A stretch of DNA of 57,055 nt, from the NCBI GenBank assembly GCA_017517745.1, contig JAFWYJ010000003.1, positions 1 through 57,055 on the forward strand, given 5' to 3'. Numbering within the stretch: the stretch's first letter is position 1; each line of letters opens with the position of its first letter. The translations under genes were made by a program, and so were the position numbers. Below, in pieces: positions 1 through 57,055 of this stretch. The notes under the pieces were generated by a model, which was not told the DNA's origin, ran no database searches, and saw nothing but the letters and a program-made list of their open reading frames with translations. Origin of the DNA: Clostridia bacterium. Its GTDB lineage: Bacteria > Bacillota > Clostridia > Oscillospirales > CAG-272.

Positions 1-1
1 C

Positions 2-2122
2 GACGTCGAGCTGACTGCTGAGGACCTCAAGGAGTTGGCAGGTCAGTTCAAGGCTGAGTACAAGGCAAAGCTGGGCGAGGACTTCCCCTCCGATCCCAAG
101 GTACAGCTCATCGGCGCCGTCAAGGCTGTGTTCCGTTCTTGGGACAACCCCCGTGCAAACGTCTACCGTCGCGACAACGATATTCCTTATTCTTGGGGTA
201 CCGCTGTCAACGTCCAGGCAATGGCGTTCGGTAACATGGGCGACAACTGCGGAACCGGCGTTGCTTTCACCCGTGATCCCGCAACCGGCGAGAAGAAGCT
301 GATGGGTGAGTTCCTGACCAACGCACAGGGCGAGGACGTCGTTGCAGGCGTTCGTACTCCCATGCCCATCGCAGAGATGGCAAACAAGTTCCCCGCAGCA
401 TTCGAGGAATTCAAGAAGGTTTGCGAGATCCTCGAGAACCACTATCACGATATGCAGGACATGGAGTTCACCATCGAGAATGAGAAGCTCTATATGCTCC
501 AGACCCGTAACGGTAAGAGAACTGCTCCCGCTGCTCTCCAGATCGCTGTTGACCTCGTTGCAGAGGGTCACAAGACCAAGGAAGAGGCCGTTCTGATGAT
601 CGATCCCCGTAACCTTGACACGCTGCTCCACCCGCAGTTCGATGCAAAGGCTCTGAAGGCTGCAAAGCCCATGGGCCGTGGTTTGGGCGCATCTCCCGGA
701 GCTGCATGCGGACAGATCGTCTTCTCCGCTGAGGATGCAGAGATTTGGAAGAATGCAGGCAAGAAGGTCGTTCTGGTTCGTCTGGAGACCTCTCCCGAGG
801 ACATCACCGGTATGAAGGCTGCTCAGGGTATCCTGACCGTTCGCGGCGGTATGACCTCTCACGCAGCAGTCGTTGCGCGCGGCATGGGTAAGTGCTGCGT
901 TTCCGGTTGCGGCGAGATCGCAATGGACGAGGAGAACAAGAAGTTCACGCTGGCAGGCAAGACCTTCGTTGAGGGTGACTTCATTTCGATCGACGGTTCC
1001 ACCGGTAACATTTACGACGGTATCATTCCCACCGTTGACGCTGAGATCTCCGGCAACTTCGGCACCATCATGGGATGGGCTGACGAGTTCCGTACTCTGA
1101 AGGTTCGTACCAATGCAGACACTCCCGCAGACGCGAAGAAGGCTCGCGAGCTGGGCGCTGAGGGTATCGGTCTGTGCCGTACCGAGCACATGTTCTTCGA
1201 GGCAGACAGAATCGCGGCATTCCGTGAAATGATCTGCTCCGACACCGCTGCTGAAAGAGAAGCAGCTCTGGCAAAGATTCTGCCTTACCAGCAGAGCGAC
1301 TTCGAGAAGCTCTACGAGGCTCTCGAGGGCAACCCCGTTTGCATCCGTTTCCTGGATCCGCCTCTCCATGAGTTCGTTCCCACCACTGAGGAGGATATCG
1401 CAACTCTGGCAAAGGCACAGGGTAAGAGCGTTGAGGCAATCAAGGCAATCATCTCCTCTTTGCACGAGTTTAACCCCATGATGGGTCACCGTGGATGCCG
1501 CCTGGCAGTCACCTATCCCGAAATCGCAAAGATGCAGACCACCGCTGTCATCCGCGCTGCCATCAACGTTCAGAAGGCTCACGCCGATTGGAACGTCAGA
1601 CCCGAGATCATGATCCCGCTGGTTGGCGACGTGAAGGAGCTGAAGTACGTCAAGGCTGTCGTTGTTGAGACTGCAGATGCAGAGATCGCAGCAGCAGGCG
1701 TGAAGCTTGACTACGAGGTTGGTACGATGATCGAGATTCCTCGTGCGTGCCTGACTGCAGACGAGATCGCAGCAAACGCTGACTTCTTCTGCTTCGGTAC
1801 CAACGACCTGACGCAGATGACCTACGGCTTCTCCCGTGATGACGCAGGCAAGTTCCTCGGCGCATACTACGATGCAAAGATCTTCGAGAACGATCCCTTC
1901 GCAAAGCTCGACCAAACCGGTGTTGGCAAGCTGATGAACATGGCAGTTACCCTCGGCAGACCCGTCAATCCCAACCTCCACGTTGGTATCTGCGGTGAGC
2001 ACGGCGGTGACCCCACGTCCGTTGAGTTCTGCCACAGCATTGGTCTGGACTACGTTTCCTGCTCTCCCTTCCGTGTTCCGATTGCTCGTCTGGCTGCTGC
2101 TCAGGCTGCGATCAAGGGCTGA
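2..2122 (+). CDS. ppdK: Pyruvate, phosphate dikinase, 5'-truncated by the window edge
   Basis: This enzyme interconverts pyruvate + ATP + phosphate with PEP + AMP + PPi and acts in glycolysis or gluconeogenesis of anaerobes. The frame is already open at base 2, so the N-terminal part of the roughly 875-residue family protein lies outside the window. What remains is the end of the nucleotide-binding domain, the swivelling phosphohistidine domain and the PEP-binding TIM barrel. The phosphohistidine motif GGMTSHAAVVARGMGK has its His codon at 860-862. The PEP domain carries FGTNDLTQMTYG and the catalytic Cys of HVGICGEHGGDP (codon 1991-1993). Codon use is strongly biased, as in highly expressed genes. 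It ends just before a strong terminator. The identification is secure; only the start is missing. Confidence 0.97.
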   Translation, partial: DVELTAEDLKELAGQFKAEYKAKLGEDFPSDPKVQLIGAVKAVFRSWDNPRANVYRRDNDIPYSWGTAVNVQAMAFGNMGDNCGTGVAFTRDPATGEKKLMGEFLTNAQGEDVVAGVRTPMPIAEMANKFPAAFEEFKKVCEILENHYHDMQDMEFTIENEKLYMLQTRNGKRTAPAALQIAVDLVAEGHKTKEEAVLMIDPRNLDTLLHPQFDAKALKAAKPMGRGLGASPGAACGQIVFSAEDAEIWKNAGKKVVLVRLETSPEDITGMKAAQGILTVRGGMTSHAAVVARGMGKCCVSGCGEIAMDEENKKFTLAGKTFVEGDFISIDGSTGNIYDGIIPTVDAEISGNFGTIMGWADEFRTLKVRTNADTPADAKKARELGAEGIGLCRTEHMFFEADRIAAFREMICSDTAAEREAALAKILPYQQSDFEKLYEALEGNPVCIRFLDPPLHEFVPTTEEDIATLAKAQGKSVEAIKAIISSLHEFNPMMGHRGCRLAVTYPEIAKMQTTAVIRAAINVQKAHADWNVRPEIMIPLVGDVKELKYVKAVVVETADAEIAAAGVKLDYEVGTMIEIPRACLTADEIAANADFFCFGTNDLTQMTYGFSRDDAGKFLGAYYDAKIFENDPFAKLDQTGVGKLMNMAVTLGRPVNPNLHVGICGEHGGDPTSVEFCHSIGLDYVSCSPFRVPIARLAAAQAAIKG

Positions 2123-2161
2123 TTGCATCATAGGCAAATCAAAAACAAACCATAAAATCAC

Positions 2162-2195
2162 GACCTTGCGGAAGCAATTCCGCAAGGTCTTTTTC
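2162..2195 (+). terminator. Intrinsic terminator of ppdK
   Basis: A perfect 12-bp stem (GACCTTGCGGAA / TTCCGCAAGGTC) closes a GCAA tetraloop and is followed by a T-rich tract, 40 bases after the ppdK stop codon. Confidence 0.93.
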
Positions 2196-2264
2196 TTTTA
2201 TAGTAAAAAGTTACATTATGCCGTGTTTTTGTTACATTGTGCAGTATGCTTTTAGGCTTTTTTA

Positions 2265-2273
2265 TGATATAAT
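2265..2273 (+). promoter_or_regulatory. Extended -10 promoter of the metallophosphoesterase gene
   Basis: TG-A-TATAAT is an extended -10 element 34 bases before the chosen start codon. No good -35 box lies 16-18 bases upstream, which is usual for extended -10 promoters. It sits between the ppdK terminator and the next gene. Confidence 0.6.
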
Positions 2274-2307
2274 GAAAAAAACAATTTCCATGCGGAGGAC
2301 CTTTCAA

Positions 2308-3441
2308 ATGAAGCAGATTCCAAGTGAATTTTTGACGACGCCGATCGTGTATGCGGTCAAAGACACCTATCAGATCTTTGTTCCCGTGACCTGCGAGACC
2401 GTGATGTGGGTGCAGGTGGGCGAGAGGTGTTTTTACGACGATTGCAACGGCATTTTTCGCTCGGCTTGCTCGACACACCGCATGATCGTTCCGATGGCAC
2501 TTTTGGACAAGGAAAAGAAATACACCATTTGTTATCGCATCGTTCACGAGAGAAAGCCCTATTGGTCAAAAACAAGCGACGTGATGACATACGAGTCCTG
2601 CTTCCGTCCCGTGGAGAAGGAGCCCGTGCATATCTATCATCTTGCCGACGCGCACGCCTACGTCGAGGAGCCGATCGCCGCCGCGCAATATTTCGGCGAT
2701 CAGCTTGACCTTCTGATCCTCAACGGTGACATTCCCGATCACAGCGGAACGGTCGAGGACTTCAAAAACGTCCACCTCATCGCATCGTCGGTTACGGGCG
2801 GCGAGATCCCGGTCGTTTTCGCACGAGGAAACCACGATACGCGCGGCGCGGCTGCAGAACTGCTACCCGATCACACGCCCACCGATTGCGGAAGATCCTA
2901 TTTCACCTTCCGCCTCGGACACGTGTGGGGGGTTGTCATGGATACGGCGGAGGACAAGCGTGATGACTGTGAGGAATACGGCGGCATGGTCTGCTCTCAC
3001 GATTTCCGTTTGCGCGAGACCGCGTTTCTCAAGGAGGTCATCGAGAATTGCAAGCAGGAATACGAGGCAGAGGGCGTGAAGAACCGTATCGTGGTTTGTC
3101 ATTTGCCGTTCACCATGGATTTTCCGCCTCCGTTTGATATTGAGGACGAGATCTTTCGCGAGTGGTGCAGGCTCTTGCGCGAGCATATCAAGCCGCAGGT
3201 CATGTTCTGCGGACACCGTCATCTGCTTTACGTTTCCGAGGTGGGAAGCGAGAGAGACAACAAGGGACAGCCCTGTCCCGTGGTGGTCGGCTCGCGCTCG
3301 GTGGTGATTTCCATGCGCCGTCGACTGACCGAAAAGTATCCCTTCTGGGGCGGAGCTTACACACTCTCTCCCAACAGCTGCCACGTCATTTTCAACAGCA
3401 ACCGGGGGGACACCGAGCAAGAACAGACCTTGGAATTTTGA
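2308..3441 (+). CDS. Calcineurin-like metallophosphoesterase with N-terminal beta-domain
   Basis: A 377-residue probable phosphohydrolase; the substrate is unknown. The catalytic half shows the full two-metal signature in order: DAH in HLADAHAY, GDIPD, GNHD in ARGNHDTRG, the single His of VCHLPF, and GHRH in MFCGHRH. The first ~100 residues look like a beta-rich accessory domain, as in purple-acid-phosphatase-like proteins (inference). There is no signal peptide, so it is probably cytoplasmic. The start at 2308 is chosen because GGAGG lies 9 bases upstream; a longer in-frame reading from 2218 would run through the promoter. It is monocistronic between its own promoter and a bidirectional terminator. 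Confidence 0.88.
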   Translation: MKQIPSEFLTTPIVYAVKDTYQIFVPVTCETVMWVQVGERCFYDDCNGIFRSACSTHRMIVPMALLDKEKKYTICYRIVHERKPYWSKTSDVMTYESCFRPVEKEPVHIYHLADAHAYVEEPIAAAQYFGDQLDLLILNGDIPDHSGTVEDFKNVHLIASSVTGGEIPVVFARGNHDTRGAAAELLPDHTPTDCGRSYFTFRLGHVWGVVMDTAEDKRDDCEEYGGMVCSHDFRLRETAFLKEVIENCKQEYEAEGVKNRIVVCHLPFTMDFPPPFDIEDEIFREWCRLLREHIKPQVMFCGHRHLLYVSEVGSERDNKGQPCPVVVGSRSVVISMRRRLTEKYPFWGGAYTLSPNSCHVIFNSNRGDTEQEQTLEF

Positions 3442-3463
3442 GAACAAAACAACAAAATGAAAG

Positions 3464-3499
3464 AGCTCCCACCGAGGATATTTGTCCTCGGTGGGAGCT
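3464..3499. terminator. Bidirectional terminator between convergent genes
   Basis: A perfect 15-bp stem (AGCTCCCACCGAGGA and its complement) with a 6-base loop lies between two gene ends that face each other. Short A- and T-runs flank it on the two sides (AACAAAATGA before, GATTTTAG after), so it can serve both strands. Confidence 0.88.
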
Positions 3500-3505
3500 G
3501 TGATT

Positions 3506-4573
3506 TTAGAGTAGTTGATTCAATTGATTTTCAATGCCGACAAACCAATCTGTTGTTCTGTATGCATCAAAGCAATCCCACGATAGCTCTTGTTTCAAAA
3601 GCCGCACCACCTGTTTATTGTCAGATGGGGCGTCATATACGCGCCAATTCATGACGAGGGGATGCTTTAGTTCATGCTCTTTTACCGATACGGATTTTTC
3701 GGCGCATGCAAGAGCGCGTGTCAGATGGTATCGGATGACTTCTTCCTTTTTGCACAAAGCAATTTCATCCTCCGCGATCATTCTGTGTTGCACACACAGA
3801 CGCCTCAGGTCCTCAAAACTCATATCATCGTCGGGGAAAACCAACTCATATACGGATGCGATTGCTTTGCTTACGCTTTGCGCGTATTCCGTGCCTCCGG
3901 GAATGTTTTTGCACTCTGCAATGCGTGCGCCCATAAAGAACAGTTCGTTCAAATACCAGTAGTTGGCGAAGCTGAAATTCTCCGTCAAATCTTTTCCGTC
4001 ATTGGATATTTGAATCAGAAGCATCTCCATACAGTGCATCAACTGATGGGCTTTACAAGCCCATTCCTCCGCCACTTTTTGATTGCCGCAGGCTGCATAC
4101 GTGCGAGCAATTTGCGAGATGGCTTGCCCTTTATAATACGAACCGCACGCACTGTGATAGATTTCCGTGCCGAGCTCTACGATTTCTTTTTGATATGTCA
4201 CTTTATCTATATCAAAATATGCAGACATCAGCATTTCCTTAACGGCTACGTTGTTTGGCATTTTGTGAAGCGCTTCTTGCCAAATTGGCAAAACCATCGC
4301 AATTTCTCCGTTGCGATAAAATTCGACTGCTTTTTTCTCATATTCTTCATAGAGCTTTTTCTCGTCGAGTTGCTCCACTTGAAGAAGCTCGTCAACCGTG
4401 ATGCCAAAGAATCGGGCAATTTTCGGCAAAAGCTCAATATCCGGATATGTGCTTCCATTTTCCCATTTGCTGACGGCTTGAAACGAAATGTTCAGATATT
4501 GCGCTAATTTTTCTTGGGATAAATGTTTCTCTTTACGAAGGGTTCTTAATTTTTCTCCTAAATCGATACCCAT
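3506..4573 (-). CDS. XRE-family regulator with helical C-terminal region
   Basis: A 355-residue DNA-binding protein. Residues ~5-65 form a classical Cro/CI-type HTH (LSQEKLAQYLNISFQAVSKW, then ENGSTYPDIELLPKIARFFG). The remaining ~290 residues are helical, with TPR-like periodicity around residues 75-190. This is the layout of regulators whose C-terminal part senses a ligand or peptide; the signal here is unknown. No transmembrane segment is visible. It is transcribed alone, divergently from metF. Its promoter is surrounded by repeats of ACCGAA, which could be its own operator (inference). Base composition is more AT-rich than its neighbours, suggesting an acquired gene. Confidence 0.85.
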   Translation of the reverse strand: MGIDLGEKLRTLRKEKHLSQEKLAQYLNISFQAVSKWENGSTYPDIELLPKIARFFGITVDELLQVEQLDEKKLYEEYEKKAVEFYRNGEIAMVLPIWQEALHKMPNNVAVKEMLMSAYFDIDKVTYQKEIVELGTEIYHSACGSYYKGQAISQIARTYAACGNQKVAEEWACKAHQLMHCMEMLLIQISNDGKDLTENFSFANYWYLNELFFMGARIAECKNIPGGTEYAQSVSKAIASVYELVFPDDDMSFEDLRRLCVQHRMIAEDEIALCKKEEVIRYHLTRALACAEKSVSVKEHELKHPLVMNWRVYDAPSDNKQVVRLLKQELSWDCFDAYRTTDWFVGIENQLNQLL

Positions 4574-4614
4574 ACAAAATCCTACCTTTCAAAGTTTTTG
4601 TAGCTACGCTTATA

Positions 4615-4643
4615 TTATACCGTATTTTCTTCGGTAAAACAAT
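4615..4643 (-). promoter_or_regulatory. SigA-type promoter of the XRE gene
   Basis: On the minus strand TTGTTT (4643-4638), a 17-base spacer and TATAAT (4620-4615), about 42 bases before the start codon at 4573. Confidence 0.72.
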
Positions 4644-4684
4644 AACCGAATATTTGAGTTTCGATTGAAGGACTCAACCGAATG
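4631..4684. repeat. Repeated ACCGAA/TTCGGT motif around the XRE promoter (candidate operator)
   Basis: TTCGGT at 4631-4636 and ACCGAA at 4646-4651 form an inverted repeat that brackets the -35 box. AACCGAAT occurs at 4645-4652 and again at 4677-4684, exactly 32 bases (three helical turns) apart. This is a plausible autoregulatory site; no function is proven. Confidence 0.45.
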
Positions 4685-4752
4685 TAGAGCTGTTTTTGTG
4701 TTTCCATCATAATAAAATTTGATCTTGCGGCGTCCTTTTTCTCCCAAATCCC

Positions 4753-4781
4753 TTTACAACGCTTTTTATCTGTGATAAAAT
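4753..4781 (+). promoter_or_regulatory. SigA-type promoter of the metF operon
   Basis: TTTACA (4753-4758), 17-base spacer, TAAAAT (4776-4781) preceded by an extended TG-A. No S-box, T-box or cobalamin riboswitch motif was seen between here and metF. Confidence 0.65.
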
Positions 4782-4827
4782 ATAAAGTAGGAATCTGTGC
4801 CATGCGCACAAATTTGATCGAAAAGAG

Positions 4828-5715
4828 ATGGAAAAGATGAAATTGATTGACATTCTGAAACAAGACACGCTGTCGCTGTCGTTTGAGGTCTTTCCGCCGA
4901 AAACCGATACCGCTTTTGAGAGCGTGAAGGTTGCGGTGGAGGAGATCGCCGCGCTTCATCCCGCGTTTATGAGCGTGACCTACGGCGCGGGCGGTGGCAC
5001 GAGTCAATACACCCTGGACATTGCCAAAAGCATCAAGAAAATGCACGGTGTTCCGACCGTGGCGCACCTGACCTGCGTGTCGTCGACCAAGGCGACCGTG
5101 AGAGAGAAGATCGAGGCGATGCGCGCGGCGGGGATCGAGAACGTGCTGGCGTTGCGCGGCGATATTCCGCAGGATCGCTTGGAGGAGGACCGCAGCGCGT
5201 GGGATTATCGCTATGCCATCGATCTCATTCGTGAGTTGAAAGCATCCGACGCGGGCTTTTGCGTCGGCGGCGCGTGCTATCCCGAGATCCATCCCGAGAG
5301 CCTCAATCAAAAGGAAGATATCAAGCGTCTGAAGGAAAAGGTGGACGCGGGATGCGAGTTTTTGACGACGCAGATGTTTTTCGACAACCATTTGCTTTAT
5401 AATTTTCTCTATAAGATCCGCGAGGCGGGGATCGCCGTTCCCGTGATCGCGGGCATCATGCCGATCACGAATGCCAATCAGGTCGAGCGCGCCGTCAAGC
5501 TTTCGGGCTCGTTTGTGCCGCAACGCTTCAAGAGTCTTGTGGACAAGTTCGGCTCGGATCCCGCCGCGATGAAGCAGGCGGGAATTGCCTACGCGACCGA
5601 TCAGATCATCGATCTGTTTGCGAACAATATCACCAACGTACACGTTTATTCCATGAACAAGCCCGACGTTGCCGAGAAGATTCAAAGCAACCTGTCGGAT
5701 ATTCTCGGCAAATGA
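4828..5715 (+). CDS. metF: Methylenetetrahydrofolate reductase
   Basis: Reduces 5,10-methylene-THF to 5-methyl-THF, the methyl donor for methionine synthase. About 295 residues, the usual bacterial length, with an FAD-binding TIM barrel. LSLSFEVFPPKT near the N terminus carries the family glutamate. VTYGAGGG, the ALRGD segment and TTQMFFDN follow in the expected order. The start is uncertain: ATG at 4828 and at 4837 are in frame and neither has a strong Shine-Dalgarno sequence; 4837 gives the more typical MKLIDIL N terminus. Its stop overlaps the next start by four bases (ATGA), so the two are translationally coupled. The context with metH fits de novo methionine synthesis. Confidence 0.95.
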   Translation: MEKMKLIDILKQDTLSLSFEVFPPKTDTAFESVKVAVEEIAALHPAFMSVTYGAGGGTSQYTLDIAKSIKKMHGVPTVAHLTCVSSTKATVREKIEAMRAAGIENVLALRGDIPQDRLEEDRSAWDYRYAIDLIRELKASDAGFCVGGACYPEIHPESLNQKEDIKRLKEKVDAGCEFLTTQMFFDNHLLYNFLYKIREAGIAVPVIAGIMPITNANQVERAVKLSGSFVPQRFKSLVDKFGSDPAAMKQAGIAYATDQIIDLFANNITNVHVYSMNKPDVAEKIQSNLSDILGK

Positions 5716-6323
5716 CGGACGGGGTATTCGTCGCGTCTCCCGCGCTGCCGCCCATCGATCAGAAGGCGACTTTGCGCTATCTGAACGTAAAGAACTCCAC
5801 CGCGGAGGTGTTGTCTCTGCTCCGTGAGATGATCGCGGAGGCAGAATCGGTCTTTTCCGCACGCGCGTGTTGGTGCGAGGTCACGGTGGAGCGTCGCGAC
5901 TGCGAAGTCGATCTCGGCTTTACCCGCGTCGCAAGCCGCTCGCTTGCCGCACATCTCGCGGGATGTGACCGCGCGGTGGTTTTTGCCGCGACCGTGGGGC
6001 TGGAGATCGACCGTCTGATCGCGAAATACAGCCGTCTCTCGCCCGCGCGTGCTCTTTGCCTCCAAGCGATCGGCACCGAGCGCATTGAGACGCTCTGCGA
6101 TCTGCTTTGCGCGTCTTGGAAAGAAGCTTATTGTGCAGAAGGGAAGCGAACGCGCACACGCTTCAGTCCGGGCTACGGCGATCTTCCGCTTGCGATGCAA
6201 AGTGATATTTTCCGTCTGCTCGACGCTCCGAAAAGGATCGGACTCTCCCTCAACGACAGCCTCCTGATGTCTCCGACGAAATCGGTGACGGCGATCGTGG
6301 GGATCGAACGATCCCTTCCTTGA
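5712..6323 (+). CDS. Stand-alone methionine synthase reactivation (B12 activation) domain protein
   Basis: A 203-residue protein matching the C-terminal activation domain of cobalamin-dependent methionine synthase. This domain binds S-adenosylmethionine for reductive remethylation of oxidised cob(II)alamin. The signature is near the C terminus: RFSPGYGDLPL, then IGLSLNDSLLMSPTKSVTAI. It sits between metF and metH, overlapping metF by four bases, and metH here lacks this domain, so the two proteins should work as partners. A split arrangement of this kind is known from Thermotoga and many Clostridia. The physiological electron donor is not encoded nearby. Confidence 0.88.
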   Translation: MTDGVFVASPALPPIDQKATLRYLNVKNSTAEVLSLLREMIAEAESVFSARACWCEVTVERRDCEVDLGFTRVASRSLAAHLAGCDRAVVFAATVGLEIDRLIAKYSRLSPARALCLQAIGTERIETLCDLLCASWKEAYCAEGKRTRTRFSPGYGDLPLAMQSDIFRLLDAPKRIGLSLNDSLLMSPTKSVTAIVGIERSLP

Positions 6324-6350
6324 AAAAATCAATCGAAAAGAAGGTTATTT

Positions 6351-8747
6351 ATGAACGTTACCGATTTTCTCAAAAAGCATATTCTTTATCTCGACGGCGG
6401 CATGGGAACGCTGCTCCAATCGGCGGGACTCGCCCCCGGCGAGCAGCCCGAACGCTGGAACCTGACGCACACCGAGGTGATTCAAAGGATTCACCGCGAC
6501 TATTTTGAGGCGGGAAGCCACGTGGTGAACACCAACACCTTCGGCGCCAATCTCCTTCATTTTTCCGAGGAGGAGCTGGAGGAGGTCATTCGTGTTGCGG
6601 TGGAAAACGCCAAGATCGCGCGAGACACCGCAAAGGGTGACCATCCCAAGTTCATTGCGCTTGACGTCGGACCCACGGGCAAGCTGCTCAAGCCCTACGG
6701 AGACCTGGATTTTGAGGATGCGGTGGAGCTGTTTGCCAAAACCATAAAAATCGGTGTTTCCTATGGCGTGGATCTTGTCATGATCGAAACCATGAACGAC
6801 AGCTACGAGACCAAAGCCGCACTTCTTGCGGCAAAGGAGAACTGCGATCTTCCGATCTTCGTCTCCAATGCCTACGGCGAGGACGGAAAGCTGATGACGG
6901 GGGCAACCCCCGAGGCGATGGTGGCGATGCTCGAGGGCATGGGAGCCGACGCGATCGGTGTCAACTGCTCGCTCGGTCCCAAGCAGCTGCGCGGTGTGGT
7001 CGAGCGTATGCTCGCCGTGTCGTCGACGCCGATCCTGCTCAAGCCAAACGCGGGACTTCCGCAAAGCCGAGAAGGAAAGACGGTCTATGACGTTACTCCC
7101 GCCGAGTTTGCCGCCGAAGTTGCAGAGATGCTTCGCTTGGGCGTTCGCATTGCGGGCGGATGTTGCGGGACGACTCCGGATTATATTCGTGCCGTGACCG
7201 CGCAGTCGCGCGGACTCGCACCTCTGCCGATTGCGGAAAAGCATTTGAGCGTGGTTTCTTCCTATACGCATGCCGTGACCTTTGGTGACGCGCCGATCCT
7301 GATCGGAGAGCGCATCAATCCGACCGGAAAAAAGCGATTCAAGCAAGCCTTGATCGAAAAGGATATTGACTACGTGCTTCAGGAAGGTCTGCGCCAGCAG
7401 GAAAAGGGTGTGCACGTGCTCGACGTGAACGTCGGACTTCCCGACGTGGATGAGCCTGCGATGCTTCGTCAGGTTTGCGGCGAGCTGCAGGCGATCATCG
7501 ATCTGCCGTTGCAGATCGACACCTCCGATCCCGTTGCCATGGAGTGCGCACTCCGCCGTTACAACGGAAAAGCCATGATCAACTCGGTCAACGGCAAGGA
7601 GGAGTCCATGCGTGCCGTTTTTCCGTTGGTCAAAAAGTACGGTGGCTTCGTGGTTGCCCTGACCTTGGATGAGAACGGGATTCCGGACACCGCAGAGGGG
7701 CGTGTGGCGATCGCAAAAAGAATTCTCGCGGTTGCCGCCGAATACGGGATCTCCCAAAAGGATCTGATCTTTGATACGCTCGCCATGACGGTGAGTGCCG
7801 ACCAACACGCGGCGAAGGTGACGCTGGAAGCCTTGCGACGGATTCGCAACGATCTCGGATGTCACACCTCGCTCGGTGTTTCCAACGTCTCGTTCGGACT
7901 TCCGCAGCGTGATTTCATCAACGGCAGTTTCTTCACGCTGGCGCTGGCGAACGGACTTTCCGCCGCCATTCTGAATCCCGATTCCCAAGAGATGCAGAAG
8001 GCATATCACGCTTATCGTGTGCTCGCCGGCTTGGACGAAAATTGCGCGGATTATATCGCGTTCGCGCCCACCTGCGCGGCTGTGACGGGCGCGGCACCCG
8101 CCACCCAAAACGCGACGGAATCGTCGGCAGACGCGACGGCGTTGCAAAAGGCGATCGAGAGCGGACGATGCGCATCGGCGGAGCAATTGACCGAGCAGAT
8201 GTTGGCAACGACGGCACCGCTTGAGATCGTGCAAAACGAGATCATTCCCGCGCTTGACCGCGTGGGGAAGGGATTTGAGGCAAAAACCGTCTATCTTCCG
8301 CAGCTCTTGATGAGTGCCGAGGCGGCAAAAGCGGCGTTCGGATGCATCAAGGCGCACATGCTGGAGCAAAAGACCGAGCAGAGTGTCAAGGCTGCCGTTG
8401 TGATCGCCACCGTCAAGGGGGATATTCACGACATCGGCAAGAACATCGTTCGCCTGTTGCTCGAAAACTACGGCTTTGCCGTCACCGATCTTGGACGCGA
8501 CGTCTCTCCCGAGGAGATCGTTTCGGCAACTGTCAGACTGCATGCCCCCTTGGTTGGCTTGAGTGCGCTGATGACCACCACCGTGCCCGCCATGGAGGAG
8601 ACCGTAAAGGCTCTGCGCGCGTCTGCGCCGTGGTGCAAGATCATGGTCGGCGGCGCGGTGCTCAACGCCGATTACGCCGCGCGCATCGGCGCCGATCGCT
8701 ATTGCAAGGACGCGATGGAAGCCGTGAGATATGCCGAGAGTTTATAA
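6351..8747 (+). CDS. metH: Cobalamin-dependent methionine synthase, lacking activation domain
   Basis: Transfers a methyl group from 5-methyl-THF to homocysteine via cobalamin. The 798 residues comprise three modules. The homocysteine domain (~1-300) has zinc ligands Cys206 (GVNCS) and Cys271/Cys272 (GGCCG). The pterin-binding barrel (~310-570) contains IGERINPTGKK and VLDVNVG. The B12-binding cap and Rossmann domain (~580-798) have the cobalt-ligating His693 in DIHDIGKNIV. The E. coli enzyme is ~1,230 residues; the missing ~350 correspond to the activation domain, which is encoded by the preceding gene. AGAAGG lies 8 bases before the start. It is the third gene of the metF operon. Confidence 0.96.
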   Translation: MNVTDFLKKHILYLDGGMGTLLQSAGLAPGEQPERWNLTHTEVIQRIHRDYFEAGSHVVNTNTFGANLLHFSEEELEEVIRVAVENAKIARDTAKGDHPKFIALDVGPTGKLLKPYGDLDFEDAVELFAKTIKIGVSYGVDLVMIETMNDSYETKAALLAAKENCDLPIFVSNAYGEDGKLMTGATPEAMVAMLEGMGADAIGVNCSLGPKQLRGVVERMLAVSSTPILLKPNAGLPQSREGKTVYDVTPAEFAAEVAEMLRLGVRIAGGCCGTTPDYIRAVTAQSRGLAPLPIAEKHLSVVSSYTHAVTFGDAPILIGERINPTGKKRFKQALIEKDIDYVLQEGLRQQEKGVHVLDVNVGLPDVDEPAMLRQVCGELQAIIDLPLQIDTSDPVAMECALRRYNGKAMINSVNGKEESMRAVFPLVKKYGGFVVALTLDENGIPDTAEGRVAIAKRILAVAAEYGISQKDLIFDTLAMTVSADQHAAKVTLEALRRIRNDLGCHTSLGVSNVSFGLPQRDFINGSFFTLALANGLSAAILNPDSQEMQKAYHAYRVLAGLDENCADYIAFAPTCAAVTGAAPATQNATESSADATALQKAIESGRCASAEQLTEQMLATTAPLEIVQNEIIPALDRVGKGFEAKTVYLPQLLMSAEAAKAAFGCIKAHMLEQKTEQSVKAAVVIATVKGDIHDIGKNIVRLLLENYGFAVTDLGRDVSPEEIVSATVRLHAPLVGLSALMTTTVPAMEETVKALRASAPWCKIMVGGAVLNADYAARIGADRYCKDAMEAVRYAESL

Positions 8748-8802
8748 ACGGTAAAAAGATATACACAAATATGACCAACCTGAAAACAAAAGGAGAAAAA
8801 AC

Positions 8803-10959
8803 ATGAGATTTGATCAAAAGTGGCTCGGTAGAAACTGTCAAAAGAATCCCGAGCAATGGTTTGAAGCGTCTGTGCCGGGGAATATCCAGCACGACTTTGC
8901 GATCTTTCATCAGTTTGAGGATTGGAATTACGCGTCCAACTACGAACAGTTTCTCCCCCTGGAGGACGATCATTGGGAATACAAAGCCGTTCTGAATTAC
9001 GATCAAAAAGACGGCGAACGCGTATTCTTTGTCAGCGGAGGAATCGACTATACCTACGAGGTTCTGATCAACGGCAAAAAGATCTATTTCTACGAGGGTA
9101 TGTACCGCGGCTTCGAGCTTGATCTGACCGAGCATCTCGGCGGAAAAGATGACGTTCTGACGGTGCATATCTACCCCCATCCCAAGAGCACGGGCGGCAG
9201 ACCAAACACGCGCGACGAGGCGGATGCCTGCTGCAAGCCTCCGCTTTCCTACGGCTGGGACTTCAATCCCCGTTTGCTCAATTCGGGTATGTGGGAGGAA
9301 GCCTACATCGAAACCCGCGGTGTCTCCTACATCGGCGATTGCGAGGTGCTTGCCACGCTTTCGGACGATCTGACCTGCGGTACGGTCACCTTTGATTTTT
9401 CCTGCGAGCTGCCTTGCACAACCGCGATCTACGATGCCGACGGCAATGAAGTTCTGAAGGGAACCGACCGCAAGGTCACGGTTCAAAATCCCAATCTTTG
9501 GTGGTGTAACGGTCAGGGAGACGCCTATCTTTACCGCTGGGAGATCCGCAACGAGCGTGAGAGCAAAAGCGGACATATCGGATTCCGCACGATCAAGCTG
9601 CTTCGCAACGAAGGTGCGGTCGATCCCCGCGATTTTCCAAAAACCAGATACGACGCCCCCATGACGGTCGAGCTCAACGGCAGACGCATTTTTGCCAAGG
9701 GTACCAACTGGGTCGCCCCTTCGCTTTTCTGGGGACTTTTGGACGCGGAAATTTACGAGACACACATCCGCATGGCACACGATGCCAACATGAACTCCTT
9801 CCGTATGCACGGAGGATCGGGAAGAGCGAAACGCTATTTCTACGATCTGTGCGACCGCTACGGCATCTTGCTGTGGCAGGAGTTTCCGCTTGCCTGCAAC
9901 AACTACCGCGCGACCCCGCACTACATGGGAATGCTGGAGTCCGAGGCGACCGCGATGATCCGAGATCTCCGCCATCACCCCTCGCTCGCGCTTTGGTGCG
10001 GAGGCAACGAGCTGTATAACGGTTGGTCGGGCATGGACGAGCAGTCTCACGCCCTCCGTCTGCTCAACAAGCTTTGCTACGAGAATGACTATGAGCGTCC
10101 CTTTATCGCCACCTCTCCTCTGATCGGCATGGCACACGGAGACTATACCTTTTGGGAGAACGCGCAGGGCGGCGAAACGATCGGAGCGTTCCAACATTCT
10201 CACTATACGGCTTACACCGAGTTCGGTCTCCCCTCGATCACAGATGCAGAGCTGTTGAAGAAGGTCATTCCCGCAGACGAGCTCTTCCCAATCGAAATGA
10301 CCAAGTCCTGGATCACGCACCACGGATTCAACGCGTGGGGCAAAAACGCGTGGTTGTGTCTCGACGTTCTGGACAGATATTTCGGTCCCGCAAGCTCGCT
10401 TGAGGAGTTGGTAGACCAATCCAATTGGCTACAGAGCGAGGGCTATCGCGCGATCTTTGAGGAGGCGCGCCGTCAGTGGCCGCATTGCAGCATGGCACTC
10501 AACTGGTGCCTCAACGAGCCCTGGACAACAGCGGCGAACAACACGCTGATCGCATTTCCGTCTTATGCAAAGCCCTCTCTCGATTACGTCAAAAAGGCGC
10601 TTCGTCCCACGCTGTTCAGTGCGAAGATCCCTTGCTTCACCTGGTTCATGAACGATACCTTCGAGGCGGAGCTTTGGTTCCTCAATGACAAGCCCGAGAC
10701 TGCCGCAGGCAAGGTGAAGGTATCTCTGACTCTGGGCGACGAGACCGTCACGCTCTTGGAATGGAACGCGCAAGCCGAGGCAAACAGCAATCTGCGCGGA
10801 CCCACGATCCGTTACAATCTTCCTTTGGTGGAGACTGCGGACAAACTGATCCTTCGCCTGGAGGCAGAAGACGGACAGGCAAGTACCTATACCTATCAGT
10901 ACAAACCGAAAAAACGCAGAAAACCGGTGAACATCCGCAGCAACAACGGTATGGGCTGA
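8803..10959 (+). CDS. Glycoside hydrolase family 2 protein, beta-mannosidase-like
   Basis: A 718-residue probable exo-glycosidase acting on beta-mannosides or related oligosaccharides. The layout is a jelly-roll sugar-binding domain (~1-170), an immunoglobulin-like domain (~170-270), a TIM barrel (~270-600) and a short beta-domain. The acid/base Glu403 is in WCGGNELYNG and the probable nucleophile Glu473 in YTEFGLPS; RMHGGSGRAKRYFYDLCDRY and WQEFP are typical of the beta-mannosidase branch. No signal peptide is present, so it is cytoplasmic and presumably cleaves imported oligosaccharides. GGAG lies 9 bases before ATG. It is shorter than animal and Bacteroides beta-mannosidases (~850). Substrate specificity is inferred only. 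Confidence 0.85.
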   Translation: MRFDQKWLGRNCQKNPEQWFEASVPGNIQHDFAIFHQFEDWNYASNYEQFLPLEDDHWEYKAVLNYDQKDGERVFFVSGGIDYTYEVLINGKKIYFYEGMYRGFELDLTEHLGGKDDVLTVHIYPHPKSTGGRPNTRDEADACCKPPLSYGWDFNPRLLNSGMWEEAYIETRGVSYIGDCEVLATLSDDLTCGTVTFDFSCELPCTTAIYDADGNEVLKGTDRKVTVQNPNLWWCNGQGDAYLYRWEIRNERESKSGHIGFRTIKLLRNEGAVDPRDFPKTRYDAPMTVELNGRRIFAKGTNWVAPSLFWGLLDAEIYETHIRMAHDANMNSFRMHGGSGRAKRYFYDLCDRYGILLWQEFPLACNNYRATPHYMGMLESEATAMIRDLRHHPSLALWCGGNELYNGWSGMDEQSHALRLLNKLCYENDYERPFIATSPLIGMAHGDYTFWENAQGGETIGAFQHSHYTAYTEFGLPSITDAELLKKVIPADELFPIEMTKSWITHHGFNAWGKNAWLCLDVLDRYFGPASSLEELVDQSNWLQSEGYRAIFEEARRQWPHCSMALNWCLNEPWTTAANNTLIAFPSYAKPSLDYVKKALRPTLFSAKIPCFTWFMNDTFEAELWFLNDKPETAAGKVKVSLTLGDETVTLLEWNAQAEANSNLRGPTIRYNLPLVETADKLILRLEAEDGQASTYTYQYKPKKRRKPVNIRSNNGMG

Positions 10960-10963
10960 TCGC

Positions 10964-10997
10964 TTTTTGAGGGGGTGCTTATGCGCCCCCTCAAAAA
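10964..10997 (+). terminator. Terminator of the GH2 gene
   Basis: A 12-bp stem TTTTTGAGGGGG / CCCCCTCAAAAA, extended by a G-U and two further pairs, with loop TTAT, right after the GH2 stop. The trailing T-tract is short. Confidence 0.8.
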
Positions 10998-11055
10998 CTT
11001 TTCTGATATAAAAGAAAAGACGGTGTTATTTATGATTGTAATAGTTCCGATGAGG

Positions 11056-11178
11056 GTTTTGAATTGTTTTGCGGGCCAAATGAACAAGTTTTGAATTATC
11101 GGTTTCAAAATGGTTTTACAATCAACAACAATTTTCAATTGATTGTATTTTCTGAACACAGGTGATGCATTTCTGTGT
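11056..11178. other. AT-rich gene-free stretch with direct repeats and consecutive hairpins
   Basis: The 371-base gap between the GH2 and PTS genes holds no credible reading frame. It contains GTTTTGAATT twice (11056-11065, 11088-11097). Three small inverted repeats follow: TTTTGAA/TTCAAAA (11089-11110), ACAATCAA/TTGATTGT (11118-11146) and ACACAG/CTGTGT (11156-11178). Function unknown; it may be a decayed small element or a structured 3' region of the pts transcript. Confidence 0.4.
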
Positions 11179-11197
11179 CCGTCCCATAAAAAACAAG

Positions 11198-11235
11198 AAA
11201 GCATGACACGGCAACGAACCGAGTCATGCTTTTTT
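11198..11235. terminator. Distal terminator of the pts operon (likely bidirectional)
   Basis: AAAGCATGAC pairs with GTCATGCTTT, with further inner pairs (CGG/CCG), and T-runs follow on both strands. It lies about 100 bases beyond the end of the last pts gene on the minus strand. A similar AAAGCAT-type hairpin ends the spoIIE module at 18909. Confidence 0.7.
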
Positions 11236-11274
11236 CCGGCTCTCTTGTCAGAAAGTTTCTTGAGAGGAGGGGGT

Positions 11275-11319
11275 GTGGGGGAGGAGAAGCTTCTTTTTAA
11301 AGAAGTTCTCCTCCCCCAC
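11275..11319. repeat. Purine-rich long hairpin, copy 1 of a two-hairpin 3' module
   Basis: GTGGGGGAGGAGAA (11275-11288) pairs perfectly with 11306-11319. An inner CTTCTTT/AAAGAAG stem continues it after one bulged G. It lies 12 bases beyond the stop codon of the EIICB gene and resembles 18830-18870 behind spoIIE. Confidence 0.7.
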
Positions 11320-11330
11320 AAACACTACGT

Positions 11331-12968
11331 TTAAGATATCGAAGCGATATATTCCTCCAGCTCGCTCTTGATGACCGAGACCTGAGGTCCGTAGATCACC
11401 TGCACGCCGCCACCTTTGCGAATGACGCCTGCGGCACCGCTTTGCTTGAGCAGATTCTCGCTCACGGAGTCGGGGTTTTTGACCGTCACGCGCAGACGGG
11501 TGGCACAGCAATCGAGGTTGAGAATATTGTCCTTTCCGCCAAGGCCGTCGAGGATCATCATGGAGACGCCGTGCGAGGGCTCTTGCGTGTGCTTGCCGTC
11601 CGAGCCTGCTTTTTTGGCGTTGTAATCGGCGCGGGTATAGAGCTTGACCTCACCGTCGTCGTCCTCGCGCCCCGGTGTTTTATAATTCATTTTACGGATC
11701 AAGAATCGGAACAGGAAGAAATAGATCGCGAAATAGATGACGCCCACCAAGGGGATCATGATCCAATTGGTTTTCGCGTTGCCTTGCAAAATGCCGAAGA
11801 GTGTCAGGTCGATCAATCCTCCCGAGAAGGTCATGCCGACGCCGACGTTCAAAAGGTGCATCAGCATATAGGAGAGACCCGCGAGGATCGAGTGGATCAC
11901 GTAGAGGATCGGCGCGACGAAGAGGAAGGTGAACTCGATCGGCTCGGTGATACCCGTGAGCATCGATGTCAGCGCGGCGGAGAGAAGAAGGCTTCCGGTC
12001 ACTTTCTTTTTTGTGTCTTTGGCGCAGGTGTATATTGCAAGAGCCGCGCCGGGCAGACCGAAGATCATAAAGGGGAATTTACCGCTCATAAATCGCGTCG
12101 CGGAAACCGAGAAGACCGTGGTGGAGGGGGAGGCAAGCTCGGCGAAGAAGATATTTTGCGCACCGTAGACCATCACGCCGTCGATCAGCGCGGAGCCTCC
12201 CACACCGGTTTGCCAGAAGGGCAGATAAAAGACGTGATGCAGACCGAAGGGGATGAGGATGCGTTCGATGAAGCCATAGATCAGCGTGCCTCCGTAGCCC
12301 GAACGAAGGACGAGATCTCCGAGGGCGTAGATCCCGCTTTGTACGTAGGGCCAGATAAAGAACATGAGTGCGCCCACAAGAATGTAGGTCACAGTGGAAA
12401 TGATCGGAACGAATCGCGTGCCGCCGAAGAAGGAGATGATGTTGGGCAGGCGGATCTTGTAGAAGCGGTTATGCAGTGCCGCCACGCCAAGCCCGACGAG
12501 AATACCGCCAAACACGCCCATCTGCAGGGAAGGGATTCCCACCACGTTGGCGATCGCACCCTCTTGAAGCGTACCGCTCTCGATCATCCCGCTGATGATG
12601 AGCAGCGCGTTGATGGTTTTGTGCATGACGAAAAAGGCGATGGCGGCGGAGAGGGTGGCAGTGCCTTTTTCCTGCTCTGCCATGCCGAGTGCCACACCCA
12701 TTGCAAAGAGCAACGGAAGATTATCGAAAATAACCGTCCCCACCGATGCCAGCACCGTGAAGATCGAATAGATCACCGTGCCGGGGCCCATAAAACCAAT
12801 GAGATTATAGGCCTCCAGCGTTGCGGAATTGGTGAACGAGGAGCCGACGCCAAGCAAAAGTCCGGCAATCGGCAAAAGTGCGATCGGGAGCATGAAGGCA
12901 CGTCCGACGCGCTGCAAAATACTGAAAAAGGCAGAGCCTTTTTTTTCGGTTCGAATTGCTTCAGGCAT
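11331..12968 (-). CDS. PTS glucose/N-acetylglucosamine-type transporter, EIICB
   Basis: A membrane permease that phosphorylates its sugar during uptake. About 545 residues: an EIIC domain with about ten hydrophobic segments (~15-400) and a C-terminal EIIB domain (~460-545). The phosphocysteine region is NLDCCATRLRV. EIIC motifs include MLPIALLPIAGLLLG near the N terminus and GITEPIEFTFLFVAP. Sugar specificity (glucose, GlcNAc or maltose/glucosides) cannot be fixed. The ATG at 12968 is preferred because AAAGGA lies 8 bases upstream; the in-frame ATG at 12977 overlaps that ribosome site. It is last in ptsH-ptsI-crr-EIICB, 18 bases behind the EIIA gene. Confidence 0.92.
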   Translation of the reverse strand: MPEAIRTEKKGSAFFSILQRVGRAFMLPIALLPIAGLLLGVGSSFTNSATLEAYNLIGFMGPGTVIYSIFTVLASVGTVIFDNLPLLFAMGVALGMAEQEKGTATLSAAIAFFVMHKTINALLIISGMIESGTLQEGAIANVVGIPSLQMGVFGGILVGLGVAALHNRFYKIRLPNIISFFGGTRFVPIISTVTYILVGALMFFIWPYVQSGIYALGDLVLRSGYGGTLIYGFIERILIPFGLHHVFYLPFWQTGVGGSALIDGVMVYGAQNIFFAELASPSTTVFSVSATRFMSGKFPFMIFGLPGAALAIYTCAKDTKKKVTGSLLLSAALTSMLTGITEPIEFTFLFVAPILYVIHSILAGLSYMLMHLLNVGVGMTFSGGLIDLTLFGILQGNAKTNWIMIPLVGVIYFAIYFFLFRFLIRKMNYKTPGREDDDGEVKLYTRADYNAKKAGSDGKHTQEPSHGVSMMILDGLGGKDNILNLDCCATRLRVTVKNPDSVSENLLKQSGAAGVIRKGGGVQVIYGPQVSVIKSELEEYIASIS

Positions 12969-12986
12969 TGTTTTCATCCTTTCTGT

Positions 12987-13460
12987 TTAAGCGAGACGGT
13001 AGTGTAAAATTTCGGTTTTGCCGCCCACCGTTTCAGTGTAGACTGTGTCTGTGACGTTCATCTTTTCCGGATTGGTCACCAGCACGGGAATGACGGTTTT
13101 AAATCCCTTTTCGCGAATGAGATCCAAATCGGCACGAGCCAAGACGTCGCCTGCCTTGACGCGATCTCCGACGCTCACCATCGAAAGAAATCCCTCTCCC
13201 TTCAGTTCCACCGTGTCGATCCCGACGTGGACGAGAACGTCCAACCCGTCATCGGAAAGCAGGGTATAGGCGTGTCGCGTGTCGCTGACGCTTTCCACCT
13301 TGCCGTCGATCGGAGCATATACCGTTCCCGCGGTCGGCTTGACGGCAAAACCCTGTCCCAGCATTCCCGAGGAGAATGCTTCGTCAGGCACGGCGGAGAG
13401 CGGAACGGCGACTCCGTCGGCAACTGCCAGAAGTGTTTTTTTCTTTTTTTGAAACAACAT
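12987..13460 (-). CDS. crr: PTS EIIA component, glucose type
   Basis: A cytoplasmic phosphocarrier of 157 residues that passes phosphate from HPr to the EIIB domain. It shows the beta-sandwich fold motifs AVKPTAGTVYAPIDGKV and the active-site block VLVHVGIDTVELKGEGF, with the phosphorylatable His in VHVG. It lies 12 bases after ptsI with AAGGAGG six bases before ATG and is followed at 18 bases by its cognate EIICB. The symbol crr is used for the family; regulatory roles known in Enterobacteria should not be assumed here. Confidence 0.93.
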   Translation of the reverse strand: MLFQKKKKTLLAVADGVAVPLSAVPDEAFSSGMLGQGFAVKPTAGTVYAPIDGKVESVSDTRHAYTLLSDDGLDVLVHVGIDTVELKGEGFLSMVSVGDRVKAGDVLARADLDLIREKGFKTVIPVLVTNPEKMNVTDTVYTETVGGKTEILHYRLA

Positions 13461-13472
13461 GATTTTCCTCCT

Positions 13473-15128
13473 TTAACGGCATTCCGTTACCCTTCCGCGC
13501 AGACCGAGCAGATAGGGCGCAGAAACCGAAAGCTCGTCGATCCGCAGGTCGGCAAAGCGTTGTGTCAGATGCAGGTCCGCAGCCATCTCGCCGCAGATGC
13601 CAATCCAGCCGCCGTGGCGGTGAATGGCGGTTGATGCCATTTCGATCATGCGCAAAATCGGTTCGGTGTTTTCTTCGCAAAGCGTTGTAAGCGCTGGATT
13701 TTGACGGTCTGCCGCGAGTGTATATTGTGTCAGATCGTTGGTACCCACCGAGAAGAAATCGACCTCGCATGCAAGCTCTTCGCACATCATAACCGCCGCG
13801 GGGGTTTCAATCATGATGCCAAGCTCGGGCTTGGGATCGAAGCGCTTGTTTTCTCGCTTTAATTCCTCCATGCACTCTTCGATCAGCCGTTTGCTTTGCT
13901 TGACTTCGTCCACCGACACAATCATGGGCAGCATGATCGCAAGACGTCCGAGCGCCGACGCGCGCAAAATGGCGCGAAGCTGGGTTTTGAAAAGATCGCG
14001 CCGCGCAAGGCACAAGCGGATCGCACGAAAGCCGAGCGCGGGATTTTCCTCTTCCGGCAGACCAAAGTAGGATATTTTCTTGTCCGCGCCGATGTCAAGC
14101 GTGCGAATGACGGTTCGTTTGCCTTGCATTTGCACGGCAACGTCGCTGTATGCCCGAAAGAGAAGTTCCTCTCCGGGGTAGTCATCGGCGCTCAGATAGA
14201 GGAACTCGCTGCGCAAAAGCCCGATGCCGTCCGCGCCCGCCTCAAGCACTGCCTCCACCTCTTCGCCGCTGCCGACGTTGGCGTAGATCAGCATACGGTG
14301 ACCGCTTTTGGTGACTGCGGGCTTGTTCATCAGAGAGCGCAGATAGCGATCATGCTCTTCGGCGATGCGATCGTCTTTTTTTTGCTTTTCCGAAAAGAGG
14401 CTTGTTTGCTCTTCTGTCGGTGAGAGCGTGAGCGTTCCTTCTTCCGCGTCAAGAAGCGCGAACGTGCCGTCAAACCGTTCCTCGATCACGCCGACCGAAA
14501 CCAGCGCGGGAATTCCCATGGCGCGCGCCAAAATGGCGGTGTGGGAGTTGGACGATCCTCGGAAAATCACAAATCCGAGGATCTGCGATTTTTCAAGCAT
14601 CACGGTCTCGGAAGGAGAGAGATCGTCGGCAACCAGGATAAAGGGTGATTTCTCCTGCGTGGTGTCTGTCTCCGATGCGCCGAACAGGACCTGCTGCAGC
14701 TGCCTTTCCAGATCTCTTATGTCGGAGGCGCGTCCCGAAAGGTATTCGTTGTCAAGTCCTTCGAGCATCGCAGAGATCCGTTGCGTTGCGCGTCTGAGGG
14801 CATCCTCGGCAGAGGCACCTGCGTCGATTTCCTCGCGCAACGCCTCCAGAAAATCTTCGTCCTCCAAAAGCATGCCGTGGATTTCAAAGATCTGTGCTTC
14901 ATCTTCACCGACCTGCCTTCGCGCTCGCTCGTAAAGGGCGGCGAGTCGATGCTTGACTTGATTCAACGCGTCCTGCAGGCGTGCCCATTCGTCGGTTTTT
15001 CCCAAAGACACACTGCTTCTTTTGTGGGAAGGCTCGTTGCGATGAAAAAAACGGAGCGTGCCGCTTACCCGTCGGTTGCCTACCCCCACCCCCTGCAAAA
15101 CGCGATCGTTTTTGGTTTCATGTTTCAT
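13473..15128 (-). CDS. ptsI: PTS enzyme I (phosphoenolpyruvate-protein phosphotransferase)
   Basis: Starts the PTS cascade by taking phosphate from PEP and passing it to HPr. About 551 residues. The N-terminal HPr-binding and phosphohistidine domain has the active His in GSSNSHTAILARAMGIPA, and the C-terminal PEP-binding barrel has VDFFSVGTNDLTQYTLA and GWIGICGEMA. The start at 15128 is chosen because GGAAGGA precedes ATG. It overlaps the end of ptsH by 11 bases, indicating translational coupling; a longer reading would run deep into ptsH. It is slightly shorter than the usual ~570 residues. Confidence 0.95.
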   Translation of the reverse strand: MKHETKNDRVLQGVGVGNRRVSGTLRFFHRNEPSHKRSSVSLGKTDEWARLQDALNQVKHRLAALYERARRQVGEDEAQIFEIHGMLLEDEDFLEALREEIDAGASAEDALRRATQRISAMLEGLDNEYLSGRASDIRDLERQLQQVLFGASETDTTQEKSPFILVADDLSPSETVMLEKSQILGFVIFRGSSNSHTAILARAMGIPALVSVGVIEERFDGTFALLDAEEGTLTLSPTEEQTSLFSEKQKKDDRIAEEHDRYLRSLMNKPAVTKSGHRMLIYANVGSGEEVEAVLEAGADGIGLLRSEFLYLSADDYPGEELLFRAYSDVAVQMQGKRTVIRTLDIGADKKISYFGLPEEENPALGFRAIRLCLARRDLFKTQLRAILRASALGRLAIMLPMIVSVDEVKQSKRLIEECMEELKRENKRFDPKPELGIMIETPAAVMMCEELACEVDFFSVGTNDLTQYTLAADRQNPALTTLCEENTEPILRMIEMASTAIHRHGGWIGICGEMAADLHLTQRFADLRIDELSVSAPYLLGLRGRVTECR

Positions 15129-15420
15129 TTGATGCCGTTCCTTCCGCCCGCTTTTTGCCATTTTGCATTTTTTCACCCAAATATGCTTCCAATTCTTGGG
15201 CAGCAACTTCTTCGTCCTCACCGGACACGGACACGGTCAGATTTGTTCCGTGAACGGCTCCCAGACTCATCAGGGCCAAAAGACGCTTGGCATCCGCCTC
15301 TTTGTCCCCGACCTTGATACGGATATCGGATTGGAAACGCTTTGCAAAGGTTGCAAGCATTCCTGCGGGACGAGCGTGCAGCCCGTTGGGATCTTCAATG
15401 GTATAGGTAAATTCTTTCAT
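15118..15420 (-). CDS. ptsH: HPr phosphocarrier with Arg at regulatory position 46
   Basis: Carries phosphate from EI to EIIA. A 100-residue protein with the active-site His15 in NGLHARPAG. In Bacillota HPr, Ser46 (as in NLKSIMGVMSLG) is the target of HPr kinase and sets up carbon catabolite repression. Here the aligned block is DAKRLLALMSLG, so residue 46 is Arg and this regulatory phosphorylation is impossible. The C terminus also carries an extra ~15 polar residues beyond the usual end. The ATG at 15420 follows AAGGAAGACGG. It is first in the pts operon and overlaps ptsI by 11 bases. No clear promoter was recognised upstream. Confidence 0.93.
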   Translation of the reverse strand: MKEFTYTIEDPNGLHARPAGMLATFAKRFQSDIRIKVGDKEADAKRLLALMSLGAVHGTNLTVSVSGEDEEVAAQELEAYLGEKMQNGKKRAEGTASNET

Positions 15421-15510
15421 CGTCCGTCTTCCTTTTTTGTGTATTTTCCTTACTATTTTTGCTTTCTTTCGCAAGGCTTATGCAAAAAATGAAAAAATAA
15501 AAAGCGACGA

Positions 15511-15550
15511 AAACAGCCCCGACGTCAAGACGTTGACGTCGGGGCTGTTT
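15511..15550. terminator. Strong hairpin between the SLOG-like gene and ptsH
   Basis: A perfect 18-bp stem (AAACAGCCCCGACGTCAA and its complement) with loop GACG. It ends the minus-strand gene at 15571 and insulates ptsH. The longer T-run is on the plus strand. Confidence 0.85.
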
Positions 15551-15570
15551 TTTATGATGGAAGCTTTTCT

Positions 15571-16053
15571 TTAATTTTGGAGCGTGTCGTACAGATTTAT
15601 CAATTCCAACCCGCTTTTGAGAGCGAGAGCGGCCGTGTAGGCAGTACCTCCGCCGTGTGAGTTGCGGAGATAAGCAATACAAACGTCGGCACCGTCCACC
15701 AGCGCGCGGTTGCGTTGTTGCAGAAGCCCGGGGTAATATTTTTGAGCGACGTAACGGTGGGAATCGGCTTGGGAGAGGATCTGACGGTACAGTTGCGCGT
15801 CGGTTTCCCGCCAACCGACGGTTTGGTCGGGGGAGGGAAGGATCAAATGCAATCGGATCTCGGGATAACGCATTCGAAGGGAAAGCACGGAAAGTGCGGA
15901 GAGTGTGTCAAAACCGACCGCTCCGCCCGTGCGAAAATCTGTTGCACCTTGCAGGATTTGGCGCTCCACCTCAACGCGCAGTGATTCCTCCAATTGCGGA
16001 TAGTCCGCATCGGGAATCTGTCTGTGTCCTGTAAAACAGACGGTTTTGCTCAT
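15571..16053 (-). CDS. SLOG-domain protein (DUF1273/YpsA-like)
   Basis: A 160-residue cytoplasmic protein of the SLOG superfamily, a Rossmann-like fold related to nucleotide-ligand binding and to DprA and LOG proteins. The N terminus TVCFTGHRQIPD and GGAVGFDTLSALSVL resemble the glycine-rich phosphate-binding loops of the DUF1273 family; NRALVDGADVCIAYL and NSHGGGTAYTAALAL complete the fold. The ATG at 16053 is preceded by GGAGG; upstream in-frame ATGs lack a ribosome site. It is monocistronic. The B. subtilis homologue YpsA affects cell division, but the biochemical role is not settled. Confidence 0.8.
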   Translation of the reverse strand: MSKTVCFTGHRQIPDADYPQLEESLRVEVERQILQGATDFRTGGAVGFDTLSALSVLSLRMRYPEIRLHLILPSPDQTVGWRETDAQLYRQILSQADSHRYVAQKYYPGLLQQRNRALVDGADVCIAYLRNSHGGGTAYTAALALKSGLELINLYDTLQN

Positions 16054-16084
16054 TTTTTTCCCTCCTTCCTCGTTTCTATCTGTT

Positions 16085-16093
16085 ATTATAACA
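16085..16093 (-). promoter_or_regulatory. Extended -10 promoter of the SLOG-like gene
   Basis: On the minus strand TG-T-TATAAT, with the hexamer at 16090-16085, 32 bases before the start codon. The -35 region is poor. Confidence 0.55.
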
Positions 16094-16258
16094 CATTCAA
16101 ACCCAAAAAGAAAGAGATATTTTCGATTTTCGTGCGACAAAAGCGGACGAAAAAACAAGAGAAGCGATGACTTTTTACCGTTGGTTCTTTCGGATTTTTC
16201 TGCACTGTGTATTTTTCGTAATATCCTATCAAAAAAATACAGGATTTTACCCGCCGCT

Positions 16259-16292
16259 TTCGACGGAATCTGCTCGCCGAAAAGAGTAAAAT
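16259..16292 (+). promoter_or_regulatory. Candidate spoIIE promoter with Spo0A-box-like site
   Basis: TAAAAT at 16287-16292 could be a -10 box, 51 bases before the spoIIE ATG. TTCGACG at 16259-16265 (CGTCGAA on the other strand) differs at one base from the Spo0A box TGTCGAA. Activation of spoIIE by Spo0A is established in Bacillus; here it is inferred from a weak match. Confidence 0.3.
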
Positions 16293-16343
16293 AGTAGAGA
16301 AAAAAGATTTTTGCGGAAGCAAAGAAAAGGAGAGAAGTTCAAA

Positions 16344-18812
16344 ATGCAAGGAAATGTAAAAGAACGTGGAGAAGAAGTTCGCAATGAGGCGGTACGTGAC
16401 GACAGCGGAGGAATTTGGCGCGGGAGATTGCGGCGGATTTTTGGCGAGCTTGTATGGGTTGGCGGCGGATGGCTCTTTGGTGGTGCCGAGATGCTTTTCG
16501 GAACCCATCCGCTGGGTATCGCGTTGCTGTGCGCGTCGGGACGGCACACCCTGGCGATTCTGATTGGCTTGATCGCTTCGTCTTTGGCGTCAAGACTTGA
16601 GCCCGTCGTCTACATCAGCACCTACGTTGCTGCGGCATTGGTGCGCATCGTGTCGGGCATGATTTTCGAGAGTGCGGAGACGCGCGACGATCTTTCCGAA
16701 CGCTTGATCCGAAAAATGCAGGAGGCGGAGGAGATTTCCGATGGTAAAAAGTCCTCGCGTAAGCGTCGCAGTTCGAAAGCGAGGAAAGAGGAGGAAATCC
16801 GAAGATCTCCGTTCGGTGAGGCGCTTCACGGAATCTTCAGCGAAAGCGTCTGTCTGCGAATGGCGACAGCCGCGGTCTGCTCCTTCATCGTTGCCTTTTG
16901 GCGCATCGTGTCGGGGGGATTTCAATATTACGATTGGTTTGCCGCGATCTTTGTGGTTCTTGTCGCCCCCGTTGCCGTCTTGGTGTATTCGGTGAGTTTG
17001 GGAGACTCTGCTTCGCATGCCTTGCTTCACAATGTTTCCCGTGCCGCAATTTTGTTTTCACTGATCTGGTCGGCGGGGAACGTGACTGCCTTCGGCATCC
17101 CTTTGGCGGTTGTGCTGTCCCTCTTTTTCACGCTGATGCTGACCGAGCGTGAGGGCGGTGTGGCAGGCTCGGTGACGGCGATTTTGTGCGGTTTGGCTTA
17201 CGCGCCGCTGTATGCGCCGGGATATTTGCTGGCATCGCTTCTTTTTACGATTTCAAAGGGGGTGAGAAGGCAAGGGAGTGCGGTTCTGCTGGCGGTCGCG
17301 GCACAGCTTTCGTGGGCGGTCTACGTGGGCGGTGCATCGGTTCTGACGGCATATCTTCCCGCCGCTCTGATCGGCGGTGTTGCGACGACAATTGCTCTTC
17401 GTTTCCGTGAGGAGTCGGAGGAGAATCAGAGCGCGAAGGAGGAAACGGTGCATTGCCATGTGGAGGGAAGCCGCCGTCGGGATGCCAACGATCATCTGCG
17501 CGGTATTTCGGATGCCTTTTCGTCGCTTTCGGAGATTTTTTATAATCTGAGCGATCGATTCCGCCGTCCGGGAACGCTGGATCTGCGCCGTATTTGTGAT
17601 ATTTCCTTTGATGCCTTTTGCACCGACTGCCCGAACAAAACGGTTTGTTGGGGGCTGGAATATTCCAATACGCTGGAAACGGTCAGCCATCTGACCTCGG
17701 CGTTGCACACCAAGGGCAAGGTCACCAGAGAGCAGATCCCGTCCGCCCTTTCTCACCGATGTGAGTCGGTGGATGAAATTTTGGAGCGGATCAACCGCGA
17801 ATGTGCCAAACTGACGGGAGATCTTTTGCGCAACAACCGCACCGAGATCTTTGCCATGGATTATGAGGCGGCGGCGAAGATCATCAACGATGCGCTGGAG
17901 GACGAGGACGGAGAGTATCGCTTTGACGGGGAGGAAGAACAGAAAATTGCCGAATATCTCAAGGATGCGGGCGTGCGCGCGCAGGGTGTGACGGTTTACG
18001 GCAATCGCCGACGCCGTATTCTGGTACGGGGTGTGGACGTGGAGCATGCGACCGTTACGGTTGAGACGTTGCGCTCCGATCTTGCCGAGATGTGCGGGCT
18101 TGAACTCAGCCGTCCGATCTTTGAGGTGGAGGGGAATCTCAGCACCATGTCCTTGCAGGCGAAAAAGAAGATCCGCGTCACGGGAGCACAGAACAACGTT
18201 GCGGCGGACGGCGGGATCAGCGGCGACACGGTCAATCTCTTTTCCAATAAAAAAGATTATTTCTATGCGCTGATCAGTGACGGAATGGGAGCGGGGAAGG
18301 AGGCGGCGCTGACCTCCAGCATCTGTTCGGTCTTTCTTGAAAAAATGCTGCGCGCGGGCAATCGTGCGTCGACCTCTCTGCGCATGCTCAACAATATGAT
18401 CCGTTCGCGCGGCGCGGACAGCACGCGAGAATGCTCCTCGACTGTGGACTTGCTGGAATTGGATCTGATCACGGCGGACGCATCCTTTATGAAAAGCGGC
18501 GCCGCACCCAGCTTTGTGGTCAGAGGCAGAGTCGTACATCGCTTGCAGGCGGGGACGGCTCCGATCGGGATCATCTCCGCGTTGGACGTCCAGAGCGATC
18601 CGTTTCCCTTGAAGGCGGGAGACACCGTGGTGATGGTCAGTGACGGCATTTTGCAAAACGATGAGGATGCGCAATGGCTGACCTCCTATTTGACCGGGAT
18701 CGGAGGGCTTTCACCGGAAGAGATCGTTTACCACATTTGCGTTCATGCCTGCGAAAAAGAAAATCACGACGATTGTTCGGCGATCGCCCTGCGCATCGAG
18801 GCGGCGGAGTAA
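16344..18812 (+). CDS. spoIIE: Stage II sporulation protein E, membrane PP2C phosphatase
   Basis: Dephosphorylates the anti-anti-sigma factor SpoIIAA and so activates SigF in the forespore; it also acts at the polar septum. The 822 residues match the B. subtilis length (~827). The N-terminal region has about ten hydrophobic segments interrupted by a charged loop (~120-165), then a regulatory linker and a C-terminal PP2C-type domain (~605-822). Metal-binding motifs are ISDGMGAGKEA, VMVSDGIL and ENHDDCSAIAL. The ATG at 16344 follows AAGGAGAG; an earlier TTG at 16311 is not supported. It is monocistronic and ends before the two-hairpin module at 18830. This is good evidence of a true spore former. 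Confidence 0.95.
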   Translation: MQGNVKERGEEVRNEAVRDDSGGIWRGRLRRIFGELVWVGGGWLFGGAEMLFGTHPLGIALLCASGRHTLAILIGLIASSLASRLEPVVYISTYVAAALVRIVSGMIFESAETRDDLSERLIRKMQEAEEISDGKKSSRKRRSSKARKEEEIRRSPFGEALHGIFSESVCLRMATAAVCSFIVAFWRIVSGGFQYYDWFAAIFVVLVAPVAVLVYSVSLGDSASHALLHNVSRAAILFSLIWSAGNVTAFGIPLAVVLSLFFTLMLTEREGGVAGSVTAILCGLAYAPLYAPGYLLASLLFTISKGVRRQGSAVLLAVAAQLSWAVYVGGASVLTAYLPAALIGGVATTIALRFREESEENQSAKEETVHCHVEGSRRRDANDHLRGISDAFSSLSEIFYNLSDRFRRPGTLDLRRICDISFDAFCTDCPNKTVCWGLEYSNTLETVSHLTSALHTKGKVTREQIPSALSHRCESVDEILERINRECAKLTGDLLRNNRTEIFAMDYEAAAKIINDALEDEDGEYRFDGEEEQKIAEYLKDAGVRAQGVTVYGNRRRRILVRGVDVEHATVTVETLRSDLAEMCGLELSRPIFEVEGNLSTMSLQAKKKIRVTGAQNNVAADGGISGDTVNLFSNKKDYFYALISDGMGAGKEAALTSSICSVFLEKMLRAGNRASTSLRMLNNMIRSRGADSTRECSSTVDLLELDLITADASFMKSGAAPSFVVRGRVVHRLQAGTAPIGIISALDVQSDPFPLKAGDTVVMVSDGILQNDEDAQWLTSYLTGIGGLSPEEIVYHICVHACEKENHDDCSAIALRIEAAE

Positions 18813-18829
18813 CGGTTCGTGTGGGTTTC

Positions 18830-18870
18830 GGGGGAAGGAGAACTTCTTTGCAAGAAGCTTTTCTTCCCCC
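18830..18870. repeat. Purine-rich long hairpin, copy 2 of a two-hairpin 3' module
   Basis: GGGGGAAGGAGA pairs with TTTTCTTCCCCC (two G-U pairs), and an inner CTTCTT/AAGAAG stem closes on a three-base loop. It sits 17 bases after the spoIIE stop. GGAGAACTTCTTT is shared with the minus-strand reading of copy 1 at 11275-11319. Confidence 0.7.
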
Positions 18871-18908
18871 TCCGTTCCGGCATCTATTGTGGAAAAGAGA
18901 AAGAGAGA

Positions 18909-18945
18909 AAGCATTCTTCGGTGGAAAACCGCGGAATGCTTTTTG
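18909..18945 (+). terminator. Terminator of spoIIE, second hairpin of the module
   Basis: AAAGCATTC pairs with GAATGCTTT, with an inner CGGT/ACCG stem, followed by TTTTT. It lies about 100 bases after spoIIE. Confidence 0.82.
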
Positions 18946-19002
18946 CGATTCTCGGCAAAGAATATGAAAAAGAGCTTCCTGATCTGTTTTTCAGCTCAAA
19001 AA

Positions 19003-19011
19003 TTAGCACTC
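19003..19011 (+). promoter_or_regulatory. Isolated left half of a CIRCE element
   Basis: TTAGCACTC is exactly the left CIRCE arm, but nine bases later the sequence is GTTTACAAA rather than GAGTGCTAA. It lies 95 bases upstream of the complete CIRCE and upstream of the -35 box. It may be a vestigial or auxiliary HrcA site. Confidence 0.4.
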
Positions 19012-19057
19012 TTGCATTTCGTTTACAAAAAATTCACGAAAAAATAGAGAAAAAGAC

Positions 19058-19086
19058 TTGACTAAATCCGTGAAACATGGTAAACT
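19058..19086 (+). promoter_or_regulatory. SigA-type promoter of the hrcA-dnaK operon
   Basis: TTGACT (19058-19063), 17-base spacer, TAAACT (19081-19086), immediately followed by the CIRCE operator. Confidence 0.88.
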
Positions 19087-19097
19087 TTAGGTACGAT

Positions 19098-19124
19098 TTA
19101 GCACTCTTCTTTTGCGAGTGCTAA
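19098..19124. promoter_or_regulatory. CIRCE operator (HrcA binding site)
   Basis: A perfect inverted repeat TTAGCACTC-N9-GAGTGCTAA, identical to the consensus CIRCE. It spans the expected transcription start, so HrcA binding would block initiation. This gives autoregulated heat-shock control of the five-gene operon. Confidence 0.98.
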
Positions 19125-19162
19125 ATTGGACGTAAAAAAAGACAGAGAGGGGAATGCATGGG

Positions 19163-20257
19163 ATGAGTTTTCCGGATCGTGGATTAAGCGAACGAAAAAA
19201 GCAGATATTAAAAGCGATCGTCGATGCGCACATTGAGGGCGGCGGACCGGTCGGTTCCAAATACATTCTCCAAAATCAGCACCTGACCTGCTCGTCTGCT
19301 ACCATTCGGAACGAAATGGCAGAATTGGAGGAGATGGGGTATCTGGAGCAGCCGCACGCGTCCGCAGGACGGGTTCCGAGCGAGCTGGGATATCGGTTTT
19401 ACGTCGACTCACTGCTCGAGCACTACGCCATGACTACTGCCGAGATCGCGCAGATCAACAATCTGCTCAAGGCAAAGATGGGCGAGTTGGATCAGATCCT
19501 GCTCGCGGCGTCGAATCTGGCATCGAGTCTGACAAACTATACCGGCATCGCCATCAAGCCGCGCTTCCGAAGCGTCAGCATCAGCAAATTTGAATTGATC
19601 TTTCTCTCGGCAGACCATTACATTTTGGTGGCGGTCACCTCAACCGGAGCGGTCAAAAGCAAGCATTTGCGCGGCAAAACAGACGTAACGCCGACGGCAC
19701 TCTCCAAGCTTGCCGCATCCTTCAACCGCCATCTTGTCGGACTTTCCGCCGACCGGATCACACTTCCGATCATCATGCGGATCGAGGAAGAGATGGGCGA
19801 GGACGCCGGCATCGTCGGCTCTGCGATCAAGACGGTCTACGGACTGCTCAGCGAGATGGATGAGGGCGAGATGCGCGTCAGCGGCATCGACCGCCTCTTG
19901 CAATATCCCGAGTGCAGCGACGTAGGACAGTTGCAGGAGCTTTTGGGAACGCTGGAAAAGAAAGAGGACATTCTGGATCTCGTTTCGAGGACCGAGAGCA
20001 ACGGCATCAACGTCGTGATCGGCTCGGAGAGCGAGGTCAAGGTCATGAACAATTCCGCGCTGGTCTTCAAGCCGATTCTTCAGGACGGCAAGACCGTGGG
20101 CGCGATCGGAATTATCGGACCGCGGCGAATGGATTATGCAAAGGTGCTTGCCACTCTGGAGGGATTGAGCGGAAACATTGCCAATCTCATGCAAGCAAAC
20201 AATCAGTTGAACGGAGGTTTTTCCGATGGAGGAAACGAAAAAGACGGCAACGCCTGA
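19163..20257 (+). CDS. hrcA: Heat-inducible transcription repressor HrcA
   Basis: Represses the class I heat-shock genes by binding CIRCE; its activity depends on GroEL. About 364 residues. The N-terminal winged helix shows LSERKKQILKAIVDAHIEGG, then GSKYIL, SSATIRNEMAELEEMGYLEQ and the family mark PHASAGRVPSELGYRFYVD. The C-terminal half has the GAF-like dimerisation region, ending IIGPRRMDYAKVLATLEGL. The ATG at 19163 is preferred over 19154 because AGAGGGG is then 10 bases upstream; the choice is not certain. Its 3' end overlaps grpE by 32 bases. It is first in hrcA-grpE-dnaK-dnaJ-prmA. Confidence 0.96.
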   Translation: MSFPDRGLSERKKQILKAIVDAHIEGGGPVGSKYILQNQHLTCSSATIRNEMAELEEMGYLEQPHASAGRVPSELGYRFYVDSLLEHYAMTTAEIAQINNLLKAKMGELDQILLAASNLASSLTNYTGIAIKPRFRSVSISKFELIFLSADHYILVAVTSTGAVKSKHLRGKTDVTPTALSKLAASFNRHLVGLSADRITLPIIMRIEEEMGEDAGIVGSAIKTVYGLLSEMDEGEMRVSGIDRLLQYPECSDVGQLQELLGTLEKKEDILDLVSRTESNGINVVIGSESEVKVMNNSALVFKPILQDGKTVGAIGIIGPRRMDYAKVLATLEGLSGNIANLMQANNQLNGGFSDGGNEKDGNA

Positions 20258-20783
20258 AACCGAAGAAGTGCGCAACACAGCGGCAGAGGCAAAGACCGAA
20301 AAGGCAGACAAAAAGAAAATGAAGAAGCTTGAGGCGGAGATCGCCGAGCTGAAAAAACAATTGGATGCCAAGGATGAGGCGTATCGTGCCGAGGAGGACA
20401 AATATCTTCGCATGATGGCGGAGTACGACAACTTCCGCAAGCGCAGCGCGAAGGAAAAGGAGGGTGTGTACGCCGACGCATACAGCGATTGTATCGCAAA
20501 CATGCTTCCGATCCTTGACAATCTCGAACGCGCGAGCAAGTCCGACAACCTCGAGGGAGTGAAAAAGGGTCTGGAGTTGACGGCGAAGGCGTTTGACGAC
20601 GCGCTCTCCAAAATGGGCGTGACAGAGATCGAAACCAAGACTTTCGATCCGAATTTTCACAACGCGGTCATGCACGTGGAGGACGAGAGTTTGGGCGAGT
20701 CCGAGATCGTCGAGGTGTTCCAAAAGGGATACGTCAAGGGTGACAAGGTCATCCGCTATGCAATGGTAAAGGTTGCAAACTAA
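20226..20783 (+). CDS. grpE: Nucleotide exchange factor GrpE
   Basis: Promotes ADP release from DnaK. 185 residues: a charged disordered N terminus, a long coiled coil (~30-85, KKLEAEIAELKKQLDAKDEA) and the C-terminal beta-domain with FDPNFHNAVMHVED and VFQKGYVKGDKVIRYAMVKV. The start lies inside the end of hrcA, with GGAGG 8 bases upstream, so translation is probably coupled. dnaK follows after 45 bases. Confidence 0.97.
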   Translation: MEETKKTATPETEEVRNTAAEAKTEKADKKKMKKLEAEIAELKKQLDAKDEAYRAEEDKYLRMMAEYDNFRKRSAKEKEGVYADAYSDCIANMLPILDNLERASKSDNLEGVKKGLELTAKAFDDALSKMGVTEIETKTFDPNFHNAVMHVEDESLGESEIVEVFQKGYVKGDKVIRYAMVKVAN

Positions 20784-20828
20784 AATCGAAAAACAATATC
20801 TTATTTATATTTTTGGAGGATTATGATT

Positions 20829-22664
20829 ATGGGAAAAATCATTGGTATTGACTTGGGCACCACCAACTCGTGTGTTGCCGTTTACGAGGGCGCTGAGCCG
20901 ATCGTCATTCCGAACCCCGAGGGAGCGAGAACCACTCCTTCCGTCGTCGCGTTTTCCAAGACCGGCGAGAGAATGATCGGACAGGTGGCGAAGAGACAGT
21001 CGATCACCAACCCCGATCGCACCATCATGTCGATCAAGAGAGAGATGGGAAGCGGCTACAAGAAGACGATCGACGGCAAGGCATACACGCCGCAGGAGAT
21101 CTCGGCAATGGTGCTGCAGAAGCTGAAGGCAGACGCGGAGAGCTATCTCGGCACGTCGGTCACGCAGGCTGTCATCACTGTTCCCGCATATTTCTCTGAC
21201 GCACAGCGTCAGGCAACCAAGGATGCCGGCAAGATTGCGGGCCTTGAGGTGCTTCGTATCATCAACGAGCCCACCGCGGCAGCACTTGCTTACGGCATGG
21301 ATAAGGAAGCAAACCAGAAGATCATGGTGTTCGACCTCGGCGGCGGTACGTTTGACGTATCGATTCTCGAGATCTCGGACGGTGTCTTCGAGGTTCTCGC
21401 AACCAACGGTGATACCCGCCTCGGCGGTGACGACTTCGACCAGCGCGTCATCGATTGGATGGCAGATCAGTTCCAGAGAGAGCACGGCGTGGATCTGCGC
21501 AAGGACAAGATGGTTCTGCAGAGACTCCGCGACGCCGCAGAGAAGGCAAAGATCGAGCTTTCCGGCATGGCAAGCACCTCGATCAATCTGCCCTTTATTA
21601 CTGCAACCGCAGAGGGACCGCTTCACTTTGAGGCAACGCTGACCCGCGCGGAGTTTGACAAGATCACCGCCGACCTCGTGGAAAGAAGCATGAGCCCCAC
21701 GAAGAAGGCACTGGCTGACGCGGGACTGAGCGTCGGACAGATCGACAAGGTTCTGCTCGTGGGCGGTTCCACCCGTATTCCCGCGGTGCAGGAAGCAGTG
21801 AAGAAGTTCATCGGCAAGGATCCCTTCAAGGGCATCAACCCCGACGAGTGCGTTGCCATCGGTGCCGCCATTCAGGGCGGTGTGCTTGGCGGCGAGGTCA
21901 AGGATCTGCTGCTGCTTGACGTCACGCCTCTGTCGCTCGGCATCGAGACGCTCGGTGGTGTCTTCAACCGCATCATCGACCGCAACACCACCATTCCCGT
22001 CAAGAAGAGCCAGGTATATTCCACCGCGGCAGACGGTCAGACCTCGGTTGAGATCCACGTTCTGCAGGGTGAGCGCGAGATGGCTGCCAACAACACCACG
22101 CTCGGCCGCTTCATTCTCGACGGCATCACGCCCGCTCCTCGCGGAGTACCGCAGATCGAGGTTACCTTTGACATCGACGCCAACGGCATCGTAAACGTCA
22201 CCGCAAAGGACAAGGGAACCGGCAAGGAACAGCACATCACCATCACCTCCTCGACCAACATGAGCCAGGAGGACATTGACCGCGCCGTGAAGGATGCGGA
22301 GAAGTATGCCGAGGAGGACAAGAAGGCGAAGGAGGCGGTTGACGTCAGAAACCGCGCCGAGTCGATGATCTTCCAGAGCGAAAAGACGCTGACCGAGCTT
22401 GGTGACAAGGTTGACGCCACAGACGCCGACGAGGTCAAAAACGCCATCGAAAAGCTGAAGGAGACCCTCAAGGGCGGCGACGTCGAGGCAATCAAGGCAG
22501 ACACCGAGGCGGTCGAGAAGGCATTCTACAAGATCTCCGAGAAGCTCTACGCACAGCAGGCGCAGGCAGGCGGAGACGCCGGCTTTGATCAGGGTGCCGC
22601 AGGCAATGACGGTCAGGACGGAACCTATTATAATGCAAATTTTGAGGATCATTCCAACAACTGA
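20829..22664 (+). CDS. dnaK: Molecular chaperone DnaK (Hsp70)
   Basis: ATP-driven chaperone of 611 residues, the normal Bacillota length. The ATPase domain has [14 protein letters not shown], the [14 protein letters not shown] phosphate-2 motif and [13 protein letters not shown]. The substrate domain has [17 protein letters not shown] and the alpha lid, ending in a Gly/Ala/Asp-rich tail. The ATG at 20829 is chosen because GGAGG is nine bases upstream; ATG at 20823 is too close. Strong codon bias fits high expression. A GC-rich hairpin follows before dnaJ. Confidence 0.98.
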
Positions 22665-22679
22665 TCCCATATAGCCAAC

Positions 22680-22713
22680 GCCGTCCCCGCGAAGGATACT
22701 CGTCGGGGGCGGC
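22680..22713 (+). other. GC-rich hairpin in the dnaK-dnaJ gap
   Basis: GCCGTCCCCG pairs with CGGGGGCGGC (one G-U pair) around a 14-base loop, in the unusually long 153-base gap between dnaK and dnaJ. A short T-run (GTTTTATA) follows 11 bases later. It may partly terminate, or protect, the upstream message so that dnaK exceeds dnaJ. Confidence 0.5.
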
Positions 22714-22817
22714 GCGAGCCCGTTTTATAATCACCGCGCAAAATCGTTGCGCTTTTCGAAAAAATCGGAGTCGGGAGGCGGTTTCCTTTCCCGTCATCCC
22801 TTCAAATGAGGAAAATC

Positions 22818-23951
22818 ATGGCAGAAAAAAGAGACTATTACGAGGTGTTGGGCGTTGACAAAAGCGCCGACGCATCGACCATCAAAAAGGCATATTACAA
22901 GTTGGCAAAGCAGTACCATCCCGACGCCAATCCTGGAGACGCGGCGGCAGAGGAGAAGTTCAAGGAAGCAAACGAGGCATACGAGGTGCTGTCGGATTCC
23001 GACAAAAGAGCAAAGTATGACCAATTCGGTCACGCCGCGTTCGATCCCTCCATGGGAGGCGGCGACGGCGGGTTCGGAGGCTTTGGAGGCTTCGGAGACT
23101 TCGGCGATCTCGGAGATATTCTGGGCGGTATGTTCGGCGGCGCGTTTGGCGGCGGACGCCAGAGACGCAACGGACCGATCCCGGGAGACGACATCGGTGC
23201 CAACGTCACCATCACCTTTGAGGAAGCGGCGTTCGGTGTCAAGAAGGATATTTCCTACAACCGCATTTGCCGTTGCCCCGATTGCAAGGGCTCGGGCGGC
23301 GAGAACGTGGAGACCTGTACGGTCTGCCGCGGCACCGGACAGGTGCGCCGCGTGCAGCGCATGGGAGGCATGTCCTTCCAATCGACGGCGCAGTGCGATG
23401 CCTGCCGCGGAACCGGAAAAATCATCAAGAATCCTTGTAACAAGTGCCGCGGAACCGGACAGACACGCGAAAGCAAGCGCTTGACGGTGTCGATTCCCGC
23501 CGGCATCGATCACGGCGAGAGAATCGCATTGCGCGGGCAGGGCAACGACGGCAGAAACGGCGGTCCTGCGGGAGACCTGATCATCGTCGTGTCGGTGCGT
23601 AGCCACAGCATTTTTGAGCGTGAGGACTACAATATTTACTGTGAAGTTCCCCTGACGGTTGCCGAGGCGACGTTGGGAGCCGAGATCGACGTACCTACCT
23701 TGGAAGGCAACGTCAAATACACCATTCCCGAGGGTACGCAGGCGGGGACAACCTTCACCCTGCGCGGCAAGGGAATCCCTTACGTCAACGGCAACGGCAA
23801 GCGCGGCGATCTGATTTTCCGCACCACGGTCGAGATTCCAAAGGGACTCAGCGAGAAGCAGAAGGAAGCGATGAGAGCCTTTGCCGAGAGCTGCGGGGAA
23901 GGGAATTACACCAAGCACAAGCAGTTCTTCAAAAAGATCTTCGGGAAATAA
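22818..23951 (+). CDS. dnaJ: Chaperone DnaJ (Hsp40, type I)
   Basis: Co-chaperone that stimulates DnaK ATPase activity and delivers substrates. 377 residues. The J domain (~3-70) has the HPD motif in [12 protein letters not shown] Gly/Phe-rich linker follows (~75-120). Four CxxCxGxG zinc repeats follow: [32 protein letters not shown]. The C-terminal substrate-binding beta-domains complete it. The ATG at 22818 is chosen because GAGG is at proper spacing; ATG at 22806 overlaps that site. It is ten bases ahead of prmA. Confidence 0.97.
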
Positions 23952-23960
23952 GGAGGACGT

Positions 23961-24917
23961 ATGGTAGATCAAGACTACGTATGCGGTGATTACGGAACCG
24001 AAACACAGTGGACGCAGATCCGTGTCACGGTTGCCCTGCCGCAATTGGACGAGCTGACCGCGATCATGAGCATGGTTTCCAACAATCTGCAGATCGAGGA
24101 TTACAGCGACATCGATCTGAAGACCTGTTACGGAGATCTGATCGACGAAAGCATTCTCAACGCCGACAAGACGATCGCGTCGGTGTCGGTCTATCTGCCC
24201 GCCGAGCGAAGCGTGCCCGAGTGCCTCGCATTTTTGCGCGAGAGATTCGCGACCACGGGGCTGCATGATGCCAAGATCGAAACGGTCGGCGTCAACGAGG
24301 AAGATTGGGCAAACTCGTGGAAGGCGTATTACAAGCCGATCAAGATCGGAGAACGTCTGGTCATCGTTCCCGCATGGGAGAAATACGATGCCAAGGAAGG
24401 CGAGCTGGTCGTCCGCATGGATCCCGGCATGGCGTTCGGTACGGGTACGCACGAGACCACCAGACTCGTGATCCGTATGCTTGAAAAATACACAGCACCC
24501 GGTTGCCGCATGCTTGACGTTGGCACGGGAAGCGGTATCCTTGCCATTTGCGCTTCGCGCCTCGGTGCCGCCGAGTGCCGCGCCTACGACATCGATCCGA
24601 TGGCGGTGCGCGTGGCAAACGAGAACATCAAGGACAGCGGACTTTCGAACATCACCTGCGAGGTCTCCGACCTTTTGCGTCAGGCGGATCGCTCGCGTCC
24701 CTACGATCTCATCTGCGCCAACATCGTGGCGGACATCATCATTCGCATGACCCCCGACGTCGCACCTTTTATGCATGAAAACACCGTGCTTTTGGCATCG
24801 GGCATCATCTCGGAGCGTGCCGAGGACGTGGTGTCCTGCTTTGAAGCCAACGGATATCGCATCGTCGAGCGCCTTGAGGACAACGGTTGGTGCGGTCTTG
24901 CGGTCATGAAACGGTAA
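23961..24917 (+). CDS. prmA: Ribosomal protein L11 methyltransferase
   Basis: SAM-dependent methyltransferase of L11. 318 residues: an N-terminal recognition domain (~1-110), then a class I methyltransferase domain with PGMAFGTGTHETT, motif I LDVGTGSGILAI, the acidic end of motif II in YDIDPMAV, and the motif IV-like ICANIVADII. The last is the family equivalent of NPPY with Asn. It is the last gene of the dnaK operon, ten bases after dnaJ, an arrangement common in Bacillota. GGAGG precedes ATG. Confidence 0.95.
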   Translation: MVDQDYVCGDYGTETQWTQIRVTVALPQLDELTAIMSMVSNNLQIEDYSDIDLKTCYGDLIDESILNADKTIASVSVYLPAERSVPECLAFLRERFATTGLHDAKIETVGVNEEDWANSWKAYYKPIKIGERLVIVPAWEKYDAKEGELVVRMDPGMAFGTGTHETTRLVIRMLEKYTAPGCRMLDVGTGSGILAICASRLGAAECRAYDIDPMAVRVANENIKDSGLSNITCEVSDLLRQADRSRPYDLICANIVADIIIRMTPDVAPFMHENTVLLASGIISERAEDVVSCFEANGYRIVERLEDNGWCGLAVMKR

Positions 24918-24932
24918 ATCAGGAAAAGAACA

Positions 24933-24970
24933 GCGGAGAAGTCTTGAAGCAGACCTCTCCGCGTTTTTTT
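24933..24970 (+). terminator. Terminator of the dnaK operon
   Basis: GCGGAGA-A-GTCT pairs with AGAC-C-TCTCCGC (one mismatch) around loop TGAAGC, followed by seven Ts. The Ts overlap the stop codon of the convergent minus-strand gene. Confidence 0.9.
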
Positions 24971-25502
24971 ATTCATCCGCCGCATCCGAGAAGAGCAGAT
25001 TGTACTGATCCGCGATCTCATTCCAGGTCAAAAGTCCCACGTTGCCGTCTTCTGGGAGTGAATTGAGACGTTGAAAGCTTTTCACGGCAGCCTGCGTTTG
25101 CTCGTCGTAGACCCCCGTTGCGATCACGTCCGAGAGCGCGGCGTAGCTGTGATGAAGCTCGCGCAGCATATACTGCAGAGCCGAGACGACGAAGCCGACA
25201 CTGCCGAGCGTCAGGACGTAGCCTTGCGGATCGGGCGGAAAGACCACGATCTGCCGCGGAGGGGAGTTGGATGCCAGCGAAGCGCGGTAATCGGCGTAGA
25301 GCCGTTCCCATGTGTCCAGATCGGCACGCCCGGTCACGGGAATCCCGCGCGAGCGTTGGAATTCTCGGAGCGCGTCGGTGGTTTGACTTTCAAAAATGCC
25401 GTCCACGGGCGGCGCGGGAATGTTTGTTTCACTGTAGGAAAGTTGTCGCAGATATTGTTGCAGATTGCGGATGGCGGGCGCTTTGTTCGGTTGCTCGTTC
25501 AT
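24969..25502 (-). CDS. Peptidoglycan-binding repeat protein
   Basis: A 177-residue protein made of two peptidoglycan-binding (PG_binding_1-like) repeats: ~8-68 (AIRNLQQYLRQLS, GIFESQTTDALREFQRSRG) and ~95-168 (YVLTLGSVGFVVSALQYML, GVYDEQTQAAVKSFQ). No signal peptide and no catalytic domain are visible. AGGAGG lies nine bases before ATG. It is third in a minus-strand operon, 23 bases behind a larger protein with the same repeats. The context points to spore cortex or coat assembly in the mother cell (inference), where lack of a signal peptide would be natural. Confidence 0.8.
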   Translation of the reverse strand: MNEQPNKAPAIRNLQQYLRQLSYSETNIPAPPVDGIFESQTTDALREFQRSRGIPVTGRADLDTWERLYADYRASLASNSPPRQIVVFPPDPQGYVLTLGSVGFVVSALQYMLRELHHSYAALSDVIATGVYDEQTQAAVKSFQRLNSLPEDGNVGLLTWNEIADQYNLLFSDAADE

Positions 25503-25525
25503 CTTGGAGTCCTCCTTTTGTGAGC

Positions 25526-26923
25526 CTACGCACCGAGCGGAAAGCCGGGGAACTGACCGTCCCTTGTGACCGATCCTTGATAGAGCGCGTTGAAGAGCTC
25601 GGCGATCGCGCTCCAGGTAGTTGCCGAAACAACACCCGTAGGTGTGATGCCAGCCAGATTCTGAAAGGCAACCACCGCCTCTTGCGTTCGCGGACCAAAA
25701 TATCCCGTGGGATTGACCTGCGGGATCTGCGGATAGGTTTGGGCGATATAATTGAGATATTGTTGAAGCAACAGCACCTGATCGGAATCCGCGCCGATGC
25801 GAAGCGGAACGCCGCCGTAGGGAAGCGCCGCGCCCTCCACGTATTCGGCGGGAATGGTGTTGACGATTCCCGTGTAGGCGCGCTGGAGCTCATACCACGT
25901 CCGCTCGCCGACCACACCGTCCACGGGAAGTCCGAAGGTTCGTTGCACTGCCTCCACAGCCGCTCGCGTGGTCTCGCCGAAGCTGCCGTCGATCGGCACG
26001 GCGGGGATGGTATCGTAATACTGTGAGAGATAGGTGATGAAATATTGCAGGTTGAGCACGGCGTTGCCGCTCGATCCGAGTGAGAGGACACCGGGGTATT
26101 GCTTTGTGACCTCCTCAAGTTTGATCCCCTCGGAGTTGAGATCGTTCAGACGCTTGACACCGATATAAATGTTTTGGATCGTGTACCACGTCGTTTTTCC
26201 GATGACACCGTCGGGTGTCAGACCGAATACCTCCTGAAACCGGCGCACCGCGTCCTCGGTGTCGGTGCCGAAGATGCCGTCGGTGGTTTCGATCTTCGGA
26301 ATGGAAGGGAAGTTGTTGGAAATGCGGTTCAGTCGAATCTGCGCGATGCGGACGTCATCGTTTGCCGCACCCAGCCGCAGCGGCACCTCGGGGGCGCTTG
26401 CGGTCACGTTTTCGATCGGTGCATTTTGCACCAGGTCAATGTCGTCACCGTAGAAGTAGGTCAGAATTTCGTATGGCGTGTATCCTTGATTGGCAAGCTC
26501 GACGGTTTGCCATTGCGAAAGTCCGTCGCAGGTCACAGTGGTACCGTTACAATATTGCGCAAAGAGCGGCTCGATGCTTCCGCTGCGGCGGATATAGTTG
26601 TCAAACAGCTCTCCCGCAAGCTCGCGGATGTTGCCGAAAATGTCGCGTCCGTTGACGAAATACTGATCGAACGCCGTTGTGCTGGTGATGTCAAAATCAT
26701 AGCCGCGCGTGCGGTAGTATTCGGTAAACACACGGTTGAGCGCAAACGAGATCTGCGCGTACATGTTGGCGCGGATCGCGTTTTCGGGCCAGGTGGGATA
26801 GATCTCGCTGGAGGCGACGTTTGCCACGTAATCCAAAAAGGGGATCGTGACGTTTTCTGCCGCTTGATCGGGCGGGCCGAGATGAACGGTAATCGTTTCG
26901 GGAATCACGGGAAGCTCCGGCAT
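25526..26923 (-). CDS. SpoIID-like domain protein with peptidoglycan-binding repeats
   Basis: A 465-residue protein. The N-terminal ~120 residues resemble the SpoIID/LytB domain (FLDYVANVASSEIYPTWPEN, then AIRANMYAQISFAL), including the glutamate in the SSE position that is catalytic in SpoIID transglycosylases. Three peptidoglycan-binding repeats follow at ~190-270, ~280-355 and ~375-450 (for example DGIFGTDTEDAVRRFQEVFG, DGSFGETTRAAVEAVQ). No signal peptide is present. The ATG at 26923 follows AAAGGA by seven bases; an upstream in-frame start at 26980 runs into the previous gene. This is probably a mother-cell protein acting on the spore wall; enzyme activity is not proven. Confidence 0.78.
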   Translation of the reverse strand: MPELPVIPETITVHLGPPDQAAENVTIPFLDYVANVASSEIYPTWPENAIRANMYAQISFALNRVFTEYYRTRGYDFDITSTTAFDQYFVNGRDIFGNIRELAGELFDNYIRRSGSIEPLFAQYCNGTTVTCDGLSQWQTVELANQGYTPYEILTYFYGDDIDLVQNAPIENVTASAPEVPLRLGAANDDVRIAQIRLNRISNNFPSIPKIETTDGIFGTDTEDAVRRFQEVFGLTPDGVIGKTTWYTIQNIYIGVKRLNDLNSEGIKLEEVTKQYPGVLSLGSSGNAVLNLQYFITYLSQYYDTIPAVPIDGSFGETTRAAVEAVQRTFGLPVDGVVGERTWYELQRAYTGIVNTIPAEYVEGAALPYGGVPLRIGADSDQVLLLQQYLNYIAQTYPQIPQVNPTGYFGPRTQEAVVAFQNLAGITPTGVVSATTWSAIAELFNALYQGSVTRDGQFPGFPLGA

Positions 26924-26954
26924 GGCGTATTCCTTTCTTGGTGGATTTGGAAAA

Positions 26955-27401
26955 TCAGAGGTCGGGGGCGGTCGATTCAAAAAAACGCTCTCCGTCGGGC
27001 GTGCGGGAATCGGGACGTTCGTTTTCGGGAAGTGGGATCAGATCGGCGGGCTGAACGGCGACGATGCCGTCAAAGATCGGCACGTTGGCGTAGCTCTGCT
27101 TGAAGAAGCCCTCCAAGGAAACCTCAATGTGATAGGGCTCGTAAGGCTTTTGGTCGCCCGGATGTTGAGAATTTGCGCGCGGAGGTGCGGCTAACGCCAA
27201 AGCGGGCGTGTTTCCGTCGCGTCCCGAGACCTGCGAGGCGATGACATCCCCCTTTGGCGCATCTGTCGTGGGATCGGAACGGAGTATGTTGACACGCGCC
27301 CCCTCCAAAGGGATCGCACCGCGCGCGGTGGTGACGTGGACGATCAGATAACCCATTCCGCCGCCATCGCTTGCAAGCTCGTTTCTTTCTTGGCTGTTCA
27401 T
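26955..27401 (-). CDS. Carboxypeptidase-regulatory/transthyretin-like domain protein
   Basis: A 148-residue protein of unassigned function. Residues ~15-110 look like a transthyretin/CarboxypepD_reg-like beta-sandwich (GYLIVHVTTARGAIPLEGAR, then VNIL and YHIEVSLEGFFKQSYANVPI). The C-terminal ~35 residues are polar and probably disordered. No signal peptide. It is first of three genes and begins 32 bases after a SigK-like -10 box, with AAGGAGG before ATG. Such beta-sandwich modules often mediate surface assembly, which would fit a spore coat or cortex role (inference). Confidence 0.7.
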   Translation of the reverse strand: MNSQERNELASDGGGMGYLIVHVTTARGAIPLEGARVNILRSDPTTDAPKGDVIASQVSGRDGNTPALALAAPPRANSQHPGDQKPYEPYHIEVSLEGFFKQSYANVPIFDGIVAVQPADLIPLPENERPDSRTPDGERFFESTAPDL

Positions 27402-27432
27402 CGGCAGTCCTCCTTTTGCTTTTGCTCCTTAC

Positions 27433-27461
27433 TATCCTATGCCGCACACACGGGTTTTGTT
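27433..27461 (-). promoter_or_regulatory. Candidate SigK promoter of the peptidoglycan-binding operon
   Basis: On the minus strand AACA (27461-27458), 16-base spacer, CATAGGATA (27441-27433). This matches the SigK consensus mACm N16-17 CATAnnnTA at every defined base. No SigA-type promoter was seen in the 80 bases before the operon. Confidence 0.55.
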
Positions 27462-27483
27462 CCGATGAAAGCAAAGACAAGCG

Positions 27484-27509
27484 CAAAAATGCCCCGCGCA
27501 AGGCGGGGC
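27484..27509 (-). terminator. Terminator of the 14-codon gene
   Basis: GCCCCGC (27491-27497), loop of five, GCGGGGC (27503-27509). Read on the minus strand it is followed by ATTTTTG and begins eight bases after the stop codon of the tiny reading frame. Confidence 0.85.
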
Positions 27510-27516
27510 AGGGGAG

Positions 27517-27561
27517 TTATTCGCGGAGTCGCTTTTCAATCTTTTTTCGGTGTTCGACCAT
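27517..27561 (-). CDS. Tiny gene for a 14-residue charged peptide
   Basis: The reading frame encodes MVEHRKKIEKRLRE and ends in TAA. It is supported by signals rather than length: TTTGGAGGAACGT places a consensus ribosome site five bases before ATG, a good SigA promoter ends about 44 bases upstream of ATG, and an intrinsic terminator lies eight bases after the stop. The expected transcript is about 115 nt. The peptide is highly charged, basic and probably one amphipathic helix, with no membrane segment. It could be a leader peptide, a dual-function small RNA or a small regulatory peptide. It is separated from the downstream spore operon by the terminator. No function is assigned. Confidence 0.6.
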   Translation of the reverse strand: MVEHRKKIEKRLRE

Positions 27562-27604
27562 ACGTTCCTCCAAATTGTTTTGGATGAGCGCTTATCCTGA
27601 TACC

Positions 27605-27632
27605 ATTATAACATATTTTCCCCGAAAAACAA
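27605..27632 (-). promoter_or_regulatory. SigA-type promoter of the 14-codon gene
   Basis: On the minus strand TTGTTT (27632-27627), 16-base spacer ending in TG-T, TATAAT (27610-27605). Confidence 0.75.
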
Positions 27633-27715
27633 TCACCTGTTTGGAGAGAATTTTTCTAACGTGGGTTGAGTCTCGAATTTGCTCAAATTTGAATGAGATC
27701 CCTTTGTGAAAATCC

Positions 27716-27744
27716 TTGACAGCCTCTTTTTTTTATGGTATAAT
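27716..27744 (+). promoter_or_regulatory. Consensus SigA promoter of the pseudouridine synthase gene
   Basis: TTGACA (27716-27721), 17-base spacer, TATAAT (27739-27744): both hexamers are perfect. The 380-base stretch between the operon start at 27401 and the start at 27782 holds this promoter, the tiny minus-strand unit and the SigK-like site. Confidence 0.92.
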
Positions 27745-27781
27745 AATAAAGTATGATTTCGTCTGTCGGGAGGTGAGTTCG

Positions 27782-28492
27782 TTGCGTTTGGACAAGATGA
27801 TTTCGGAGTGTGGAATCGCAAGCCGAAGCGAGGTCGCAAAGGCGGCGCGCGCGGGAAAGATCACCGTGGACGGCGCTCCCGTGCGGCATGCCGACGTCAA
27901 GGTCGATCCCGAATGTCAGACCGTGGTCTATTGCGGCACACCCGTCGTGTGGCGCAGATTTGTATGGCTGATGCTGAACAAGCCCGACGGCTACATCAGC
28001 GCGACCGAGGACGGCAGGGGAGACCCCGTGGTCACCGACCTTCTTCCGGCCGAATACCGCAAAATGGGGGTTTTTCCATGCGGTCGGTTGGATAAGCATA
28101 CTCTGGGACTCATGCTTCTGACCAACGACGGCACACTTTCTCACCGTCTGCTCGCCCCCAAGAGCCACGTGACCAAAAGCTACGGCTTCCGTGTCAAATT
28201 TCCGCTTTCCCAAGAGGATGTTGCTTCCCTGGAGGCGGGGGTGGACATCGGCGGCTACGTCACGAAGCCCTGTCAGGTGACGCTGACCGATGAAAAAGAG
28301 GGAATCATCGCCATCACCGAGGGAAAATATCATCAGATCAAGCTGATGATGGAGGCGGTGCACAATCAGATCGTCTTTTTGGAGCGATTGACCTTTGGTC
28401 CTCTCTCGCTCGATCCCGCGCTTGCTCGCGGCGAATGGCGTGAGCTGACAGAGGCGGAAATTCTGCAGTTGACCGAAGCAGGTCGATCCTAA
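27782..28492 (+). CDS. 16S rRNA pseudouridine synthase, RsuA/RluB family
   Basis: Isomerises a uridine in rRNA; the exact site (516-like or other) is uncertain. 236 residues: an S4 RNA-binding domain (~1-60, RLDKMISECGIASRSEVAKA) and a catalytic domain with the nucleophilic Asp in CGRLDKHTLGLMLLTNDG; YVTKPCQVTL and EGKYHQIKLMMEAV are family blocks. The start is taken as TTG at 27782 because GGGAGGTGAG lies just upstream and the S4 domain begins immediately; earlier in-frame codons lie within the promoter. It is followed after 40 bases by tex. Confidence 0.9.
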   Translation: MRLDKMISECGIASRSEVAKAARAGKITVDGAPVRHADVKVDPECQTVVYCGTPVVWRRFVWLMLNKPDGYISATEDGRGDPVVTDLLPAEYRKMGVFPCGRLDKHTLGLMLLTNDGTLSHRLLAPKSHVTKSYGFRVKFPLSQEDVASLEAGVDIGGYVTKPCQVTLTDEKEGIIAITEGKYHQIKLMMEAVHNQIVFLERLTFGPLSLDPALARGEWRELTEAEILQLTEAGRS

Positions 28493-28532
28493 GTTATCAC
28501 TCAGCAAACACAGAAAGGAATCAATCTCGCAC

Positions 28533-30698
28533 ATGAACATCATTGAAAAGCTTGCCGAAGAATTTAAGCTCAAGCCCGAGCAGGTCGAAAAGACCGTCGA
28601 GCTGATCGACGAGGGAAACACCATTCCCTTTATTGCGCGTTACCGTAAGGAGGTAACCGGAAGCCTTGACGACAATATTCTGCGTGATCTGAACGATCGC
28701 CTGAATTTTTTGAGAAATATTGAGAAGAGAAAGCAGGAGGTTTCGGATCTCATCACCGCGCAGGAGAAGATGACGCCCGAGATCCAGGCGGCGATCGACG
28801 CGGCGCAGACCATCACCGAGGTCAACGACATCTACCGTCCCTTCCGTCCGCACCGCAAAACGCGCGCGTCCGTGGCAAGAGAAAAGGGCTTGGAGCCGCT
28901 TGCTGATCTGCTTTATGCGCAAGAAGCATCCTACGATCCCGCGATCGAGGTACAGGCTGAGGCTTATATCGACGAGGAAAAGGGCGTTGCGAGCGTCGAG
29001 GACGCTCTGCAGGGCGCGAAGGACATCATTGCCGAGAACGTTTCGGACAATGCCGAGTTCCGTAAGGAAATCCGCCGCCTGACCTTTGAGTTCGGACTTC
29101 TTTCGACCAAGCAGGCGAAGGAGGAGGACTCGGTCTACGCGCAGTATTACGAATATTCCGAGCCGCTGAAAAAGGTGCTCCCGCACCGCGTGCTCGCCAT
29201 CAACCGCGGTGAGAAGGAGGGATTCCTCAAGGTTGACGTCACCGTCGCCTCCGAGATTGTTCTCAACTATCTCTTCGCAGAGGTTCTGCTCGGCAACAAC
29301 AGCCCCGCCGAGAAATACGTCTCCGCGGCGATTCTGGACAGCTATGACCGTCTCATCGCTCCCTCGATCGAGCGTGAGATCCGCAGCGATATCTTCGATC
29401 AGGCAAGCGAGGGCGCGATCAAGGTCTTTGCCGACAACCTGGGACATCTGCTGATGCAGTCGCCCATCAAGGGAAAGACCGTTCTCGGCTTTGACCCCGG
29501 CTACGCGCACGGATGCAAGCTTGCAGTGGTCGACAAGACCGGAAAGGTCGTGGACACCGCGGTCATTTATCCCGTCAAGCCGCGCGAGGAGATCGAAAAG
29601 AGCAAGTCGATCGTCAAGCGCCTGATCTCTCGCCACAAGGTCGACGTCATCGCCATCGGCAACGGAACCGCATCCAAGGAGAGTGAGATCTTCATCGCGG
29701 GACTTCTCAAGGAGATCCCCGAGGACGTTAAATATATTGTCGTCAGCGAGGCTGGCGCGTCGATCTATTCGGCATCCAAGCTCGCGGCAGAGGAATTTCC
29801 CGAATTTGACGTCATGCAGCGCAGTGCCGTTTCGATCGCGAGACGATTGCAGGATCCCTTGGCAGAGCTGATCAAGATCGATCCCAAGGGAATCGGTGTG
29901 GGACAGTATCAGCACGACATGAAGCAGGCGCGCCTGGACGAGGCGCTCGGCGGCGTCGTAGAGGATTGCGTCAACGCGGTCGGCGTGGACATCAACACCG
30001 CGTCCTATTCCTTGCTTTCCTACATTTCGGGCATCAACACCGCTTCCGCGAAGAACATCGTCAAATACCGTGAGGAAAACGGCGAATTTTCTTCTCGCGC
30101 ACAGCTTTTGAAGGTTCCGCGCATCGGCGCGAAGGCATACGAGCAGGCGGCAGGCTTTTTGCGCGTGCCCGGTGGCAAGGAGATCCTTGACAACACCGGC
30201 GTGCATCCCGAGTCCTATGCCGCCGCGGAGCAGCTGTTGAAGATGTTTGATTACAGCAAGGCGGACGTGGAGCAGGGAACCATCGGAAAGAGTTTGGGCG
30301 ACAAGGTGCGCAAGGCGGGCATTCCCGCGGTTTGCGAGAAACTCGGCATCGGAGAACCGACGCTGTTTGACATTCTGAATGAATTGGAAAAGCCGGGCAG
30401 AGACGTCCGTGACACGCTACCGCCTCCCGTACTGCGCGATGACATTCTCTCTTTGGAGGATCTCAAGCCCGACATGGAGCTGACCGGAACCGTGCGCAAC
30501 GTCATCGACTTCGGCGCGTTCGTCGACATCGGCGTCCATCAGGACGGTCTGGTCCACATTTCTCAGCTTTGCGACCGCTTCGTCAAGCACCCGTCCGAGG
30601 TCGTCAAGGTGGGAGACGTCGTCAAGGTTCGCGTGCTGAGCGTCGACGTTCCCAAAAAGCGCATTTCTTTGACAATGAAGTCGAAATCCAAGGCTTGA
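28533..30698 (+). CDS. tex: Tex-type S1 RNA-binding transcription accessory protein
   Basis: A nucleic-acid-binding factor of 721 residues implicated in transcription and RNA metabolism. In order: an N-terminal HTH-like region (FKLKPEQVEKTVELIDEGNT, then IPFIARYRKE), a YqgF/RNase H-like domain at ~320-450 (VLGFDPGYAHGCKLAVVD, VIAIGNGTASKE), helix-hairpin-helix motifs (VDINTASYSLLSYISGIN, YEQAAGFLRV) and a C-terminal S1 domain at ~645-715 (GTVRNVIDFGAFVDIGVHQD). The length is normal. The ribosome site AAAGGA is rather far (about 14 bases) from ATG. Probably cotranscribed with the preceding pseudouridine synthase gene. Confidence 0.95.
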   Translation: MNIIEKLAEEFKLKPEQVEKTVELIDEGNTIPFIARYRKEVTGSLDDNILRDLNDRLNFLRNIEKRKQEVSDLITAQEKMTPEIQAAIDAAQTITEVNDIYRPFRPHRKTRASVAREKGLEPLADLLYAQEASYDPAIEVQAEAYIDEEKGVASVEDALQGAKDIIAENVSDNAEFRKEIRRLTFEFGLLSTKQAKEEDSVYAQYYEYSEPLKKVLPHRVLAINRGEKEGFLKVDVTVASEIVLNYLFAEVLLGNNSPAEKYVSAAILDSYDRLIAPSIEREIRSDIFDQASEGAIKVFADNLGHLLMQSPIKGKTVLGFDPGYAHGCKLAVVDKTGKVVDTAVIYPVKPREEIEKSKSIVKRLISRHKVDVIAIGNGTASKESEIFIAGLLKEIPEDVKYIVVSEAGASIYSASKLAAEEFPEFDVMQRSAVSIARRLQDPLAELIKIDPKGIGVGQYQHDMKQARLDEALGGVVEDCVNAVGVDINTASYSLLSYISGINTASAKNIVKYREENGEFSSRAQLLKVPRIGAKAYEQAAGFLRVPGGKEILDNTGVHPESYAAAEQLLKMFDYSKADVEQGTIGKSLGDKVRKAGIPAVCEKLGIGEPTLFDILNELEKPGRDVRDTLPPPVLRDDILSLEDLKPDMELTGTVRNVIDFGAFVDIGVHQDGLVHISQLCDRFVKHPSEVVKVGDVVKVRVLSVDVPKKRISLTMKSKSKA

Positions 30699-30763
30699 GG
30701 TTTTAATATATTAAAAACAAACTCCTTGGCATCGCCAATCTCCCCTCGATTCGTTTTATAGCT

Positions 30764-30780
30764 TTGTGCATAATGCACAA
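30764..30780. promoter_or_regulatory. Perfect 8-1-8 palindrome upstream of the sugar ABC ATPase gene
   Basis: TTGTGCAT-A-ATGCACAA lies about 50 bases upstream of the -10 box, in the 203-base gap after tex. Its size and symmetry suit a dimeric helix-turn-helix regulator. The regulator is unknown. Confidence 0.45.
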
Positions 30781-30812
30781 TAAAGAAAGAAGAATTTTGG
30801 GGAAATAAACTC

Positions 30813-30841
30813 TTTCTTTTTGAAAGAAAATTTGTTATAAT
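30813..30841 (+). promoter_or_regulatory. Extended -10 promoter of the sugar ABC ATPase gene
   Basis: TG-T-TATAAT, with the hexamer at 30836-30841. The -35 box at 17-base spacing is TTTCTT and weak. Confidence 0.6.
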
Positions 30842-30901
30842 ATTATACGTTGAATAATACTGCCACGAGATCAGTGGTAATAATCAGGAGGATTTCAAAA
30901 T

Positions 30902-32017
30902 ATGGCAAGCTTATCCTTGAGACACATCTACAAGAAGTATCCCGGCGGTGTCACCGCAGTGTCTGACTTCAACCTTGAAGTCAAGGACAAGGAATTTTTG
31001 GTATTGGTCGGACCTTCCGGATGCGGTAAGTCCACCACGCTTCGTATGATCGCAGGCCTGGAAGAGATTTCCGAGGGCGAGCTGTTCATCGGTGACCGTC
31101 TGGTCAATGACGTTGCTCCCAAGGATCGTAAGATCGCGATGGTGTTCCAGAACTACGCTCTGTATCCCCACATGTCCGTGTTTGAGAACATGGCATTTGG
31201 TCTGAAGCTGAGCAAGGTTCCGAAGGAAACCATCAAGAAGAAGGTTGAGGAGGCTGCCCGCGTCCTTGACATTACCCACTTGCTTGACCGTAAGCCGAAG
31301 GCTCTTTCGGGTGGTCAGAAGCAGCGTGTTGCACTGGGACGTGCAATCGTTCGTAATCCTGAAGTCTTCTTGCTCGACGAGCCGCTTTCCAACTTGGACG
31401 CAAAGCTCCGTGCAGCGATGAGAACCGAGCTGACCAAGCTCCACAACCGCGTTGAGACCACCTTCGTTTACGTTACCCACGACCAGGTCGAGGCAATGAC
31501 CATGGCAACCAGAATCGTCGTTATGAAGGACGGTCTGATCCAGCAGGTAGATACGCCTCAGAGACTGTACGACGAGCCTGTCAACATCTTCGTTGCAGGA
31601 TTCATCGGAACGCCTCAGATGAACTTCCTCAACGGTACGCTTGAGAAGGTTGGCGAGGACGTGTTCTTCAACTATGAGGGCAATGCGCTCAAGCTGCCCG
31701 CAGACAAGGCAAACAACCCCGCTCTCGCTGAGTACATCGGCAAGGAAGTGGTTGCAGGCTTGCGTCCCGAGTGTATCCACGATGACGAGCTGAACATCGC
31801 AAAGTGCGAGGGTGCTACCTTGGATGCATTTGTTGACGTCACCGAGCTCATGGGTGCAGAGATCTATCTCTACCTCAACGTTGGTGAAGAGGGCAAGCTC
31901 ACCGCTCGCGTTTCCTCCAGATCCACCACTCGCGCAGGCGACACCATCAAGGTTGGCTTCGATATGACCAGACTTCACATTTTCGACAAGGACACCGAGC
32001 GTTGCGTTCTGCACTGA
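30902..32017 (+). CDS. Sugar ABC transporter ATPase (MsmX/MsmK/UgpC type)
   Basis: Energises carbohydrate uptake through CUT1-type ABC permeases. 371 residues: an ATPase domain with Walker A GPSGCGKSTT, Q-loop VFQNYALYPHMSVFENM, signature LSGGQKQRVALGRAI, Walker B VFLLDEPLSNLD and switch His in VTHDQVEAM. A C-terminal TOBE/MalK-type regulatory domain follows (~240-371). No permease or binding protein is adjacent. It has its own promoter and strong terminator, the usual situation for MsmX-like ATPases shared by several transporters. Codon use suggests high expression. GGAGG precedes ATG. Confidence 0.93.
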   Translation: MASLSLRHIYKKYPGGVTAVSDFNLEVKDKEFLVLVGPSGCGKSTTLRMIAGLEEISEGELFIGDRLVNDVAPKDRKIAMVFQNYALYPHMSVFENMAFGLKLSKVPKETIKKKVEEAARVLDITHLLDRKPKALSGGQKQRVALGRAIVRNPEVFLLDEPLSNLDAKLRAAMRTELTKLHNRVETTFVYVTHDQVEAMTMATRIVVMKDGLIQQVDTPQRLYDEPVNIFVAGFIGTPQMNFLNGTLEKVGEDVFFNYEGNALKLPADKANNPALAEYIGKEVVAGLRPECIHDDELNIAKCEGATLDAFVDVTELMGAEIYLYLNVGEEGKLTARVSSRSTTRAGDTIKVGFDMTRLHIFDKDTERCVLH

Positions 32018-32034
32018 TTTGATTTTCATAATTT

Positions 32035-32073
32035 GGGCTGTCTCAAAAAATCCTTTGAGACAGCCCCCTTTTT
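32035..32073 (+). terminator. Terminator of the sugar ABC ATPase gene
   Basis: A perfect 13-bp stem GGGCTGTCTCAAA / TTTGAGACAGCCC with loop AAATCC, followed by CCCTTTTT. Confidence 0.93.
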
Positions 32074-32087
32074 CTGTTGAAAAGGGC

Positions 32088-32116
32088 TTTACTTTTCAGC
32101 AAATTTGTGATACAAT
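32088..32116 (+). promoter_or_regulatory. Promoter of the CPBP protease-tadA genes
   Basis: TTTACT (32088-32093), 17-base spacer ending TG-A, TACAAT (32111-32116). Confidence 0.7.
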
Positions 32117-32154
32117 ATAAAAGATAGGAAGAAAAAGAAAGGAGAGCCGCTCGC

Positions 32155-33168
32155 ATGAATCAAAATGAGCAATATTATCGCCGTGTGATCGGTGCGATTG
32201 GCGCGTCTCTTTTGTTTTTTTTGTTGTTCATCAACGTGTTTGGCGCGGTGGTTGAGTTTTCGTCATTGTTCCTTTCGATCTTTCCTTTGGGGGAAACGGC
32301 GATCACGGTCGTTTACCAACTGCTTTATGCGATCGGATATTTGCTGTCATTTATGATGCCGGTTCTGATCCTGAAGGCGTTTCTCAAAAAAAAGGAGATT
32401 CCGTATCGCCCGATGCGCACGGAGCTGAAGCTGACGCCTTGGATCGCGCTGATTGTGCCCGCAGGTGCTTCTTTGGTGCTTGCCATGGCATATGTCAATG
32501 CTTCCTTTGTCTCGATTTTTCATTATTCGGAATTTTCCTCCGTGGTGCTTTGGGGAACTTCAACCGAAAAGCCCGAGCTTTATCATTGGGTGTTGGAATT
32601 CATCACGCTTTGTCTGGTTCCCGGATTTTGTGAAGAATTTCTTTTTCGCGGAGCGATTTTGACCAACTGTTTGCCGTTTGGACGAACCAACGCCATCCTC
32701 ATCAGCTCTTTTCTCTTCGCCATGATGCATCAGAATGCCGAGCAGGTGCTTTACACCTTCGTCGCGGGCATCGTGCTGGGAATCGTTTACGTGAAGACGG
32801 GCAATCTTTGGGCTTGTACCGTTTTGCACGTGCTGAATAATTTTTCCTCACTTCATCAAAGTGTGGTGCTTTATCAATTCGAAACGATGTTTTCGGCGAA
32901 TATTGCGATGGTGATTCTGGAAATTCTGCTTTTGCTGTTGGGGGTGATCTCGATGGCGATTCTGGTCGTGCGCTTCTTTTCCAAAAAGCCCTGTCTCGAA
33001 GACGGTTTTTTCGGAAGATCGTTGGAGGCATCCGACGGATACGCCGAGTATCCCATTGAGCGAGGCCGCGCGGTGAAGCTGTTCTGTACGCCGTGCATGA
33101 TCGTATTCCTCTCGCTGTCTTTGGCGCAAATTCTGTTGTTGATTCTTGCGGCGGTGCTGTATGTGTGA
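32155..33168 (+). CDS. CPBP-family intramembrane metalloprotease
   Basis: A 337-residue integral membrane protein with about eight hydrophobic segments. The CAAX-protease/bacteriocin-processing core is present: EExxxR in GFCEEFLFRGAI (~161-172), FxxxH in FAMMHQNA, and the final H-N pair in CTVLHVLNNF. Family members cleave prenylated or other membrane proteins or give immunity to bacteriocins; the substrate here is unknown. The C-terminal ~80 residues include a cytoplasmic loop and one more membrane span. Its stop overlaps the tadA start by eight bases. Confidence 0.88.
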   Translation: MNQNEQYYRRVIGAIGASLLFFLLFINVFGAVVEFSSLFLSIFPLGETAITVVYQLLYAIGYLLSFMMPVLILKAFLKKKEIPYRPMRTELKLTPWIALIVPAGASLVLAMAYVNASFVSIFHYSEFSSVVLWGTSTEKPELYHWVLEFITLCLVPGFCEEFLFRGAILTNCLPFGRTNAILISSFLFAMMHQNAEQVLYTFVAGIVLGIVYVKTGNLWACTVLHVLNNFSSLHQSVVLYQFETMFSANIAMVILEILLLLLGVISMAILVVRFFSKKPCLEDGFFGRSLEASDGYAEYPIERGRAVKLFCTPCMIVFLSLSLAQILLLILAAVLYV

Positions 33169-33616
33169 CAAGGATTTGATGCGCATGGCGCTGGAGGAGG
33201 CTGCCTTGGCGGCTGAGGCGGAGGAGATCCCCGTGGGGGCGGTCATCACTTGCAACGGTGAGGTGATCGCGCGCGCACACAATCTCTGCGAGACCGAGTC
33301 GCGCGCTACGGCACACGCCGAGATTTTGGCGATTGAAGAAGCTTGCCGCAAGCTTGGACGCTGGCGGCTGTCGGACTGCACGCTTTACGTCACGCTGGAG
33401 CCTTGCTCCATGTGTACGGGAGCGGCGATCAATGCCCGCATCGGACGGATCGTCTTTGCGGCAAAGGACGCGCGTGCCGGCGCATGCGGAAGTCTTGTGA
33501 ATCTGCCGTTCTATCCACTTGAGGCTCGTCCCGTGTGTGAGAGCGGCTTGATGCAGGAGGAATCTCTTGCAATGCTTCGCGAATTTTTCTCAAAATTGCG
33601 AAAACATCATGAATAA
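33161..33616 (+). CDS. tadA: tRNA-specific adenosine deaminase
   Basis: Deaminates the wobble adenosine of tRNA-Arg(ACG) to inosine. About 151 residues with the cytidine-deaminase fold: HAE in TAHAEILAIEEA (zinc His and catalytic Glu) and zinc cysteines in TLEPCSMCTGA. The start is uncertain. ATG at 33161 overlaps the preceding gene and fits translational coupling; ATG at 33179 has AAGGA closer. The C-terminal helix is typical of the family. Confidence 0.93.
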   Translation: MCDKDLMRMALEEAALAAEAEEIPVGAVITCNGEVIARAHNLCETESRATAHAEILAIEEACRKLGRWRLSDCTLYVTLEPCSMCTGAAINARIGRIVFAAKDARAGACGSLVNLPFYPLEARPVCESGLMQEESLAMLREFFSKLRKHHE

Positions 33617-33659
33617 ATACTTGATTTTTGAACCATATGGAAAGGCTTGGTAAAGATTT

Positions 33660-34664
33660 ATGTCAAAGCTTATGATTCCCGAAGGATACAAATCCTTTCT
33701 CTCGCTTCGTCAAACCGAATACGCCATCAAAAAGGTGAAGGATTTTTTTGAGAGAGATCTCTCCACACAACTCAATCTGATCCGCGTATCCGCACCCTTG
33801 TTCGTCGATCCCAACAGCGGTTTGAATGACGATCTGAACGGCGTAGAACGTCCCGTGCGCTTCGACTTGTTTACGGGAGAGGATCTGGAAATTGTGCATT
33901 CGCTTGCAAAATGGAAGCGCTTCGCACTCAAAAAATACGGATTTGAGGTTGGAGAAGGTCTTTACACCGATATGAACGCGATCCGTAGAGACGAAGAGAC
34001 CGACAACATCCATTCGATGTTCGTCGACCAGTGGGACTGGGAGAAGATCATTACGCGGGATCAGCGCAATGAGGAGACGTTGCGAGAGATTGTCAATTGC
34101 ATTTATCAGAGCCTGCGCCATACCGAGAACTATATCGTCAATGAGTATTCCTTCATCGGAAGACTCTTGCCCGAGAAGATCACCTTCATCACCTCGCAGG
34201 AGATGGAGGACCGTTGGCCCGACCTCACGGCAAAGGAGCGCGAATATGCCGCGGCGAAAGAATGCGGCGCGATCTTCTTGATGAAGATTGGTGGAAAGAT
34301 GAAGAGCGGAAAGATTCACGACGGAAGAGCCCCCGACTATGACGATTGGGAGCTGAACGGAGACATCATCGTCTATTATCCCATCCTCGACATCGCGCTG
34401 GAGCTTTCGTCGATGGGTATCCGCGTGGATGAGGATGCCTTGCACCGTCAGCTTGCCGAGCGCGGCTGCACCGAGCGCGAAAGTCTGCCGTTCCACCGTG
34501 CGCTGCTTGACGGTGAGTTGCCTTATACCGTTGGCGGCGGCATTGGACAGTCGCGCATGTGCATGTTCTTCTTGCGCAAGGCACACATCGGAGAGGTGCA
34601 ATCCTCGCATTGGCAGGAAAAGGACATCAATCTTTGTGAGGAAAAGGGCATTCATTTGCTTTGA
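33660..34664 (+). CDS. asnA: Aspartate-ammonia ligase (asparagine synthetase A)
   Basis: Makes asparagine from aspartate, ammonia and ATP; a class II aminoacyl-tRNA-synthetase-like fold. 334 residues, the usual length. Blocks seen: FLSLRQTEYAIKKVKDFFE, LIRVSAPLFVDPNSGLNDDL, NAIRRDEETDNIHSMFVDQW, RLLPEKITFITSQE and GGGIGQSRMCMFFL with the class II motif 3 Arg. A distal hairpin follows. asnS lies 4.8 kb downstream, so two asparagine-related enzymes share the window but not a transcript. Confidence 0.96.
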   Translation: MSKLMIPEGYKSFLSLRQTEYAIKKVKDFFERDLSTQLNLIRVSAPLFVDPNSGLNDDLNGVERPVRFDLFTGEDLEIVHSLAKWKRFALKKYGFEVGEGLYTDMNAIRRDEETDNIHSMFVDQWDWEKIITRDQRNEETLREIVNCIYQSLRHTENYIVNEYSFIGRLLPEKITFITSQEMEDRWPDLTAKEREYAAAKECGAIFLMKIGGKMKSGKIHDGRAPDYDDWELNGDIIVYYPILDIALELSSMGIRVDEDALHRQLAERGCTERESLPFHRALLDGELPYTVGGGIGQSRMCMFFLRKAHIGEVQSSHWQEKDINLCEEKGIHLL

Positions 34665-34670
34665 TCGACC

Positions 34671-34721
34671 AAGGGGCTGTTTCAGGAATCGCAGAATTGC
34701 CATTCCGTGAGTCTGCCCCTT
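34671..34721 (+). terminator. Possible terminator after asnA
   Basis: AAGGGGC pairs with GCCCCTT, with an inner GGAAT/ATTCC stem separated by asymmetric internal loops. The T-run is short. It lies directly upstream of the four-gene operon beginning at 34754; no clear promoter for that operon was found, so read-through is possible. Confidence 0.45.
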
Positions 34722-34753
34722 TCATCAGCTTTAGGAAAGGGAAAAGGAAGGAA

Positions 34754-35830
34754 ATGCGGCTTGTTCGAAGAGTTTTTTGTTGCTTTCTGGCAATCTTGAC
34801 AATCTGTCTTTGTCTGGTATCCTGTCAAACCGAAGAGACGCCTTCGGCATCGTCGATATCCTGCCGATCGTTGACTTGGGGAGTCGGAGGTAAATTGCCC
34901 GAGGCGAAGGATTTTGTCGAATCGATGCCGGACGGCTATACGGTGAAATTTGCCGAGAATTATGCATTCTCGAATTTGGGGACCTACTCGCTCAGCCTGG
35001 TCTTTTCAGATGAACGCGGAAAGGAGACGGTGCGAGAGGTTGAGCTGCGGCTGATCCTTGATGAGCAGCCCCCGTCACTCACGGGTGTTTCGGATCTCTC
35101 GGTTTGTGTGGGAGACGGCATTTCTTATCGTGCCGGCGTTGAGGCGAAGGACAATTGCGACGCTCCCGTCACGCTGAAGATCGATTCCTCTGCGGTGAAT
35201 ACCGCTGCGGAGGGACAATATCCCGTCGTTTATACCGCGACCGACGGGGCAGGGAATGTCACCACCGTCGCCGTGACCGTTTACGTCTATCTGCAGGCGG
35301 TCACCGAAGAGATGCTTTGGGTGGCAATCGACCGCTTGATCACTGCCAATATTCCTTCGGAGGGGAGTGCCGAAAAGCAGGTGCGCGCGATCTATCAGTA
35401 CGTTTACGATTCGATCAAATACACCAGCCATTCGGACAAGAGCGATTGGGTTCGTGCCGCTTACGAGGGAATTCGCACGGGACAGGGAGATTGCTATACC
35501 TATTTTGCGCTTTCCAAGGCGTTTCTGACGCGGCTGGGCATCGAGCACATGGACGTTCAGCGCACGAAGGGGATTGTGACGGAGCGTCATTATTGGAACT
35601 ACGTCAATATTGGAACGCAAGACGCGCCCCGCTGGTATCATTTGGATGCCTGCCACATTCTCGGAGAGCCAAAGCCCTTCGGATGCCTTTTGACCGACGC
35701 ACAGATCGCGGCGTTCAGCGCACAGAGAACCGATTCCGACGGTGTTTCGAATTATTTTTACGCCTATGATAGTGCGGCGTATCCCACGAGCGACACCAAG
35801 ATCATCACCTCCACTTTTTACGACGACTGA
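34754..35830 (+). CDS. Exported lipoprotein with Ig-like and transglutaminase-like domains
   Basis: A 358-residue predicted lipoprotein. The signal peptide ends in LVSC with lipidated Cys24. Residues ~95-180 form a DUF5011-type immunoglobulin-like domain (PPSLTGVSDLSVCVGDGISY, then YPVVYTATDGAGNVTTVAV). Residues ~185-345 are a transglutaminase/protease-like domain with catalytic Cys in GQGDCYTYF, His in ERHYWNYVNI and Asp in WYHLDACHI. Members act as cysteine peptidases or acyltransferases on the cell surface; the substrate is unknown. AAGGAAGG lies two to three bases before ATG at 34754. It is first of four tightly spaced genes, 17 bases before an adenylation enzyme. Confidence 0.82.
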   Translation: MRLVRRVFCCFLAILTICLCLVSCQTEETPSASSISCRSLTWGVGGKLPEAKDFVESMPDGYTVKFAENYAFSNLGTYSLSLVFSDERGKETVREVELRLILDEQPPSLTGVSDLSVCVGDGISYRAGVEAKDNCDAPVTLKIDSSAVNTAAEGQYPVVYTATDGAGNVTTVAVTVYVYLQAVTEEMLWVAIDRLITANIPSEGSAEKQVRAIYQYVYDSIKYTSHSDKSDWVRAAYEGIRTGQGDCYTYFALSKAFLTRLGIEHMDVQRTKGIVTERHYWNYVNIGTQDAPRWYHLDACHILGEPKPFGCLLTDAQIAAFSAQRTDSDGVSNYFYAYDSAAYPTSDTKIITSTFYDD

Positions 35831-35847
35831 CGAGGGAGGGACAGGCT

Positions 35848-37374
35848 ATGCAAACCAATATTTTGGAATATCTGGAGGCGACCGCACCGCGTGTCCCTTC
35901 CAAGATCGCCTACTCGGACGGAAGCTACCACATGTGCTTTTCCGAGCTTTTCGACTCCTCGCGCCGTCTTGGCAGCTCGCTTTTGCGTCGCGGATTTTCG
36001 GGCGAGCCGATCGCGATCCTCATGACGAAGCACCCCCGACAGATCGCAGCGTTTTACGGCTGTGTTTATGCGGGATGCTATTACGCGCCGCTCGATACCG
36101 ATATGCCTCCGCATCGCATGGAGGTCATTCTCGAGAGCGTTGGCGCGCGTGCGGTGATCGTTGACGAAAAAGGAGAAAAACTGATTTCCAAGCTGAATTT
36201 CGGCGGCGAAATTTTACGATATGACACGCTTTCATCGGAAGATGCCGATGATCTTGCGCTGCGTGCGGTCAGAGAGAGACAGATCGACACCGATCCGATC
36301 TATATCGTTTTTACATCCGGATCCACGGGCATTCCCAAGGGCGTCATCGCCTGCCATCGCTCGGTGATCGATTACGTCGAGACACTCTGCGATGCACTCG
36401 GATTTTCCGAGGATACGGTCTTTGCAAACCAAACGCCGCTCTTTTTCGACGCGCCTCTCAAGGAGCTGATGCCGGTCATCAAGTTCGGCGCGACGGCGTA
36501 TCTCGTCCCCAAGCAGCTCTTCATGTTTCCCATGAAGCTCTGCGATTTCCTCAACGAGCATCGCGTCAACACGGTTTGTTGGGTGGTTTCGGCACTGACC
36601 ATGATCTCCTCACTCGGCGTGCTGGAGAAGAATCCGCCGCGCTATCTGACCACCGTCGCGTTTGGCAGTGAAGTTTTTCCGATCCGTCAGTATGAGCTTT
36701 GGAGATCGGCGCTTCCGACGGCAAAGTTTTTCAATCTTTACGGTCCCACTGAGGCGACGGGCATGTCCTGCTATTGGAAAGCCGACCGCGCCCTGGAGGA
36801 GGGGGAGGCGATTCCCGTGGGACGCCCCTTCCGCAATACAGACCTTTTGCTGATCACCGAGGACGGACGGCGCGCCGAGGCAGGGGAGACGGGAGAGATC
36901 TATCTGCGCGGCACCTGTGTGACGCACGGATACTATCGCAACCCCGAAAAGACCGCCGAGGCGTTCGTGCAAAATCCCTTGCACAATCATTATCCCGAGA
37001 CGGTTTACCGCACGGGCGATCTGGCGTATTACAACAAGCACGGGGAATTGGTGTTTGTCTCGCGCAAGGATGCGCAGATCAAGCACATGGGACATCGCAT
37101 CGAGCTGGGTGAGATCGAAGCCGCGACCGCGCTTTGTCCCGAGATCTTGCGCGCGTGTTGCGTATATGACGGAGAAAATAAGCGCATTTTATTATATTAT
37201 ACGGGTGAGGTGAGCGGCGAGGCTTTGATCTCTTTTCTCAAGGGTTATCTGCCGCGCTACATGATCCCCGCTGAGTGTGTCCGACTTTCTCAAATGCCCC
37301 TGACCCCCAACGGCAAGCTTGACCGCAAGCGGTTGGCAAGCGGGGTGGACATTCCCAAAATGATAGAAAAATAA
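35848..37374 (+). CDS. Stand-alone amino-acid adenylation enzyme (ANL superfamily, NRPS A-domain/DltA-like)
   Basis: A 508-residue AMP-forming enzyme that should activate a carboxylic acid, most likely an amino acid. The core motifs are complete: A3 IVFTSGSTGIPKGV, A4 FFDAPLKEL with the Asp that binds an alpha-amino group, A5 FNLYGPTEAT, A7 YRTGDLAYY, A8 RKDAQIKHMGHRIELGEIE and A10 PLTPNGKLDRKRL with the catalytic Lys. No condensation, thiolation or thioesterase domain follows, and no carrier protein is encoded in the operon. GGGAGGGAC precedes ATG. The next gene, 16 bases on, is a DUF2156-GNAT fusion, the likely acceptor-side partner (inference). DltA for teichoic acids is possible but dltBCD are absent here. 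Confidence 0.83.
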   Translation: MQTNILEYLEATAPRVPSKIAYSDGSYHMCFSELFDSSRRLGSSLLRRGFSGEPIAILMTKHPRQIAAFYGCVYAGCYYAPLDTDMPPHRMEVILESVGARAVIVDEKGEKLISKLNFGGEILRYDTLSSEDADDLALRAVRERQIDTDPIYIVFTSGSTGIPKGVIACHRSVIDYVETLCDALGFSEDTVFANQTPLFFDAPLKELMPVIKFGATAYLVPKQLFMFPMKLCDFLNEHRVNTVCWVVSALTMISSLGVLEKNPPRYLTTVAFGSEVFPIRQYELWRSALPTAKFFNLYGPTEATGMSCYWKADRALEEGEAIPVGRPFRNTDLLLITEDGRRAEAGETGEIYLRGTCVTHGYYRNPEKTAEAFVQNPLHNHYPETVYRTGDLAYYNKHGELVFVSRKDAQIKHMGHRIELGEIEAATALCPEILRACCVYDGENKRILLYYTGEVSGEALISFLKGYLPRYMIPAECVRLSQMPLTPNGKLDRKRLASGVDIPKMIEK

Positions 37375-37390
37375 GGAAAGATTGATTGTT

Positions 37391-38824
37391 ATGATCATCG
37401 AACAGCTTCCGCAAACCAAGACTCTGGAATTTGAGCGAGCTGAAAAATTCGGCTTGGAAAGAATCGCGGCGTATTACAGAGACTGCGACTACAATATTTG
37501 CGAATATTCGCTCGGCATCAAGCTGATGTGCGCCTCTCTTTACCGCTACCGTTTTGCCGAGGTGGCAGGATGCCTGATCTGCCGCGACGAATATGAGGGG
37601 ATCGTCTATTTTGATTATCCCGTCGTCGGTCCCGACGGAGATCTCGAGGCGGCGCTCTCTGCCATCGAGACCTACTGTATGGAGAAGGACATTCCTCTGC
37701 GCTACACCACGCTCCCGCCGTCCGCACTCGGGCTTTTGACCGCGCGCTACGACGGAGTGCGCCTGCGCAAGACCTACGAGTGCCGCGATTATTGCTACCG
37801 CACCGAGGAGATCGTGGAATTTGCCGGCAAAAAGTACGCCGGACAGCGCAACCACGTCCGCCGCTTCTATCGCCAATATCCAAACGCCGTTTTTCGCAAG
37901 ATGACCGCGCGGGATATCCCCGCGCTCGAGGTATTTGCCAACCGCTTCGACGCCACCTTCCAAAAGCGCGGCGAAGACGCGGTGAACGAGAGAGAAAAGG
38001 CGTTTGCCATGCTTCGCATGGATCGCGACGATCTGTTTCGCATCGGATGCATGGAGCTGGACGGAGAGATCATCGGCGTGGCGTTGGGAGAGCGGTGCGG
38101 GAATGTTCTTTTGGAACACGTCGAAAAGGCGTTGTCCTCCGAATACGAGGGCCTTTATCCCGCGCTTTTTCAGGCGTTTGTCGCAACTTTTGGAAGTGAT
38201 TGCACCTACGTCAACCGCGAGGACGATGCCGCCGACCGAGGACTCAGAACCTCCAAAATGCAATATCATCCTGCGCATATCTCGCAAAAATACGATATGG
38301 ACGTGCTCAATCTCCTTGCCTTTTGGGACGAGATTCCGACCATTGAGACCGACCGCCTCCGCTTGACCGCCATTGAGACGGCGGATGCCGAGGCCTATCG
38401 TATGCTTTGCACCGATGACGCGCACAACCGCTATTGGGGCTATGATTACCGCACCGATCTGGGAGACGCGAGTGCCGACGGGACCTATTTCGTCAACGTC
38501 GCACGCGCCGATTTTGAAGAGAAAAGAACCCTGAATTTTGCCATCCGCGCGGACGGGGAATTCGTGGGAGAGACGGTGCTGTACCGCTTCGACAATCGCG
38601 GCGGCGTTGAGCTTGGTGTGCGGATCTTGCCCGCCTTTTTGCGCCGCGGCTACGGCAAGGAAGCCTTTGAAGCAACTGCAAATTGGGCAATTTACACGCT
38701 GGGTGCCGAACGCGTGGTGGCAAAGTGCTTCCGCGAAAACGCGGCGTCGGTTGCCATGCTCTCGTCCGTGATGCGACAGATCGATGCCGATGAAACCATG
38801 TTGTATTTTGAAAAACGGGTATAA
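37391..38824 (+). CDS. DUF2156 (LPG-synthase-like) and GNAT acyltransferase fusion
   Basis: A 477-residue two-domain transferase. Residues ~1-300 match DUF2156, the catalytic domain of phosphatidylglycerol lysyltransferases: KKYAGQRNHVRRF, and YVNREDDAADRGLRTSKMQY close to the family signature. Residues ~308-477 are a RimJ/RimL-type GNAT domain: IETDRLRLTAIETADAEA, LGVRILPAFLRRGYGKEAFE with the acetyl-CoA loop. No membrane flippase domain is present, so it is probably cytoplasmic. DUF2156 proteins use activated aminoacyl groups, which pairs logically with the adenylation enzyme just upstream. ATG at 37391 follows AAGGAAAG; the upstream TTG at 37382 is less likely. Confidence 0.8.
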   Translation: MIIEQLPQTKTLEFERAEKFGLERIAAYYRDCDYNICEYSLGIKLMCASLYRYRFAEVAGCLICRDEYEGIVYFDYPVVGPDGDLEAALSAIETYCMEKDIPLRYTTLPPSALGLLTARYDGVRLRKTYECRDYCYRTEEIVEFAGKKYAGQRNHVRRFYRQYPNAVFRKMTARDIPALEVFANRFDATFQKRGEDAVNEREKAFAMLRMDRDDLFRIGCMELDGEIIGVALGERCGNVLLEHVEKALSSEYEGLYPALFQAFVATFGSDCTYVNREDDAADRGLRTSKMQYHPAHISQKYDMDVLNLLAFWDEIPTIETDRLRLTAIETADAEAYRMLCTDDAHNRYWGYDYRTDLGDASADGTYFVNVARADFEEKRTLNFAIRADGEFVGETVLYRFDNRGGVELGVRILPAFLRRGYGKEAFEATANWAIYTLGAERVVAKCFRENAASVAMLSSVMRQIDADETMLYFEKRV

Positions 38825-38837
38825 GAAAGGCATTGCT

Positions 38838-39275
38838 ATGATGGATTATTCTCAATATGAAGAAATTATAAATCGTAAAGCAACGGTATTTCTTGTAATA
38901 ATAGCACTTCTATTTATTGTATGTGCGGTTCTTATTTGGATGATAATAAGAGAGTTCAAGGAGCCTAAGACCAAGGATGCAAGAATCGCTGATCGCATTT
39001 GGCTTGTATTATCAAGTGTAATCGCGTGTTTGTCGGTGGTGTTTTTTATGGCAACCGTTTATGCAAGAAATTATGATATTCGCAATCAAGCATACCTTAC
39101 CTATGAGGGAAAAATTGAAATCGTAAATAAAAAATCCGGCGCAAACGTATTTATTTTCAATGATAAAAGAAAGATGCTGGATGCCGTACGTTGCGATGTT
39201 GAGGACGGGATTTATACCGGTCGTGTGATTTATTCCCAAAAAACAAAAATTGCTTTTGAAATTGTTTTGGATTGA
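38838..39275 (+). CDS. Small membrane protein of unknown function
   Basis: 145 residues, no family recognised. Two hydrophobic segments (~16-36 and ~55-75) surround a short basic loop, then a polar domain (~80-145, beta-rich in appearance) that should lie outside the membrane or in the cytoplasm depending on topology. AAGG is eight bases before ATG-ATG at 38838. It is the fourth gene of the operon, 13 bases behind the DUF2156-GNAT fusion. Its base composition is markedly more AT-rich than the three genes before it, suggesting separate acquisition. Confidence 0.65.
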   Translation: MMDYSQYEEIINRKATVFLVIIALLFIVCAVLIWMIIREFKEPKTKDARIADRIWLVLSSVIACLSVVFFMATVYARNYDIRNQAYLTYEGKIEIVNKKSGANVFIFNDKRKMLDAVRCDVEDGIYTGRVIYSQKTKIAFEIVLD

Positions 39276-39349
39276 TTGGAGTGAGCTTGTTTTTTTGCTA
39301 AAATTATGCACAAATTCCAATCTCACAAAGAATTGTTGAACGGGAGCCC

Positions 39350-39379
39350 TTGACAATTCGCACCGAATTGTGGTATAAT
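39350..39379 (+). promoter_or_regulatory. asnS promoter with embedded perfect palindrome
   Basis: TTGACA (39350-39355), 18-base spacer ending TG-G, TATAAT (39374-39379). Between the boxes lies ACAATTCG-CAC-CGAATTGT (39353-39371), a perfect 8-3-8 inverted repeat covering the whole spacer, a classical repressor position. Confidence 0.85.
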
Positions 39380-39423
39380 AATAAAGTTAAGAAATGACAG
39401 AAAGCTTTTCCGAGAGGTGAACC

Positions 39424-40818
<1,395 letters not shown>

Positions 40819-40826
40819 TCCAATCA

Positions 40827-40856
40827 AAATGGGTGCGCCAAGCGGCGCACCCATTT
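40827..40856. terminator. Hairpin after asnS
   Basis: A perfect 13-bp stem AAATGGGTGCGCC / GGCGCACCCATTT with loop AAGC, nine bases after the asnS stop codon. T-runs are short on both sides. Confidence 0.75.
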
Positions 40857-40880
40857 CAAAAAGAGGGAAGGAGATTCGTC

Positions 40881-41434
40881 ATGATCCATCCGTTTCGTCA
40901 TTTTCACACCATCACCAAGCATCGCCACCGTGTGATCGCCCACTGCTTTCGCGCGGGGATCGGATTTCAAGGTCTGTTTCACGACCTTTCCAAATATGCT
41001 CCCGCCGAGTTTCTTCCGGGCGCGCGATATTATCAAGGCACGCGCAGTCCCAACGAACGAGAGCGCGAGGTGTACGGATATTCGGTGGCGTGGATGCATC
41101 ATAAGGGGCGAAACCGCCATCATTTTGAATATTGGACCGACATCAATCCCAAAACCAAGACCTATGATCCCGTTCCCATGCCGATCCGCTACGTGAAGGA
41201 AATGTTTTGCGACCGTGTTGCCGCAAGCAAGATCTATCAAGGGAAGAACTACACCGATGAGCATCCGCTTACCTATTTCCGACGCGGAAGCGCAAAAAGA
41301 TGCACGCTGCAACGGCAGATCTGTTGGAGGAATGGCTTGTGATGCTCGCCGAGCAGGGAGAGAAGGCAACCTTTGCACACATCAAAAAAATTCCGAATAA
41401 CGCGCCCTACATCCAAAGATCCGAGGAGCCTTAA
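40881..41434 (+). pseudogene. DUF5662 family gene interrupted by a one-base frameshift
   Basis: The family protein is ~170-200 residues of unknown function. Frame 1 from ATG at 40881 (AAGGAG eight bases upstream) gives the conserved part: HRHRVIAHCFRAGIGFQGLF, HDLSKYAPAEFL, GARYYQGTRSPNEREREV, AWMHHKGRNRHHFEYW, VAASKIYQGKNYTDEHPLTY. At the A5 run 41294-41298 that frame goes astray and stops at 41342. The family C terminus continues in the minus-one frame as HAATADLLEEWLVMLAEQGE, then KATFAHIKKIP, to TAA at 41432-41434. One extra A would restore a single 185-residue protein. It may be a real inactivating indel, phase variation at the A-run, or a sequencing error. Confidence 0.78.
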
Positions 41435-41440
41435 AAAAGA

Positions 41441-41481
41441 ACGTGGAGAAAAGTGATTTCGCTTTTCTCCACGTGTTTTTT
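41441..41481. terminator. Bidirectional terminator between the DUF5662 gene and pheT
   Basis: A 13-bp stem ACGTGGAGAAAAG / CTTTTCTCCACGT with an eight-base loop. Seven Ts follow on the plus strand and six on the minus strand. Confidence 0.92.
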
Positions 41482-41488
41482 ATTTCAC

Positions 41489-43894
41489 TCAGCCTCTGAG
41501 CTCCAAGCCCATCTTGAACTTCAGATCGTTCAAAATCTTCTTGGAAACCTTGTCGGCTTCTTCCACGGTCAGCGTGCGGTCGGACGCGCGAAGCGTGACA
41601 CGCAGGGAGACCGACTTTTTGTTCTCTCCGATCTGCGGACCGCGGTAAATGTCGAACAGCGCGACGTTTTCCACCAGCTTGCCGCCAGCCTTTGCCATCA
41701 CGCCTTCGATCGCACCGACCTCCATGTCTTCGTCGCAGACGAAGGAGAAGTCACGCGTGGTTGCGGGATACTTGGGAAGCGGGCGGTATGCCTTTTCGGT
41801 GTTGGCGAGCGAGAAGAGCTTGCCGAAGTCGATCTCTGCCACGAAAACGGGCTGGCTCATGTCGTAGTTTGCCGCCATCAGGGGATGTGCCTGACCGAAA
41901 ATGGCGATCTCTTCGCCGTTCTCGGCGAGAATCTTCGCGCATCTTCCGGGATGGTAAGCGGGGGTGTCGGTGCAAGCCGTCACGGTGGTGTTCTTGATGC
42001 CTGCAAGACGGAGCAGATTTTCACAAACGCCCTTGAGCGCGTAGAAATCGGTCTTTCCGTAAGCACCGACCGTCAGAACCGCCTTCTCATCGGGAAGCTC
42101 GTTTGCGGACTCCTTCGGCAGATAGATCTTCGCGATCTCAAACAGGCGGACGTTTTCGTTGTTGAAGTTGTTGTTGCGCGCCAGAACCTCCATCATGGAA
42201 GGAAGTGCCGTGGTGCGCATGACGCTGGTGTCCTCACCCAAGGGGTTGGAGATGACCACCGAGCGACGGCGAGGAGAATCCTCGGGCATACGGATCTTGT
42301 CGTAGTATTTCGGGCTGATGAAGGAGAATGTGTGGATCTGAGAATAGCCCATACCCACCATTGCAGCTTCGGTATCAAGCTCGAACTGTTGGCTCGCGCT
42401 TCTGCCGCCCAGCGTGGTTTCGGCGTTCATGCTGGAGGATTCGATCTTGTCGTAGCCGTAGATTCTGCAAACCTCCTCGGCGATGTCATTCATGCAACCG
42501 AGGTCTGCGCGGAAGGAAGGAACGTAGATCTTGCCGTCCTCCACGCGGCAACCAAGCCCCGTCAGAGTGGCAAGCATGTGCTCCTCGGGAATGTTCATGC
42601 CGAGGAACTCGTTGTAGCGAGCAGGGGTGAAGGGAAGCACGGTGGGCGTCCAAGGCGTGGGATAGACGTCGATGATGCCGTCGACCACGTCACCCGCACC
42701 CAAAAGCTCGACCAGCTCGCATGCGCGCTCAAGTCCCGCCATGCAGTTTTCGGGATCGAGTCCCTTTTCAAAACGTGCCGAGGATTCGGTGCGCATACCG
42801 TTCTTCTTCGCAGTCACGCGAACCGACGCGCCGTTGAAGCAAGCCGATTCAAAGACCACAGTCGCGGTATTCTCGGTGATCTCGGAGTTGGCACCACCCA
42901 TGACGCCTGCCAGTGCGCATGCCTTTTTGCTGTCGGCAATGACGAGCATCGAGCTGTCAAGCGTGTGATCCTGATCGTCCAACGAACGGAACTTTTCGCC
43001 GTCTGCCGCGCGGCGCACGTCGATTTCCGCGCCGTCAAGCTGCTGATAGTCAAACGCGTGCATCGGCTGGCCGTATTCGAGCATGACGTAGTTGGTGATG
43101 TCAACGATATTGTTGATCGGACGCACACCCGACGCGCGCAGACGCATGCGCATCCAAAGAGGCGAGGGAGCGATCTTGACGTTCTTGACCACTCTTGCCG
43201 CATAGCGGTAGCAGAGATCGGGGGCGGAGATGCCCACCTTGAGATAGTTTTCGATCTTGTCGCCGTCGCCCGCGCCCTTGACAACGGGAGTCTTGACGGT
43301 CAGTTCTTTTCCGAAGGAGACCGCGGTCTCGCGCGCAAGACCGATGACGGAGAGACAGTCGGGGCGGTTGGAGGTGATCTCAAATTCCACCGAGGTGTCG
43401 TTGAGCATCATCACGTCGCGGATGTCATCGCCGACGCGGTTTTCAAACTCCTCGTCCAGGATCAGAATACCGTTCTCTTCCTTGCCGGGGCATTCGTGCG
43501 TTGTCAACTGCAATTCGCCCATCGAGCAGAGCATGCCGTGGGATTCCACGCCGCGCAGCTTTCCGTCCTTGATCACAACATCGCCCGGAAGCTTTGCCAC
43601 GGGAAGTGCCGCGGGAACCAGCGCGCCGACAAAGACGTTTTGCGCACCGGTCACGATCTGAACGTCATGTCCGTGCTTCTCCCCCGCATCCAGACGGCAG
43701 ACCCAAAGGTGATCCGAGTCGGGATGCTTTTCCATGTTGGTTACCTTTGCAACGACGACGTTCTCAATATCCTCGCCGAGGACCTCAAAGCCTTCGACCT
43801 TCGATCCCGTGATCGTCAGTTTATCACAGTAGGTTTTATTGTCGATCTCGTCGACGTTGACGAAATCGGACAGCCAATTTCTTGAAAGATTCAT
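41489..43894 (-). CDS. pheT: Phenylalanyl-tRNA synthetase beta subunit
   Basis: Beta subunit of the alpha2-beta2 enzyme. 801 residues, normal length. In order: an EMAP-like tRNA-binding OB domain (~40-150, MEKHPDSDHLWVCRLDAG), the B3/B4 editing domain (~200-390, EITSNRPDCLSVIGLARE, GVMGGANSEI), B5 (~400-480), the catalytic-like core (~490-690) and the C-terminal anticodon-binding ferredoxin-like domain (~705-801, YPATTRDFSFVCDEDMEVG). It is 17 bases behind pheS and shares its T-box control. Confidence 0.97.
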   Translation of the reverse strand: MNLSRNWLSDFVNVDEIDNKTYCDKLTITGSKVEGFEVLGEDIENVVVAKVTNMEKHPDSDHLWVCRLDAGEKHGHDVQIVTGAQNVFVGALVPAALPVAKLPGDVVIKDGKLRGVESHGMLCSMGELQLTTHECPGKEENGILILDEEFENRVGDDIRDVMMLNDTSVEFEITSNRPDCLSVIGLARETAVSFGKELTVKTPVVKGAGDGDKIENYLKVGISAPDLCYRYAARVVKNVKIAPSPLWMRMRLRASGVRPINNIVDITNYVMLEYGQPMHAFDYQQLDGAEIDVRRAADGEKFRSLDDQDHTLDSSMLVIADSKKACALAGVMGGANSEITENTATVVFESACFNGASVRVTAKKNGMRTESSARFEKGLDPENCMAGLERACELVELLGAGDVVDGIIDVYPTPWTPTVLPFTPARYNEFLGMNIPEEHMLATLTGLGCRVEDGKIYVPSFRADLGCMNDIAEEVCRIYGYDKIESSSMNAETTLGGRSASQQFELDTEAAMVGMGYSQIHTFSFISPKYYDKIRMPEDSPRRRSVVISNPLGEDTSVMRTTALPSMMEVLARNNNFNNENVRLFEIAKIYLPKESANELPDEKAVLTVGAYGKTDFYALKGVCENLLRLAGIKNTTVTACTDTPAYHPGRCAKILAENGEEIAIFGQAHPLMAANYDMSQPVFVAEIDFGKLFSLANTEKAYRPLPKYPATTRDFSFVCDEDMEVGAIEGVMAKAGGKLVENVALFDIYRGPQIGENKKSVSLRVTLRASDRTLTVEEADKVSKKILNDLKFKMGLELRG

Positions 43895-43911
43895 ATTATT
43901 TACTCCTCCTA

Positions 43912-44925
43912 TCAGAACTGCTCGAGGAAACGCTCGTCGTTTTCGTAGAACAGACGGATGTCGTCGATGCCGTATTTTGTCATTGCGATACGCTCCACAC
44001 CCAGTCCGAATGCAAATCCGGAATACTCTTCGGGATCAATGCCGCAATTGGAAAGGACGAAGGGGTGAACCATACCCGCGCCCAAGATCTCGATCCAGCC
44101 TTCGCCCTTGCAAAGTCTGCAGCCCTTGCCGCCGCAAACGAAGCAGGAAACGTCGACCTCAGCCGAAGGCTCGGTGAACGGGAAGTGGTGAGGACGGAAA
44201 CGGATCTTGGTGCTCTCGCCGAACATCTTTTTTGCGAAGATCTCAAGCGTACCCTTCAGGTCTCCCATGGTGATTCCCTTGTCGACCACCAATCCCTCGA
44301 GCTGATGGAAGAGGGGAGAGTGGGTGGAATCAAGTGCATCCGAGCGGTAGACACGGCCGGGCGAGATGATGCGGATCGGAGGCTTTTTGTGCTCCATCGT
44401 GCGCACCTGCACGGGAGAGGTCTGCGAGCGGAGCAGGACGTTTTCCGCGATATAGAAGGTGTCCTGCGTATCGCGTGCGGGGTGATTTTCGGGAATATTC
44501 AATGCCTGGAAGTTGTAGTAATCAAGCTCCACCTCAGGACCTTCGACAATCGAAAATCCCATGCCGATGAAGATGTTTTCAAGTTCTCTCTGAACCTGTG
44601 TCAGGGGATGGATGTGTCCCACGGGCGTCTCGGTGGCGGGCATGGTGACGTCGAGCTTTTCCGCTTTCAGCTGTTCCTCCAGTGCCTTTGCCTGCAGTTC
44701 CTTTGTCTTTTGTGCCAACGCCGCCTCGATGTCGGCGCGCACCTCGTTTGCCAATTGACCGATGACGGGGCGTTCTTCTGCGGAAAGTGCGCCCATGCCG
44801 CGCAACACGGCGGTCAATTCACCCTTTTTTCCGAGGTATTTGATTTTGATCTGTTCCAGATCAGCGTTCGTGTCTTGGATTTGCCCCAAGGCTTCGATTC
44901 GAATTTGTGTCAGTTTTTCCTTCAT
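43912..44925 (-). CDS. pheS: Phenylalanyl-tRNA synthetase alpha subunit
   Basis: Catalytic subunit, 337 residues. An N-terminal coiled-coil arm (~1-85) is followed by the class II catalytic domain: [19 protein letters not shown], the [20 protein letters not shown] motif 2 region, and [14 protein letters not shown] CxxC-type cluster ([17 protein letters not shown]) lies in the expected insertion. The ATG at 44925 is chosen because AAAGGA is about ten bases upstream; any longer reading would pass through the T-box leader and is not credible. First gene of pheS-pheT. Confidence 0.97.
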
Positions 44926-44969
44926 ACTGTACAATCCTTTCCGTGTTTTCTTGCTGTGCGGAGGGCAAC

Positions 44970-45221
44970 AAAAAAACGCCCGTCCAACGATCAGGACGAG
45001 GCGCAACACCCCCGCGGTACCACCCGATTTTCGGCTCAAAGCCAACACTTTGACGGCGGATAACGGTGCCTGCCGTACCGAACTGAGCCGCCGAGCGACG
45101 TTGATTCGGTCTGCTCCAAAGAGAAATGCCACACAAATCGGTATATGCCGCTTTCAGCCGAGGCGACACTCTCTGTGATACTGAATGATTTGAGGGCGAG
45201 CTTTATCATCGCATTTCAACA
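44970..45221 (-). promoter_or_regulatory. T-box riboswitch leader of pheST
   Basis: The conserved T-box sequence GGGTGGTACCGCGG is at 45025-45012 on the minus strand. It is followed by an intrinsic terminator (45003-44977, CGCCTCGTCC / GGACGGGCG with one bulge, then seven Ts) that competes with the antiterminator. A long Stem I region lies upstream, and a UUC triplet at 45125-45123 is a plausible phenylalanine specifier; I could not prove its position in the specifier loop. Uncharged tRNA-Phe would favour read-through into pheS. This leader and the neighbouring promoter and terminator fill the 413 bases between pheS and the next gene. Confidence 0.95.
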
Positions 45222-45227
45222 AACATT

Positions 45228-45256
45228 AGTATAACACATTTTTTGAGAGTTGTCAA
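45228..45256 (-). promoter_or_regulatory. SigA promoter of the pheST leader
   Basis: On the minus strand TTGACA (45256-45251), 17-base spacer, TATACT (45233-45228). Confidence 0.92.
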
Positions 45257-45290
45257 GATATTTGAGAAAAATTCTTCCTTATAGAATATA

Positions 45291-45326
45291 TAAAAGGAAA
45301 GGCGGAGAACCGAAGTTCTCCGCCTT
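45291..45326 (-). terminator. Terminator of the peptide-binding protein gene
   Basis: A 12-bp stem AAGGCGGAGAAC / GTTCTCCGCCTT. On the minus strand the loop is a C-UUCG-G tetraloop and TTTCCTTTT follows. Confidence 0.88.
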
Positions 45327-45338
45327 GTGGAGTTTTGT

Positions 45339-47876
45339 TTATTTACCGATCTTGTCCCAATCGATCTTGGGGAATTCGGAGAAAATGGAAATAATTTCCG
45401 TTTCTGTCTCGTCTTCTTCTTGACCTTCTTTTACGTAAGTGTAAGTATAGGTTTCGTAATCCTTCAATTCCGTTTTGCGGAAATCAGCGGGAACGTAGTA
45501 GGTGTTGGTGACGTTGGTGATCTGGTCACTGACAATCACGGCGTTCTGGTTGAAGAGGACGGGGATCACGGGAAGATCCTGCATCAAAATGAACTCTGCC
45601 TTGTGGAGCAGAACTGCTTTCTGCTTGGTCCAATCGTCTTTGTTTTCAGAGGGAGTGATACCGTTTTCCGCGTAGATGGCTTTGACGATGTCATACAGCG
45701 TTCTCGCATCCGCAAACTTTGCCCCATCCATTGCATCCTGCGCGGAAGCGATGATGGCGTTGGCTGCCATGTAAACCTTTTCTGCGGCAGCAGCATAAGC
45801 GGCGTTCAGCTCAGAAGCGGTGAGTTGATCGTTGTCGGTCACTTTGAGTGCGGCAATCACGTTCGAGATGGCGAAGTTAATGTCATCTTTTCTGGTGTGG
45901 CTCTGATTGGAAATTTCAAAGGAGCGGGTCAAATCCAACACGGCTTTCTGAAGAGCGGGAAGGGTTTTTTCGAAATTCAGGCTCTTTTCGTTTGCTGCAG
46001 CGGCGGACAAACCGGCAGAAGCCGAACGCTTGGCATCATTGGCAAGCGCACGTGCGGATTGTGCCAACATTGTTGCCATTTCAATATAGGGCTGCTTCGT
46101 TTTGATTTTTGCCAGTGTCGCGGAAGTGGTAGAATCAATCCTTGCGAAATAGGGAATATAGTAAACAGCTTCCATCAAGTTGTTGTATTCCATGCACATA
46201 TAACCGGTGGAGTTGTTGTTTAACAGGTAGTTGGTGGTGTCAAAGCCGGTTTCTTCATCCTTGTAGGTTGCGATATTCAAGCTCATGCCGGAGAATGCGG
46301 TTGCATAGTTGGAGAGCATCGAATATGCATCCACAGAGAATGCATTGTAATCAAATGCGATCACTTCATAATTATTATGCTGAAGCGCTTCGATGAAACG
46401 GTCATCACAGATATCGTTCGGAGAGTCATCTACCTCTTTGAAGTAGTCGTTGTTGGTGATCGGAGTGATCTCTTCAACCGTTACGTTGAAGCCGAGTGCC
46501 TTCCATGCTTCTGCGATCTGCGTTACGATCGTGATATTTTCTGCATCATAAGCAGGAACCTTGATGCCGAAAGAATACTTGGATGCATCGATTCCCGCAC
46601 CGGTCAAAAGTGCCTTTGCGCCATCGAGGTTTGCGGTGGTTGTGAGAAGATTGCCGCCCGTCGTGCGGAAATCGGCTTTCGAGATCTTGCCGCCTTCAAA
46701 GATACCGGGGCAAACAAGACCGGATGCTGCCGTTGCATAAACGACAGATTTCGCGATCGCCTCACGGTCGATTGCCATGGAAAGTGCCTGACGAACGACC
46801 TTGTTTGCAAAGAGCATCGTACCGTCGGCGCCGTCATCAATCACGGCATATTCATTCAGATAGCAAACGAAAGTGGAGAGTGCATTGCTGACCTGTGCCT
46901 GCTCGGCGACAAGCGCATCGTTTCTGAGAGAAAGCGGAATGCTTCCCATGTAGAAGAGCTTTCCGTTCTTGTAGTCCTCCAACAGTTGCTCGGGCGTCTT
47001 GGTGCAATCCACGAGAATGCGGTAGTTGGCGACAGACTTATCGATCGCGTCGCGCTGGGTATCACGCATATAATAGGTGTTACGCTCAAGATAGAAGTAG
47101 CTGACCTCCTTGAGAGTGGAGGGACCGGGCTTCACTTCGCCGTTTTCATTCTTGGCATATTCATCCATGATTGTGATTGTGGTTCCGTTTTCATTCAGAA
47201 TGTCACTGTAAATGATTTTTCCGAGCTTGTAGGGACCGCTGGTGACCATGGTGGAGTTTTTCTTTGCCCAGTCAGCGTTCTTGGTAACGTAATTTTCCAG
47301 AAGGGGAGCGGTTGCGACACTGGTCAGATTGAGAATGAACTGATCATAGTCGATCTCGCCCTCAAAGGTGATCTTCAACGTGTCGATTCCAACTGCTTCG
47401 ATACCCACGTTGTCAATACTCTCGTCGCCTTCCTTGACTGCACGGGCATTCTTGATGTCAAACAAGAGGGAAGCCGCCTCAAAGTTGTTGGAGGAGGTCA
47501 ACAGACGTCTCCATGCAAACGCGACGTCATCAGCACTCAGCTGGGTGCCGTTGCTCCAATAGGTTTCCTTCAAAACGATTTCCATGTATTTTTCTTTGGT
47601 TCTTTGGTCTTCTGCGAATCTGTAGTCCTTTGCCAATGACTTCTTCACGCTGCCGTCTGCTTCGAGCTTAAACAGCGTTTCAAACATCAGGCTGACAACG
47701 TTGACGGCATCCGCGTTGTAGTACGCGTTTGCGGGGTCAAAGTCATAAATGTCATCGGTCAGATACATAGTGATGTACGCACCGGGATCTTCCTCTGACT
47801 TTTTCTTTGCGCAAGCAGTGAAGCAGAAGAGAAGCATGACGGCGGCCAAAAGAAGTGCAATGATCCGTTTTGACAT
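45339..47876 (-). CDS. ABC transporter substrate-binding lipoprotein, family 5 (oligopeptide type), oversized
   Basis: A predicted lipoprotein of 845 residues, with signal peptide and lipobox FTAC (Cys22). The family 5 fold is recognisable: VSLMFETLFKLEADGSVKKS, then LAKDY; TYWSNGTQLSADDVAFAWRR; VVRQALSMAIDREAIAKSVV; and near the C terminus HKAEFILMQDLPVIPVLFNQ. Relatives are usually 500-600 residues. Here an Ala-rich helical insert of roughly 150 residues (around 585-745) separates the last two family blocks. No permease or ATPase genes are adjacent, so it is an orphan receptor. AGGAGG lies ~12 bases before ATG at 47876. Confidence 0.88.
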   Translation of the reverse strand: MSKRIIALLLAAVMLLFCFTACAKKKSEEDPGAYITMYLTDDIYDFDPANAYYNADAVNVVSLMFETLFKLEADGSVKKSLAKDYRFAEDQRTKEKYMEIVLKETYWSNGTQLSADDVAFAWRRLLTSSNNFEAASLLFDIKNARAVKEGDESIDNVGIEAVGIDTLKITFEGEIDYDQFILNLTSVATAPLLENYVTKNADWAKKNSTMVTSGPYKLGKIIYSDILNENGTTITIMDEYAKNENGEVKPGPSTLKEVSYFYLERNTYYMRDTQRDAIDKSVANYRILVDCTKTPEQLLEDYKNGKLFYMGSIPLSLRNDALVAEQAQVSNALSTFVCYLNEYAVIDDGADGTMLFANKVVRQALSMAIDREAIAKSVVYATAASGLVCPGIFEGGKISKADFRTTGGNLLTTTANLDGAKALLTGAGIDASKYSFGIKVPAYDAENITIVTQIAEAWKALGFNVTVEEITPITNNDYFKEVDDSPNDICDDRFIEALQHNNYEVIAFDYNAFSVDAYSMLSNYATAFSGMSLNIATYKDEETGFDTTNYLLNNNSTGYMCMEYNNLMEAVYYIPYFARIDSTTSATLAKIKTKQPYIEMATMLAQSARALANDAKRSASAGLSAAAANEKSLNFEKTLPALQKAVLDLTRSFEISNQSHTRKDDINFAISNVIAALKVTDNDQLTASELNAAYAAAAEKVYMAANAIIASAQDAMDGAKFADARTLYDIVKAIYAENGITPSENKDDWTKQKAVLLHKAEFILMQDLPVIPVLFNQNAVIVSDQITNVTNTYYVPADFRKTELKDYETYTYTYVKEGQEEDETETEIISIFSEFPKIDWDKIGK

Positions 47877-47914
47877 AGTGGTGTAAATCCTCCTCATAAG
47901 TGAAAAATCGGAAT

Positions 47915-47930
47915 TGGCGCGATCGCGCCA
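47915..47930. promoter_or_regulatory. Perfect 16-bp palindrome in the leader of the binding-protein gene
   Basis: TGGCGCGATCGCGCCA is completely self-complementary and lies just downstream of the expected transcription start of the minus-strand gene. It could be an operator acting as a block to elongation or initiation. It is too tight to form a normal hairpin loop. Confidence 0.45.
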
Positions 47931-47944
47931 TAATGTACCCCTAT

Positions 47945-47973
47945 ATTATAAACTATTTTATAAGAAATTGCAA
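47945..47973 (-). promoter_or_regulatory. SigA promoter of the peptide-binding protein gene
   Basis: On the minus strand TTGCAA (47973-47968), 17-base spacer, TATAAT (47950-47945), 69 bases before the start codon. Confidence 0.8.
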
Positions 47974-47993
47974 TAGATTCACAAATTTTTTAA

Positions 47994-48024
47994 TGTATAT
48001 TTTGTTAATTTTCTTCCGAAAGTA
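47994..48024 (+). promoter_or_regulatory. Weak SigG-like promoter candidate for gpr
   Basis: TGTATA at 47994-47999 fits the SigG -35 (GnATA core). After 18 bases GAAAGTA matches only four of seven positions of CATACTA. gpr is a SigG gene in Bacillus, so the position is sensible, but the -10 is poor. Confidence 0.25.
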
Positions 48025-48066
48025 ATGAAAAGCGATGTGATCATAAAAAACAAGGAGTGAAAAACG

Positions 48067-48957
48067 ATGGATTTTTACGTGAGAAGCGATCTTGCTTGTG
48101 AAAGCAATTGTGAGGATTTTGGGAAGCTCGAGGGAGCCGATTGGAGTGTGGATGAAAAATCGGGGTTTCGTGTCAGTCGTTTGGAGATCAGATCCTCGGA
48201 GGCGGCGCGCAGATTGGAACGCGAAAAAGGGTGCTATCTGACAGTGGAATGCGGAAGAATGAATCACTTGGGTGAGGATGATGCGAGACTGTTGGAATGT
48301 TTGTTGGCTGAGGAACTGCGCGGGATGGCGGAACGCCTTTGCGGAAAGGCGTTGGACAGCGATTTCGGTGTTTTTGTGGCGGGACTCGGGAACGTCGAGA
48401 TGACCGCGGACGCCGTCGGCCCAAAGACCGTGCGCAAGCTCACGGCAACGCGTCATTTGAAGGACTACGAAACGGGGTTGTATCGAGAGATTGGGTGCGC
48501 ATCTCTTTCCACGCTCGCGCCGGGCGTTTTGGGGCAGACGGGGATCGAAACGCTGGAGCTGTTGCGCGGAGCCGTTCGGTACGTCCGCCCGGACGTGGCG
48601 ATTGTCGTGGATGCCTTGGCAGCGCGTAGCTGTGATCGCCTGGCATCGACGGTACAGATCAGCGATGCGGGGATTCATCCCGGCTCCGGCGTGGGGAACC
48701 ATCGCCGCGCGATCTGTGCCGAGACTTTGGAAGTTCCCGTCATCGCGATCGGCGTTCCCACCGTGGTGAATTCCTCCACACTGGTTTATGACGCCCTGAG
48801 TACGGCGGGGATTTGCGAGATTGATGATTCGTTGCGGCAGGTGTTGGAGAACGGAAAAAGCTTTTTTGTTTCCCCGAAAGAGAGCGACGTGATCACCGAA
48901 GAGGTCTCCAATCTGCTGGCGAACGCCATTGGCTTGGCGTTCACGGGAATCGTTTGA
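48067..48957 (+). CDS. gpr: GPR germination endopeptidase
   Basis: Spore protease that degrades small acid-soluble DNA-binding proteins at germination; made as a zymogen in the forespore. 296 residues, somewhat shorter than B. subtilis GPR (368). The family blocks are present: an N-terminal propeptide-like start (MDFYVRSDLACES), VFVAGLGNVEMTADAVGPKT with the downstream TATRHL, PDVAIVVDALAARS, and ISDAGIHPGSGVGNHRRAI. AAGGAGTG precedes ATG. spoIIP follows after 84 bases; gpr-spoIIP is a conserved pair in spore formers. Confidence 0.95.
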   Translation: MDFYVRSDLACESNCEDFGKLEGADWSVDEKSGFRVSRLEIRSSEAARRLEREKGCYLTVECGRMNHLGEDDARLLECLLAEELRGMAERLCGKALDSDFGVFVAGLGNVEMTADAVGPKTVRKLTATRHLKDYETGLYREIGCASLSTLAPGVLGQTGIETLELLRGAVRYVRPDVAIVVDALAARSCDRLASTVQISDAGIHPGSGVGNHRRAICAETLEVPVIAIGVPTVVNSSTLVYDALSTAGICEIDDSLRQVLENGKSFFVSPKESDVITEEVSNLLANAIGLAFTGIV

Positions 48958-49041
48958 GACGGGGAAGGTTTCATATTTTGGCTTCCGACGGCATATAGTG
49001 GAGCAAGAGATCAGCTTTTTGGAAGGAGTAAAAGGAAAACA

Positions 49042-50115
49042 ATGGAACAAAAACCGATGCAAGGTGCTCTGCCTTCCGGCGGGCAGAAGGTGTCATTGGA
49101 AGGTACTTTTCGTGGAAAATACCGCGTTTTTGCAGTATTTTTGATTTGTTGCGCCCTCTTGGTTGCCGCCTTTGCATTCAGCGCGGTCTGGATGCACCGA
49201 GGTGGAGAGGATTGGTTTTTCGGCTTCGGCGGACACGATGCGAGTGAGAGTGAGCCGAGCGACACAGCGATGCCCGAGAGCGAGAGCAAACCGCCGATCT
49301 CGCAAGAACCCGCCCTCCCGGAGATTCCGAAAGATGCCGTATCCGTGACAGACAAGGATCTCTCCGCCGTTTCTTTGGGGCGATTCTATTTACATAATGA
49401 AACAATCTATCATCCCGATGTCGAGCGTCTGCTTGAAGAAGATCTTTCTCGCCCCGCTGCGACCGATCGACCGACCGTTCTGATCCTGCACACCCATACG
49501 AGCGAGAGCTATCTGCCGCAGGGAACGGCGTATATTACCGAGCCGCACGGAGACCTGATCTATTCGCGCGATGAGAAGGAGAATATCCTTGCAGTCGGGG
49601 AGACGTTGTGTCGGGCTTTGAACGAAAAAGGCATCACCGCACTTCATTGTACGGTGATGCATGATGAGCCGAGCATGAGCGGTTCCTACACTCGCGCGGC
49701 GGAAACGATCAAACGATATTTGGAGCAATATCCCGAGATCGAATATGTAGTTGATCTGCACCGCGATGCAGTAACAACCGCAGACGGCAAGATTGTTCGG
49801 TCAGCGGGAAAGACCGTGTCGGGGGAAGAGGTCGCACAGATCATGGCGATCGTCGGCAGCGACGGAAACGGAACGCAACTCGATCAGTGGGAAGAGAATC
49901 TTGCTCTGGCACTGCAATTGCGCGAAAAGCTCAATGGGGAAGGCGGCTCTGTTTGCCGTCCCGTCTCCTTGCGGAACGAATCCTTCAATCAGGAATCTGC
50001 CAGGCATTCCTTGTTACTCGAGATCGGCACCTCGGGAAATTCACTTGAGGAGGCCAAGCGCGCCGCCATCCTTTTGGCGGATGCGTTGGCGGAGTTGATT
50101 CAACCTCTGTCCTGA
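49042..50115 (+). CDS. spoIIP: Stage II sporulation protein P
   Basis: Peptidoglycan amidase/endopeptidase of the SpoIID-M-P engulfment machine. 357 residues: a cytoplasmic N terminus, one membrane segment (~27-50), a Ser/Glu/Pro-rich linker (~60-100) and the catalytic domain from ~125. Zinc-related motifs: LILHTHTSESYLP, VVDLHRDAV and LLLEIGTSGNSLEEA. GGAAGGAG lies before ATG. Its last 16 bases overlap the end of a convergent small membrane-protein gene. Confidence 0.95.
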   Translation: MEQKPMQGALPSGGQKVSLEGTFRGKYRVFAVFLICCALLVAAFAFSAVWMHRGGEDWFFGFGGHDASESEPSDTAMPESESKPPISQEPALPEIPKDAVSVTDKDLSAVSLGRFYLHNETIYHPDVERLLEEDLSRPAATDRPTVLILHTHTSESYLPQGTAYITEPHGDLIYSRDEKENILAVGETLCRALNEKGITALHCTVMHDEPSMSGSYTRAAETIKRYLEQYPEIEYVVDLHRDAVTTADGKIVRSAGKTVSGEEVAQIMAIVGSDGNGTQLDQWEENLALALQLREKLNGEGGSVCRPVSLRNESFNQESARHSLLLEIGTSGNSLEEAKRAAILLADALAELIQPLS

Positions 50116-50435
50116 CGGCGACCGCGCAGACAAAGATACTCTGCGCCGATCAGGAGTGCGCCGATCAAAAGGCCGCTTCCGAGACCCAGCGTGCCGCGCT
50201 CCATCGCGCCGATCACACCGACGAATCCGATCAGACTTACGGCAACGCCGCATGCCTTTGCCAGACGGATCACCTTGGCTCTGGTTTCGGTTTTTGCAAG
50301 CGAGGAGAGGGAAGAAAGCAGTGCATCCAGTGCTCTTTGAAGCTTGCCTGCAGGCTTTCTTGCTTCTTGATAATATGCCTCGAAAATTCTTTTATTGGAA
50401 TTGAAACCTTCGTTTTGATCAAAATAAGTATTCAT
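50100..50435 (-). CDS. Small membrane protein of unknown function
   Basis: 111 residues. The polar N-terminal half has helical character (~15-65, IFEAYYQEARKPAGKLQRAL). Two hydrophobic segments follow in a hairpin at ~70-105 (AVSLIGFVGVIGAM, GLLIGALLIGAEYL). No family recognised. The ATG at 50435 has GGAGG six bases upstream and a perfect consensus promoter 43 bases away, so the gene is real and vegetatively expressed. It overlaps spoIIP tail-to-tail by 16 bases, so the two transcripts are antisense at their ends. Confidence 0.75.
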   Translation of the reverse strand: MNTYFDQNEGFNSNKRIFEAYYQEARKPAGKLQRALDALLSSLSSLAKTETRAKVIRLAKACGVAVSLIGFVGVIGAMERGTLGLGSGLLIGALLIGAEYLCLRGRRQDRG

Positions 50436-50477
50436 AAACAACCTCCATAATACCAAAAATGGAACTTTCTTGCCTGT

Positions 50478-50506
50478 ATTATAGCACATCCTCCGCTGCT
50501 TGTCAA
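50478..50506 (-). promoter_or_regulatory. Perfect SigA promoter of the small membrane-protein gene
   Basis: On the minus strand TTGACA (50506-50501), 17-base spacer, TATAAT (50483-50478). Confidence 0.93.
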
Positions 50507-50548
50507 TAGGTTTTTTCCGAAAAAAGAAAAATTTTTTCAAAAAACTAT

Positions 50549-50577
50549 TTACAAACTCGAAAAAGCATGGTATAATA
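50549..50577 (+). promoter_or_regulatory. SigA promoter of the XRE-S24 repressor gene
   Basis: TTTACA (50549-50554), 17-base spacer, TATAAT (50572-50577). No SOS-box-like sequence was seen. Confidence 0.9.
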
Positions 50578-50607
50578 CTATCGTAAACGGAAAAACGGAG
50601 GCGCGAA

Positions 50608-51420
50608 ATGGAAACCTATCTCGACCGTATTAAAAAATTGAAGAGCGAGCAAAAGTTGACCAACGATCAGTTGGCAGAGCGTTCGGGAATCCCGTTGGGA
50701 ACACTGAGCAAGATCCTTGCGGGAATGAGCGACTCTCCCAAGCTGTCCACCATGATCGCCCTTTGCGGCGCGCTGGGATGCTCGGTCGAATACGTTGTCA
50801 ACGGAACACCGGAGAATCATCATAATTATACGCTGAGCGCGGAGGAGATCTCCGTGATGGAGAATTACCGTCGCCTCGACCACTGGGGAAAATCTCTGGT
50901 TGACACGGTGCTTTCCAAGGAGCTTGAGCGTGTCGGCAAGAGCGAGGAGGAAGCGCCGATGCCGGTTCAATCCGAGAAAAAGAGCGCCAAAATCCTGACA
51001 CCGATCTCGGCGGTCAACCGTTATGCGGGAGAGCCGAAGGCACGCACGGGAAAGAGGCAGATTTCTCTGTACGAGCTTCCCGTTTCTGCCGGAAGCGGCG
51101 CCTATCTTGACCGGACGGATGCCGCCAAAATCACCATTCCCGACAGCAACAAAACCGCGGAGGCGGACTACGCGCTTCGCATCAGCGGCAACAGCATGGA
51201 GCCGAAATATCATAATGGAGACATCCTGTTGGTGCAATCCACCGACGGGGTGGAGGACGGAGAGCTTGGCATTTTCCTTTTGGATGGGTGCGGATTTTTC
51301 AAGCAGTTTGCCGGTGACCGTCTTTTGTCGCTCAATTCTGAGTACGGTCCGATCCTGCTCAAGGATTTTTCCGACGTGCGATGCAAGGGCCGCGTGGTCG
51401 GACGACTCAAGCGCAGATAA
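50608..51420 (+). CDS. LexA-like self-cleaving repressor: XRE HTH plus S24 peptidase
   Basis: A 270-residue phage-repressor-type regulator. An N-terminal XRE HTH (~4-62, LTNDQLAERSGIPLGTLSKI) is joined by a linker to a C-terminal S24 domain. Catalytic Ser196 is in ISGNSMEPKYHNGDILLVQ and Lys232 in GFFKQFAGD. Ala161-Gly162 lies 35 residues before the Ser, the same spacing as the LexA cleavage site, so autocleavage is expected. No prophage genes are nearby. Targets are unknown; DNA damage or another stress could be the trigger. A hairpin separates it from radC. Confidence 0.87.
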   Translation: METYLDRIKKLKSEQKLTNDQLAERSGIPLGTLSKILAGMSDSPKLSTMIALCGALGCSVEYVVNGTPENHHNYTLSAEEISVMENYRRLDHWGKSLVDTVLSKELERVGKSEEEAPMPVQSEKKSAKILTPISAVNRYAGEPKARTGKRQISLYELPVSAGSGAYLDRTDAAKITIPDSNKTAEADYALRISGNSMEPKYHNGDILLVQSTDGVEDGELGIFLLDGCGFFKQFAGDRLLSLNSEYGPILLKDFSDVRCKGRVVGRLKRR

Positions 51421-51441
51421 TCACGGCGGTTTGCTTTTCAC

Positions 51442-51484
51442 AAGGGCTTTTCTTCCTTATATAATTTTTCGGAAGGAAGCCCTT
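51442..51484 (+). terminator. Probable terminator of the repressor gene
   Basis: AAGGGCT pairs with AGCCCTT, then CTTCC/GGAAG after a small internal loop. The T-tract that follows is interrupted. The hairpin covers the TTG at 51484 that could otherwise start radC, supporting ATG at 51511. Confidence 0.5.
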
Positions 51485-51510
51485 TGAGTTTTGATTTTTC
51501 GGAGAAGTGT

Positions 51511-52320
51511 ATGCAAGAGAAACCAATTCACAAAAATCACAGAAAAAGAGTCTTTGAACGCGGTTTGAAATACGGATTGGAGTCAATGAGCGACGTTCAA
51601 TTGTTGGAATCGCTTTTGTTTTACGCCCGCCCTCGCGTGGATACCAATCCCATCGCGCACGCGTTGTTGGATGAATTCGGATCGGTCAAACAAGTGCTTC
51701 AGGCACGAACCGACGAGCTTTGCCGTGTTGACGGCGTTGGGGAAACCAGCGCGTTTTTGCTTCGGCTTGTGACCGAGCTGATGCGAAGATATGAGCAAGA
51801 GCCGATCAAAAAGGGAACCACCTTCCGCGAATTGCATCAGATCGGAGATTATCTCCATCCTTATTTTATCGGTTTGAACGTCGAGCGGCTCTATTTGGCA
51901 CTCTTCAACAACAGAATGAATCTGATCGACTGTGTTTTGATCTCGGAGGGTGTGATCAATTGCACCGATGCTTCTTTGCGCAAGATCTCCGAGATTGCTT
52001 TGAACAAAGGCGCGGCGGCTGTGGTCCTGGCACACAATCATCCGGACGGCGTTGCCTATCCGTCCGCGCAGGATCTGAGTATGACCTCGACGATTGACGG
52101 CTTTTTGCGGACGATCAACGTGACCTTGGTCGAGCATTTTGTCTTCAACGAGCGTCGGTATTATCCCGTCATGAAGAATCATTACAGCAATTTTCGCGCC
52201 TCTCCGATCACGGGGGGAATCGAGCGCGAATTTTATGATCGCCTCTACCGCGGCGTGGAGGACGTTTGCGAGGTTGCACCGCTTTTTGCGGAAAATACCG
52301 AGAAAAAGCTTGAAGAATGA
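51511..52320 (+). CDS. radC: RadC/JAB-domain protein
   Basis: About 269 residues of the RadC family, historically linked to DNA repair though the biochemical function is unsettled. An N-terminal helix-hairpin-helix (ELCRVDGVGETSAFLLRLV) precedes a JAB/MPN metalloprotease-like domain with the glutamate in CVLISEG and the HxH-P-S-D cluster AHNHPDGVAYPSAQDLSMT. ATG at 51511 has GGAG six bases upstream. It ends in a bidirectional terminator facing eno. Confidence 0.88.
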   Translation: MQEKPIHKNHRKRVFERGLKYGLESMSDVQLLESLLFYARPRVDTNPIAHALLDEFGSVKQVLQARTDELCRVDGVGETSAFLLRLVTELMRRYEQEPIKKGTTFRELHQIGDYLHPYFIGLNVERLYLALFNNRMNLIDCVLISEGVINCTDASLRKISEIALNKGAAAVVLAHNHPDGVAYPSAQDLSMTSTIDGFLRTINVTLVEHFVFNERRYYPVMKNHYSNFRASPITGGIEREFYDRLYRGVEDVCEVAPLFAENTEKKLEE

Positions 52321-52329
52321 ATCAAAAAA

Positions 52330-52362
52330 GTGGGGAGAGCAGATTCGGAATGCTCTCCCCAC
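52330..52362. terminator. Bidirectional terminator between radC and eno
   Basis: A 12-bp stem GTGGGGAGAGCA / TGCTCTCCCCAC with a nine-base loop. Six Ts follow on both the plus and the minus strand. Confidence 0.93.
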
Positions 52363-52378
52363 CGGTTTTTTGTTTGGT

Positions 52379-53686
52379 TTATTTTACGGCAACGCCTCGT
52401 TTTGTCGATGCGGTCGAACGGGCAGGACCGTAGCGGGCGTTGGCACCGAGAGAGGATTCGATGCGCAACAGACGGTTGTATTTTGCCACGCGTTCACTGC
52501 GACATGGCGCACCGGCTTTGATGAAGGGGGCGTTGAGCGCGACGCAAAGATCGGCGAGTGTGGTGTCTTCTGTCTCTCCGCTGCGGTGGGAAAGAATGAA
52601 GCGGTAGCCCGCGTCCTTGGCGACGTTGACGACGTTGAAGACCTCGGTCATCGTTCCGATTTGATTCGGCTTGATCAGAATACTGTTTGCCGCACCGCGC
52701 AGAATGCCCTCTCGCAGACGCTTTTCGTTGGTGACAAAGAGATCGTCACCCACCAGCATCACTTGATCGCCAACCTTCTCTGTCAATTCGTGCCAGCCCT
52801 CAAAGTCTCGCTGATCCAGACCGTCTTCGATCGAAAACAGCGGATATTTTTTTGCAAGAGACATCCAGTTCTCAATGAGCCCGGAGCGACTGTAGATTTT
52901 TCCTCTTTTCGAGAGATGATAGCTTCCGTCTTCATGGAACCATTCTCCTGCGGCGCAATCCAGCGCAATCTTGACGCGATCGGTATCATAGCCGCTTTCT
53001 TCAATCGCACGGCAGATCAGCTCAAGCGCTTCTTCGTCATCGTTCAGATTGGGCGCAAAGCCTCCCTCATCTCCCACAGTGGTGGCAAAGCCCTCGGCGC
53101 GCAAAATCTTTCCCAGCGAGTGATAGATCTCAGAACCGATTCGCAACGCTTCGGCAAAGGAGGCAGCCCCCACGGGAGCGATCATAAATTCCTGGATCTC
53201 CACGTTGTTGGAGGCGTGTGCGCCACCGTTGAGAATATTCATCATGGGGATGGGAAGACGGTCTGCCGAGGCACCGCCGAGATAGCGGTAGAGGGGGATA
53301 TGATACCAATTCGCGGCGGCGCGAGCGGCTGCCAACGAAACCGAAAGCATGGCGTTGGCACCGAGTCGGCTTTTGTTTTCCGTGCCGTCAAGATCGCAGA
53401 GAATGCTGTCAATTTCGGCTTGTTCAGATGCACAAATGCCTCCGAGCGCGGGGGAAATGGTTTTGGAGACGTTTGCGACGGCGTTGAGAACTCCTTTTCC
53501 GTGATAGCGTCGGCGGTCGCCATCACGCAGCTCACATGCTTCGTAAATTCCCGTGGATGCACCCGAGGGAACGCTTGCCACGCCGACGGTACCGTCAGCT
53601 AAAAACACGGTGGATTCCACGGTCGGATTTCCTCTGGAATCAAGAATTTCTCGGGCACAGCAGCGAGTGATTTGCGGTTTGTTCAT
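52379..53686 (-). CDS. eno: Enolase
   Basis: Converts 2-phosphoglycerate to PEP in glycolysis. 435 residues. Conserved blocks: [56 protein letters not shown], the metal ligands in [17 protein letters not shown] and [10 protein letters not shown], and the catalytic lysine in [13 protein letters not shown] followed by [17 protein letters not shown] is ten bases before ATG. The C-terminal ~20 residues are basic and Ser/Thr-rich, slightly longer than usual. Confidence 0.97.
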
Positions 53687-53782
53687 ATCAATTTTGTCCT
53701 TTCATGGAAAAATTTTAAGGCATATCGCTATTATGAGCATATTGATAGAAGGGTATTCACCGAAAGATGCAATTTCTTTTTT

Positions 53783-53966
53783 GGGAACCTCTAAAAATTA
53801 GTTCCCAATATTAAATTTTGCGATTCAGATGTCAAAAAATGAAATTGAAGCGGCGAATCGCATACCAAACATTTGTTTCATTTTTAGCTGTCCTTTTCTT
53901 CTTTTATCTCCATTATATCATATTTTGCTGTTTATTGCAATAGTTGGGGAATTTTTAGAGGTTCCC
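53783..53966. mobile_element. MITE-like element with 17-bp terminal inverted repeats
   Basis: GGGAACCTCTAAAAATT at 53783-53799 is repeated exactly in inverse orientation at 53950-53966. The 184-bp element is AT-rich, has no reading frame and contains internal inverted repeats (GGGAAC/GTTCCC at 53783-53806, CGATTC/GAATCG at 53821-53860). TTTT flanks both ends and could be a target duplication, though it is trivial in AT-rich DNA. It fills much of the 387-base gap between eno and the lipoprotein gene. The parent transposase family is not assigned. Confidence 0.7.
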
Positions 53967-53997
53967 TTTTGAAAAATCATGATTTTTGCGAAATGTG

Positions 53998-54026
53998 TTG
54001 ACAGATAAATAAAAATATGCTATCAT
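53998..54026 (+). promoter_or_regulatory. SigA promoter of the lipoprotein gene
   Basis: TTGACA (53998-54003), 17-base spacer, TATCAT (54021-54026), starting 31 bases past the MITE-like element. Confidence 0.85.
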
Positions 54027-54073
54027 AATAAAGACTAAATATCTGAAATATTAATACTTGGAGGAATTGTTCA

Positions 54074-55567
54074 ATGAAAAAAATCTTGTCACTAACCCTT
54101 GTTTTTTGTATGCTGATCACAGCGTGCCTCGGATTCTCTTCGTGCTCTAAAGTGTCGGCGAAGAAGGTTGAGAAGGATCCTCAGGCAACTTTGACCGATG
54201 CTTTTCAAAACACAAGTAGTAGCTTTTTCACCGATGATGCTAAGGTCGGTGATGTGTTAAAGGACGCTTTGGAATGTGGTGCTTTTAGCATTTCTTTTGA
54301 AAGCGAAACCCTGATGGGCGGAGACGTCACAAAGATCGGCGAGACCACTTACGTCGATGCAAAAAACAAAAAGATGGTTTCGGACCTCAACGTCACCTAT
54401 AAAGGCGAAGAGCTTGCCGCACGCATGTTCCTGGATAAGAACGGTGTGATGTTGAACAGCAAAGATGTTTTTGGTAGCGACAAAACGGTTGCAATCAATC
54501 TGAAAACGCTGGCAGAGAAGTTCGAAGACAGCGAATTGGCAAAGATTCTTAGCGTAACGAACCTCGACAAGGAAGAGATGCAATCCTTGAAGGATGCAAT
54601 CAATACGCTGAAGACCGAGATCGAAAAAGCTGTGGAAGCTACCGATGAGGATTCGAAGGAGCGTGTGGAAAAATATCTTGAGATTCTCAAACAGACCGTT
54701 TCCGAGGAAAAGGTCGAGAACGCTAACGGCAAGGAGAAAAAGCACGTTGTTGTATCCTATACCCTGACCAACGAGACGCTGAAGGATTTGGTCGAAGCGA
54801 TCGTAAAGGATGCTTCTCTTGTCGACGCCATGAAGGATCAGCTGGATTTCTCTCTCGAAGAAGCGATTGAGGAGATCGAAGATATGGCGACAATCAATCT
54901 TTCCGTAAAGCTTTACATCGATGCGAAATCCAACGTTTTGACCAAGATTACACTTGATGGAACCGTAACTGTCAAGACTTTTGAATCGACATTTACCGAG
55001 AGTACACTTGATGACGGAACCGTAATGCTCAAGGAATCTCGCAAGGAAATTGAAGAGACGGCTACTCTTGCCGGTGAAATTACGTTTTCTGATACCGAGA
55101 TCAAGCTGACGGTGAAATTGACCGGACTCGAAGAGCCGATTACGGCTGAAATCAAACTGACCAAGGAAGAAGAAAAGGATTCTGTGGTTTACCGTGTTGC
55201 TGTTGAGGGTGGCACCGGTTCTGTAACCCTTAAACTTCTCAACGCAAGTTACACCTACACAAAATCCACCGGCGCGTTTGAAATCAAGGCAGATATTTAT
55301 TCTGATGAAGATGACCGTATTGAGGTGTCTGTAGAGGGCAACATTAAGGTGACGAAGGACGAGGCAACCTTGGAGATCAACAAAATTTCTACCGAGGATA
55401 TGACTGTCAAATTCAAGCTGGTGCTTTCCGCAAAGAAGATTTCCAAAATTCCCGAGGCTCCCGCTGATGCGAAGGACATCGTATCCATGACGCAGGAGGA
55501 TTTGCTGGAGTTGATCAATGAAATTGAGAAGAGCAAATTCGGAAAGCTCATTGCAGAGTTCTTTTAA
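54074..55567 (+). CDS. Large lipoprotein of unknown function
   Basis: 497 residues with a lipoprotein signal peptide. Two lipobox candidates occur, ITAC (Cys18) and FSSC (Cys24). The mature part is rich in Lys, Glu and Thr and strongly beta-patterned, with alternating hydrophobic residues (for example FSISFESETLMGGDVTKIG, LAGEITFSDTEIKLTVKLTG). A helical charged stretch lies at ~155-220. The appearance is like large LolA/LppX-type or DUF-type surface lipoproteins, but I do not recognise a family. GGAGG precedes ATG. It is monocistronic, with its own promoter and terminator. Confidence 0.75.
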   Translation: MKKILSLTLVFCMLITACLGFSSCSKVSAKKVEKDPQATLTDAFQNTSSSFFTDDAKVGDVLKDALECGAFSISFESETLMGGDVTKIGETTYVDAKNKKMVSDLNVTYKGEELAARMFLDKNGVMLNSKDVFGSDKTVAINLKTLAEKFEDSELAKILSVTNLDKEEMQSLKDAINTLKTEIEKAVEATDEDSKERVEKYLEILKQTVSEEKVENANGKEKKHVVVSYTLTNETLKDLVEAIVKDASLVDAMKDQLDFSLEEAIEEIEDMATINLSVKLYIDAKSNVLTKITLDGTVTVKTFESTFTESTLDDGTVMLKESRKEIEETATLAGEITFSDTEIKLTVKLTGLEEPITAEIKLTKEEEKDSVVYRVAVEGGTGSVTLKLLNASYTYTKSTGAFEIKADIYSDEDDRIEVSVEGNIKVTKDEATLEINKISTEDMTVKFKLVLSAKKISKIPEAPADAKDIVSMTQEDLLELINEIEKSKFGKLIAEFF

Positions 55568-55579
55568 TCAATATTTTGA

Positions 55580-55608
55580 GGGACTGCCGTAACGACAGTC
55601 CCTTTTTT
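55580..55608 (+). terminator. Terminator of the lipoprotein gene
   Basis: GGGACTG pairs with CAGTCCC, with inner CG/CG pairs across a C-A mismatch, followed by six Ts. Confidence 0.9.
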
Positions 55609-55628
55609 AAAAAAATTCAAAAGAATTC

Positions 55629-55657
55629 TTGACTTTTTCCACAAAATGTGCTACACT
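55629..55657 (+). promoter_or_regulatory. SigA promoter of the 81-residue membrane-protein gene
   Basis: TTGACT (55629-55634), 17-base spacer, TACACT (55652-55657). Confidence 0.82.
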
Positions 55658-55706
55658 GAAAAAGGAGAAATCGCTATCTCCGAAATTTTAACAGGAGGTT
55701 GTTTGA

Positions 55707-55952
55707 ATGGATCTTTTGAAAACAATTTGGCCCACGCCCTTCAAGATCAAGGAAAAGGACGTTGCCGGGTTTATCGTTCAATTGCTCATCCTCGTTGTCG
55801 TTTGTGCGATCGTCGGTTTCTGCATCGGACTGCTTGCAAAAATCAAGATCGTTGGCCTCATTTTCGGGCTTTTCGGCACCTTGGTGGAGATCTATGGACT
55901 TGTCGGCATCGTTTTGTGCATTTTGAAATTTGTGGGTGTTCTGAAGGATTGA
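55707..55952 (+). CDS. Small two-span membrane protein
   Basis: 81 residues, mostly hydrophobic: a short N-terminal amphipathic part (~1-20) and two membrane segments (~21-44 and ~47-76). AGGAGG lies nine bases before ATG and a good promoter is about 50 bases upstream. No family recognised. Hairpins follow in the 269-base gap before the sigma-factor gene. Confidence 0.72.
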   Translation: MDLLKTIWPTPFKIKEKDVAGFIVQLLILVVVCAIVGFCIGLLAKIKIVGLIFGLFGTLVEIYGLVGIVLCILKFVGVLKD

Positions 55953-55990
55953 TCTTCGCAAAAAAAAAATCGCTCGATCATTTGGTGCGT

Positions 55991-56070
55991 ATTCTTAAGG
56001 ACAGTTTTAAGAATGCGTTGTCTACTGACAGGAAGAAGACAGAGAATGTTTTACGTTCTCTGTCTTCTTT
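55991..56070 (+). terminator. Tandem hairpins after the small membrane-protein gene
   Basis: ATTCTTAA/TTAAGAAT (55991-56014) is followed by a 13-bp stem AGAAGACAGAGAA / TTCTCTGTCTTCT (56034-56068) and a short T-tract. The second is the likely terminator. Confidence 0.7.
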
Positions 56071-56131
56071 TCTTGACAAGCACTATATTTGTGGACACAA
56101 ATGTCTTTATGTAGACTAATTCATAAATTTA

Positions 56132-56140
56132 TGATATAAT
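56132..56140 (+). promoter_or_regulatory. Extended -10 promoter of the sigma-factor gene
   Basis: TG-A-TATAAT with the hexamer at 56135-56140. The -35 region is poor. A small palindrome TTTGTG-GA-CACAAA lies upstream at 56088-56101. Confidence 0.55.
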
Positions 56141-56221
56141 ATTTGCGAAAAACATTAACCAAATCATTTTTCTTTCACTATTAAGGCAGAAGCTTCTAAA
56201 AATAAATAAGGAGGTGAGCGT

Positions 56222-57055
56222 ATGAACAAAATCGAATTGCACGAAAAGATAACAGAGGTATCTAAAACGATCTTTTCCTACTGTATGGCTAAAACGCCTA
56301 CGCGAGAAGAAGCTGAAGATCTCTCACAAGATATTTTGTATGAGCTAATAAAGTCAGCTAAAAACATTCGCGATGATAAGGCGTTTTATGCTTTTATGTG
56401 GGGCGTTGCAGGAAACGTCTATAAGCAGTGGTATCGAAAGAAGATAAGAAATAACACTTGCGAATTAACTGAAGATATTCCCTCGGACGATGTGTTCACG
56501 GAAGATGATAATAGCGATATATATCTGCTTCGCCGAGAGCTTACTTTGCTATCCGAGAAATATCGAAAAGCAACGATTATGTATTACATTGACGGACGTT
56601 CTTGTTCTGAAATATCATCTGCGCTTACCATTTCCGAAAGCATGGTAAAATACCTACTGTTCAAATCACGAAAAATATTGAAAGAAGGAATGAGTATGGA
56701 AAGAAATCTTGGAGAACTCAGCTATAATCCTAAAACATTGATCCCGATGTATAACGGTGAGGGGCCAAACCATTTTTGGAATTTTATGCAAAGCAAAATC
56801 AAACAAAATATTGTAAGTGCTTGTTATAACGATGCACTTACGGTTCAGCAAATCAGCCTTGAGACCGGCATTCCGCTCCCGTATCTTGACAATGAAATCA
56901 AGGAACTTGAAAACAGAAAAATTATTATCAAAGATGGTAATTATTATAAAGCAAATGTAATTATTATTACAGAGGAATGTACCGACGAAATTGATCGTGC
57001 TGTTGCAAAATATCACGACCAAATTGCCGATAAAATTGAATTATTTATCAAAGAA
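56222..57055 (+). CDS. Sigma-70 family (ECF-like) RNA polymerase sigma factor with C-terminal winged-helix extension, 3'-truncated
   Basis: The frame opens with ATG at 56222 after a perfect AAGGAGGTGA and is still open at the window end, giving at least 278 residues. Residues ~15-75 look like sigma region 2 (REEAEDLSQDILYELIKSAK, then AFYAFMWGVAGNVYKQWYRKK). Residues ~107-155 look like region 4 (LLSEKYRKATIMYYIDGRS, then CSEISSALTISESMVKYLLF). ECF factors normally end there (~160-190 residues). Here over 120 more residues follow, including a probable winged helix (LTVQQISLETGIPLPYLDNE, IKELENRKIIIKDGNYYKAN). AT-rich codon use differs from the core genes, so acquisition is likely. The regulon is unknown. 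Confidence 0.8.
   Translation, partial: MNKIELHEKITEVSKTIFSYCMAKTPTREEAEDLSQDILYELIKSAKNIRDDKAFYAFMWGVAGNVYKQWYRKKIRNNTCELTEDIPSDDVFTEDDNSDIYLLRRELTLLSEKYRKATIMYYIDGRSCSEISSALTISESMVKYLLFKSRKILKEGMSMERNLGELSYNPKTLIPMYNGEGPNHFWNFMQSKIKQNIVSACYNDALTVQQISLETGIPLPYLDNEIKELENRKIIIKDGNYYKANVIIITEECTDEIDRAVAKYHDQIADKIELFIKE

What the first reader, a model, noticed from the sequence alone, without database searches (positions are those of the whole stretch)
34754..39275. Candidate undescribed system: transglutaminase lipoprotein, carrier-less adenylation enzyme, DUF2156-GNAT fusion, membrane protein
Four genes run in one direction with gaps of 17, 16 and 13 bases. The adenylation enzyme has all core motifs and the amino-acid-binding Asp, but no thiolation or condensation domain follows and no carrier protein gene is present. 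The next gene fuses an LPG-synthase-type DUF2156 domain with a GNAT domain, two acyl-transfer folds. Known family chemistry suggests an amino acid is activated and then transferred, and perhaps N-acylated, onto a lipid, peptide or surface acceptor, with the exported transglutaminase-like lipoprotein and the small membrane protein acting at the envelope. That the four genes form one pathway is inference.
Basis: partly seen in the sequence, partly recalled or inferred. Interest (0 to 1): 0.78.

Follow-up and report, generated by a model that had tools for sequence, protein, structure and literature searches.

The report
Half of a split envelope-decorating pathway
The genes seen here are one half of a pathway of gut Clostridia that appears to load an amino acid onto a small carrier protein and hand it across the membrane to a cell-surface polymer; the carrier and transfer genes sit elsewhere in the same genome, and the amino acid looks more likely acidic than the usual D-alanine.

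Summary
The four genes are real; the four-gene system is not. The transglutaminase-like lipoprotein (TG) and adenylation enzyme (A) are half of a cassette. Carrier protein, MBOAT, SGNH-like protein and small lipoprotein lie on another contig of the same genome. In 80 loci fetched with the SGNH-like protein, 69 are not genus-like; 49 of these have 6.5 kb upstream, and 46 of 49 hold TG-A-carrier-MBOAT-SGNH in order on one strand. DUF2156-GNAT follows A in only 3 of 23 informative genus loci and also occurs without A.

Most likely a Dlt-like pathway: A charges the carrier, the MBOAT moves the aminoacyl group to its own C-terminal FIYxxF tyrosine, the SGNH-like protein passes it to an envelope polymer. 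Unlike Dlt: fused shuttle motif, Cys where SGNH proteins have Ser, extra lipoproteins, all tested Dlt models missed. The A pocket reads DAKW(V/I)FLG(M/V) in 58 of 58, Lys at 239 as in a published Glu/Asp code, and 24 of 55 cassettes carry an Asp/Glu-type racemase, so an acidic, perhaps D-, amino acid is the leading guess. Substrate, acceptor and each chemical step are inferred. No structure could be predicted (server busy).

The parts
34754..35830 (+). Transglutaminase-like lipoprotein (TG): lipobox LVSC (read by eye), Ig-like domain, Transglut_core with Cys247-His279-Asp298; core member of the cassette
   Evidence: triad conserved in 56 of 56 aligned TG proteins of at least 280 aa; upstream of A in other Clostridia
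35848..37374 (+). Stand-alone amino-acid adenylation enzyme (A), pocket code DAKWVFLGM plus Lys490; expected to charge a carrier protein encoded elsewhere in the genome
   Evidence: code in 58 of 58 proteins; carrier at G000:C9
37391..38824 (+). DUF2156 (LPG_synthase_C) fused to a GNAT domain; lineage-specific neighbour of A, not part of the conserved cassette
38838..39275 (+). Small membrane protein of unknown family; BLAST labelled no homologue in the genus A and carrier neighbourhoods
   Evidence: no room for it between DUF2156-GNAT and asnS in G004
33660..34664 (+). asnA, aspartate-ammonia ligase: flank, probably not part of the pathway
   Evidence: TIGR00669 337.9 bits, cut-off 292.8; asnA and asnS are direct neighbours in G018 and G031, which lack TG and A
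39424..40818 (+). asnS, asparagine-tRNA ligase: flank
   Evidence: NF003037 673.8 bits, cut-off 414

Best explanation
TG and A are half of a split, carrier-dependent MBOAT/SGNH aminoacylation pathway of the Dlt type. Steps: (1) A adenylates an amino acid and loads it onto the 75-aa carrier encoded on contig C9. (2) The MBOAT transfers the aminoacyl group from the carrier to the tyrosine of its own C-terminal FIYNQF motif, outside the membrane. (3) The SGNH-like protein takes it on Cys62 (GDCE motif) and passes it to an envelope polymer. (4) TG and the small lipoprotein act at the surface in an unknown way. The substrate is more likely acidic (Asp, Glu or an analogue), perhaps the D-isomer, than D-Ala. 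Shown here: gene order, co-occurrence, families and conserved motifs. Inferred: every chemical step, the substrate and the acceptor. DUF2156-GNAT and the small membrane protein are lineage additions.
For: The genome has a DltC-like carrier at G000:C9:37244-37468 (NF003464 39.5 bits). It lies beside an MBOAT (PF03062 65.6 bits; TIGR04091 DltB 141 bits; DltB structures 6bug and 8jem at E about 5e-25), an SGNH-like protein and a lipoprotein. In 46 of 49 non-genus-like loci with at least 6.5 kb upstream, TG-A-CP-MBOAT-SGNH stand in that order on one strand; median gaps over the non-genus-like loci are 20 (A-CP), 9.5 (CP-MBOAT) and 12 (MBOAT-SGNH) bases, using longest ORFs. In 295 genomes of the order, high-scoring A (687 bits or more) occurs in 15 genomes, all among the 16 with high-scoring SGNH (438 bits or more) (limits set at the gap in scores after seeing them). 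In G253, of the same family, the cassette is joined; in G327 it is split at another point (TG-A-CP-MBOAT on one contig, SGNH-lipoprotein on another). MBOAT His307 and His364 are 72 of 72; the C-terminus is exactly FIYxxF in 69 of 72 with 3 near forms. SGNH GDCE, Asp289 and His293 are 81 of 81, and GDCE is in 8 of 8 cassettes read from the whole-genome search, which used no pattern. A code DAKW(V/I)FLG(M/V) in 58 of 58; a paper passage gives DAKDLGVV for Glu/Asp. A TIGR00035 racemase type is in 24 of 55 loci with TG and A and, at 40-45% identity and another place, in 22 of 35 genus genomes, none of them among the seven without cassette genes.
Against: Within the genus the seven genomes without the cassette form one clade, so that co-occurrence is one event and the Fisher values are overstated. 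The 80 loci were found with peptide patterns, one of them over GDCEVY, so the 81 of 81 for Cys is partly by selection; several of these loci lie on the same contigs as genomes (equal contig lengths), so the two sets overlap. L179, a locus with TG, CP, MBOAT, SGNH and lipoprotein, has its nearest A on the other strand, 37% identical, with code IARWVFQAS, without Asp235 or Lys239; my identity filter left it, L203 (25%) and two short fragments out of the 58. The racemase is missing from 31 of 55 loci and from 6 of 28 genus genomes with cassette genes. Lys239 also occurs in sister cassettes with a PLP decarboxylase, and Trp278, Phe301 and Leu322 are shared by sisters with other codes, so the code does not prove Asp or Glu. 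The residue mapping rests on recalled GrsA numbering, and the list in the cited passage gives one code two different substrates. The SGNH fold rests on motifs and weak GDSL hits; Asp289 and His293 are one residue further apart than the usual DxxH. G262 has the SGNH but no A at E <= 1e-100. A DltA control for the pocket was not obtained.
Confidence: 0.78

Rival explanations
1. An ordinary Dlt system whose genes have been split: A is DltA, the amino acid is D-alanine, the acceptor is (lipo)teichoic acid.
For: The parts resemble Dlt parts: DltA TIGR01734 251 bits, DltC 39.5 bits, DltB TIGR04091 141 bits. A is the best of five AMP-binding matches in the genome (the other four were not tested as DltA). 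The genome has one PF00884 protein, not tested further, that could be an LTA-synthase-like enzyme.
Against: All three lie far below the curated cut-offs (560, 68 and 375 bits). No DltD model hit. The A pocket has Lys at 239 in 58 of 58. The SGNH-like protein has Cys, not Ser. The linked racemase is of the Asp/Glu type.
Confidence: 0.17
2. One reading: A plus DUF2156-GNAT (and the small membrane protein) transfer an amino acid to a lipid or peptide without a carrier.
For: A and DUF2156-GNAT are adjacent with short gaps in G000, G004 and G020. G020 is distant from the other two in the asnS tree, and there the pair stays together although TG and asnS lie on other contigs.
Against: Only 3 of 23 informative A loci in the genus have it; G034, the sister of G020, does not. 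Full-length fusions also occur in G018 and G013, which lack A, and in G021, where it lies on another contig than A. In the 12 DUF2156 neighbourhoods fetched outside the genus, BLAST found no TG and no carrier, and only one distant A-like ORF (22%, L043). A carrier is present in trans.
Confidence: 0.05
3. A mixed model, compatible with the best explanation: the cassette works as proposed, and in a few species DUF2156-GNAT is a second user of the charged carrier or the aminoacyl-AMP, making a side product such as an aminoacylated lipid.
For: A-DUF2156-GNAT adjacency in two distant branches of the genus.
Against: No direct evidence; LPG-synthase relatives use aminoacyl-tRNA (recalled).
Confidence: 0.15

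Closest known systems
Dlt pathway (DltA, DltB, DltC, DltD, DltX): D-alanylation of teichoic acids
   Same: Adenylation enzyme, small carrier, MBOAT, extracytoplasmic SGNH-type partner
   Different: FIYxxF motif fused to the MBOAT instead of on DltX; Cys in place of Ser; no DltD model hit; A pocket with Lys239; extra TG and small lipoprotein; Asp/Glu-type racemase in many loci; below the DltA, DltB and DltC cut-offs
PatA/PatB-type MBOAT-SGNH acyltransferases (PMC12148441, passages seen)
   Same: MBOAT with fused C-terminal FXYXXF shuttle motif and a separate SGNH protein
   Different: By those passages these pathways use acyl-CoA and lack a carrier; here a carrier and an adenylation enzyme are in the cassette
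AlmEFG of Vibrio cholerae (glycine onto lipid A; recalled, not tested)
   Same: Stand-alone adenylation enzyme plus carrier plus envelope transferase
   Different: The transferase there is not an MBOAT/SGNH pair (recalled)
2HQY, a DUF2156 protein of known structure
   Same: The DUF2156 part of the window fusion matches it at E 1.6e-15
   Different: The 305-aa chain is matched only by the DUF2156 part; the GNAT part matches other chains

Membership tests
Dlt (D-alanylation) system | DltA: equivalog TIGR01734, cut-off 559.85 | tested here: not met
   251.3 bits; 281.9 for the Mobilitalea A
Dlt (D-alanylation) system | DltC: TIGR01688 cut-off 52.35 or NF003464 cut-off 68 | tested here: not met
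   27.1 and 39.5 bits; a PP-binding carrier is nevertheless present (PF00550 30 bits, cut-off 20.8)
Dlt (D-alanylation) system | DltB: TIGR04091, cut-off 375 | tested here: not met
   141.4 bits; MBOAT PF03062 is met at 65.6 bits, cut-off 27
Dlt (D-alanylation) system | DltD family protein with catalytic Ser | tested here: not met
   No DltD model among the hits; GDCE with Cys in 81 of 81, partly by selection, and 8 of 8 unselected
Dlt (D-alanylation) system | Separate DltX microprotein with FXYXXF | not tested
   No search for a separate microprotein was made; the motif is at the MBOAT C-terminus
Dlt (D-alanylation) system | Substrate D-Ala, acceptor teichoic acid | not testable with these tools
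   Pocket code argues against D-Ala; acceptor unknown
Bacterial MBOAT-SGNH acyltransferase pair | MBOAT with conserved His and C-terminal FXYXXF | tested here: met
   His307 and His364 72 of 72; exact FIYxxF 69 of 72, 3 near forms
Bacterial MBOAT-SGNH acyltransferase pair | SGNH-family partner with Ser-Asp-His | tested here: inconclusive
   Asp and His present, spacing one longer, Cys for Ser; PF13472 20.2 bits, below cut-off 32.9; no structure obtained (11 busy answers)
Amino-acid adenylation enzyme | TIGR01733 over cut-off, Asp235 and Lys517 equivalents | tested here: met
   325.2 bits, cut-off 317.4; D201 and K490 58 of 58. The Mobilitalea A is just under, 310.1
Glu/Asp-activating adenylation enzyme | Pocket code DAKDLGVV | tested here: inconclusive
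   First three positions DAK in 58 of 58; the other positions differ from the code in PMC10548584 (passage)
Transglutaminase-like superfamily | PF01841 over cut-off and Cys-His-Asp | tested here: met
   34.3 bits, cut-off 23; triad 56 of 56

The most novel reading that the evidence does not exclude
A clostridial envelope pathway that decorates a surface polymer with an acidic D-amino acid (D-Asp, D-Glu or a cysteate-like one) through a carrier protein, an MBOAT with a built-in tyrosine shuttle and a cysteine-based SGNH transferase that would form a thioester intermediate, with a transglutaminase-like lipoprotein acting on the product.
Probability: 0.32. Interest if true: 0.78.

Novelty: new variant of a known kind. 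Interest (0 to 1): 0.62.

Why it matters
In the passages seen of PMC12148441, Dlt is the one MBOAT/SGNH pathway said to use a carrier protein. A second one, found here in loci labelled Lachnospiraceae, Oscillospiraceae and other gut Clostridia and apparently built for a different amino acid, would mean that a class of surface chemistry in gut bacteria has been overlooked or filed under dlt. Split genes such as the A enzyme here are easily taken for DltA or for orphan peptide-synthetase parts.

Tried and rejected
Carrier-less adenylation: rejected; a 75-aa carrier is in the genome and stands between A and the MBOAT in other families. asnA/asnS as pathway genes: thought unlikely; in the cassette-less clade they are direct neighbours in G018 and G031, while G013, G028 and G016 have another gene upstream of asnS and G030 and G006 show too little. 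DUF2156-GNAT as a core member: rejected. The genus Fisher tests looked strong (A-TG p 5e-6), but an asnS tree of 27 genomes puts the seven cassette-less genomes in one clade, so I count them as one event.

Rows dropped or handled: 'TG present' in G027 is a paralogue-level match and in G033 fragments. Six genomes were counted as DUF2156-GNAT fusion; G028 (cut at a contig end) and G010 (GNAT part only) were not. In one search my gene caller missed A in L106 and L116, and in L119 A runs to the contig edge; these three of 26 are left out of the 23. In one carrier locus (L134, G010) a 600-aa ORF upstream was labelled A by BLAST at E 1e-4; one search did not list it at 1e-20. The A code set leaves out L179, L203 and two fragments. 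'Genus-like' for 11 of the 80 is my reading from identity and contig length; none of the 11 holds A, but only 4 have 6.5 kb upstream. A DltA control for the pocket code was sought in plasmids (60 of 704 records listed); none listed was annotated as DltA, so the DltA comparison is from recall. Structure prediction of the SGNH-like protein was asked 11 times and always answered busy, so no fold search was run. Papers: listings only; passages of PMC10548584, PMC13231372 (not used) and PMC12148441. The Dlt acyl-shuttle paper of 2023 is not held; what I say of it is recall and what PMC12148441 cites. Odds changed in this revision: best explanation 0.82 to 0.78 and novel case 0.35 to 0.32, because of the pattern selection for GDCE and the divergent A of L179; the ordinary-Dlt rival went from 0.15 to 0.17.
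Full report
WHAT IS IN THE WINDOW. They are a lipoprotein with an Ig-like and a transglutaminase core domain (TG), an amino-acid adenylation enzyme (A), a DUF2156-GNAT fusion and a small membrane protein without a known family. The flanks are asnA and asnS. The window is a whole contig, C13, of a 2.17 Mb assembly rated 97% complete.

THE CARRIER IS ELSEWHERE. The genome has two carrier proteins over the Pfam cut-off: one of 96 aa on C43 and one of 75 aa on C9 next to thrS. The 75-aa carrier is most like DltC among the NCBIfam models, but below the cut-offs. It is followed by a 529-aa MBOAT protein most like DltB (TIGR04091 141 bits, cut-off 375; DltB structures at E about 5e-25), a 346-aa protein with weak GDSL similarity, and a small lipoprotein.

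THE TWO LOCI BELONG TOGETHER. In 35 genomes of the genus A is found in 26, the carrier in 24, the SGNH-like protein in 26 and TG in 28. All four are found in 22 genomes and none in 7. The seven negatives are one clade in an asnS tree of 27 genomes, so this alone is weak. Eleven of the 80 loci are genus-like; none holds A, though only four have enough upstream sequence to tell. Of the other 69, 49 have at least 6.5 kb upstream, and 46 of these 49 hold TG-A-CP-MBOAT-SGNH in that order on one strand, 41 with the small lipoprotein as well. The three exceptions are two loci where BLAST labelled only SGNH and lipoprotein, one of them (L214) the split G327 contig by its length, and L179, which has a divergent A on the other strand. 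Bearers of the joined form include Mobilitalea sibirica DSM 26468 and Pseudoflavonifractor sp. 60, and MAGs named Mediterraneibacter, Blautia and Lachnospiraceae. In 295 genomes of the window's order the high-scoring A group (687 bits and more; the next is 547) has 15 genomes and the high-scoring SGNH group (438 bits and more; the next is 193) has 16, with 15 shared. These limits were set after seeing the gap, and some of these contigs are also among the 80 loci. In the window's own family G253 has the joined form and G327 a form split at another point.

DUF2156-GNAT. In the genus it follows A in G000, G004 and G020, of 23 informative A loci. Full-length fusions occur in six genomes, two of them without A (association with A p 0.64). 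G020 is far from G000 and G004 in the asnS tree and keeps the A-fusion pair although TG and asnS are on other contigs, so a local functional tie remains possible; its sister G034 lacks the fusion after A. In the 12 DUF2156 neighbourhoods fetched outside the genus BLAST found no TG and no carrier, and one distant A-like ORF (22%). The small membrane protein is absent between the fusion and asnS in G004 and no homologue was labelled in the genus neighbourhoods.

HOW IT MOST LIKELY WORKS. Conserved residues fit a carrier-dependent MBOAT/SGNH pathway: MBOAT His307 and His364 in 72 of 72 proteins of at least 420 aa, an exact C-terminal FIYxxF in 69 of 72 with three near forms, carrier Ser31 in 71 of 72, TG Cys-His-Asp in 56 of 56. 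PMC12148441 (passages) describes the FXYXXF tyrosine as an acyl shuttle, on DltX in the Dlt pathway and fused to the MBOAT in pathways that use acyl-CoA and lack a carrier. Here carrier and fused motif occur together. The SGNH-like protein has GDCE in 81 of 81. One of the two search patterns covered that motif, so this is partly selection; but 8 of 8 cassettes taken from the whole-genome profile search also have GDCE, while 6 of 6 sister loci have Ser there (GNSD or GDSE). Asp289 and His293 are invariant in all 38 aligned cassette and sister proteins, one residue further apart than the canonical DxxH.

SUBSTRATE. Using recalled GrsA numbering, the A code is DAKW(V/I)FLG(M/V) with the active-site Lys in 58 of 58 proteins (the window and 57 loci). 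Left out of that set: two short fragments, L203 (25% identical) and L179 (37%, code IARWVFQAS). A paper passage gives DAKDLGVV for a Glu/Asp surfactin domain, although its list gives another code to both Leu and Glu/Asp. Sister A enzymes read SM(S/T/L)WVFLDI or DVKW(I/V)FLCN. In 24 of 55 loci with both TG and A there is a racemase of the Asp/Glu type, 22 of them between TG and A by my position rule; two more loci with it lack TG or A. Two such racemases were scored: TIGR00035 212 and 208 bits (cut-off 93); cysteate racemase model 192 and 189 bits (cut-off 190). In G187 a 35% identical one follows the small lipoprotein. A 40-45% identical racemase lies at another place in 22 of 35 genus genomes, none among the seven without the cassette. 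This favours an acidic, possibly D-, amino acid. Against it: 31 of 55 loci have no racemase in the stretch, six of 28 cassette-bearing genus genomes have none found, L179 differs, and Lys239 also occurs in sister cassettes with a LysA-like decarboxylase.

COMPARISON. It works like Dlt, but the DltA, DltB and DltC models are all missed and no DltD model hits, so I do not file it as Dlt. It shares the fused shuttle motif with Pat-type pairs, but has a carrier and an adenylation enzyme. I judge it a new variant of the MBOAT-SGNH envelope acylation kind. Six searches of the held library (listings seen) showed no paper that describes it by title or abstract start; the 2023 acyl-shuttle paper could not be read and may already list such loci.

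VERDICT. The interesting object is the larger, split cassette.

Noticed in passing
L278, L279, L281, L290 (sister cassettes): Related A-CP-MBOAT-SGNH runs in which BLAST labelled no TG, racemase or small lipoprotein; the A pocket has Ser where the amino-binding Asp should be (code SM(S/T/L)WVFLDI) and SGNH has GNSD, perhaps a substrate without an alpha-amino group.
   Followed up: partly
L280:5883-7085 and L282:5944-7137: Other sister cassettes carry a LysA-like PLP decarboxylase between A and carrier (TIGR01048 172 and 170 bits, below cut-off 298), reminiscent of decarboxylation of a carrier-bound amino acid (BtrK, recalled).
   Followed up: partly
L179:4305-5807 (-): A locus with TG, carrier, MBOAT, SGNH and lipoprotein whose nearest A is on the other strand, 37% identical, with code IARWVFQAS.
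   Followed up: no
L288:9651-11495: An asparagine synthase B (TIGR01536 441 bits, cut-off 267) lies inside one cassette between SGNH and TG.
   Followed up: no
L183:2486-3988 and a similar-looking ORF at L177:4412-6058: ORF between TG and A in two cassettes; in L183 it matches inositol monophosphatase PF00459 (196 bits) with a sub-threshold GDPD match.
   Followed up: no
L315 (G018) and L312 (G031): asnA and asnS are direct neighbours where TG and A are lacking.
   Followed up: yes
NZ_CP054613.1:1725676-1727184 (hit H1): Stretch without a listed gene that encodes an adenylation enzyme 38% identical to the window's A, on a Paenibacillus cellulosilyticus megaplasmid.
   Followed up: no
G000:C9:55982-56872 (L323): Only PF00884 match of the genome, in a 498-aa ORF that could be an LTA-synthase-like enzyme.
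   Followed up: no
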